The notes below the pieces were generated by a model, which searched no databases, was not told the DNA's origin, and saw nothing but the letters and a program-made list of their open reading frames with translations. The translations under genes and the position numbers were made by a program. From Bacillota bacterium (GTDB taxonomy: Bacteria; Bacillota; Dethiobacteria; DTU022), in the NCBI GenBank assembly GCA_029552125.1, contig JAKPEE010000098.1, positions 1 to 42,696 on the forward strand: a stretch of DNA of 42,696 nt, written 5' to 3'. This document shows positions 1 to 42,696 of this stretch, piece after piece (positions within the stretch are counted from its first letter, which is position 1; every line of letters starts with the position of its first letter).

Positions 1-23
1 AGCTGTATAATCTTATCTGACAT
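1..23 (-). CDS. N-terminus of a minus-strand CDS running off the window (MSDKIIQ...)
   Basis: Reverse complement reads AAAGGAGGTTACGTACC-ATG TCA GAT AAG ATT ATA CAG: strong SD with an ATG at 23..21. Too short to identify. Confidence 0.55.
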
Positions 24-181
24 GGTACGTAACCTCCTTTGGTTGGTATTTTGTGTGCTAACTTAATTCTACCAAACGGTTACGTCCATGTCATTTTTAT
101 TGGACTTCTATGAATTTGCGAAAAATATTATACTTTATCTATTTGACTTACGTGTAATAAACGCTCCAGGAGGATACAGCC

Positions 182-1864
182 ATGAACTTAAAGCTCAAAG
201 CCCGGCTAGTTATGCTGATCTTTCTCATTTTAGCCTTTTTTTCGCTGGTGGCAGCACGCTGCAGCAGCCCGGCTGACACCCCGGCGGAGGTGGAACCCGG
301 TGAAGTCTCTGAACCGGTCCCTGACCCCGCGGAAGAAGCCCGGAAGCTTCAAGAAGAATGGAACAGGCGCAATGAGGAGCTGAAAGAAGAACTGGGCCAG
401 TTTTATGTACCGCTATATCCCCTGGAAAAGCCGGAAAACCCCCGCGTTAAAGTAAAAGCGCTTTACCTGACCGGCCATACCGTTGCTCATCCCCGTTATG
501 CCGAAATTTTAGAAATGATTGAAAATAGTGAGCTTAACGCAGTAGTAATTGATATCAAAGACGATCACGGCAGGATGACCTATCACAGCGACATTGAAAT
601 TGTCAATGAAATTGACGCCTATTATAAACCGGTTCCGATTGGCGATATCCGGGCCACCCTGGCAGATTTGCGTGCCCGCGGTATCTATACCATCGCCCGC
701 ATCGTGGTCTTCAAGGATCCTTACCTGGCCAGGCAGAAAACGGAGTGGGCCATCCACCGCAAGGAAGGGGGCCTGTGGACTGAAAAGGGAGTGGCCTGGA
801 TTAATCCCTATATGGAAGAAGTATGGGATTACAATATTGCCATTGCCAAGGAAGCGGCGCTTCTCGGTTTTAATGAAATCCAGTTTGACTATATCCGTTT
901 CCCGGAAAACGCCGCCCGCGTCGACCGAGAGGCCACTTATTATAACCAGAACGGCCGCAGCAAAGATGAAGCCATCGCCGGCTTTCTCAAAAAAGCCCGC
1001 CAGGAGCTGGCCGATTACAATGTTTACATTGCCTACGATGTTTTCGGAGTCATCGCCACGTCATGGGGCGACCACGATAATATCGGCCAGATCTGGGAAA
1101 CCTTCACCCGTGAGGCGGATTATATCTGTCCCATGATTTATCCCAGCCATTACGGGAAAGGTTATTTCGGCTTCGCCGTGCCTGACGCCAACCCCGGCGG
1201 AACCATCACCCGGGCCCTGACAGACGCCCTCAAGCGGAATGCCGCCGTGAAAAACCCCGCCATCATCCGCCCCTGGCTGCAATCTTTTACCGCCACCTGG
1301 ATCGAAGGGCATATCCCTTACGGACCGGCGGAAGTGCGCCGGCAGATTGACGCCGCCCTGGCCCTGGGTATTGATGAATTTATGATCTGGAACCCGGACA
1401 ATGTTTACCAGGCCGGATCTTTCCTCACTGACGCCGAAGCGGAGCAGCGGGCTGAAGCGGTCCGGCGGGAGCGCGAGAGTAAAGGGCACGATTTTTTAGG
1501 CCGGAGTGCCCGGGAGGCAGTGGAGGCTTACCTGGAAGCAATCAAGAATAAAGACTGGCGGGAAGCCTATGCCCTGCAAAGCGGCGGCTTTACCGTGGAC
1601 GGCAACCGGTACCGCGACTGGCTCAACGGCGCCAGCGGCCGCCTGGCGGCATGGACGGTACGGCCCGGCGGGCAAAACGGTGATACCGCAACCATGGAGC
1701 TGGAGTTAACCGTAACCCTGGGCGGCGAAGAGATTACCCTGGAGGGAGAAAAGTGGACAGCCAGGCAAGAAAACAATGTCTGGAGAATTGAACCTTCAGC
1801 CCGGTTCCTGGAGCTGTTAGAAGGCTCTCAAGGAGGAGGAGGAGGAGGAGAAGAAGAAAAGTGA
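182..1864 (+). CDS. Putative glycoside hydrolase (DUF4015-like TIM barrel), secreted or lipoprotein
   Basis: N-terminal hydrophobic segment with Cys (ARCSSPAD); VKALYLTGHTVAHPRYAEILEMIENSELNAVVIDIKDDHGRMTY and FNEIQFDYIRFPE motifs; SD aggagg upstream. Confidence 0.85.
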   Translation: MNLKLKARLVMLIFLILAFFSLVAARCSSPADTPAEVEPGEVSEPVPDPAEEARKLQEEWNRRNEELKEELGQFYVPLYPLEKPENPRVKVKALYLTGHTVAHPRYAEILEMIENSELNAVVIDIKDDHGRMTYHSDIEIVNEIDAYYKPVPIGDIRATLADLRARGIYTIARIVVFKDPYLARQKTEWAIHRKEGGLWTEKGVAWINPYMEEVWDYNIAIAKEAALLGFNEIQFDYIRFPENAARVDREATYYNQNGRSKDEAIAGFLKKARQELADYNVYIAYDVFGVIATSWGDHDNIGQIWETFTREADYICPMIYPSHYGKGYFGFAVPDANPGGTITRALTDALKRNAAVKNPAIIRPWLQSFTATWIEGHIPYGPAEVRRQIDAALALGIDEFMIWNPDNVYQAGSFLTDAEAEQRAEAVRRERESKGHDFLGRSAREAVEAYLEAIKNKDWREAYALQSGGFTVDGNRYRDWLNGASGRLAAWTVRPGGQNGDTATMELELTVTLGGEEITLEGEKWTARQENNVWRIEPSARFLELLEGSQGGGGGGEEEK

Positions 1865-1898
1865 AGCGTGGCAGGAGTTGACTGGAGATAAAAAGAAT

Positions 1899-1930
1899 AA
1901 AATGCCGGGGCCGCCCCCGGCATTTTATTT
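1899..1930 (+). terminator. Rho-independent terminator
   Basis: aaaatgccgggg-ccg-cccccggcatttta hairpin followed by T-rich tract. Confidence 0.8.
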
Positions 1931-1981
1931 TCCCGCTGTGCCGGACCCGGGCTGGGCAATAAAATTATCCGGCAGCGGCAG

Positions 1982-3283
1982 GTGTTACAGGATATGACCT
2001 GGTTTGCAGCACTGGCTCTTTCCCTGCTGATCATCATTATTGGCGTTTACCGGAAGCTGAACATGGGGCTGGTTATGTTAGCCGCGGCCCTGGCCTTGCT
2101 GGCCTCTTCAGGCGACGCCTGGCCAACCTTGCTCCGGACCGTCCAAAGCACCCTAACGGACCGGAGTGCCCGGGTCTTGCTTATCTGCGTTTTGCTTATA
2201 GGCGTGCTGGGCAACTTGCTTAAGCAAACCGGCGCCCTGCAAAGCATGATTTACCACCTGGAACGCCTGGTGGGAGACCTGCGCCTGCTGACGGCAGCCC
2301 TGCCGGCGCTAATCGGCATCCTCACCGTGCCCGGAGGAGCTATTTTTTCTGCGCCCCTGGTTGAGCAGGCCGGCGGCAAGGCCGGACTGGACGCCGTCCG
2401 CCAGGCGGCGGCCAATCTGTGGTTCCGCCACGCCCTTTATTTTGCCTATCCCCTGTTTCCCAGCGTCATTATAGCCTCGGAGCTCTCCGGGTTAGGGGCC
2501 CTTACCTTTCTGCGCTACAATCTTTTCCCCACCACCGTAGCCCTGGCGGCAGCCTATGGGCTCATCTTCCATGGCGTTTCCGGAAAAACCGGGAATACTG
2601 CCTTTGAGAATACCGCCTTAACGATTAACAGCACGGCGGAGCGCACGTCTAGCCGCGACCTGGCAGGCTTTTTGATCAGTGTAGCCCCCTTGCTGCTGGT
2701 CCTGCTTCTGGTGCTGCTTTTCAATTTAAGCTTTCCCCTGGCCCTGGCTGCGGGCTGCATCCTGGCCCTGGCCGGCGGAATTCCATTGACCAGGGGATTT
2801 GCCGCGGTACTGTGGGATCGGATCAAAAAAATGCTGCTGCCGGGGCTAAAGCTGGACCTGGTCCTGGTGGTGGGGGGAATCATCTTTTTTAAACAGGCCC
2901 TGGAGCAGACCGGCATTACCGGGCAAATGGCCGGCGCCATGGTTAATCTCGGCCTGCCCTTTTTATTGTTGATGTTTGTCTTTCCGGCGCTGACCGGCCT
3001 GCTGACCGGCGACAATGCCGCCGCTGTGGCCATTGAATTCCCCCTGTTCTTACCGCTGCTGGCCCGGGAAAGCGCCCTTTACCCTGCCTACGTTTCATTT
3101 ATCTATTTCAGCTCCGCTTTCGGCCACATCTTTACGCCCGTACATCCCTGCATGAGTATAAACAACGCCTATTTCAAGGTAAAACCGGCCGGGGTACTGC
3201 GCCCGCTGCTCTGGCCGGCGGCGGCCACGCTGCTGGCCGCCTGGCTGCAAATTGTGATCATGACCCTTTTATGGGCAAATTAA
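1982..3283 (+). CDS. DUF401 family integral membrane protein (permease-like)
   Basis: Hydrophobic throughout; PALIGILTVPGGAIFSAPLVEQ and TGLLTGDNAAAVAIEFPL resemble the DUF401 family. GTG start or ATG at 1994. Confidence 0.75.
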   Translation: MLQDMTWFAALALSLLIIIIGVYRKLNMGLVMLAAALALLASSGDAWPTLLRTVQSTLTDRSARVLLICVLLIGVLGNLLKQTGALQSMIYHLERLVGDLRLLTAALPALIGILTVPGGAIFSAPLVEQAGGKAGLDAVRQAAANLWFRHALYFAYPLFPSVIIASELSGLGALTFLRYNLFPTTVALAAAYGLIFHGVSGKTGNTAFENTALTINSTAERTSSRDLAGFLISVAPLLLVLLLVLLFNLSFPLALAAGCILALAGGIPLTRGFAAVLWDRIKKMLLPGLKLDLVLVVGGIIFFKQALEQTGITGQMAGAMVNLGLPFLLLMFVFPALTGLLTGDNAAAVAIEFPLFLPLLARESALYPAYVSFIYFSSAFGHIFTPVHPCMSINNAYFKVKPAGVLRPLLWPAAATLLAAWLQIVIMTLLWAN

Positions 3284-3285
3284 GC

Positions 3286-3315
3286 GGGGCTGTCCAGAAG
3301 GGCGGCCCCTTTTCC
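3286..3315 (+). terminator. Terminator hairpin GGGGCTGTCC-AGAA-GGGCGGCCCC-TTTTCC
   Basis: Inverted repeat with G-U pairs followed by a T-rich tract, just after the DUF401 stop. Confidence 0.7.
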
Positions 3316-3365
3316 TTATTCCTCTGCAAGTCCTTTAATAACTTATAGCCAAAGAAAAAATATAA

Positions 3366-3399
3366 GGGGCCGTCCCAATGAACTTTTTGGGACGGCCCC
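3366..3399. repeat. 13-bp perfect inverted repeat GGGGCCGTCCCAA-tgaacttt-TTGGGACGGCCCC
   Basis: Perfect palindrome with 8-nt loop; related copy at 32599-32630. Confidence 0.8.
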
Positions 3400-3498
3400 A
3401 TTCCACGGGGCTAACCGGGATAAAGGCGCAAACTTTTTTTAGATAACAGTAATTTTAGCTCCCGTAAAGCGTAATCATTTACTGGGAGCTGCTGCAAA

Positions 3499-5670
3499 TT
3501 GTCTAACCGCCGGAGGGTCAAGCTAAAATATTTAATCGCCGCTGCGGGCGGTGCCGCCCTGGTCATGCAACTTTTGATCGTCGTGGCGGCGCTGGTGCTG
3601 GCGGCCCGCATTAACCTGTACATCCTGGAGGCGCCGCGCCTTGACATCCAGGAGTTGACCATGGCGCAAACCACTTATCTTTATGACGGAAGCGATGCCG
3701 AAATCACCGCGCTGTACGGCGAGCAAAACCGGGTCTGCCTGCGGCTGGAAGAAATCCCCCTCCAGGTGCAGCAGGCATTTCTGGCTGTAGAGGACCGGCG
3801 CTTTTATGAACATAAAGGGTTTGACCCGGCCGGGTCCATCAGGGCGCTGTTAGCCAACCTCCGCCACGGGGGTATAACCCAGGGTGCCAGCACCATAACG
3901 CAACAGGTGGCCCGCAATATTTATCTTCCCCCTGTTCGCACCGTGAAAAGAAAAATACAGGAGATATGGCTGGCTGCTCTCATCGAGCGGGCCTACAGCA
4001 AGTTACAGATCCTGGAAATATATCTTAACCTGATCTATTTCGGCAACGGAGCTTACGGGGTGGAAGCCGCCGCCCGCACCTATTTCGGCAAATCCATCGG
4101 TGAGGTTAACGCGGCCGAAGCGGCGATGCTGGCCGGTATGGCCTGTGCGCCGAATGATTTAAACCCCTTTCACGATCAGGCCGCGGCTGAAATGAGAGCA
4201 AAGGCGGCGCTGCAGATGATGCGGGAACAGGGCTACCTCAGTAAAGAAGAATATGCCCAGGCCAGCCGGTTTACCTACAGCTATGCCACACCCGCCGGTG
4301 AACAATACCCCTATCCCTATTTCCTCGACTATGTCATTCATCATGAACTGGTCAAGATATTGGCCTCGCTGCCTGAATTCGGCTCCACCGAAGAAGCCTA
4401 CCGTGGCATCTACGGCGGCGGCTTGCGCATCTATACCACCCTTGATCCGCTGCTGCAATCCCATGCCGAAGAGGTAATGAACCGCTCCGGGCTCTATCCG
4501 CGGACCATTTTGCTCAATATGGAGCTGCTGCGCGAAAAAATCCGTGACGGTGAGTTTATCCCGGGCCAGTTGGAGCAGTACCTGGATGAAGACAACGGGG
4601 TGCCCCAGCCGCAGGCGGCGCTGGTTTTAGCCGACCCCGCCGGCGGGCAGGTGCTGGCCCTGGTCGGAGGCCGGTCATACCGTAAAAACAGCAATGAAAT
4701 CCTGCGCTACCTCAGCCTGCGCCAGCCCGGCTCTGCCATTAAACCGCTGGTTGTCTATGCGCCGGCCTTTGAAGAAAAAATACTGGCCGGCGCGGCCGCG
4801 ATTATTGATGACGGCCCCCTGACCATCGGGCGCTGGACCCCGCGCAATTACGACGGCGCCTATCATGGCCCGGTTACCGTGCGCCGCGCTCTTTCCTATT
4901 CTTACAACGTGGCGGCGATACGTGTTTTCCAAATGGTTACCCCTCCCCGGGGCACCGCTTATGCTTCCCGGATGGGGATCAGCTCTTTTACCGAGATGGA
5001 CCGCCAGATTTTAAGCACAGCGATCGGCGGATTGACTTTCGGCGTCTCCGCTTTCGATATGGCCCAGGCGTACAGTGTCCTGGCCAATGGAGGAGTGAAA
5101 ACAACCCTGCATACCATAAGGCGGATCGAAGACAGCCAGGGCCGGCTGCTTTACCAGTATGATCAACCACCGGAAAAAATTCTCACCCCGGAAACCTGTT
5201 ACCTGGTCACCAGCATTCTCCTGGATGTGGTTAACTATACCACTGCTACCGGACTGCGCAGCGGGAGGCCCATCGCCGCCAAAACGGGGACTACAGACCA
5301 GGCCAGGGATATCTACTTAGTGGCTTACACGCCCAATATTGTGGCTTCCTTCTGGCTGGGTTACGATGAACCCCGCCTCGGCGGAATTCCGCAGGGCTGG
5401 GTCTATTCAAGCCGCATGGTCCGCGAGGTCTTAAGCGAGGTTTTCAAGCAAAAACCTCCCCTGGAGTTTACCTCCCCTCCCGGGCTTGTGGCCCAAACCG
5501 TCTGTGTTGAGTCTGGAAAACTGGCCAATGAATATTGCCGCGCGTTCCGAACCGCTGTTTCCGACTGGTTCCTTGCCGGCCGGGCGCCGCGGTCTATTTG
5601 TGATCTGCACCGGGAGCCCCCCGAGAATGATGATCAGGAGAAGCCGAACCGCCGTAAACGCGATCACTGA
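3499..5670 (+). CDS. Class A penicillin-binding protein (transglycosylase/transpeptidase, PBP1A)
   Basis: EDRRFYEHKGFDPAGSIRALLANLRHGGITQGASTITQQVARN (GT51) and RQPGSAIKPLVVYAPA, SYSYNVAA, AKTGTTD transpeptidase motifs; TTG start. Confidence 0.95.
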   Translation: MSNRRRVKLKYLIAAAGGAALVMQLLIVVAALVLAARINLYILEAPRLDIQELTMAQTTYLYDGSDAEITALYGEQNRVCLRLEEIPLQVQQAFLAVEDRRFYEHKGFDPAGSIRALLANLRHGGITQGASTITQQVARNIYLPPVRTVKRKIQEIWLAALIERAYSKLQILEIYLNLIYFGNGAYGVEAAARTYFGKSIGEVNAAEAAMLAGMACAPNDLNPFHDQAAAEMRAKAALQMMREQGYLSKEEYAQASRFTYSYATPAGEQYPYPYFLDYVIHHELVKILASLPEFGSTEEAYRGIYGGGLRIYTTLDPLLQSHAEEVMNRSGLYPRTILLNMELLREKIRDGEFIPGQLEQYLDEDNGVPQPQAALVLADPAGGQVLALVGGRSYRKNSNEILRYLSLRQPGSAIKPLVVYAPAFEEKILAGAAAIIDDGPLTIGRWTPRNYDGAYHGPVTVRRALSYSYNVAAIRVFQMVTPPRGTAYASRMGISSFTEMDRQILSTAIGGLTFGVSAFDMAQAYSVLANGGVKTTLHTIRRIEDSQGRLLYQYDQPPEKILTPETCYLVTSILLDVVNYTTATGLRSGRPIAAKTGTTDQARDIYLVAYTPNIVASFWLGYDEPRLGGIPQGWVYSSRMVREVLSEVFKQKPPLEFTSPPGLVAQTVCVESGKLANEYCRAFRTAVSDWFLAGRAPRSICDLHREPPENDDQEKPNRRKRDH

Positions 5671-5893
5671 CATGCCGTGCCGGAGACTGGCTGCGGCAGC
5701 AACCGCTGCAGGCGCGTCCAACGGAAAATCATGGCCTGGCATGGCCCCGGTAACCAACCTGCGGCGGTGGCTGCATCTTCGCCTTTAACTATCCCGGGCC
5801 GGTTAAAAATCACCCGGCTTTGCCGGTATATCCTGCGGCCTTCTGCCGTAAACTAAAATTGTTGTCAGCATGGCAGATGGGAAGTGAAAACCC

Positions 5894-6646
5894 TTGACTT
5901 TATATCACCGTAAAACCCGCCCGGTACCGCGCCGGCCGCTGCGAAAACCGGCGCCGCCGGCCAGAAGCAGCCAGGAAATAGCAGCGCAAAACATTCAACA
6001 GTTGGGGCAGGCCCAGGTGCCGCCGCTGGAAAGCAACCTGCATACTATCTCGATCATCGGGCAGATCGAAGGCCACATGGTGCTGCCGCCCCAGAACAAA
6101 ACCACCAAGTATGAACATATTATCCCTCAACTGGTCGCGGTGGAGCAGAACCCTAAAATTGAAGGTCTTCTGATTATCTTAAATACTGTGGGCGGAGACG
6201 TGGAAGCAGGCCTGGCCATCGCGGAAATGATCGATACCCTGACCAAGCCGACTGTTTCTCTGGTTTTAGGCGGCGGGCACAGTATCGGCGTTCCGGTAGC
6301 CGTATCCTCCGATTATTCTTTTATTTCCGAAACGGCCACGATGACCATCCATCCCATTCGCCTCTCCGGTTTTGTCATCGGCGTGCCCCAGACCTACGAG
6401 TACCTGGACAAGATGCAGGACCGGGTCATCCGCTTTGTAGTTAACCATTCCGACATCTCCGAGCAGAAATTCAGGGAATTAATGTTCAACAGCGGCCAGT
6501 TGGCCCGGGATATCGGCACTGTTCTGGTGGGAAAAGACGCCGTGGAGGTGGGGTTAGTCAAAGAAGTGGGTGGCCTGGGGCAGGCGGTAGCCCGCCTGAA
6601 CAAGATGGTGGAAGAACGAAAATCCAAACAGGCAGGTGGATCATGA
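5894..6646 (+). CDS. tepA: ClpP-fold translocation-enhancing protein TepA-like
   Basis: [22 protein letters not shown]...[24 protein letters not shown]; followed by YlzJ and FtsK as in many Firmicutes. Confidence 0.85.
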
Positions 6647-6873
6647 TCCTTTACACCCCCTTGCCCGTGGAAGCGGTTCTTGAAGGCTTTGACTCGTATA
6701 CCCCGGAATACCTGGAACTGGACTATCCCGGGGGAGGCAAGCTGATCGTTGAACCCCTTTCTCCCACGGAAGGACGCCTGGTCCGCCTCATCAGCAGCCA
6801 CCCTGATGATTACCTGCGCCCGGAGTTGCAGCCCGGCACCATTATTTCCTTCGGCCCGCAAAGGGGCCGCTAA
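6643..6873 (+). CDS. YlzJ-like protein
   Basis: [17 protein letters not shown]...[36 protein letters not shown]; overlaps tepA by 4 nt. Confidence 0.8.
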
Positions 6874-7529
6874 CAGGCGTTTTCCAGAACGCAAATATTT
6901 TTTTCATTGGCCCACAGCAGGCGCAGGCTAAGCTTTTGCGCCAGCACGGAGAAAGTGCGGGGGGTAAAGAAGCCGGTATGGGTGCAATCATGGCGGTACC
7001 ACCAGTGTAAAAACTGCCCGGGATCCTGCGGGTGAAAAAGGGTCATAATGGCTAAAATCCCTTGCGGGGCGAGATGTTTTTTTAACAGGACTGCGGTCTC
7101 CAGCGGTTCATGGAGGTGTTCAAAGACTTCGGTGGCGGTAATTAAATGATAACTCTTGCCCCGGTAAACCTGTTCCGGGGCAAAGTAAGGGTCGTAAATG
7201 TCCACCATCAAGCCTTCTCTTCTTAACAGGGCGGCAAGAACAGCTTCCGGCCCGCAGCCGAAGTCCAGCGCCGTAGTGATGCGGTCCCGGTGCGGCAATA
7301 TGGCTGCAGCGATAAATTCCTGGAACATCCGCACATAACCTTGATTGGCCAGGGTGTTGTTATGTTCCAGGTAACGGCGCTTTTCCGCTGCCGGGGCGAC
7401 CCGGCAACCTGCATCGAGGGAGATATAATCGCAGCGGTCACAAAGGTGATAGATCCGGTTCAACTGTTGATCCGGCAAAACAGAAGTTCTGGATCCGCAA
7501 ATTTTACAGATGGCCTTATCCATAAGCAC
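6870..7529 (-). CDS. Class I SAM-dependent methyltransferase with N-terminal zinc ribbon
   Basis: CKICGS...CDRCDYI; LDFGCGPEAVLAALLRREG; TATEVFEHLHEP. Confidence 0.85.
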   Translation of the reverse strand: MLMDKAICKICGSRTSVLPDQQLNRIYHLCDRCDYISLDAGCRVAPAAEKRRYLEHNNTLANQGYVRMFQEFIAAAILPHRDRITTALDFGCGPEAVLAALLRREGLMVDIYDPYFAPEQVYRGKSYHLITATEVFEHLHEPLETAVLLKKHLAPQGILAIMTLFHPQDPGQFLHWWYRHDCTHTGFFTPRTFSVLAQKLSLRLLWANEKNICVLENAC

Positions 7530-7676
7530 TCCTTAAAGTCTGCTTCATTACTTTAACCTCCACTATACCATGGTGCTCCGCTTTTGCATAGCCGGCCGCT
7601 GTTTCCCGGGTGGAGGCTTAAAACAAAGTCTATCTCCCGGCCTTCCTGCGTAAAGATGAGGGAGGAGGGAGTACCC

Positions 7677-8600
7677 TTGGCCGTAGAGGCAGTGGCCGGC
7701 GCCGCCGGCTATTTGGGATTGTTCATCTTTGGCCTGCATTTCATGAGCCGGCAACTGTCCGGCGCGGCCGGCCCGGCGCTGCGCCGGCTCCTCTCCCGGG
7801 TGGCCGGGAGGACGTGGAGCGCTTTTCTGGCAGGCTGCCTGGTTACCGCTGCTTTGCAGAGCAGCAGCCTCACCTCGGTAATGGTGGTCGGGCTGGTTAA
7901 TTCCCGGGTGATGGGGCTGGCCCAGGCTATCGCCGTGATCATCGGCGCCAATGTGGGGACAACCGTGAAGGCGCAATTGCTTTCTTTTAACCTGCACCGC
8001 CTGGCGCTGCCGCTGCTCGGCGCAGCGGTGCTGCTCTACCTGCTGCCGCTGCCCCGGCTGCGCCCGGCCTCAGCCGCCCTGGTGGGATTCGGCCTGGTCC
8101 TGCTCGGCATGGACGGCCTCACCCGTTCACTGGCTCCCTTACAGGAGACCCCCCTGGTTACCGGAATGCTGTCCGCCGCCGGTGCCGCGCCGCTGAAAGG
8201 CCTGGCCGGGGGCCTGGCTGCCTCCATCGCCTTGCAGAGCAGCAGCGCCGTAATGGGGCTGGTACTCGGGCTGGCCCTGGATAACGCTATTTCCCTCCCG
8301 GCAGCCATGGCCATATTGATCGGCGCCGATCTGGGCACCTGCACAACGGCCCTGGTAGCAAGCCTGGGCATGGGGCGTACGGCTCGCGCCGCGGCCTGGT
8401 CCCATTTTTTATTCAATTTAATCAGCCTTTTTCTGGCCCTGCTATTTTTCCCCAAGCTGTTATGGCTGGCCACCGCTTCGGCCAGGATGCTGCCCCGCCA
8501 ACTGGCCAACTTCCATACCCTCTATAACCTGCTCGGGGCAATAGCGCTGCTGCCCCTAACTCCGCTGCTGGCACACTTGCTGGATCGGCGGGAGCGCTAA
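7677..8600 (+). CDS. Na/Pi cotransporter family protein
   Basis: Two internal repeats with QSSS motifs (AALQSSSLTSVMVVGLV, IALQSSSAVMGLVLGLA) and IGANVGTT/IGADLGTC; TTG start after ggaggagg; the track's longer frame starts at 7584. Confidence 0.85.
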   Translation: MAVEAVAGAAGYLGLFIFGLHFMSRQLSGAAGPALRRLLSRVAGRTWSAFLAGCLVTAALQSSSLTSVMVVGLVNSRVMGLAQAIAVIIGANVGTTVKAQLLSFNLHRLALPLLGAAVLLYLLPLPRLRPASAALVGFGLVLLGMDGLTRSLAPLQETPLVTGMLSAAGAAPLKGLAGGLAASIALQSSSAVMGLVLGLALDNAISLPAAMAILIGADLGTCTTALVASLGMGRTARAAAWSHFLFNLISLFLALLFFPKLLWLATASARMLPRQLANFHTLYNLLGAIALLPLTPLLAHLLDRRER

Positions 8601-8613
8601 AAGGTATGGAAAA

Positions 8614-8629
8614 ATGTTAATATTAACAT
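8614..8629. promoter_or_regulatory. 16-bp perfect palindrome ATGTTAATATTAACAT, candidate operator
   Basis: Perfect dyad in AT-rich intergenic region upstream of uppP. Confidence 0.45.
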
Positions 8630-8720
8630 AATATTATTAATCCGGGCCAGGGCAGGATTATGGCCTCGCAATTTAGAAATATAGACAGGTTTAGGGATAC
8701 TGTTAAAGCGGGAGGCTGCC

Positions 8721-9509
8721 ATGGACATTATTGAATCGATAATTCTGGGCCTGGTGCAAGGGCTGACCGAATTTTTACCGGTAAGCAGTTCGGGCCACCT
8801 GGTTTTTTTCCAAGATTTTTTAGGCATGGACGAGCCCGGGGTAACGCTGGAAGTGATCCTGCATTTTGGGACGCTGCTCTCTGTAATTGTGGTTTTTGGC
8901 CGCGACTTTTTGCAGCTATTGCGCTTTACCCGGGATGCGATCCAGCGCCGCTTTTTACTGCTGCTGGTGGTGGGAGTCATTCCCACCGGGGTTATCGGAC
9001 TGCTGCTGGACAAGTATGTGGAAGGGCTGTTCGACTCCACCTTGATGGTGGGGGCTATGCTTTTGGTGACCGGGGGCCTGCTGCAGCTTATGACCCTGTT
9101 ACCGGCAGGCACTAAGGATGTTTCAAAAATGAGCTATGCGGATGCGCTGCTCATCGGCCTGATGCAAGGGATTGCCGTCATTCCAGGTATATCCCGCTCC
9201 GGCTCGACCATCACCGCGGCCATCTGGCGCGGCCTGGACCGGCCCCTCGCTGTCCGCTATTCGTTTATGCTGGCCGCTCCCGTGATTTTTGGCGCAACCC
9301 TTCTGGAAGTGAAAGATATGGTGGCGCTGGGCATTGAGCGGTCCATGCTAATAAATTACCTGGTCGGAGGAGGGGTTGCTTTTCTGGCCGGAATTATCGC
9401 CATTAATACTTTTATTAAGCTATTGCAGGGCCGGAAGTTTCACTATTTTGCCTACTACTGCTGGGCGATGGGCGCTTTTATCCTCATTTTTTCGTTAATC
9501 AGGAGTTAA
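8721..9509 (+). CDS. uppP: Undecaprenyl-diphosphatase
   Basis: LGLVQGLTEFLPVSSSGHLVFFQ and GLMQGIAVIPGISRSGSTI signature motifs. Confidence 0.96.
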   Translation: MDIIESIILGLVQGLTEFLPVSSSGHLVFFQDFLGMDEPGVTLEVILHFGTLLSVIVVFGRDFLQLLRFTRDAIQRRFLLLLVVGVIPTGVIGLLLDKYVEGLFDSTLMVGAMLLVTGGLLQLMTLLPAGTKDVSKMSYADALLIGLMQGIAVIPGISRSGSTITAAIWRGLDRPLAVRYSFMLAAPVIFGATLLEVKDMVALGIERSMLINYLVGGGVAFLAGIIAINTFIKLLQGRKFHYFAYYCWAMGAFILIFSLIRS

Positions 9510-9597
9510 ATGGTTTATTCTTCCGGCAGGTTTGTCTGACCCGGACAGATGGGGTATAATGTTTATACCAGGTAATAAATGGGAAGGCTGATCAGTA

Positions 9598-11895
9598 ATG
9601 GCCAGGCGCAGGCGGAAAACAGGATTGAAAGAAGAATTCTCCACCCAGATCAAGGGCATTTTGCTGCTGGCCCTGGCGGTTTTTTGCTACGCCGGGTTGA
9701 TGCAGACCGGGCAAACCGGCGAACTGGGACAGTCGGTGTATCGTATTTTACGGATCCTGGCCGGAGAAACAGCCATTGTCATTCCCTTTATCATCGGTAT
9801 CCTGGCGCTGCGGGTGATGCTGCCCCAGGGCATCTTTAACCTTAAAAGGCGCCTGATCGGCATCCTCTTTCTTTTATTCATATTTATGGTTTGGGGCCAC
9901 CTGGCCCTTATGGTTGAGCGCATGGATGAACTGGCTGGCGAGGATTTCTTTCGCTCCAGCGTTATGCTGGGTCTGCAGATGGAGGGCGGCGGCCTTCTCG
10001 GGGCAGTGTTTGCCGTGGCTCTTTTTTACCTGCTCGGGGAAATGGGCAGTAAAATCGCCCTGGGGGGCCTGGCCCTCATTGCGGTGCTGTTGATCACCAG
10101 CGTTTCCGTAAGCCAGTTGTTCAAGCAGTTTAAAAAAGCCGGCGCCCTTCTGCTCAAGCTTTTTAAAAGAATCGCTCTTTTTCTCAAGGATACTTATCAC
10201 ATTCTGATCACCAGTTCGGAGGGGGAAGAAGAACGGCGCGAGCTGGAAATGACCGTAAAAGAGAGGGAAGAGCCGCAGCCGGCAGCGGCCATGCCTGTCC
10301 TGGAGCCCGCCCCCGGCCCCCCGGAGGAGAGGGAAGAAGATTCACCGGGGCCGCAGGATTCTGCTTACCAGAAAGAGAGGCGCCTGGCCCTGGTGGAGCC
10401 GGTGGATCACGGCGATACACCCCGTTACCGTAAAACCGCGCCATCGTTTTCCACCTTTTACACTATCCCCTCCCTGGAATTGCTGTCCAAGCCGACCCGG
10501 CCCGGTGAACACCAGCAGATTAAGGGAATCCGGGAAAGGGCGCGTTTACTGGAGAATACCCTGCAAAGCTTTGGCGTCAAGGCGCGGGTTATTCATGTGC
10601 AGTCCGGTCCCACCGTGACCCGCTTTGAAGTTCAGCCCGAAGCGGGAGTAAAAGTAAGTAAGATTATCAGCCTCTCTGACGACCTGGCGCTAAACCTGGC
10701 CGCGCCGCTGGTCCGCATCGAAGCGCCAATCCCGGGTAAAGCGGCCCTGGGGATCGAAGTGCCCAATAAAATTATTTCTCTGGTCTACCTGCGGGAAGTG
10801 CTGGAAGATGAAGCATTCCTCAGCAGCCCGTCACCGCTAATCATGGGCCTGGGCAAAGATATTACCGGCGTGCCGGTAGTGGCGGATCTGGCCAAGATGC
10901 CGCACCTGTTAATTGCCGGGGCTACCGGCTCGGGTAAAAGCGTCTGCCTCAATACCATTATCATCAGCATACTCTATAAAGCGCGTCCAGACCAGGTCCG
11001 CTTCGTCATGATTGACCCCAAAGTGGTGGAATTAAGCGTATACAACGGTATTCCGCACCTGATGATGCCGGTAGTAACAGAACCGAAAAAAGCCTCCCTG
11101 GCCTTGCGCAACATGGTTAAAGAAATGGGGCGGCGCTACGAGCTGTTTGCCGAAGACGGGGTGCGCGATATCGCCGCTTACAATGCCATGGTTAAGGAAG
11201 GAGGCGGCGATGCTGAAACCCTGCCCTATATTGTAATCATTATCGATGAACTGGCGGATCTGATGCTGGTGTCTCCCGGAGAAGTGGAGGATTCCATCGC
11301 CCGCCTGGCCCAGATGTCGCGGGCAGCGGGCATTCACCTGGTTATCGCCACCCAGCGCCCCTCGGTGGATGTACTTACCGGTATTATCAAGGCCAATATT
11401 ACTTCGCGCATCGCTTTCACGGTATCATCCCAGGTGGATTCCCGCACCATCCTCGATATGGCCGGCGCGGAAAAGCTGCTCGGGCGGGGAGACATGCTCT
11501 TTTACCCGGTAGGAGCAGTCAAGCCTTTCCGCGTGCAGGGAGCTTATATCAGCGAGCGGGAAGTAAAGCAGATCACCGATTTTATCAAGGAGCAGGGGCG
11601 GGTAGAATATGAAAGCGAGTTCGGCGAACTGGAAATCGAGGAAGGAGACGGGGAGGAGCTCGATAAACTGTTCCCCGATGCCGTGGAGCTGGTGGTGCGC
11701 ACCGGCACGGCGTCCATATCTTTGCTGCAACGCCGCTTCCGCATCGGCTATACCCGCGCCGCCCGCCTGATCGATGACCTGGAGAGGCGAGGTGTGATTG
11801 GACAGTATGAAGGCAGCAAGCCCCGGGAGGTAATTATTACACCGGAGCAGGCCATGAAGCTCTACGAGGAGTTTAAGCAAAAGCTAAACTCCTGA
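9598..11895 (+). CDS. DNA translocase FtsK/SpoIIIE
   Basis: Four N-terminal TM segments; [19 protein letters not shown] Walker [22 protein letters not shown]-terminal gamma domain [21 protein letters not shown]. Confidence 0.97.
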
Positions 11896-11939
11896 GGCCC
11901 GGAAAACAAGGCTTTTTACCTTTTTTAAGGAGGATAGCC

Positions 11940-12809
11940 ATGGAAGAGCTTATCGCCCTTTTAAAAGAAGCCCGCCAGGGAAAAAAGATTACCCTGGAGG
12001 AAATCAGCCGGCAGACCAAGATCCGGCAGCGCTACCTGGAAGCCCTGGAAGACGGCGATTTCTCCCTTTTCGCCGGGGAGGTTTACTTGAAAGGAACACT
12101 GGCCAACTATGCTGAGATCGTCGGCCTGGATCCCAAAGAAATACTGGCCCTTTACCACCGCCTTAAAGAAAAAAGCGGCAGCGAGACGGAGCCGGGGCAG
12201 AAAGATCAACCGGAACGCACTTCAAGGCCGAGCCCTCCGGTACCCCTGCCGCGGGAAAAGGCTGAGCCACGCCCGAGGCCTGAAAAGCCTAAAAAGAAAG
12301 CGCTCCCTGGCGGCGAAAGGCAGGGCCCTTCGCTGACGGCCGGCGTAATTGTGGTAGTCATGGTCCTGATTGCGGCGGGAATCTGGTTCAGCCAGAACTT
12401 AGACTGGCGCCAGTTCGGATCCGGCCCGGGTTCGGAAAACAATGGCGGAGCCCCGGCGGAAAATGGAACACCTGATCTTAAGCCCGAGCCTGAACCGCAG
12501 CCTCCCCAGGAGATTACGGTAGCTTCATCCTCGGCCGGAGAAACAGTCTTTCACCTCAGCGGCTTTAACGAACTGGAGCTGTCACTTAAATTTGAAGGGC
12601 CTTGCTGGGTACAGCTTATTGTAGACGGCAGCGAACCGTTTTATCCGCGCACTTTTGCCGCGGGAGAGAATTATACCGCAAAGGCCGAAAAAGCGGTGCA
12701 CCTGCGTATGGGCAACCCGCCCGCTGTCCTGGTGACGGTAAACGGGGTTGAACTAACCGAAAACAGGGATTTAACCAGGCCTCACAATTTCCTGCTTGAG
12801 CTCAATTAG
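11940..12809 (+). CDS. RodZ-like helix-turn-helix membrane protein (DUF4115 C-terminus)
   Basis: LKEARQGKKITLEEISRQTKIRQRYLEALEDGDFSLFAGEVYLKGTLANYAEIVGLDP, one TM helix, C-terminal beta domain. Confidence 0.88.
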   Translation: MEELIALLKEARQGKKITLEEISRQTKIRQRYLEALEDGDFSLFAGEVYLKGTLANYAEIVGLDPKEILALYHRLKEKSGSETEPGQKDQPERTSRPSPPVPLPREKAEPRPRPEKPKKKALPGGERQGPSLTAGVIVVVMVLIAAGIWFSQNLDWRQFGSGPGSENNGGAPAENGTPDLKPEPEPQPPQEITVASSSAGETVFHLSGFNELELSLKFEGPCWVQLIVDGSEPFYPRTFAAGENYTAKAEKAVHLRMGNPPAVLVTVNGVELTENRDLTRPHNFLLELN

Positions 12810-12854
12810 CCGCCGCCGGCGGGGTTCACACCACTGGAGATGAAGTAGCAGATC

Positions 12855-14234
12855 ATGAACCACCTTGCCAGAGGAACCATAAAAGTTGCAGCCGTGGCCC
12901 TGGGCTGCGCCAAAAACCGGATCGACACCGAGGAAATTTTAGGGCTTTTAGGCCGGAACCGCTTTATTATTGCCGCCGCGCCTGAAGACGCCGACATTGT
13001 TGTGGTCAACACCTGCTCTTTTATTGAATCGGCGCAGCAAGAATCAATAGACGCTATCCTGCGGGTCGCGAGCCCGCCGGCGGGCTCGCGGCCCCTCGTC
13101 ATCGCCGCCGGGTGCCTGGTCCAGCATTATGGCGAAGCGCTGCTGCAAAAAATCCCCGAGTTATCCGGAATTATTGGCGTCCACAGCTACAAAGAGCTGA
13201 TCCCCTTTATTGACCGCTGCCTGGCCGGGCGGCGAGAAGCCTTAATTTTACCGCCGGAAGAACAGTACATCAGCCTGGGGCCGCGCCTGCTGACCAGACC
13301 CGCCCACAGCGCTTATGTAAAAATTGCCGAAGGATGCAGCAACCGCTGCCGTTACTGCCTCATTCCCGGAATACGCGGCCCCTACCGCAGCCGCGCACCG
13401 CAAGAAATTATTGACGAGGTGAAAGAGCTGGTAAGCGGAGGCGCCCGGGAGATTAACCTGGTGGCCCAGGATACTACTGCGTACGGCCTCGACTTAAACG
13501 GAGCCCCCGATTTACCGGGCCTGCTGAAAATGCTGCTTCAGGCCGTCCCGCAGCTACCCTGGCTGAGGGTGCTTTATGCTTATCCTTCCCGGGTAAGCGA
13601 TGCTTTAATCGACCTCATCGCCGGCCGGCCGCAACTGTGCAAATACCTCGATTTACCCCTGCAGCACGCCCACAGTGAAATCCTGGAGCGTATGGGCCGC
13701 CATTACGGCACCGGGGAGATTGAGAAGCTGATCGCCACATTAAGGCGGCGGATCCCCGGTGTGGCCTTGCGCGCCACTTTTATGACCGGTTTCCCCGGCG
13801 AAACACGGCGCCATTTCCAAAAGCTTTTACACTTTATGCAGCGCCACCCCCTGGAGCGGGTGGGTGCATTTGCTTACTCGCCCCAGGAAGGGACAGCCGC
13901 CGCGGTCCTGGATCATCCCGTACCGGCCAGGGTCAGGGAAAAAAGACGCCGCGAATTGATGCTGCTGCAAAAAAACATCTCCCTGGCCTTGAACCGCAGG
14001 TTAATCGGACGCCGCTTGACGCTGCTGGTGGACCGCGTTATTGAAAACACACCCCATGGTTCTTTTTATTACGGCCGCACCCAGTACCAGGCGCCAGAAG
14101 TAGACGGAGGAGTATACTTTAAAGCCCCCTCTGCCTTGAAGCCCGGCCAGTTTGTATCCGCCCGTATCGCTGCCGCCAATCCTTACGATCTTCTCGCCGT
14201 GCAGCCGCGCCCCGTGCAATCTCCTGCCAGTTAA
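12855..14234 (+). CDS. rimO: Ribosomal protein uS12 methylthiotransferase RimO
   Basis: LGCAKNRIDTEEILG; EGCSNRCRYCLIPGIRGPYRSR radical-SAM cluster; C-terminal TRAM. Confidence 0.95.
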   Translation: MNHLARGTIKVAAVALGCAKNRIDTEEILGLLGRNRFIIAAAPEDADIVVVNTCSFIESAQQESIDAILRVASPPAGSRPLVIAAGCLVQHYGEALLQKIPELSGIIGVHSYKELIPFIDRCLAGRREALILPPEEQYISLGPRLLTRPAHSAYVKIAEGCSNRCRYCLIPGIRGPYRSRAPQEIIDEVKELVSGGAREINLVAQDTTAYGLDLNGAPDLPGLLKMLLQAVPQLPWLRVLYAYPSRVSDALIDLIAGRPQLCKYLDLPLQHAHSEILERMGRHYGTGEIEKLIATLRRRIPGVALRATFMTGFPGETRRHFQKLLHFMQRHPLERVGAFAYSPQEGTAAAVLDHPVPARVREKRRRELMLLQKNISLALNRRLIGRRLTLLVDRVIENTPHGSFYYGRTQYQAPEVDGGVYFKAPSALKPGQFVSARIAAANPYDLLAVQPRPVQSPAS

Positions 14235-14338
14235 ACAAAAAATAGGAAGGGCAGCGATGCCCGGCAGCGGTTGCCCCGGTATAGCTTCTTTGATATAATT
14301 AAGCGCGTACAGTATTATGTAAACAAGGGGCGGGTTTC

Positions 14339-14869
14339 ATGCAAGAATTTCGCTGGCCGATCATTATTACCACCGCGGTACTGGCCCTGGCGCTTTTTTT
14401 CGGAGTCAACTACTATCGCCAGCGCTACATGATAGAGGAGCCTCTCCTGGAACTACTTCAGCGTAAGGAGACCATTGAAGAAGCACGCCTGGTAAAAGAA
14501 AACGATGTGGAATATCTTGAAATCACTCCCTCCCGCAGTTACCGGGGCCCATTGCAGGACCTGGTCGTAGAGGTCCAGGATCTCGCGGCAGAGCTTTACC
14601 GGCGGCCGCTGGAAATTACAGTGCGGGACCGGCGCAACGAGAGGCTGGAAGATTATGCCCGCACCATTGCTCCGGATCTATACGAGGGGGCCCGGCTGGC
14701 CAATTACCGCTCCGTGGCCGAAAGTGTCACCGCGGCAGCCGCCGATTACAACCTGGAGGAGGTTCTCTTCTCTGTGGATTATGAGCGGCTTTACCTGCAG
14801 GCCAGAGACGGCGAGCATACCCTCTACCTGATTATCCCTCTGAACCGGGCGGAAGGAGGAGTTTCATGA
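14339..14869 (+). CDS. Hypothetical membrane-anchored protein (single N-terminal TM)
   Basis: MQEFRWPIIITTAVLALALFFGVNYY TM anchor then ~150 aa soluble domain; stop overlaps next start by 4 nt. Confidence 0.8.
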   Translation: MQEFRWPIIITTAVLALALFFGVNYYRQRYMIEEPLLELLQRKETIEEARLVKENDVEYLEITPSRSYRGPLQDLVVEVQDLAAELYRRPLEITVRDRRNERLEDYARTIAPDLYEGARLANYRSVAESVTAAAADYNLEEVLFSVDYERLYLQARDGEHTLYLIIPLNRAEGGVS

Positions 14870-16347
14870 TCCGTGATCTGCTCATTGGGCTGGCGGCGGC
14901 ACTGGTAATTGTTTTACTGTGGTACCAGGCCAGCTTTATCCCCATGGTTTTGCTGGCAGCGCTGTTCCTGCTGCTGTTCCGCTTCTCCAATGTCAAAACA
15001 CCCCGCTTCAATACCATCGGCAAGGGGCAATTCAAGCGCAAGCTGATCGATTTTAACCAGATTGGCGGCCAGGAAGTGGCCAAGAAAGAGCTGCTGGAGG
15101 CCCTGGATTTTGTGGTTCAACCGCAGAAAATCCGGGAGATGGGCATCAGGCCGTTAAAGGGGCTGATGCTGGTCGGCCCTCCCGGAACCGGAAAAACCCT
15201 TTTAGCCAAGGCGGCGGCCGGCTACACCGGATCAGTGTTCGTCAGCGCCGCCGGCAGTGAATTTATCGAAATGTACGCCGGAGTAGGCGCGCAGCGGGTA
15301 AGGCAGCTTTTCGCCCAGTGCCGGAGCAAGGCCAAGCGGGCAAACAAGAAGAGTGCCATCCTGTTTATTGACGAAATCGATATCCTGGGCGGCAAAAGGG
15401 GCATGCACAGCAGCCACCTGGAATATGACCAGACGTTAAACCAGTTTTTAGTAGAGCTGGATGGCCTCGGAAGCAACGATGAAGTTAACATCCTGGTTAT
15501 CGGCGCTACCAATCGCCCCGAAGTGCTGGACGCCGCTTTGATGCGCCCGGGGCGCTTTGACCGGGTCGTCCAGGTTGATTTGCCGGACCTGGAAGGGCGG
15601 CAGCAGATTTTGGCCCTCCATCTGAAAAATAAACCGGTGGCGGAAAGCGTTGACCTGGAAAAAATCGCTAAAGAAACTTTCGGTTTTTCCGGGGCGCACC
15701 TGGAAAACCTGGCCAATGAAGCGGCCATTCTGGCTATGCGGGAAAAAGAGCCACGGATACTGGAAAAGCACCTCCTGGAAGCGGTGGATAAAGTGATCAT
15801 GGGTGAAAAGCTGAACCGCAAACCGGGCGAGGAAGAGCGCTGGCGCATTGCCGTGCATGAAACCGGGCACGCCCTGGTCAGTGAATCCCTTAAGCCCGGC
15901 TCTGTTTCCATCGTGACCATTACGCCGCGGGGCAAAGCGCTGGGTTATATCCGGCAGCAGCCGGAAAGGGATTATTATCTTTACACCCGGGATCAGCTTG
16001 ATCAGCAAATTGCCATTTTGCTGGGGGGCGCGGTCAGTGAAAAACTGCTGCTGGGCAACCGCAGCACCGGTTCCAGCAACGATTTTAACCAGGCGGTGGA
16101 GCTGGCCAAAAAAATCATCTGCGCCGGCCTTTCATCGCTCGGGGTGGTCAGCATAAAAGACTTGCCACGGGGTCTGCTGCACCGCACCATCCAGAAGATT
16201 ATTAACAGCCAGGAACAGTGGGTGCACCAATTGCTTTCCAGGCAACTGGAACTGCTAAACGAGCTGGCCCGGTACCTGGCCGATAAAGAAAAAATTACCG
16301 GCGACTTTTTACGGGAGAAAATTACCCGCCACCGGGAAGCCTGTTAA
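14866..16347 (+). CDS. FtsH-like AAA ATPase / zinc metalloprotease, compact form
   Basis: GLMLVGPPGTGKTLLAKAAAG, ILFIDEIDILGG, DAALMRPGRFDRVVQVDLPD, HETGHAL zinc site; N-terminal TM hairpin. Confidence 0.93.
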   Translation: MIRDLLIGLAAALVIVLLWYQASFIPMVLLAALFLLLFRFSNVKTPRFNTIGKGQFKRKLIDFNQIGGQEVAKKELLEALDFVVQPQKIREMGIRPLKGLMLVGPPGTGKTLLAKAAAGYTGSVFVSAAGSEFIEMYAGVGAQRVRQLFAQCRSKAKRANKKSAILFIDEIDILGGKRGMHSSHLEYDQTLNQFLVELDGLGSNDEVNILVIGATNRPEVLDAALMRPGRFDRVVQVDLPDLEGRQQILALHLKNKPVAESVDLEKIAKETFGFSGAHLENLANEAAILAMREKEPRILEKHLLEAVDKVIMGEKLNRKPGEEERWRIAVHETGHALVSESLKPGSVSIVTITPRGKALGYIRQQPERDYYLYTRDQLDQQIAILLGGAVSEKLLLGNRSTGSSNDFNQAVELAKKIICAGLSSLGVVSIKDLPRGLLHRTIQKIINSQEQWVHQLLSRQLELLNELARYLADKEKITGDFLREKITRHREAC

Positions 16348-16408
16348 CCTGCCGTGTTATAATGAAGTGATAAGGCTTTTCGCCTTTCATACGCTTAAAC
16401 ACGGCAGG
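16348..16408 (+). promoter_or_regulatory. Long hairpin abutting the cinA ribosome-binding site
   Basis: CCTGCCGTGTT (16348-16358) pairs perfectly with AACACGGCAGG (16398-16408), inner AAGGC/GCCTT. Confidence 0.5.
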
Positions 16409-16418
16409 GAGGATTGAA

Positions 16419-17651
16419 ATGATCGTTGACCTGATCTGTATCGGTAATGAACTGCTAACCGGCCTGGTGAACAATACCAATGCCGGGTACCTGGCGCGGC
16501 AGCTCGGTTCCGCCGGAATCGCTGTCCGTAAATGCAGCGTAGTGGCCGATGATGTCGGAGCCATTAAAGAGGCTGTGACGGAAGCATTAAGGCGAAGCGA
16601 CGCCGCCATCTGCACCGGAGGCCTGGGGCCGACGGACGACGACCTGACCCGGGAGGCCATATCCGAGACCCTGGAGCGGCCGCTGCAGTTGCACCAGGGT
16701 TGGCTGGCCCGGCTGGAAGCTTTTTTTGAAAGGCGCAGTTACCCGATGCCCCCGGCAAACCGCAAGCAAGCCCTGTTGATTGAAGGGAGCACGATTCTGG
16801 AAAACCCGCGGGGCACCGCCCCGGGGTCAATCATCGAACATGAACATAAATTGTTAATCCTGCTTCCGGGGCCGCCGCAGGAGCTGCAGCCCATGTTTGA
16901 AGAGCAAGTCCTACCGCTGTTGAAAGCACGGCGGCAAGGACAGATCTTGCTCACCAAAACTCTGAAATGCACCGGCCTGGGCGAATCACTGCTCGAAGAA
17001 AAAATTAAAACCCTGGGACAGTGGAAACAGCCTTCACTCTCCCTGGTGGCCAAAGGCATGGAAGTGCTGATCCAGCTTAAATCCTATGGCGAAGCGGACC
17101 GGGCGGAGCAACTGTTAGAGGCGGCGGCGAATAAACTGCGCGGCGCCCTGCAGGGATATCTCTACGGAGAAGATGAACAGACCCTGGCCGGTGTGGTGGC
17201 GGATCTGTTTGTGCGCCGCGGCTTAACCCTGGCGGTAGCCGAATCATGCAGCGGCGGCCTTCTCGCAGACACCATTACCGGCATTCCAGGCAGCTCCCGC
17301 TTTTTTAAAGGAGGCGCGGTGACCTATAGCCTGGACTCCAAGAAGCTGCTGCCCGGCCTCAGTGAGAAGTTGTTGCAGGAACACGGAGCGGTGAGTGCCG
17401 CCACCGCAGAAGCGATGGCCCGGGGAGTAAGAGACCTTTTTCAGGCCGATGCCGGCATCGGTATTACTGGAATTGCCGGCCCGGATAGCGACGCTTCCGG
17501 GCAGCCGGTGGGGCTGGTTTATGTCGCCGCTTCTCTCGGGAGCAGCATGGAGATCCAGGAACTGAATTATACGGCAACACGGCGAGCGATCAAGGAGAGG
17601 GCGGTCCAGGCTGCCCTGACGATGCTCTGGCGCAGGCTTTCCGAAGGATAG
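16419..17651 (+). CDS. cinA: CinA family competence/damage-inducible protein
   Basis: CIGNELLTGLVNNTNAGYLARQL; TGGLGPTDDDLTREAI; LAVAESCSGGLLADTITGIPGSS. Confidence 0.95.
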   Translation: MIVDLICIGNELLTGLVNNTNAGYLARQLGSAGIAVRKCSVVADDVGAIKEAVTEALRRSDAAICTGGLGPTDDDLTREAISETLERPLQLHQGWLARLEAFFERRSYPMPPANRKQALLIEGSTILENPRGTAPGSIIEHEHKLLILLPGPPQELQPMFEEQVLPLLKARRQGQILLTKTLKCTGLGESLLEEKIKTLGQWKQPSLSLVAKGMEVLIQLKSYGEADRAEQLLEAAANKLRGALQGYLYGEDEQTLAGVVADLFVRRGLTLAVAESCSGGLLADTITGIPGSSRFFKGGAVTYSLDSKKLLPGLSEKLLQEHGAVSAATAEAMARGVRDLFQADAGIGITGIAGPDSDASGQPVGLVYVAASLGSSMEIQELNYTATRRAIKERAVQAALTMLWRRLSEG

Positions 17652-17699
17652 ACCCCCTCGAATACTTTCCCCAACCCCGGCTGGAAAGGTTGATGCTGC

Positions 17700-19094
17700 T
17701 TGATGAAAAGATTTGACTGGAACCGGATTGTAAATTTGGGGTTACTGCTGGTTCCAGCAATAGCGGGCATGTTTTTAGCCCTGGCGCTCTTTAGCGCCTC
17801 CCGCTTTTCAGTAGGCGCCTTTGAATTTTCTGTAGAGTTGATTCCTTTCCAGCGCGGCGATACCGTTATCTTCATCCCGCCGGTGGGAGAGCTCCGTGCG
17901 GCCACGCACTGGCTGCCGCTTGCCGTAAAGTTTACTTTGCTGAATGTGGACCTGGAAAACCTGGTGTCCGGGCTTGAAAGCCTGTCCGCCTTGCCGGACA
18001 TCTCTTTTCTGGAGGAACAGCTCCACTCCAGGTTGCACTATTACCTGCTGCGCAACAGCGCCATTATATTTGCTTGCGGCGGCGGGGCCGTCTACCTGGT
18101 GAGCCGGATGCGCAACTTAAAACGGGCTCTACTGGGCGGCCTGCTGGCCTCAGTACTATTTGTGGCGCTGTTTGGAATTACCGTCATCAGGCCGTACAAC
18201 CTGGAAGCTTTTGAAACGCCCCAGTACCGGGGAGCGATCAGCGCCGCACCGTGGGTGGTTAACCTTTCCAGGCAAACCCTCACCACCATAAAAACTTTAG
18301 GCCGGCAACTGGAGTTGATGACCGCCAACCTGCACGATCTTTCACTACAGCTAGATCAGGTGCGCCTGAACGAACCTTACAGCGGCCCGAAAGTGCTTCA
18401 TGTGAGCGATATCCATAATAACCCTGCGGCCTTTGATTTTATTGAAAAAGTGGTGTCCAGCTTTGCCATTGATCTAATCATTGACACCGGTGACTTGACC
18501 GATTACGGGACCGAGCTGGAAACAGAACTGGTCTCCCGGGTGTCATCCCTGCCGGTACTGTACCTGTTTGTGCCCGGAAACCATGACTCGCCCCGGATCA
18601 TTGAAGCCTTGCGCCGCAGCGGGGCTGTGGTTCTGGAGAATGAAACCATCGAACTAAATGGCCTGCTCATTGGCGGCGTAGCCGATCCCTCCGCTGAAAG
18701 CCCGCACATGGCTGTTGCCCCGGAACAGGATTTAGGTGAAGCAGGGGCGGCGGCCTATGCCCAGTTTTTCGCCGCCGGGGCCATACCCGATGTCATCGCC
18801 GTGCATAACCCGCTTCTGGGCACCCCATTTACCGGATTGTCGGCGGCCATATTAAGCGGACATACGCACAGGGCGGAAGTGCGCTTTGAGCAGGGCAGCG
18901 CCCTCATTAACGCCGGTACGGCCGGTGCCGCCGGGATACGGGGCTTGCAGTCACCCCAGGATAACCCCTACAGCATGGTGGTCCTCTATTTTGACCGGGA
19001 TGAGACGGGGCGCTCCTTTCCCGTTATGGCCGACCTGTTAAGCGTGCAGCAGTACCATGACTCATTTACGCTAAAACGTTACTATAACCGCTGA
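17700..19094 (+). CDS. Membrane-anchored metallophosphoesterase
   Basis: HVSDIHNNP...IIDTGDLTDYG...VPGNHDS...LSGHTHRAEVR; N-terminal TM segments. Confidence 0.88.
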   Translation: MMKRFDWNRIVNLGLLLVPAIAGMFLALALFSASRFSVGAFEFSVELIPFQRGDTVIFIPPVGELRAATHWLPLAVKFTLLNVDLENLVSGLESLSALPDISFLEEQLHSRLHYYLLRNSAIIFACGGGAVYLVSRMRNLKRALLGGLLASVLFVALFGITVIRPYNLEAFETPQYRGAISAAPWVVNLSRQTLTTIKTLGRQLELMTANLHDLSLQLDQVRLNEPYSGPKVLHVSDIHNNPAAFDFIEKVVSSFAIDLIIDTGDLTDYGTELETELVSRVSSLPVLYLFVPGNHDSPRIIEALRRSGAVVLENETIELNGLLIGGVADPSAESPHMAVAPEQDLGEAGAAAYAQFFAAGAIPDVIAVHNPLLGTPFTGLSAAILSGHTHRAEVRFEQGSALINAGTAGAAGIRGLQSPQDNPYSMVVLYFDRDETGRSFPVMADLLSVQQYHDSFTLKRYYNR

Positions 19095-19173
19095 TGCCGC
19101 GGGAAACATTGGCCGGAAGCCTGGCAAACAGGCGAAGGCTGATTGCTATTTTTCCCCGATGAGGAGGATGATG

Positions 19174-19770
19174 ATGCGCCTGTTTATAGCCTTAAGCCTT
19201 TCCGAGAAACAAAAAAATGAGCTGCATCGCCTGCAGCAAAGCCTGAAGAGCCACCTGGAAGGAGTAAAATGGGTCAACCCGGAGGGCATGCACCTGACTT
19301 TAAAATTTTTAGGCGAGGTAGAGCCTGCCCGGATTGCCGCCATCGTGGAAGCGATGAAGGAGGCGTCTCCGGCCGTGGAACCTTTTGATTTTTCATTTGG
19401 CGGCGGGGGCGCCTTTCCATCCCCGCAAAAAGCGCGGGTAATCTGGGCGGGCCTGCGCGGGGAAGTTGGCAAGGTTGTTGCACTGGCCTCCAGCCTGGAG
19501 GCTGCCCTGGTGAAAAAAGGATTCCCGGCCGAAACCCGGGACTTCAGCCCTCACCTGACCCTGGGCCGGCTGCGCTATCCCTTGCCCGGGGAAAAAATTA
19601 ATAAATTCATGGCGGAAATGCAAACATTTTCCACAGAGCACTCCCGGGCAAGGGCCATGACCCTCTACCAGAGCAGGCTTTCCCGCCAGGGTGCTACATA
19701 TTCCATAATCCAGCAAATAAAAATCGGGCGCTTTTTAGAAGAAAATGCAGGAAATGAACAGGACGATTAA
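19174..19770 (+). CDS. thpR: RNA 2',3'-cyclic phosphodiesterase (2H family)
   Basis: [11 protein letters not shown] and [11 protein letters not shown] HxTx motifs; ATG at 19174 follows aggagg. Confidence 0.92.
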
Positions 19771-19825
19771 GAATAGAACACCTGTGAAACCAGATATTCC
19801 ATCCCGTAACAAGGGGGTAGCAAAA

Positions 19826-20851
19826 ATGGAAAAAAATAAAGCCCTGGAAGCGGCTCTATTGCAAATTGAAAAACAGTTCGGCAAAGGTTCGATTATGCGC
19901 CTGGGCGACTCAGTCAAGCCGGGGATCGAAGTAATTCCCACGGGATGCCTGGCCCTGGATATCGCCCTGGGTGTTGGCGGCATGCCCCGGGGCAGGGTCA
20001 TCGAAATTTTCGGGCCCGAATCGTCAGGGAAGACTACCGTAGCCCTGCATGTCATTGCACAGGCTCAAAAAAACGGCGGCTATGCCGCTTTTATCGACGC
20101 GGAGCATGCCCTTGACCCTGCTTACGCAGCCAATCTGGGGGTGAATATTGAAGAGTTGCTGGTATCGCAGCCTGATACCGGAGAGCAGGCCCTGGAAATT
20201 GCCGAAGCCCTGGTCCGCAGCGGCGCCATTGATGTTCTGGTCGTCGATTCCGTGGCCGCCCTGGTCCCCCGGGCTGAAATTGAAGGAGAAATGGGAGACG
20301 CCCACGTGGGACTGCAGGCTCGCCTGATGTCCCAGGCCCTGCGCAAACTATCGGGGGCCATCAGCAAATCGAATACTACGGCCATTTTTATCAATCAAAT
20401 ACGCGAAAAAGTGGGGGTTATGTTCGGCAACCCCGAAGTAACTCCCGGCGGCAGGGCTTTGAAGTTTTACTCTTCGGTGCGCCTGGACGTGCGCAGGGTC
20501 GAAGCGCTAAAGCAGGGGGAAAACGTGATCGGCAGCCGCACCCGGGCCAAGGTGGTTAAGAATAAAGTGGCACCGCCCTTTAAAACGGCAGACTTTGATA
20601 TTCTGTACGGCGTGGGCATCTCTGCAGAAGGATCATTAATCGACATGGGCCTGGAGTGGAAAATCTTAAGCAAAAGCGGTGCCTGGTATTCTTACGGAGA
20701 CGAGCGCCTCGGGCAGGGAAGGGAAAATGTGCGGGAGTGGCTTAAAAACAACCCCGATCTGGCCCGTGAAATTGAAGCCAAAATTCGCGAAGCCAGCGGA
20801 ATTGGGAGCAACCAGGCTGCGCCCGATAACAAGGTCCCGCAGGAAACTTAA
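19826..20851 (+). CDS. recA: Recombinase RecA
   Basis: [83 protein letters not shown]. Confidence 0.98.
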
Positions 20852-20868
20852 AATGGAGACGATTTATC

Positions 20869-21360
20869 TTGGATGAAGTAAAAGAGCTGGGGAAAGCACG
20901 GGCCAGGATGTTGCGCTGGTTAAGCTACAGGCCCCGCAGTTGCAAAGAAGCACAGCGCTACCTGGAACAAAAAGGTTTTTCCGGACCGGTGGCGGAAGCG
21001 GTGCTGGCGGAAATGCGGGAATACCGCTACCTGGACGACGAGCGTTTTGCCGATGAATATGTGCAAAACTGCCTGCGCCGTGGCTTCGGCCCGATCCGGG
21101 CGCGCTTTGATTTGCAAAACAGGGGCGTGAACCGCCAGACCATAGACACGGTAGTGGAGCGTTATTTCAACCGGGAGCAGGATTTGAAACGGGCCGTGGC
21201 CCTGTTGCAAAAACGGCTGGCAGATGACGGCTGCCGCCATGATCAAAAATGGCTGTGCCGCCAGGCTTCTTTTTTAAAAAGCCGGGGCTACGGGGAAGCA
21301 ACGATCAGCAAAGCGTTGCAGCAGTTCCGCGGCGGACCGGTAGATGAAACCTTGTCTTGA
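20869..21360 (+). CDS. recX: Regulatory protein RecX
   Basis: ARMLRWLSYRPRSCKEAQRYLEQKGF...YLDDERFADEYVQNCLRRGFGPIRARFDLQNRGV; directly downstream of recA. Confidence 0.93.
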   Translation: MDEVKELGKARARMLRWLSYRPRSCKEAQRYLEQKGFSGPVAEAVLAEMREYRYLDDERFADEYVQNCLRRGFGPIRARFDLQNRGVNRQTIDTVVERYFNREQDLKRAVALLQKRLADDGCRHDQKWLCRQASFLKSRGYGEATISKALQQFRGGPVDETLS

Positions 21361-21385
21361 CATAACATCAGCTACAGAGTACAAT
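21357..21385 (+). promoter_or_regulatory. Sigma-A-type promoter TTGACA-17-TACAAT
   Basis: TTGACA at 21357-21362, TACAAT at 21380-21385, exactly 17 nt apart; -35 overlaps the recX stop. Confidence 0.75.
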
Positions 21386-21437
21386 GAACTTGATTTATCA
21401 GTAATTTTATATGATTGCGTTTACTGTTCATAACTGA

Positions 21438-21570
21438 CTTAAAAGAGAAAGTGCCTGGTGCCCGGGGGCACTGCGTATAGATGTCAAAAAGCGCATAAGG
21501 TATTTTGTTAAGGTGCAAGTATACCTTTTATACTGACCTTCTCTTTTAAGCTGTGTTTTGAACACAGCTT
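21438..21570 (+). ncRNA. Candidate structured 5' leader of RNase Y
   Basis: 12-bp closing stem CTTAAAAGAGAA/TTCTCTTTTAAG, internal hairpins AGTGCC/GGCACT and GTATAG/TTATAC + AAGGTAT/ATACCTT, then 10-bp hairpin AAGCTGTGTT/AACACAGCTT. Confidence 0.6.
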
Positions 21571-21591
21571 TCTTGCATTCAGGACTAAGAA

Positions 21592-23145
21592 ATGGAGGTG
21601 AAAGCAGCTTTGCTGGAATATGTTATTATAACTGTTGCTACACTGGCGGTAGGCCTGGCGGCCGGTTACATTATCCGCAAGCTTATCGCCGAAGCCCGCA
21701 TTACTTCCGCTGAAGAGGCAGCCAAAAAAATCATCGATGAAGCAAACCAGGAAGCAAACGCCATCAAAAGAGAGAAACAGCTGGAAGCGAAAGAAGAGGC
21801 GCACCGCCTGCGCCATGAAATTGAAAGAGAGTTAAAGGAAAGGCGATCCGATTTGCAGCGCATTGAACGGCGACTGCAGCAAAAAGAGGAAAATCTTGAC
21901 CGCAAGACCAATGCCATAGAACGAAAAGAAGAGGAGTTAAGAAAAAAAGAAGAAGAAAACCAGCGCATCCAGGAAAAACTGCAGCATCTCTACCACCAGC
22001 AACTGGCCGAACTGGAACGTGTTTCCGGAATGACCAAGGAAGAAGCCAGGGACATTCTGCTGAAGCGGGCCCGCGAAGAGATTACCCATGAAATGGCGGT
22101 GATGGTGAAAGAGGTGGAAAGCCAGGCCAAGGCTGAGGCCGAAAAGAGAGCGCGTGAAGTGGTGACCATGGCCATTCAGCGCTGCGCCGCCGATCATGTT
22201 TCCGAGGCTACTGTTTCGGTGGTCAACCTGCCCAACGATGAAATGAAAGGGCGCATTATCGGCCGGGAAGGGCGCAATATTCGCACCCTGGAAACTCTAA
22301 CCGGTATTGACTTGATTATTGACGATACCCCTGAAGCGGTGATCCTGTCCGGTTTTGATCCCATTCGACGGGAGATAGCCCGGCTGGCCCTGGAAAAACT
22401 AATCAGCGACGGCCGTATCCATCCCGCCAGAATCGAAGAAATCGTGGAAAAAACCCGCAAAGAAGTGGAAGCGCAGATCAGGGAAGAAGGAGAGCGGGCC
22501 ACCTTCGAAACAGGGGTGCACGGCCTGCATCCCGAACTGGTGACTTTGCTGGGCAAGCTGCGCTACCGCACCAGCTACGGGCAAAATGTGCTGCAGCATT
22601 CCATAGAAGTGGCCCACCTGGCTGGAACCATGGCCGCAGAGCTGGGCCTGGATATTCATTTTGCCAAGAGAGCCGGCTTGCTGCACGATATCGGCAAGGC
22701 GGTAGACCATGAAACCGAGGGATCGCACGTGGTAACCGGAGCGGAGCTGGCCAAGCGCTACAAAGAATCGCCGGAAATCGTCAACGCCATTGCCGCGCAC
22801 CACGGCGATACTGATTTCCATACCCTGGAAGCAGTCCTGATTCAATCTGCCGATGCCATCTCCGCGGCCCGGCCCGGAGCCCGGCGAGAAACCCTGGAAG
22901 CGTATATCAAGCGTCTGGAAAAACTTGAGCAAATTGCCGATTCCTTTGAAGGGGTAGAAAAAGCATACGCTATCCATGCCGGCAGGGAAATCAGGATTAT
23001 GGTTAAACCCGATCGTATTGATGATTATGCCTCTATCCAGGTAGCCCGGGATATTGTCAAGAAAATAGAGAGCACCCTTGAATATCCGGGGCAGATCAAG
23101 GTGACCGTAATCCGGGAAACCAGGGCTGTCGACTACGCCAAGTGA
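21592..23145 (+). CDS. rny: Ribonuclease Y
   Basis: N-terminal TM, long coiled coil, KH domain ([31 protein letters not shown]) and HD domain ([17 protein letters not shown]). Confidence 0.97.
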
Positions 23146-23173
23146 TTTTTAGGCCAGGAAAGCTATTTTTAAC

Positions 23174-23199
23174 AGTGCCCGTCCGGGCACTTTTTTTAT
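23174..23199 (+). terminator. Terminator after rny
   Basis: agtgccc-gtcc-gggcact followed by TTTTTTT. Confidence 0.8.
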
Positions 23200-23265
23200 G
23201 GCCGTGCAGGAATTGACCTGTTGTGTATGGAATAATAAATGAGCTTTTTTTTAAGGGGGATGCCC

Positions 23266-23784
23266 ATGCAGAAGGGTTGCCTGGACGATTCATCATACCA
23301 TGTCAACATGATTATTAACCTGCTCATGCGGTTTCCTGAAATTTTTACCGTAACATATAACCTGGGGGCATCGTCCTACTGCCTTTCTTATATGATTAAA
23401 GGTAAAGTCGTACAGGAAGATTATATCTCGCTGCGCCGCCGCCTTGAAGAAAACCTGGAGGCGTACTGTTATTTTAAAAAAAAGGACAACTGCAAGATCA
23501 GGCTGGGTAAAGAACACTATGGCTGTTTTACCCGGCTGGAAGTAAAGCTGGCGGGGGGGAATCTGACTGGCGAAGAAATAAGCTTAATTACACGTCTGAT
23601 TCATGATGCTTTTGGCCCTAATTTAATCAGTGAATTGCGGCCGGACGATGTAGACCTGGAAGATGGAGTTTCAACCTGGGAGGAAATGATGTCCTTAATC
23701 TCCAATCGCGACTCTGGCAGTGAAGTTAACAAGCTCTTTGCTTTTCGTGAAGCAGGCAAAGTATATGTCTATGATGATCAGTAA
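23266..23784 (+). CDS. Hypothetical protein between rny and ymdB
   Basis: Clean ORF; ATG at 23266 after aaggggg. No family recognised. Confidence 0.7.
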   Translation: MQKGCLDDSSYHVNMIINLLMRFPEIFTVTYNLGASSYCLSYMIKGKVVQEDYISLRRRLEENLEAYCYFKKKDNCKIRLGKEHYGCFTRLEVKLAGGNLTGEEISLITRLIHDAFGPNLISELRPDDVDLEDGVSTWEEMMSLISNRDSGSEVNKLFAFREAGKVYVYDDQ

Positions 23785-23814
23785 CAAATTTTTTTGTCGA
23801 ATAGTGTCAGATAA

Positions 23815-23842
23815 TTAAGATAAATAGCATTATTTGTCTTAA
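23815..23842. promoter_or_regulatory. Inverted repeat TTAAGATAAATA-gcat-TATTTGTCTTAA
   Basis: 12-bp arms with one non-Watson-Crick position, immediately upstream of the ymdB-like start. Confidence 0.5.
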
Positions 23843-23860
23843 CTGAAGGAGCCTTTGTTC

Positions 23861-24658
23861 ATGCGCCTACTATTTATCGGCGATATCGCCGGCAGACCCG
23901 GCCGCCAGTGCCTCAAGGAGCTGTTGCCTGAACTAACCGGCAGGTTCGCACCGGATTTTATTATCGCCAACGGCGAGAATGCTGCGGGTGGAGCGGGTAT
24001 AACTCTCTCTGTTTACCGGGAGCTTAAGCAGCTTGGTATTGATGTGATTACCGGGGGAAATCACATCTGGGATAACAAAGATGTTTTTCGCTTTATCGAC
24101 GACGAGCCTTGTTTGCTTCGCCCGGCCAATTATCCCCTGGACGATACTCCGGGGCGGGGCTCTCATGTATTCAAAACGGCCCGGGGAACCGGGATCGGTA
24201 TTCTGAATTTGGCGGGGCGCATCTTTATGCAACCGCTGGATTGTCCTTTCAAACGGGCCGTGCTGGAGATTGAACAGATACGCAAAGAAACACCGGTAAT
24301 CGTGGTCGATTTTCATGCAGAGGCCACTGCCGAAAAACAAGCCCTGGCCTGGTACCTGGATGGGCGGGTCAGCGCTGTAATCGGAACACATACACATGTC
24401 TTGACGGCGGATGAAAGAATTTTGCCCCAGGGTACAGCATATATTACCGACGCGGGAATGACCGGCCTGTTCAATTCGATCCTGGGGGTGGACCGGCATG
24501 AGGCGCTGCAAAAGTTTTTAACCGGGCTGCCGCAGAGTTTTAAAATTTCCCGGGGAGCAATGCAGTTTAACGGAGTATTCCTGGAAATCGATGAGCGAAG
24601 CGGTAAAGCTTTATCCATTAAACGGATTAAAGAGGTGATAGAGAAGCCAGACTATTAA
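23861..24658 (+). CDS. YmdB-like metallophosphoesterase (TIGR00282 family)
   Basis: MRLLFIGDIAGRPGRQCLKELLPEL...IANGENAAGGAGITLSVYRELKQLGIDVITGGNHIWDNKD; downstream of rny. Confidence 0.93.
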   Translation: MRLLFIGDIAGRPGRQCLKELLPELTGRFAPDFIIANGENAAGGAGITLSVYRELKQLGIDVITGGNHIWDNKDVFRFIDDEPCLLRPANYPLDDTPGRGSHVFKTARGTGIGILNLAGRIFMQPLDCPFKRAVLEIEQIRKETPVIVVDFHAEATAEKQALAWYLDGRVSAVIGTHTHVLTADERILPQGTAYITDAGMTGLFNSILGVDRHEALQKFLTGLPQSFKISRGAMQFNGVFLEIDERSGKALSIKRIKEVIEKPDY

Positions 24659-24749
24659 TGAAAATTTTCGTATAATTCAGGCAGGATTTTTTGACTGGAA
24701 GGCGAAGTGTTAATAAGTAAAATCCGTTGAAGGAGGCATGGTTAGGTTA

Positions 24750-25010
24750 ATGGATGTATTAAAAGTATCAGCAAAGTCCAACCCCAACTCTGTAGCCGGC
24801 GCTCTGGCCGGAGTACTGCGTGAACGAGGGAATGCGGAAATTCAAACCATTGGTGCCGGAGCCCTCAATCAGGCAGTGAAAGCGGTGGCCATCGCCAGAG
24901 GTTTTGTCGCACCGGGAGGGATCGATTTGATCTGCATTCCCGCCTTTACGGATATCCAGATTGACGGTGAAGAACGGACCGCCATTAAATTAATCATTGA
25001 ACCGCGCTAG
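24750..25010 (+). CDS. spoVS: Stage V sporulation protein S
   Basis: MDVLKVSAKSNPNSVAGALAGVLRERGNAEIQTIGAGALNQAVKAVAIARGFVAPGGIDLICIPAF. Confidence 0.96.
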   Translation: MDVLKVSAKSNPNSVAGALAGVLRERGNAEIQTIGAGALNQAVKAVAIARGFVAPGGIDLICIPAFTDIQIDGEERTAIKLIIEPR

Positions 25011-25046
25011 CGTACTGACCCGGTGATGCTTAGAACATAATACCGG

Positions 25047-25080
25047 CATCCTCTTAAATCTCAAGGGGATGCTTTTTTTG
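25047..25080 (+). terminator. Terminator after spoVS
   Basis: gcatcctctt...caaggggatgc followed by TTTTTTT. Confidence 0.75.
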
Positions 25081-25103
25081 TCGGCATGGCATAAAATAGG
25101 GTT

Positions 25104-26078
25104 ATGGAAAAGAAAGAGGATTACATTATTGCCGATTGTCATTGTGATACGTTATGGTTTTTTAACCGCAATGGGTACAGGTTTGACTGCCTCAACCCGG
25201 TAAGCCATATCGACTTGCCCCGGTTAAGGGAGGGCCGGGTAAAACTGCAGTTTTTCGCGGTCTGTGTGGCTGCGGATATAGCCGGGCCTCTGCAATTGCA
25301 GGAAGCTTTGCGCTATATTGCCCGCTACCGCGGCTGCCTGGAGCAAAACAGAAGCGCCTTGCAGGCCATTGAGACGGCCGCCGATCTTGAGCAGGCTTTG
25401 CGAGAGGATAAAATAGGCTGCCTGCTGGCGCTGGAGGGAGCGGAGCCCCTGGACGGCAGCCCGGAGTTGCTGGATCTGTTTTATACCCTGGGCGTGAGAT
25501 GCATCTCGCTAACCTGGAATAAACGCAATATTTTCGCCGACGGATGCGCCGAAGAAGAAAGCGGTGGGGGCCTGACCGCGGCCGGCCGCCGCCTGATTGG
25601 GCAAATGGCAGAGCGCGGCATTATTCTTGATCTGGCCCACCTGTCAACACGCGGTTTTTTTGATGCCCTGCATTGTTATGACGGCCCGGTTCTGGTGTCC
25701 CATACCAATGCACAAGCCCTTACCAACCACCCGCGCAACCTCTCCGATACCCAGTTAAAAGCAGTGGCGGCAAATAACGGGGTGATCGGGCTAAGCTTTT
25801 ATCCTCCTTTTGTGAGCGGTAACGAAAAAGCAACACTGGAACAACTGCTGGATCACTTTGTCCACATCGCCTTCACCGCCGGCGTCGAGCATGTAGCCAT
25901 AGGCTCTGATTTTGACGGGATTACCGCGACCGTAGAAAAACTTGAAGACGCCTCCTGTTACGGTGCCCTGGTAGAGGCTCTCTACCGCAGGGGCTTCCAG
26001 GAGAGGGAAGTGCAGCTAATCACTGCGGGCAACGTCCGGCGGCTGCTCCAAACAATTCTGGCGGGGCCGGAAGCATGA
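25104..26078 (+). CDS. Membrane dipeptidase (peptidase M19) family
   Basis: ADCHCDTLW; LALEGAEPL; LTWNKRN; ILDLAHLSTRGFFD; VSHTNAQAL; IGSDFDGI. Confidence 0.92.
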   Translation: MEKKEDYIIADCHCDTLWFFNRNGYRFDCLNPVSHIDLPRLREGRVKLQFFAVCVAADIAGPLQLQEALRYIARYRGCLEQNRSALQAIETAADLEQALREDKIGCLLALEGAEPLDGSPELLDLFYTLGVRCISLTWNKRNIFADGCAEEESGGGLTAAGRRLIGQMAERGIILDLAHLSTRGFFDALHCYDGPVLVSHTNAQALTNHPRNLSDTQLKAVAANNGVIGLSFYPPFVSGNEKATLEQLLDHFVHIAFTAGVEHVAIGSDFDGITATVEKLEDASCYGALVEALYRRGFQEREVQLITAGNVRRLLQTILAGPEA

Positions 26079-26908
26079 ACCATCCGGGCGGCGGACGGGC
26101 GGACCTGCACCTGCACAGCAACCGCTCCGACGGGCTTTATGCCCCGCAGGAGCTCGTGCACCTGGTTTCGCGTGCGGGCTTGAAAGCTGCCGCTTTAACC
26201 GACCATGATACCGTGGAGGGAATTGCCGAAGCCCTGGCGGCAGGGAAGCAATTGGGCTTTGAAGTGGTGCCGGGAGTGGAAATTAGCTCATTCGAAGACG
26301 GGGTGGAAATTCATCTTCTCGGTTACTACCCGGCTGACCTGGACTTTCTGGACCGGGAGCTTAAACGCTTGCGCCAGGAGCGCTTTACCCGGATGGAGCG
26401 CATGGTTGAGCGTTTGAACCGGCTCGGTTTTGACGTGAACCCGCAGCAAGTTTTCCAGGAGGCAGCGCCTGCCGCGCCCGGCCGGCTGCACCTGGCCCGC
26501 TTCATGGTCAAGCATAAGCTTGCCGGCAGCATAGAGCAGGCTTTCAAGCAGTTCCTGGAACGGGGCAGACCGGCTTACGTGCCCCGGGTTAACCTTACCC
26601 CTGCCGCGGCCTTAAAGCTGCTGCTCGGCAGCGGGGCTGTGCCGGTACTGGCCCATCCCGGTAAAAACGGGGCCCGGGTTTTACCCGCCCTGCTGGAAAA
26701 AGGGCTGAAAGGGATCGAAGTAATTCATCCTGATCATTCAGCGGCTCAAAAGCGATTTTACCGTAAACTGGCGCAAGAGAAAGGGCTTTTGCTTACCGGC
26801 GGTTCTGATTTTCACGGCGACAAGCCCTATCGCGCCTCCGGGCGCGGCAGCGCTACCGTCCCCTATGGCTGCCTGGAGCAACTAAAAGCGTTTCGCTTCT
26901 CTAAGTAG
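26075..26908 (+). CDS. PHP domain phosphoesterase
   Basis: ADLHLHSNRSDGLYAPQELVHLVSRAGLKAAALTDHDTVEGIAEAL; GSDFHG. Confidence 0.93.
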   Translation: MNHPGGGRADLHLHSNRSDGLYAPQELVHLVSRAGLKAAALTDHDTVEGIAEALAAGKQLGFEVVPGVEISSFEDGVEIHLLGYYPADLDFLDRELKRLRQERFTRMERMVERLNRLGFDVNPQQVFQEAAPAAPGRLHLARFMVKHKLAGSIEQAFKQFLERGRPAYVPRVNLTPAAALKLLLGSGAVPVLAHPGKNGARVLPALLEKGLKGIEVIHPDHSAAQKRFYRKLAQEKGLLLTGGSDFHGDKPYRASGRGSATVPYGCLEQLKAFRFSK

Positions 26909-27074
26909 CAGCCTCCCGCTTTTACCCGGCAAGGCGTTGTAAAGCGCCGCTTAGCCGCAAACCTGTTCAGAATACTCAGGGCTGATTAGAGAACATTCCG
27001 CCTGTTTTTACTGCCCTTTTCAGAATGATACTTTAGTGTTACAATAGGGGCAGCATGCCACAGGAGGGGACACG

Positions 27075-27473
27075 GTGGATAAAATAATCTATTCATTACA
27101 GATCACATTAATCGGTTTTACAGTAGTAATGGTTATTCTTTATCTCCTTTATGCGATTATCGCGCTTTTTAACCGTATCTTCTACCGTCCCGCAAAGGCC
27201 GAAGGGCCCGGCCCATCTGCACCCCCGCGGGAGGCCAAACCGGCAGTCTCATCCAGCCCCGGGCTTTCGCCCCGGATCGTGGCAGCCATAACCGCCGCAG
27301 TCGCCGGCTATATGCAGGCTGAAGGATCTTCTCCGGGGAAAATTACCATTACCGTACCGTCCCGGCTCAAAGGCACTGGCGGCAGTTGGGTGACCATGGG
27401 GCGTATGGGGCTGCTGAATGGAAGACTGGAACATGAAAGGTTAAGGAGGAAAGGTTTTCGTGAAAAAATTTAA
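27075..27473 (+). CDS. OadG-like gamma subunit of Na+-translocating decarboxylase
   Basis: N-terminal TM (LQITLIGFTVVMVILYLLYAIIALF), Pro/Ala linker, C-terminal VAAITAAVAGYM; adjacent to biotin carrier and beta subunit. Confidence 0.8.
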   Translation: MDKIIYSLQITLIGFTVVMVILYLLYAIIALFNRIFYRPAKAEGPGPSAPPREAKPAVSSSPGLSPRIVAAITAAVAGYMQAEGSSPGKITITVPSRLKGTGGSWVTMGRMGLLNGRLEHERLRRKGFREKI

Positions 27474-27876
27474 AGTAACCGTCGACGGACAAACTTTCGA
27501 AGTTACAGTTGAAGAAATCGATAATCAAACCGCTGCAACCGTACCGCTTGGACAGGCTGAAACAAAGATCGCTCCGCAGGTTGAAAAGAAGAGCGAGGCT
27601 GAAACGAGCCCTGCGCCCGGGAAAGGCGAACAGCGTCCCCCCGCAGCCTCGGGAGGATCAGGCGGAACAGTTGTTCCCGCGCCCATGCCCGGCTCCATTA
27701 TAGATATCCTGGTTCAGGCCGGAGACACGGTGAAAGACGGCCAGGTCCTGTTAATCCTGGAAGCGATGAAGATGGAAAACGAAATAACCGCACCCCAGGC
27801 AGGAACCATTGTCGAGGTGGCGGTGAAAAAAGGAGATACCGTAAACACCGGTGACCCCCTGGTAGTTATGGGCTAA
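27460..27876 (+). CDS. Biotin carboxyl carrier protein
   Basis: [46 protein letters not shown]: biotinyl-Lys motif EAMKM. Confidence 0.93.
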
Positions 27877-27913
27877 ACCGCAAAAACACGACGCACTATG
27901 GCAAATAAAAGGG

Positions 27914-29053
27914 GTGAAACCGATGTCTGATTTATTGGTTGATTTTGTACAGAGTACGGGCTTCTGGAACCTGCACTGGGACCAGGCCGTGATGATCGCC
28001 ATTGCCTGTTTCCTGCTCTACCTGGGCATAGTGAAAAAATACGAACCGCTCCTGCTGGTACCGATCAGCTTCGGCATGCTTCTGGTCAACCTGCCGCTGG
28101 GCGACCTGATGAAACCTGAATCGGGATCGGCTATCGGCGGCCTGTTGTGGTATCTTTCCCGGGGCCTGGAGCTGGGGATCTATCCGCCGATAATCTTTCT
28201 CGGGATCGGGGCGATGACCGATTTTGGCCCCCTTATCGCCAACCCCATCACCTTACTGCTAGGAGCGGCGGCCCAACTCGGCATCTTTACTACGTTTATC
28301 GGCGCTTACCTGCTAGGTTTTACCGCCCCGCAATCGGGAGCCATCGGCATTATCGGCGGTGCTGACGGCCCTACGGCCATATTCCTGGCTGTTATGCTGG
28401 CGCCGGAACTTCTGGGTTCCATCGCCATCGCCGCCTATTCCTACATGGCCCTGGTCCCCATTATCCAGCCGCCGATTATGCGCCTGTTAACTACACCCAA
28501 GGAACGGCAGGTGGTGATGAAGCAGTTGCGGCCGGTCTCCAAAACAGAAAAAATATTATTTCCGATCATTGTCATTATCCTGACCGGGCTGCTGCTGCCG
28601 TCAGCGCTGCCTCTGCTGGGTATGTTTATGTTTGGCAACCTGTTGCGGGAATGCGGGGTTACGGACCGGCTGAGCAAGACCGCCCAAAATGAATTAAACA
28701 ATATTGTAGTCATCTTTTTAGGGCTTACTGTGGGAGCCAAGGCTACCGCTTCTTACTTCTTGACTCCCGATACCCTGAAAATAATTGCCCTCGGTTTATG
28801 CGCCTTTGCCATGGGCACCGCCGGCGGGTTGCTTATGGGCAAGCTGCTCTACCTGATCAGCGGGGGGAAAATTAACCCGCTCATCGGCTCGGCCGGGGTT
28901 TCCGCCGTTCCCATGGCGGCCCGGGTCTCTCAGACAGTGGGTAAGGAAGCCAACCCCAACAACTACCTGCTCATGCATGCCATGGGTCCAAACGTTGCCG
29001 GGGTAATCGGCTCGGCCGTGGCTGCGGGGATACTGCTGTCCATGTTAGGCTAA
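27914..29053 (+). CDS. Na+-translocating decarboxylase beta subunit
   Basis: Polytopic; [66 protein letters not shown]. Confidence 0.95.
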
Positions 29054-29058
29054 AAGCA

Positions 29059-29123
29059 GGAACCTCACGCGGGTCCAGTTATGGTAACCAGAGTTACTTT
29101 AACTTAAGACCCTGTGAGGTTCC
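29059..29123. repeat. Long imperfect inverted repeat after the beta subunit gene
   Basis: GGAACCTCACgcGGGTC ... GACCCtGTGAGGTTCC. Confidence 0.6.
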
Positions 29124-29143
29124 ATTTCTATTATAGGCGTTTC

Positions 29144-29180
29144 GCAAAAAAATATACCGTCCAAAGGTATTTTTTTTTGC
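29144..29180. terminator. Symmetric A/T-flanked hairpin, possible bidirectional terminator
   Basis: GCAAAAAAATATACC-gtccaaa-GGTATTTTTTTTTGC, 14 of 15 pairs. Confidence 0.6.
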
Positions 29181-29235
29181 ATAAATGCTCCGGCCTGCCT
29201 CATATGCATTATAAAAAACGGGAGGCGGAGCATAA

Positions 29236-30597
29236 TTGGATCTGGCCACTACCATAAAAAAGCTGCTGCTGAAAAAATGGCTGAAAATTTTGCTGCTAGC
29301 CTGCGGCACCGCGTTTCTATTGGCAGCAGTGATCATGCTCTGCGATTTCTGCTATTTTTACTCCCGCACATACCCCGGCCTTTACCTGGAAACCATCGAC
29401 GTGGGAAACATGCGCCTGGAGGAGGTGGAGGCGCTCCTGGATGAAAAGCTCTGGTCCCTGGAGGAGCTGCAGTTCAGCACAGCCGGCGGAGAAAAGATGA
29501 CGCTGTCGCTGTCCGATCTGGGCCTATCCTGGGACAGGCAGGGAACGATGGAAAAAATTTATCGCGCCGGGCGGGGGTGGAAAGGCTATGCGGTGCGCCT
29601 GCACAGCTTGCGCACCGGCAACCCCATAATTGTCAGGGGCGAAATTAAAGTGGACGAGTTGCGCCTGGCCGGGGCCATGGCCGGCCTGGCCAAACAGCTT
29701 TATCACCCGCCGCGGGATGCCTTTTTTGAAGTAGAAGGAGAGACGGTTTCCATCATCCCGGAGCAGGAGGGCCAATACTTGAAAACAGCGGCCCTGCGGG
29801 AACTCATTTTTTATTCTCTCTATGAAGAGGAAAAAGAAATACTCCTCCCGGTGGGAGAGTGGCCGGCGGCACGGACGGCGGCCGACCTGGAAAACTTCGG
29901 CGTCGGAGGGGTCATGGCTTCTTTTTACACTGACGTTGCTGCCGGCAACCCTGATCGCGCCTACAATATTAAGCTGGGCGCTTCTGCCATTAACGCCACT
30001 TTGCTGGCCCCGGGGGAACTCTTTTCCTTCAATGAGGTGGTGGGCGAAACTACCGCCTCCAAAGGGTACCGCTACGCGCCAATAATCGTTGGCGATGAAC
30101 TGGTGCCGGGCCTGGGCGGCGGCCTCTGCCAGGTATCCACAACCCTGTATAATGCCGCGCTTCTGGCCAACCTGGAGATTGTTGAGCGCCACAATCATAG
30201 CATGCGGATATCATACATCCCCCTGGGCCGGGATGCCACTGTAGCTACCGGCAGCCTTGATTTGAAATTCAGAAATAACCGCGACCACTACATCCTCATC
30301 GGGGCGGATCTGAACAACCTCAGGCTCACTTTTCGCATTTTCGGCCCGCCGATGAAAGAAAAGGTAGAAATTATTTCCAGCGGATACCAGCAAATCGCGC
30401 CTCCCATCAACTATGAATACAGCGACGCTCTACCGGCCGGGGTTACTGAAGTGGTCAAGCCCGGCCAAGCAGGCTATTACATAACCACCTGGCGCGTGGT
30501 CTACCTTGATGATCAGGAAATATCACGTGAAATGCTCTTCCGGGATTATTACAGGCCCACGCCCGCGCTGCACCGGGTGGGAACAGGGGACGATTGA
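29236..30597 (+). CDS. VanW family protein
   Basis: NIKLGASAINATLLAPGELFSFNEVVGETTASKGYRYAPIIVGDELVPGLGGGLCQVSTTLYNAALLANLEIVERHNHS; TTG start. Confidence 0.93.
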   Translation: MDLATTIKKLLLKKWLKILLLACGTAFLLAAVIMLCDFCYFYSRTYPGLYLETIDVGNMRLEEVEALLDEKLWSLEELQFSTAGGEKMTLSLSDLGLSWDRQGTMEKIYRAGRGWKGYAVRLHSLRTGNPIIVRGEIKVDELRLAGAMAGLAKQLYHPPRDAFFEVEGETVSIIPEQEGQYLKTAALRELIFYSLYEEEKEILLPVGEWPAARTAADLENFGVGGVMASFYTDVAAGNPDRAYNIKLGASAINATLLAPGELFSFNEVVGETTASKGYRYAPIIVGDELVPGLGGGLCQVSTTLYNAALLANLEIVERHNHSMRISYIPLGRDATVATGSLDLKFRNNRDHYILIGADLNNLRLTFRIFGPPMKEKVEIISSGYQQIAPPINYEYSDALPAGVTEVVKPGQAGYYITTWRVVYLDDQEISREMLFRDYYRPTPALHRVGTGDD

Positions 30598-30666
30598 TCG
30601 TAAAAGCATTATTTTGTACGCGCCGGAAAAACTAACATAAACAGCACAGGAGGAGGTGGCATCCCG

Positions 30667-30858
30667 GTGGATGTTCGCATGCGCGTCGAAAAATGCATTG
30701 AGAGCTTTCGCCGTTCGGCTGATGAGTTGCGCGCGGCGGCCCAGGAAACAGAAAACAGCCAGGCGAAAAATGCCTTTATCGAGTCGGCCCAGAAGGTGGA
30801 AGACTGCATCCAGCAATGCCAGACTGCGATTAACCAGTTTAAGGACAAGTCCTGGTGA
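30667..30858 (+). CDS. Small DUF1657-like protein
   Basis: 63 aa VDVRMRVEKCIESFRRSADELRAAAQETENSQAKNAFIESAQKVEDCIQQCQTAI; GTG start after ggaggagg. Confidence 0.65.
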   Translation: MDVRMRVEKCIESFRRSADELRAAAQETENSQAKNAFIESAQKVEDCIQQCQTAINQFKDKSW

Positions 30859-30867
30859 ACAAGAAAC

Positions 30868-30895
30868 CAGAATTCAGTATCCAGTATCCAGATTA
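30868..30895. repeat. Degenerate heptad array CAGAATT CAGTATC CAGTATC CAGATTA
   Basis: Four consecutive 7-mers starting with CAG. Confidence 0.6.
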
Positions 30896-30926
30896 AAAAC
30901 AAAACTGTTTTGTTCTGTTGCGTCAA

Positions 30927-30953
30927 GACGGTGCCAAAGCACCGTCTTTTTTT
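30927..30953 (+). terminator. Terminator GACGGTGC-CAAA-GCACCGTC-TTTTTTT
   Basis: Perfect 8-bp stem plus T7. Confidence 0.9.
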
Positions 30954-31022
30954 GGCAAGAAGCTTTTTCTGCGCCTGGAGGAGTAGTTTTTATTAGTAAG
31001 TTAGGATATAATAGGATTCAGT

Positions 31023-31064
31023 GATTCTGACTTCTGGATTCTGAATTCCCAATTCCGAATCCCG
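31023..31064. repeat. Degenerate heptad array GATTCTG ACTTCTG GATTCTG AATTCCC AATTCCG AATCCCG
   Basis: Six consecutive 7-mers; reverse complement matches the CAGAATT-type unit of 30868-30895. Confidence 0.6.
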
Positions 31065-31124
31065 CACTATTTTAACATAGTAGCTGTATGCCAGAATAAA
31101 TAAGACAGTATGGGAGTGCTGCTT

Positions 31125-32561
31125 ATGGTACGTGTTCGTTTTGCGCCCAGCCCCACGGGGGAGCTGCATATCGGTGGAGCCCGCACCGCTTTGTTTAATT
31201 ATTTATTTGCCCGGGCCAACGGCGGCGTGTTTATACTCAGGATCGATGACACCGACCAGGAGCGCTCCCGCCCCGAATATGCCGCCGCCTTGCTGGAAGC
31301 ACTGAAGTGGCTGGGGCTGGAATGGGATGAAGGGCCGTATTATCAATCAGAGCGTTTAAGTGAATATAACCGTGAAGCAGCCCGCCTGCTGGAAGAAGGG
31401 AAAGCGTACCATTGTTATTGCTCGCCTGAAGAGATCCAGGAGCAGCGAGAGGCGGCCCGCAAGGCCGGGAAACTGTTTCGCTACCCCGGCACCTGCCGGG
31501 ACCTGTCGAAAGATGAAATGAGAGCCTACGAAGCGGAGGGGCGGTCTCCGGTGATCCGCCTGCGCGTCCCTGAAAGCGGCAACACAGTTGTTGACGATAT
31601 TATCCGCGGCCGGGTAACCTTTGCCAACGACACCCTGGACGACTATATCATTGTCAAATCAAACGGGCTCCCCACCTACAACTTTGCCAGCGTGGTCGAT
31701 GACCACCTGCTGGGGATAACCCATGTCATCAGGGCCGAAGAGCATCTTTCCAATACACCGCGCCAGTTGCTATGCGCCACCGCCCTGGGTTACCGCCCGC
31801 CGCGCTACGCCCACGTACCCATGATCCTGGCCCCGGATCGCAGCAAATTGAGCAAACGCCACGGCGCCACCTCGGTGGAAGAATTCTGCTCCCAGGGTTA
31901 TCTGCCCGAAGCCCTGGTCAACTATATGGCCTTGCTGGGCTGGTCGCCGGGTGAAGAGGAGATCTTGACCCTGGAAGAGATGGCCAAAATATTTTCACTG
32001 GACCGAATCGGCAAAAACGCAGCCATTTACGACACGGTTAAATTAACCTGGATGAACGGGCACTATCTGATGCAGGCAGACCCGGCTTACCTCAGCAAGA
32101 CGGCCTACCCCTTCTTCGAGGCGGAAGGGTTGCTGAAAGGCCCTTTAAACGAATCTCAATGGGATTATTTAAGAACAGTTATTGAAACGGTGCGGGAACG
32201 GGTTAAAACGCTGGCCGAGCTGCCGGAAGCATGCCGCTATTTTTACGAAGATGACTTCGACTATGACCCCAAAGGGGTGCAAAAAATATTTACCAAAGAT
32301 GATACCGCTTTGCTGCTGCGCCAGGCGGCGGCCAGGCTCGCCCAGCTTGACCGCTTTGACTATGCTTCTACGGAAAGGGCCTACCACGATTTAAGTGCAG
32401 CGCTGGAGATATCCGCCGTTAAATTGATCCAGCCGTCCCGCCTGGCCCTGACCGGCCGGACCGGAGGACCGGAGCTATTTGCGATCATGGCTGTCCTGGG
32501 GAAAGAAAAAACTCTGCAGCGCCTGGAGAAAGCCGCCGCCTACATTGAAGCGGCACTATGA
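31125..32561 (+). CDS. gltX: Glutamyl-tRNA synthetase
   Basis: VRVRFAPSPTGELHIGGARTALFNYLFAR; DRSKLSKRHGATSVEEF (KMSKS-type). Confidence 0.97.
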   Translation: MVRVRFAPSPTGELHIGGARTALFNYLFARANGGVFILRIDDTDQERSRPEYAAALLEALKWLGLEWDEGPYYQSERLSEYNREAARLLEEGKAYHCYCSPEEIQEQREAARKAGKLFRYPGTCRDLSKDEMRAYEAEGRSPVIRLRVPESGNTVVDDIIRGRVTFANDTLDDYIIVKSNGLPTYNFASVVDDHLLGITHVIRAEEHLSNTPRQLLCATALGYRPPRYAHVPMILAPDRSKLSKRHGATSVEEFCSQGYLPEALVNYMALLGWSPGEEEILTLEEMAKIFSLDRIGKNAAIYDTVKLTWMNGHYLMQADPAYLSKTAYPFFEAEGLLKGPLNESQWDYLRTVIETVRERVKTLAELPEACRYFYEDDFDYDPKGVQKIFTKDDTALLLRQAAARLAQLDRFDYASTERAYHDLSAALEISAVKLIQPSRLALTGRTGGPELFAIMAVLGKEKTLQRLEKAAAYIEAAL

Positions 32562-32598
32562 CTCCGGCCAGCCGGCAAATAATCCTGGCACCAAAAAG

Positions 32599-32635
32599 GG
32601 GGCTGCCCAAATGACTTTAGGGGCAGCCCCTCTTT
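32599..32635. terminator. Hairpin between convergent gltX and glycosyltransferase genes
   Basis: GGGGCTGCCC...GGGCAGCCCC then TCTTTC; related to 3366-3399. Confidence 0.75.
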
Positions 32636-32699
32636 CATTAAAACCGGGGAGCTCTTAACGGGAACGGGTAGCCCCGGTAATCATAGCGCGCCTGATCCC

Positions 32700-33860
32700 T
32701 TAGCGTACCGCTGCCGGCCTGTTTTCAAGCAGTTCCCGGTACGACTCCAGCATCCGTTCGGCGCAATAGGAAGAAGAGAGGAGGGAGACGTTTTCCAGAG
32801 CTTTGCGGCTCATGGAACGGTGCAAATCCGGATTTTGCAAGATCTGTATAACCGCCTCAGTAAAAGAAGAGAGGGTAGGATCTGTCAGCAATCCGTCCTC
32901 TCCGTGCTGAACCGTTTCCGCCGGGCCGAAAGCGCGAATGGCCACCACGGGGAGGCCGGCAGCTTTCGCTTCGCCGATAACCAACCCCTGGGTCTCCGTC
33001 ACCGAGGGAAAAACGAAGAGATCGGCGCTGGCGTAGCAGTGGACAATTTTATTCCTGGGTAAAACTCCGGTAAAGATAACCTTCTCGCCAAGTCCCAGCT
33101 CCTGGCACATGTGGCGCAACTGCTCTTCCAGGGGGCCTTTTCCCACCAGAACCAGTTTCAGGTTGGGAATAACACGCTGCACCAGTTGAAATGATTTGAT
33201 TAAAAACACAACATTTTTTTCCTTGCCCAGGCGCCCCACGAAAAGTAGCACTTTTTCTCCCGGGCTGATTCCGAAATTTTCTTGCAGCCACAACGGATTG
33301 GCCCCCTTAAATTCTTCCAGATCCACTCCGGTGGGAATGGTTTTTATGGTTGCATTGACCCCAATATGGCGCAGATAATTCATCACCAGGCGGGAAGGGG
33401 CCACTACCAGGTCACAGCGGTTGCAGAAATCCCGCGCGATAATCTGCACCAGGCGGCGCGAGGCCTGTTGGGCTACGGGAAGGTAGTGGACATACTGGTC
33501 GTAGAGAGTGTGAAAAGTGAAAACCAGGGGCAGATGATAGCGTTTTGCCGCCCGGGCGCCCATTCTGCCCAGTAGAAAAGGGGAATGGACATGGATTATA
33601 TCCAGGCCGATACGGCGTATGGTTGAGCCCAGTTGCACCGAAATGGGTATGGGCAGGGCAAAATCGGGCATTGTCGGTGCCGGTATGGAGACAAAGCGAA
33701 ATACTTTTTCTTCGCGGGGATAATGCAGTAAAGGATAATCCGGGCCGAAGACAAAAACTTCATGGCCCCGGGCATTAAACTCCCGGGAAAACAGCTCAAT
33801 CGATCTCACTACACCGCTGGTATAGGGTCGAAAGCTATCTGTAAAAACCCCAATTTTCAC
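32700..33860 (-). CDS. Glycosyltransferase family 4
   Basis: MKIGVFTDSFRPYTSGVVRSIELFSREFNARGHEVFVFGP; VGRLGKEKNVVFLIKSFQLV; FPSVTETQGLVIGEAKAAGLPVVA. Confidence 0.93.
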   Translation of the reverse strand: MKIGVFTDSFRPYTSGVVRSIELFSREFNARGHEVFVFGPDYPLLHYPREEKVFRFVSIPAPTMPDFALPIPISVQLGSTIRRIGLDIIHVHSPFLLGRMGARAAKRYHLPLVFTFHTLYDQYVHYLPVAQQASRRLVQIIARDFCNRCDLVVAPSRLVMNYLRHIGVNATIKTIPTGVDLEEFKGANPLWLQENFGISPGEKVLLFVGRLGKEKNVVFLIKSFQLVQRVIPNLKLVLVGKGPLEEQLRHMCQELGLGEKVIFTGVLPRNKIVHCYASADLFVFPSVTETQGLVIGEAKAAGLPVVAIRAFGPAETVQHGEDGLLTDPTLSSFTEAVIQILQNPDLHRSMSRKALENVSLLSSSYCAERMLESYRELLENRPAAVR

Positions 33861-33952
33861 AGTTAATAACCTCCGTCTTTCAGGTGGGTGCAGTTGATTG
33901 CCTGAATACCTTAACCTAGTATTCCTTGAACTGTCTCCTTAATGAGTGGCAG

Positions 33953-35215
33953 TTACTGATTCTCTCCTGAAAATCCGTAATTTTCGACAACCGCGATCAT
34001 CTGGTTAGTGCTGCTTTGCATCTCCTGGAACTCTTCTTCGTTCAAGTTATACTGCTCCCGGCCGCGCTCAATCACTTCATCCACGGGCAGAATGCGATGC
34101 TGCCAGTGACGGTGCACCCAGCTAATCCGGTAGCCGGCATCGCTAATCACAGCTTCCCCGGTGGCCGTATCCTTCTGCAGCTCTACCTGAACCATGAGGC
34201 CGCACTGGACTCCGGGGCTGGGGATATAATTTGGAGGGCCGGGGCTGTAGTGCTGATTGGTGAAAAAGTTGCCCATGGAGTAGGCGACCAGGGCTTTCCG
34301 GCCGGCCCGCTCTCCTTCCTGGACAGTGATCCATTCCAGCGGCTGGATAATATGAACATGGCTGCCCAGGATCAAATCGGCGCCGGCCTCGATAATCTGC
34401 CGGGCCCGCTGGCGCTGAAAGTCCGTGGGGGTGGTCTGGTATTCGACAGGGCCCCAGTGCAGGAGCACCGCCACAATGTCGGCGCCGGCCGCGCGGGCGC
34501 GCTCAATTTCCTGCATTAAAGGAGAAATATCCTGCATGCCGGGTATAAAGTTAATGGCATACTCATGGCCTGCCGGTACCGGAATACCATTGGTTGTCTC
34601 CGTATAGGCCAGAAAAGCAACCTTAATGCCGTTTAAATCTTTAATCAGCGGGGTCTGCTGCTCCTCCGGGGAAAGATAAGTCCCCACATTCTCCAGGCCG
34701 GCGGCCCGCAAATTTTCAATGGTTGCTTGAAGCCCGCTTATACCCTTGTCCAGGGAGTGATTAGTGGCGGTGGCAAGCAGGTCAAAACCGGCATCTTTCA
34801 AATTGGCGGCCAGCTCTTCAGGTGTATTGAAGTTAGGATAATAAGAGTATCCTCGCTCCGCTCCGGCCAGGGTGGTTTCCAGAACGCCCACAGTTAAATC
34901 GGGCTCCATCAGGTACGGGGCGATAAAGTCGAAACTGGGGCGGAAATTGTAAGATACACTGCCGTCAGCATTGACAACCTGGGCCTGTTCTACCTGATAG
35001 CGATGGCCCATAATATCTCCCACCGCCAGGATCGTCGCGGAACGGATTTCGGGTTCCGGGTCGTCCTCATTTCCGCCGTTTTCATGGGCGGGCGGTGCGG
35101 TATGGTTATTTTCGTTATTTTCATTGGCGGGAGGGGGAGGGGAGAAAAGCGTTGTTCCGATCAGGGCCAGGACCACAGCAATGATGATAAGGCCTAATAG
35201 ATATCCCCGGCGCAC
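33953..35215 (-). CDS. CapA family (poly-gamma-glutamate synthesis-like) protein
   Basis: ATILAVGDIMGHRY; LATATNHSLDKGISGL; VAVLLHWGPVEYQTTPTDFQRQRARQIIEAGADLILGSHVHIIQPLE. Confidence 0.92.
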   Translation of the reverse strand: MRRGYLLGLIIIAVVLALIGTTLFSPPPPANENNENNHTAPPAHENGGNEDDPEPEIRSATILAVGDIMGHRYQVEQAQVVNADGSVSYNFRPSFDFIAPYLMEPDLTVGVLETTLAGAERGYSYYPNFNTPEELAANLKDAGFDLLATATNHSLDKGISGLQATIENLRAAGLENVGTYLSPEEQQTPLIKDLNGIKVAFLAYTETTNGIPVPAGHEYAINFIPGMQDISPLMQEIERARAAGADIVAVLLHWGPVEYQTTPTDFQRQRARQIIEAGADLILGSHVHIIQPLEWITVQEGERAGRKALVAYSMGNFFTNQHYSPGPPNYIPSPGVQCGLMVQVELQKDTATGEAVISDAGYRISWVHRHWQHRILPVDEVIERGREQYNLNEEEFQEMQSSTNQMIAVVENYGFSGENQ

Positions 35216-35484
35216 ATTATCAGCTCCTTTAACTTTAACACGTTATACATAGATTATAACATGCCCCCTTTGTTTTAGAAAGAAGTTCGCTACTGCCGGC
35301 GCCTACCGTTGCCAGGCAAGGAATAAGGGCAAGCATGTTGAAATTAGAACTAAAATAAGCGCCAATAAGCGCCTGTGTATGATGCAGGGATATTGCCAAT
35401 ATTTGTAGAATGTTTACGACGCCCTGGCGAATAGCAAAAATGCGAGCCTTAGCTGAAAGATTGAAGGGGGAGCCGGTTACAGTC

Positions 35485-35742
35485 ATGGAAATAACGGTGC
35501 AATATCAGGGATTAGCAGCCCGGCAGTCCGGCTGTGAGCGGGAAACTTTTATACTGCCTCAAACAGCTACGGCAACAGATCTTTTGCAGCAGGTACTGGC
35601 CCGCCATGAGCCTTTGCAGCGGTCCAGGAGAGCTCTTTTTATGGCTGTAAATAGTAAAATATTGCCCGCACCGGCCCGGCAGGAATACAGGCTCAAACCC
35701 GGCGATCAGGTTATAATTAGCATAAAAATCATCGGCGGTTAG
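35485..35742 (+). CDS. MoaD/ThiS-like ubiquitin-fold protein
   Basis: ~85 aa ending LKPGDQVIISIKIIGG; ATG 35485 (MEITVQYQG). C-terminal GG as in sulfur carriers. Confidence 0.7.
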   Translation: MEITVQYQGLAARQSGCERETFILPQTATATDLLQQVLARHEPLQRSRRALFMAVNSKILPAPARQEYRLKPGDQVIISIKIIGG

Positions 35743-35835
35743 ATCAATGAAGCCGCCACACTCCCGGGTACGCACCATGTTCTAAACAGATTCTTCTCCA
35801 CATAAATTAATAAAAAGAGTACCGGGGGTAGTAAA

Positions 35836-36102
35836 ATGGATCAGTTGACAGTGTACGGGGTAGCCTTGATACCGGTACTGGTCGGGTTAAATGAACTGTT
35901 AAAGCGCAGCGGCGTGCCGGCGCGATTTATCCCGCTCACAGCCATGGCGTTGGGTTACTTTTTTGCTTTTTACTTTCTGGCCCAGGGAGATTTTAAAAAA
36001 GGGCTGCTTTACGGTACAATACTGGGATTATCTTCCATGGGACTATTTTCCGGGGCTAAAAATACCATAGTGGCGGTGCAGCAGGTTTCCCGCAGAAAGT
36101 AA
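35836..36102 (+). CDS. Small two-TM membrane protein (possibly holin-like)
   Basis: 88 aa, two hydrophobic segments; SD gggggt upstream. Family not certain. Confidence 0.6.
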   Translation: MDQLTVYGVALIPVLVGLNELLKRSGVPARFIPLTAMALGYFFAFYFLAQGDFKKGLLYGTILGLSSMGLFSGAKNTIVAVQQVSRRK

Positions 36103-36144
36103 ACAAAAATTTTTCTAGTTTCTTCTCTTTTATGGTGCGGGTAA

Positions 36145-36161
36145 TTTTGCGTCAATGTCGC
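36145..36161. promoter_or_regulatory. Operator-like repeat copy 1: TTTTGCGTCAATGTCGC
   Basis: 14 of 17 identical to copy 2 at 36212-36228. Confidence 0.45.
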
Positions 36162-36211
36162 ATAATTGCCTGTAAGGGCATGCAGAAGGGCAAATGTGGT
36201 TATTAAGCCGA

Positions 36212-36228
36212 TTTTGCGTAATTGACGC
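36212..36228. promoter_or_regulatory. Operator-like repeat copy 2: TTTTGCGTAATTGACGC
   Basis: Contains GCGT-aattg-ACGC dyad; 41 nt upstream of the small HTH ORF. Confidence 0.45.
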
Positions 36229-36268
36229 TAAACGGGCCCGTTGAGGGACAGGCAGGAGGTGACGGCAG

Positions 36269-36442
36269 GTGGGCCGCTCAAAAATACCTGTGGATGTCGA
36301 TCGTCTTATTCAGCTCTACAGGCAGGGATATTCAACCAGGGATATTGCCAGAGTCGTGGACGTATCCCACGACACCGTTCTCCGGCGCCTCAAGGAAGCA
36401 GGGCAGCCGCTGCGCGCCTGGCGCCTGCCCGACGAAGATTAA
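36269..36442 (+). CDS. 57-aa helix-turn-helix protein (resolvase-type HTH), not in the supplied ORF track
   Basis: GTG start after aggaggtg; MGRSKIPVDVDRLIQLYRQGYSTRDIARVVDVSHDTVLRRLKEAGQPLRAWRLPDED*. Confidence 0.8.
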   Translation: MGRSKIPVDVDRLIQLYRQGYSTRDIARVVDVSHDTVLRRLKEAGQPLRAWRLPDED

Positions 36443-36841
36443 CGGGGGAGAAGCAAGTTTTTTCATTTGTTATCATCAGCTATGTAGAAAGTTATTAAGA
36501 TCTTTTTTAGTTCACATAAGATAGATTATCGGAAGTTATTTGTTGACATAAAATTGGACTTACTAAATAAAATTTTCGCGTTTATTCTCGTCACTTAAGC
36601 TCCTGCCCTCCTCCCTTTCACGGGGTGCTTACCTGTTTACATGTTTACAATTGCCGTCGTCTACCCCTTAAAAGATGGCGGTTAAATACCCGGACCTTAA
36701 GTTAATCGCTGCGATGCTAATGTATTCTTAGATAAAGCTAACGCTTAGCATCAAAATACCGGAGCAGCTACTATTGTAATTGCTTTTAGACGATTCCTGT
36801 GGTAAGATATGAAAAGATGAGAAATAAATGTAATTTATAGC

Positions 36842-37027
36842 TTGCTAGTTGAAAAAAGCAGCTTGCCATTTGAAAAAAGAAACATTATGTTTGATACTAC
36901 TGTTTTACCCGTTCCGGTGGATCTGTTAGTTTATACTGTTCCTGAATGGAAGCATAAATCAGAAGAAAAAGGTTTTATCACTGGAATTGGCCGTCATCTT
37001 GTATGGTTAATAGAGCCAACCCAATAA
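36842..37027 (+). pseudogene. Truncated nucleotidyltransferase-like C-terminal fragment
   Basis: LPFEKRNIMFDTTVLPVPVDLLVYTVPEWKHKSEEKGF...RHLVWLIEP resembles C-termini of NTP_transf_2 proteins; no N-terminal catalytic part upstream. Confidence 0.5.
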
Positions 37028-37147
37028 AGTGCCTCCCTCCTTCCATCCTCTTTAAGCTTTGCCTGATTCTAGCCATCATTCCCTGCCGTTTTTATTTCCT
37101 TAAATGTCCCGGAGTTTACATTTTACACAGAAAGGCTTAGAAAACAG

Positions 37148-37175
37148 TTGACAGCAACCTTAACTCTGGTATAAG
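37148..37175 (+). promoter_or_regulatory. Promoter TTGACA-16-TATAAG for the T-box-leuA transcript
   Basis: -35 at 37148-37153, -10 at 37170-37175 with TGG extension. Confidence 0.7.
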
Positions 37176-37199
37176 ATATTGCCTAAGTTAATATGATAC

Positions 37200-37449
37200 T
37201 AAAGGCCATGACCGGAACCAGTAGCTGGGAGAGCCTTTCGCAGAGAGCCGCCGACCGGTGCAAGGCGGCAGGGCGAACCCGGTGAACTCCTCCGGGAGCC
37301 GCCGGCTGAAATCACCGGCATGAGTGAGAGTAGGCTAGGCCGGAGACTTCCGTTAGCACAAAGAGTGGGCGGTAGAAGTCTTGCCGCCAAGAAGAGTGGT
37401 ACCGCGGAAAGCAGCAGCCTTTCGCCTCTTGGCGAAAGGCTTTTTATTT
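37200..37449 (+). promoter_or_regulatory. T-box leader, probable leucine (CTC) specifier
   Basis: T-box AGAGTGGTACCGCGG (37393-37407); terminator GCCTTTCGCC-TCTT-GGCGAAAGGC-TTTTT (37417-37449); stem I with GAA-CTC-CTCCGG at its 3' side. Confidence 0.9.
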
Positions 37450-37539
37450 GCATGCATCAAATATGCGGCTGGACGGGTGCGGCTTCCGCGGCCTCTCAGA
37501 GGAATAACATACTGTAATTTTTTAAGGAGGCGCTGAACC

Positions 37540-39090
37540 ATGTCTGAAGCAAAACAAAGCCAAGCGGAAAAAATTATGATCTTTGACAGCACCCTCCGGG
37601 ACGGCGAGCAGACCCCCGGTGCCCGGCTGAACCGGGATGAAAAACTGGAAGTGGCCCGCCAGCTGGCCCGCCTGGGAGTTGATGTTATCGAAGCCGGCTT
37701 TCCCGTCTCCTCACCGGGCGAGCTTAAAGCGGTGCGTGATATCGCGCGCCAGATCAAGGGGCCGGTGATCTGCGCCCTGGCCCGGGCGGTGCCCGGTGAC
37801 ATTGATGCCGCCTGGGAAGCGATCCGCGAAGCGGAGCGGCCCCGGCTACACGTGTTTCTGGGCGCCTCCGACATCCATATGCAGTATAAGCTGAAAAAAG
37901 ATCCGCGGCAGTTGCTGGAGCAGGCGGTGGAAGCGGTTAAATATGCCCGCCGCTACACCGCGGATGTGGAATATTCACCCGAGGATGCCACCCGGGCCCG
38001 GGAGGAATACCTTTACGAGCTCTTGGAAGCGGTAATCAAGGCCGGGGCCACGGTAATCAACATCCCCGATACCGTGGGCTACGCCCTGCCGCAAGAATTC
38101 GGGGCGTTAATCCGCAGGCTGAAGGAAAAAGTACCGGGCTTGGATCGCACGATTTTGAGCGTCCACTGCCACGATGACCTGGGCCTGGCGGTGGCCAATT
38201 CCCTGGCGGCCATAGAAAACGGGGCCCGCCAGGTCGAATGCAATATTAACGGCATCGGCGAACGCGCCGGCAACGCTGCCCTTGAAGAGATCGCCGTGGC
38301 CCTGCGTATCCGCCAAAACAGCCTCCCCTACTACACGGACCTCAATTTCAGTGAAATCTACCGCACCAGCCGCCTGGTGAGCAAGCTTACCGGAATCCCC
38401 ATTCCGGTTAACAAGGCGGTCATCGGCATCAATGCCTTTGCCCACTCCTCCGGCATTCACCAGGACGGGGTGCTGAAAAACAAGGAAACCTACGAGATAA
38501 TCGACGCCTCTCTGATCGGGGGCAAGGCGGCCCAGATGTTTTTAACGGCCCGCTCCGGCCGCCATGCGGTGCAGCACCAGCTCAAGCAGTTGGGCTTTGC
38601 CCTGGAGGGAGATCAACTGGAGATAATTTACAACCGCTTTCTGGAACTGGCCGACAAGAAAAAAGAAGTATACCCCGAAGACCTGGAGGCGCTGGTCCTG
38701 GAGCATCTTTCGGCGGCGGAGCCGACCTATCGCCTCGAGTACCTGCAGACAGTCAGCGGTACCAAGAGCATTCCCGCGGCGATGATCCGGCTGAAAAAGG
38801 ACGACGACACTATTCTTGAAGAGGCGGCCACCGGCAGCGGCCCGATCGACGCCTCCTACAACGCCATCAACAAAATAAGCGGCATGAATATTGTTCTGGA
38901 CAGCTACCGGCTCAACGCGTTGACGCACGGCCGCGACGCCCTGGGTGAGGTTAACGTAAAGATGTCTTATAACGGCAAAACCGTTACCGGCCGCGGCACC
39001 AGCACCGATATCATTGAAGCCAGCGTCAAAGCCTACCTTAACGGCCTGAACAAGATGTTGAAGCTGAACGGGAATGAAAACGGGAACTGA
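37540..39090 (+). CDS. leuA: 2-isopropylmalate synthase
   Basis: IMIFDSTLRDGEQTPGARL; VHCHDDLGLAVANSLAAIENGARQVECNINGIGERAGNAALEE; HSSGIHQDGVLKN; C-terminal regulatory domain. Confidence 0.95.
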   Translation: MSEAKQSQAEKIMIFDSTLRDGEQTPGARLNRDEKLEVARQLARLGVDVIEAGFPVSSPGELKAVRDIARQIKGPVICALARAVPGDIDAAWEAIREAERPRLHVFLGASDIHMQYKLKKDPRQLLEQAVEAVKYARRYTADVEYSPEDATRAREEYLYELLEAVIKAGATVINIPDTVGYALPQEFGALIRRLKEKVPGLDRTILSVHCHDDLGLAVANSLAAIENGARQVECNINGIGERAGNAALEEIAVALRIRQNSLPYYTDLNFSEIYRTSRLVSKLTGIPIPVNKAVIGINAFAHSSGIHQDGVLKNKETYEIIDASLIGGKAAQMFLTARSGRHAVQHQLKQLGFALEGDQLEIIYNRFLELADKKKEVYPEDLEALVLEHLSAAEPTYRLEYLQTVSGTKSIPAAMIRLKKDDDTILEEAATGSGPIDASYNAINKISGMNIVLDSYRLNALTHGRDALGEVNVKMSYNGKTVTGRGTSTDIIEASVKAYLNGLNKMLKLNGNENGN

Positions 39091-39164
39091 TAACCTTCTC
39101 CTCTCCCTATACAGAAATTAGTAGCCGGGAGAACCGGGAAAGCAGGCTTTGGGCGGTCTAAAGG

Positions 39165-39192
39165 AATCCAGAATTCAGAACCCATAAGCCAG
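39165..39192. repeat. Degenerate heptad array AATCCAG AATTCAG AACCCAT AAGCCAG
   Basis: Four 7-mers sharing AAnnCAG, related to arrays at 30868 and 31023. Confidence 0.55.
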
Positions 39193-39218
39193 AGAAAAAA
39201 AAAGTCAGGACTCCAATA

Positions 39219-39256
39219 CCCCCACCCTGCCCTCGCGGGGGAGGGCAGGGTGGGGG
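39219..39256. repeat. 16-bp perfect inverted repeat CCCCCACCCTGCCCTC-gcgggg-GAGGGCAGGGTGGGGG
   Basis: Perfect arms with 6-nt loop and no T-tract. Confidence 0.85.
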
Positions 39257-39281
39257 GCGCATGGATTAACTTCCCCAAAGT

Positions 39282-39488
39282 TTAAAGTTGTTCTTCTTCC
39301 ATTTCCCAGAAGCGGGGATAGGGATAGCGGTTGGGCGGGATTACCTCCTCCTCCCACTCCTCCTCTCCACTCTCCTCACTCTCTTCTACCGCTTCGTCTT
39401 CCGGCGCAGGGTCAATATGCTGGAAATGCTCAATCTTCCGCCCGTGCAAAATACCGTCAGCGCTCCAGGGTACCTTCACGCAGACCAA
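39282..39488 (-). CDS. Short acidic ORF, possible gene fragment
   Basis: VKVPWSADGILHGRKIEHFQHIDPAPEDEAVEESEESGEEEWEEEV...; no clear RBS. Confidence 0.3.
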   Translation of the reverse strand: MVCVKVPWSADGILHGRKIEHFQHIDPAPEDEAVEESEESGEEEWEEEVIPPNRYPYPRFWEMEEEQL

Positions 39489-39694
39489 CCCCTCTATCTG
39501 ATGATAGGGCTAGTATGCGGCAAATTTTTTGAGATCATGCGTTAATCCGCAGGCTATACCAGCACCCTCCACTCCCTCTCAAGAGGGCCATAGCCCGGAC
39601 GGTTAGGAAAAAGTGCGAGGCGGCGGGAAAGCCGGATCTCTCGAAGTAAATAAAAAGCGATTGCCCTCGAATCCGCAGGTATTCCAGCAACCGG

Positions 39695-40285
39695 TCAATC
39701 GTTCTTCAAATGTTCTGTTTTTAGTTTTACAAATTGTTCGACGGTGGATAATTGTCCTGAGTGCGGTGTATGGACCGGTGGTGTATCTGCAGGAGGAGGC
39801 GGTATAGGAGGCAAGAGCGGCGCCGCCTCTTTATCCCCGGGCTGTGCTCCAGTTTTGGCGCCGCAGGAAAAGCAGAATTTGGATTCTTCGGGAAGCTCAA
39901 CGCCACAGTTAAAGAAGGTTGAGAAGCTACTGCCCGCTCAGGGTGCCGATTCCGCTTCAACCCAGGCTGTGCCGTCCCATTTCAGCCAGATGCCCGTATA
40001 GTGCAACTGCCACCAGGTCCCCCCGGCATCCTGAAACCGCAGCCGGTTCACCTCTTGTTGGAATTGTTCCAGGGAGATCGACCCGGCTTGAACCAGGCCG
40101 TTCAACCGGTCCTATTCCTCTTTTAGGGCGGAAAAGCGTTCCTCCGGGGCGTCCGGCTTCTTACGGGCAACAGGTTTCTCTTTCTCTTTGGAAATGTCGG
40201 AGGAGATGGCGACCAGGTTGCCGGCCGAATCATAGCTATAGCACTTCCCGGCTTCGCCGTTAAGGGAACCGGAATAAAATGCAGG
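39695..40285 (-). pseudogene. Decayed gene(s) with YD-like motif, WWQ/WVE module and zinc-ribbon
   Basis: Minus-strand frame reads GSLNGEAGKCYSYDSAGNLVAIS...KEE*DRLNGLVQAGSISLEQFQQEVNRLRFQDAGGTWWQLHYTGIWLKWDGTAWVEAESAP*AGSSFSTFFNCGVELPEESKFCFSCGAKTG; stops at 40114-40112 and 39940-39938. Confidence 0.65.
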
Positions 40286-40396
40286 TGATCATCAATAATG
40301 CCACCTGGATTGGTTATATTTACGTTGCGTTTTATGATTATATATTATGTCATGATCAAGATAATTTCAATGCCAGCCTAGAAAGCGGGACAATGA

Positions 40397-40410
40397 CGAA
40401 CACTTGTTTT
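40397..40410. promoter_or_regulatory. Candidate LexA (SOS) box CGAACACTTGTTTT overlapping -35; -10 TATAAT at 40427
   Basis: Close to the Gram-positive consensus CGAACRNRYGTTYG; upstream of lexA. Confidence 0.65.
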
Positions 40411-40450
40411 TTGATCAGGGCTATGGTATAATGCTGGAAAATAAGGAGAG

Positions 40451-41065
40451 ATGTTCATGGATACTCTAAGCCCGCGGGAAACGCAGGTGCTGGAATTTAT
40501 AAAGAAAGAGGTGGCCCGGTGCAATTACCCGCCCTCGGTGCGGGAAATTGGCAAAGCCCTGGGCATCCCCTCCACTTCCACGGTGCATAGCTGCCTTGCC
40601 TCGCTGGAGGCCAAAGGTTATATCCGGCGCAGCAGCACCCGCCCCCGGGCCATTGAGCTTCTGCAGCGAGCCGGTAACGGAGAAGGCCAGCGCTGCTTTT
40701 TTGCTCCGCTGATCGGCCGCATCACTGCCGGGCATCCCATCCTGGCCGAAGAAAACCGTGAAGGCTACTTCCCCGTCCCTCCCGAAATTGCCCCCGGCAG
40801 CAACTGTTTCGTCCTGCGGGTACAGGGTGACAGTATGACCGGCGCCGGTATTTATGACGGCGATTACGTGATCATCCGCCAGCAACAGACAGCGGAAAAC
40901 GGTGAGATTGTGGCGGCCCTGTTGGGCGATGAAGCGACGATCAAACGTTTTTTCCTGGAAAAAGAGGGCATCAGGCTTCAACCGGAAAACCCGGCTTATG
41001 ACCCGATCCTCACCCGCGAGGTGGAAATCCTCGGTAAAGTAGTAGGCCTTTTCAGACGGCTCTAG
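40451..41065 (+). CDS. lexA: LexA repressor
   Basis: LSPRETQVLEFIKKEVARCNYPPSVREIGKALGIPSTSTVHSCLASLEAKGYI; GRITAGHPILAEEN cleavage site; VQGDSMTGAGIYDGDYVII. Confidence 0.96.
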   Translation: MFMDTLSPRETQVLEFIKKEVARCNYPPSVREIGKALGIPSTSTVHSCLASLEAKGYIRRSSTRPRAIELLQRAGNGEGQRCFFAPLIGRITAGHPILAEENREGYFPVPPEIAPGSNCFVLRVQGDSMTGAGIYDGDYVIIRQQQTAENGEIVAALLGDEATIKRFFLEKEGIRLQPENPAYDPILTREVEILGKVVGLFRRL

Positions 41066-42333
41066 GAGCTCTCCCATACCGCCTGGGCGGCCCTGCAGGT
41101 GCCCCAGAGGGCGTGCGGCAGCGTCAACCCCCCCTGCAAAAAAACGGCGTACGGCTCGCGCATCGGCGCATCGGCGCTCAATTCTCCTGAAGCTCCCTGA
41201 TAAAAAGTACCGGCAGCCATGATCACCGGATCAAGATAACCGGGCAGGGCGGCTGGCTCCAGGGTAAGATGGGGCTCCACCGGAGAGGCGGATTGAATAG
41301 CCTGGCAGAAGCGCAGCACCTTTTCCCGATCCTTCAGCACGATCACCTGAACAATGTCACCCCGCGGATCATCAACGCGGGGCCTGGCCTGGTAGCCCAT
41401 CTCCTCAAAAAGGGCGGCGGCAAAAACCGCGTTTTTCAGGGCGTTTTCCACCAGCACCGGGGCCATAAACAGGCCCTGGAACAGGTTGCGCTTGGCGGTG
41501 GTGGCGCCGAGGTTGCCGTAAAGGCCCGGGGCAGTCAGGCGCGCTGCCATCTTGTGAATCAACTCCTCGCGCCCTGCAGCGTAACCTCCGGACGGCGCCA
41601 GCCCTCCACCGGGATTTTTGATCAGGGATCCCACCGCCAGGTCTGCCCCCGCTGCCGGCGGCTCTTCCGTTTCCGTGAACTCACCGTAGCAGTTGTCCAC
41701 CAGTACCCACGCCTTCGGGAAGATACTTTTCACCTGCCGGATAATTTCCTTTAATTTTGAGATGGTCAGGGAGCTGCGCTCCAGGGAATAGCCGGCCGAT
41801 CTCTGAATATAGGCCAGCTTCGGTTTGAGCCCCGCTCCCAGGGCGCCAAAGTCGGGCAGGCCCTCTGCTGTTAGCGGGAGGAAGTGGGAAGTAATGCCCC
41901 ATTCCTTTAAGGTCCCCTCCTCCTTTCCCCGGTCACCGGTTACCGCCTGCAAGGTGTCATAGGGTTTTCCGGTCAAGAAGAGCAGCGTGTCGCCGGGCCG
42001 CAGCAACGCGAAAAGGGCCGTGGCCAGGGCGTGGGTGCCGGAAACCATCTGCGTGCGCACCAGGGCCGACTCCGCCTGGAAGGCGGCGGCAAAGGCCTGC
42101 TCCAGCTTCTCCCGGCCGCGATCGTTATAGCCGTAACCGCTGCTGTCCTGGAAATCCTCTTCGCCCAGCCTGGTCTCCTGCAGCGCTTTTAAAACCCGAA
42201 GCTGGTTGCTGAAGGCAACCGTTTCAATGGCCGGCCACCTTTCTTCCGCCCGCGCGAGAGCACGGCTTGCCAGGCTCGCCAGCTCCGGCGGCAAAGACAT
42301 CTGCTCAATCAGGTTGTGGCTTTTCTGCATCAT
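41062..42333 (-). CDS. Methionine gamma-lyase family protein (YnbB-like, 'aluminum resistance')
   Basis: SGYGYNDRGREKLEQAFAAAF; QMVSGTHALATALFALLRPGD; WVLVDNCYGEFTE; GSLIKNPGGGLAPSGGYAAG. Confidence 0.92.
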   Translation of the reverse strand: MMQKSHNLIEQMSLPPELASLASRALARAEERWPAIETVAFSNQLRVLKALQETRLGEEDFQDSSGYGYNDRGREKLEQAFAAAFQAESALVRTQMVSGTHALATALFALLRPGDTLLFLTGKPYDTLQAVTGDRGKEEGTLKEWGITSHFLPLTAEGLPDFGALGAGLKPKLAYIQRSAGYSLERSSLTISKLKEIIRQVKSIFPKAWVLVDNCYGEFTETEEPPAAGADLAVGSLIKNPGGGLAPSGGYAAGREELIHKMAARLTAPGLYGNLGATTAKRNLFQGLFMAPVLVENALKNAVFAAALFEEMGYQARPRVDDPRGDIVQVIVLKDREKVLRFCQAIQSASPVEPHLTLEPAALPGYLDPVIMAAGTFYQGASGELSADAPMREPYAVFLQGGLTLPHALWGTCRAAQAVWESS

Positions 42334-42696
42334 CGTTCATCCAGCCCCTTTCCCGGTGCGACCCGTAATCTGTGGAGGCGACCTCTTGCGGTGGAGCAGT
42401 AAACGGCAGCAGCAGTTCAGCCAGCGCCGGATCTACCCGTGCCGTGATCACCATGCAGTTGCTCCGGTAATCCAGCTCTTTCACAACACCCTGCCGCCGG
42501 ATCCGGTTGAGAAGAGTGCTCTGCGTGTAGGGCAGGTATATTCTCATCTGCTGGTGCTCCGCTTCCAAAGTGCTGCTTATCCGTTCCCGCAGCTCTTCCA
42601 ACCCGGCCCCGGTGCGGGCAGAAACGAAGCTGCAGCCGGGGTAGTAGAGCTGCAGCCGGCCGGCATCGAACTGGCCCTCCAGGAGGTCTATTTTAT
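42305..42696 (-). CDS. hflX: GTPase HflX, C-terminal part (5' end outside window)
   Basis: Reverse complement of the edge reads KIDLLEGQFDAGRLQLYYPGCSFVSARTGAGLEELRERISSTLEAEHQQMRIYLPYTQSTLLNRIRRQGVV; hflX-ynbB adjacency is common in Firmicutes. Confidence 0.85.
   Translation of the reverse strand, partial: KIDLLEGQFDAGRLQLYYPGCSFVSARTGAGLEELRERISSTLEAEHQQMRIYLPYTQSTLLNRIRRQGVVKELDYRSNCMVITARVDPALAELLLPFTAPPQEVASTDYGSHRERGWMNDDAEKPQPD

Follow-up and report, generated by a model that had tools for sequence, protein, structure and literature searches.

Among the closest described relatives of the repeats considered here are the GGGAATC heptads of Xanthomonas, which occur as intergenic runs of mostly about four units (Rehm et al., 2015; PMC4692102). 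They form convergent inverted pairs (70 in Xcc and 75 in Xac), and near an ORF they lie on the coding strand when downstream of it and on the non-coding strand when upstream; their length and sequence differ among related species, and quadruplexes have been considered for them (PMC4692102). Xanthomonas loci built of GGGATTT, GGGATTC or GGGAATC units hold 6–18 copies and vary among strains (PMC8002079). In Geobacter metallireducens, 'class 3' sites comprise five tandem heptads with the consensus MTYCTGA and make up eight predicted site pairs; they were read as sites, unique to that genome, for a global regulator (IHF/HU), whose binding was proposed (PMC2700814). The GGGGAYT repeats of Nostoc, by comparison, are rarely paired (PMC4692102).

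Heptad arrays in the gltX spacer

The window, the whole 42,696-nt stretch of DNA that was analysed (contig C15 of the draft genome G000, 2.56 Mb in size), carries two degenerate heptad arrays in the spacer between a small gene and gltX, and a third array of the same family farther along (Table 1). The letters that the first-pass annotation had read at 30868–30895 and 31023–31064 are exactly those present, and one extra degenerate unit, AAGAAAC, carries array 1 upstream to 30861, so that it starts immediately 3' of the stop codon of the small gene. Array 2 points towards array 1, which makes the two a convergent pair, and the terminator that had been placed between them corresponds to a hairpin with a U-rich tail. 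No other match to the interior of the pair occurs in the DNA sampled from this species and its sister species, G001. Array 2 lies about 10 bp downstream of a TATAAT sequence and would thus occupy the 5' end of the gltX leader if a promoter is located there, as we infer; a sigma-70 scan did not find a full site. The small gene has no Pfam match; its 3' end can be recognised in further genera of the same family. An Rfam search of window positions 30000–32000 gave no credible match.

Table 1. Features of the gltX spacer and the third array, in window coordinates
Feature	Position	Strand	Sequence or remark
Small upstream gene	30656..30859	+	3' end conserved in related genera
Heptad array 1	30861..30895	purine strand on +	AAGAAAC CAGAATT CAGTATC CAGTATC CAGATTA
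Interior of the pair	30896..31022		
Terminator-like hairpin	30925..30948	+	AAGACGGTGCC AAAG CACCGTCTT, then T-run
TATAAT	31007..31012	+	within box GGATATAATAGG, kept in sister species
Heptad array 2	31023..31064	purine strand on -	CGGGATT CGGAATT GGGAATT CAGAATC CAGAAGT CAGAATC
gltX, glutamyl-tRNA synthetase	31110..32561	+	tRNA-synt_1c, E 6e-110
Third array, same family	39162..39194	+	AGGAATC CAGAATT CAGAACC CATAAGC

The third array has a counterpart at the orthologous site in the sister species (L170). Just after it, at about 39215–39260, lies a CCC...GGG palindrome rich in GC. Many spacers in both species contain palindromes of this sort, which may be related to the CCYTC class 4 sites in G. 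metallireducens.

The arrays are real and not an artefact, and their periodicity of seven exceeds chance. The strict 7-bp phase that the first-pass annotation described is borne out by Tandem Repeats Finder, which reports period 7 at both gltX-spacer arrays and at the third site (39164–39193), and arrays 1 and 2 are the only lag-7 runs of at least 17/21 in the whole window. With up to two mismatches, the motif has 81 matches in the genome as against none for the reversed control pattern, and a first-order Markov control gave no arrays in 211 kb; the annotation had proposed enrichment over background as its own test, and this is the enrichment found (arrays were counted by pattern search over the genome and about 0.38 Mb of sampled stretches). 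A scan blind to the unit returned 34 lag-7 self-match runs in the sampled intergenic DNA of G000 and 36 in that of G001, most of these stretches having been selected for carrying CAG arrays, compared with 0–3 runs at any other lag from 4 to 15 except 14, a harmonic of 7. At a looser cut-off, 17 of 42 and 21 of 47 lag-7 runs in the two species fall outside the ascertained CAG motif, and several unit types share the period within one genome (CAGAATY, CAGTATY, CAGGAKA, RAGAGGT and others). The lag scan, the empty reversed and Markov controls and the intergenic placement together rule out chance or coding as the origin, in line with the earlier view that coding does not explain the pattern.

Direction, arms and change between species

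An arm consists of about 3–7 imperfect heptads, and its purine-rich strand runs 5' to 3' from the gene edge into the spacer, with the second arm doing likewise from the other edge. The outer unit is often GGGAATY and the inner ones are CAGAATY, CAGAAKY, CAGTATY or CAGGAKA. The arrays are intergenic; nearly all of the few scored as coding fall within doubtful short ORFs or at the 5' end of an ORF. The inverted pairing first noticed at gltX proves to be a general rule of the family, in G000 as in other phyla, whether or not a terminator lies inside. All 54 of 54 adjacent pairs of opposite orientation face inward: among neighbours less than 300 bp apart in the window's genus, 15 are (+,-) and none (-,+); an acidobacterium genome with heptad loci, G074, has 18 inward pairs and no outward one among the loci listed; and other phyla contribute 21 inward and none outward. 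Of the 27 single arrays of G000 in tandem gene contexts, 24 point inward (p=5e-5), a count that relies on simple ORF calls, by which sense arrays beside starts could be hidden; the pair counts are unaffected. In G074 the arms are mostly 9–40 bp apart and make near-perfect hairpins, and interiors in the window's genus more commonly span 85–153 bp. The inverted geometry permits a hairpin between facing arms, which forms well where interiors are short and poorly in the window's genome. In the same acidobacterium (L191–L210), a second heptad type, GACGAAT / CAATCGT, sometimes adjoins the outside of the CAGAATC hairpins.

Arms that belong to one pair show no more likeness than arms drawn from different loci of the same genome. 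Within-pair identity is 0.813 in G074 as against 0.824 for shuffled partners, and 0.614 as against 0.622 in the window's genus, and a repeat of the comparison in the best register gave the same answer. This argues that the arms arise independently, being neither inverted duplicates of one another nor held in complementarity, and it rules out both a palindrome made by inverted duplication and a stem kept by compensatory change. Inside one array, on the other hand, units share a flavour in both G000 and G001, being alike at position 4 more often than expected in G000 (82 against 41.6). In G074 identical adjacent units are rarer than chance (16 against 30.6) and C and T alternate, for which slippage loss of perfect repeats is one possibility. 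The interiors of six pairs had no other match in the sampled DNA save for one orthologous site.

Comparison of the two sister species suggests how the arrays change. At gltX, where the flanking genes are about 90% identical, G001 keeps the GGATATAATAGG box and has heptads at both array positions, but the units are of the CAGGATA type and the second array has the opposite orientation; CAGAATT arrays are absent from the gltX spacer of more distant relatives. Exact differences of a single 7-nt unit between the species occur at C34:2027 and in C49, an array has been gained or lost (L184/L159), and in one clear case a new inward pair is nested inside an older one (L152/L050). An excess of 7-nt indels inside arrays did not reach significance in the small sample from the sister species only (Fisher p=0.25). 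A switch of unit at a fixed site is also seen in valS of two Phycisphaerales relatives, with CAGAATT heptads in one (G080) and CTCGAAA heptads in the other (G414). One spacer with a heptad pair (L174:1970–2347) is 96% identical to its orthologue in L158, with flanking genes at 88–89%; a conserved RNA or a recent exchange is possible there.

Beyond the genus, a 27-base form of the motif has matches in 56 stretches from the GTDB collection, where motif length alone would lead one to expect, by estimate, far below one match. The taxa extend from Clostridia and Peptococcaceae to Acidobacteria, Phycisphaerales, Chlamydiae, Hydrogenedentes, Verrucomicrobia and Proteobacteria, with the qualification that most GTDB records are metagenome-assembled and some taxon labels may be wrong. 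All 28 of the 28 genomes reached in this way have at least one motif match, with a maximum of 141 and none for the reversed control, and the exact motif is present in 7 of 300 genomes of the window's phylum. At eight loci in other phyla (L065, L077, L083, L084, L090, L102, L104 and L109), CAGAATY arrays lie in sense inside protein genes, including valS, gltX and cysteine desulfurase, and encode peptides such as GNSEFRIQNSE or RIQNPES. These arrays may have entered the proteins by in-frame insertion or by overwriting: the valS site is a loop of variable length in relatives, and PDB alignments show small gaps only. Viral contigs gave no match to the 27-mer and nine loci with a 24-mer, and carriage by phages was rejected on this small number. 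In Peptococcaceae bacterium BRH_c4a there is a dispersed element in which a terminator, AAAAAACGCCCTGACGGGCGCTT, is followed by a heptad array and then by a strongly conserved stretch (roughly 100–200 nt), with at least nine copies in the genome (L069, L076, L085, L086, L091, L094, L100, L101 and L118).

Origin of the arrays

The reading that fits best, to which we give a probability of about one half, is that the gltX arrays are one locus of a dispersed intergenic class of convergent heptad pairs that turns over in place in a slippage-like manner. Such arrays would arise and change as heptads are gained, lost and rewritten locally and in a direction-sensitive way, the source of which may be replication or repair slippage with rapid drift rather than transposition of a fixed element, and they probably need neither a dedicated protein nor an essential regulatory role. 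In favour of turnover in place, the array positions in the gltX spacer are kept while the units and one orientation differ, and the likeness of units at position 4 fits the prediction of local duplication. Against slippage, the shortage of identical neighbours in G074 is the opposite of what fresh slippage leaves, and slippage leaves unexplained both the inward facing and the recurrence of the CAGAATY unit in many phyla. One option compatible with the nested pair is that spacers would break or stall near the middle and have both 3' ends extended. It is tempting to go further and imagine a taxonomically scattered process, somewhat telomerase-like, that adds purine heptads directionally to DNA 3' ends at broken or stalled spacers, to both ends of the gap independently and before they are rejoined. 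This would yield the inward direction, the independent arms, the unique filler and the nested pairs all at once, but as no enzyme or template was identified, several unit types occur per genome and there is a single clear nested case, we regard directional extension, like the telomerase-like process itself, as very improbable.

Other readings give the arrays a function or a means of travel. Degenerate heptad runs might be binding sites of a global regulator or nucleoid protein, along the lines of the IHF/HU idea, with the pair bracketing the spacer. Independent arms with a shared grammar suit degenerate recognition, the arrays are placed at gene edges, and the published paired MTYCTGA sites of G. 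metallireducens share the unit (PMC2700814); but several unit types coexist in one genome, the distribution within the phylum is very patchy, arrays sit inside protein genes in some genomes, and a sequence-specific regulator should not tolerate the switch of unit type and orientation in the orthologous gltX spacer, all of which makes this reading unlikely. That same reversed array in the sister species counts against an RNA-level hairpin, in which the transcribed arms would base-pair and so influence termination, mRNA stability or the gltX leader. The window pair does fold well as RNA (z -4.0, to which the enclosed terminator contributes), G074 pairs make long stems, and the order of purine arm and then pyrimidine arm is equal on either strand. 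Yet pairing is not maintained by compensation, since within-pair complementarity does not exceed that of shuffled partners, register identity is just 0.61 in the window's genus, and G074 pairs occur in divergent spacers too, so that an RNA hairpin is distinctly unlikely as the explanation.

We consider it improbable that the pair and its spacer moved together as a non-autonomous mobile element resembling a REPIN or a MITE. REPINs do occur as scattered inverted pairs whose spacers vary (PMC3116915), and filled and emptier sites are found between the sister species, their edges having diverged too far to show target-site duplications, but a conserved interior is absent and the arms are not copies of each other. 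Moreover, only one of 30 Y1 transposase (PF01797) loci has an array nearby, PF01797 was not found in G072 and G070 despite their 141 and 62 motif matches, and viral matches are few. A MITE or other fixed mobile element was set aside on the six interiors compared, and membership of the REPIN/RAYT system fails on the transposase association and on the arm comparison, in which conserved arm sequence with compensatory changes is absent. Finally, G-quadruplex elements, as put forward for the Xanthomonas repeats, are hardly credible here: the geometry and the outer unit GGGAATY are shared (PMC4692102), but none of 46 G000 arrays has at least four GGG tracts and the + strand of both window arrays is free of GGG runs, so the quadruplex reading does not extend to this variant.

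Relation to described heptad repeats

The interest of these arrays lies in their geometry and their recurrence across phyla, and not in a demonstrated function at gltX. The inward direction, the independence of the arms, the switching of units at fixed sites and the presence of one unit in many phyla are measurable rules, and they open to testing a long-standing question, namely why seven-base repeats are favoured in bacterial genomes.

The analogy with cyanobacterial STRRs drawn by the first-pass annotation holds in so far as the family consists of degenerate tandem heptanucleotides of the STRR kind, whose head-to-tail 7-bp units exceed chance and are scattered through intergenic DNA, but closer published relatives are found in Xanthomonas and G. 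metallireducens. Like the arrays here, STRRs and the TAACTGA repeats of Beggiatoaceae (PMC4679880) are scattered intergenic heptads with a patchy occurrence in distant bacteria; their units differ, and inverted pairing is absent from their described features. REPINs (PMC3116915) have inverted short arms, variable spacers, hairpin potential and an extragenic location in common with our pairs, but they lack heptad periodicity, whereas the arrays here lack both an arm sequence copied between loci and an association with RAYTs. The G. metallireducens consensus MTYCTGA is the reverse strand of TCAGRAK, the unit seen here, a match of unit and pairing by published consensus only; unlike class 3, the TCAGRAK unit is present in many phyla, and positions, units and orientation change between sister species. 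Facing arrays on opposite strands are shared with Xanthomonas, the strand placement of GGGAATC repeats near ORFs is the inward rule of the arrays here, and the outer unit is often GGGAATY. The arrays here are more degenerate and belong to another phylum, and their inner CAGAATY-type units have no G-tracts, so that, in contrast to Xanthomonas, a quadruplex is not possible. That G-poor heptads adopt the same geometry means that quadruplexes, as considered for Xanthomonas, do not account for the family as a whole, and the heptad pairs described here are a G-poor variant of a described kind of repeat.
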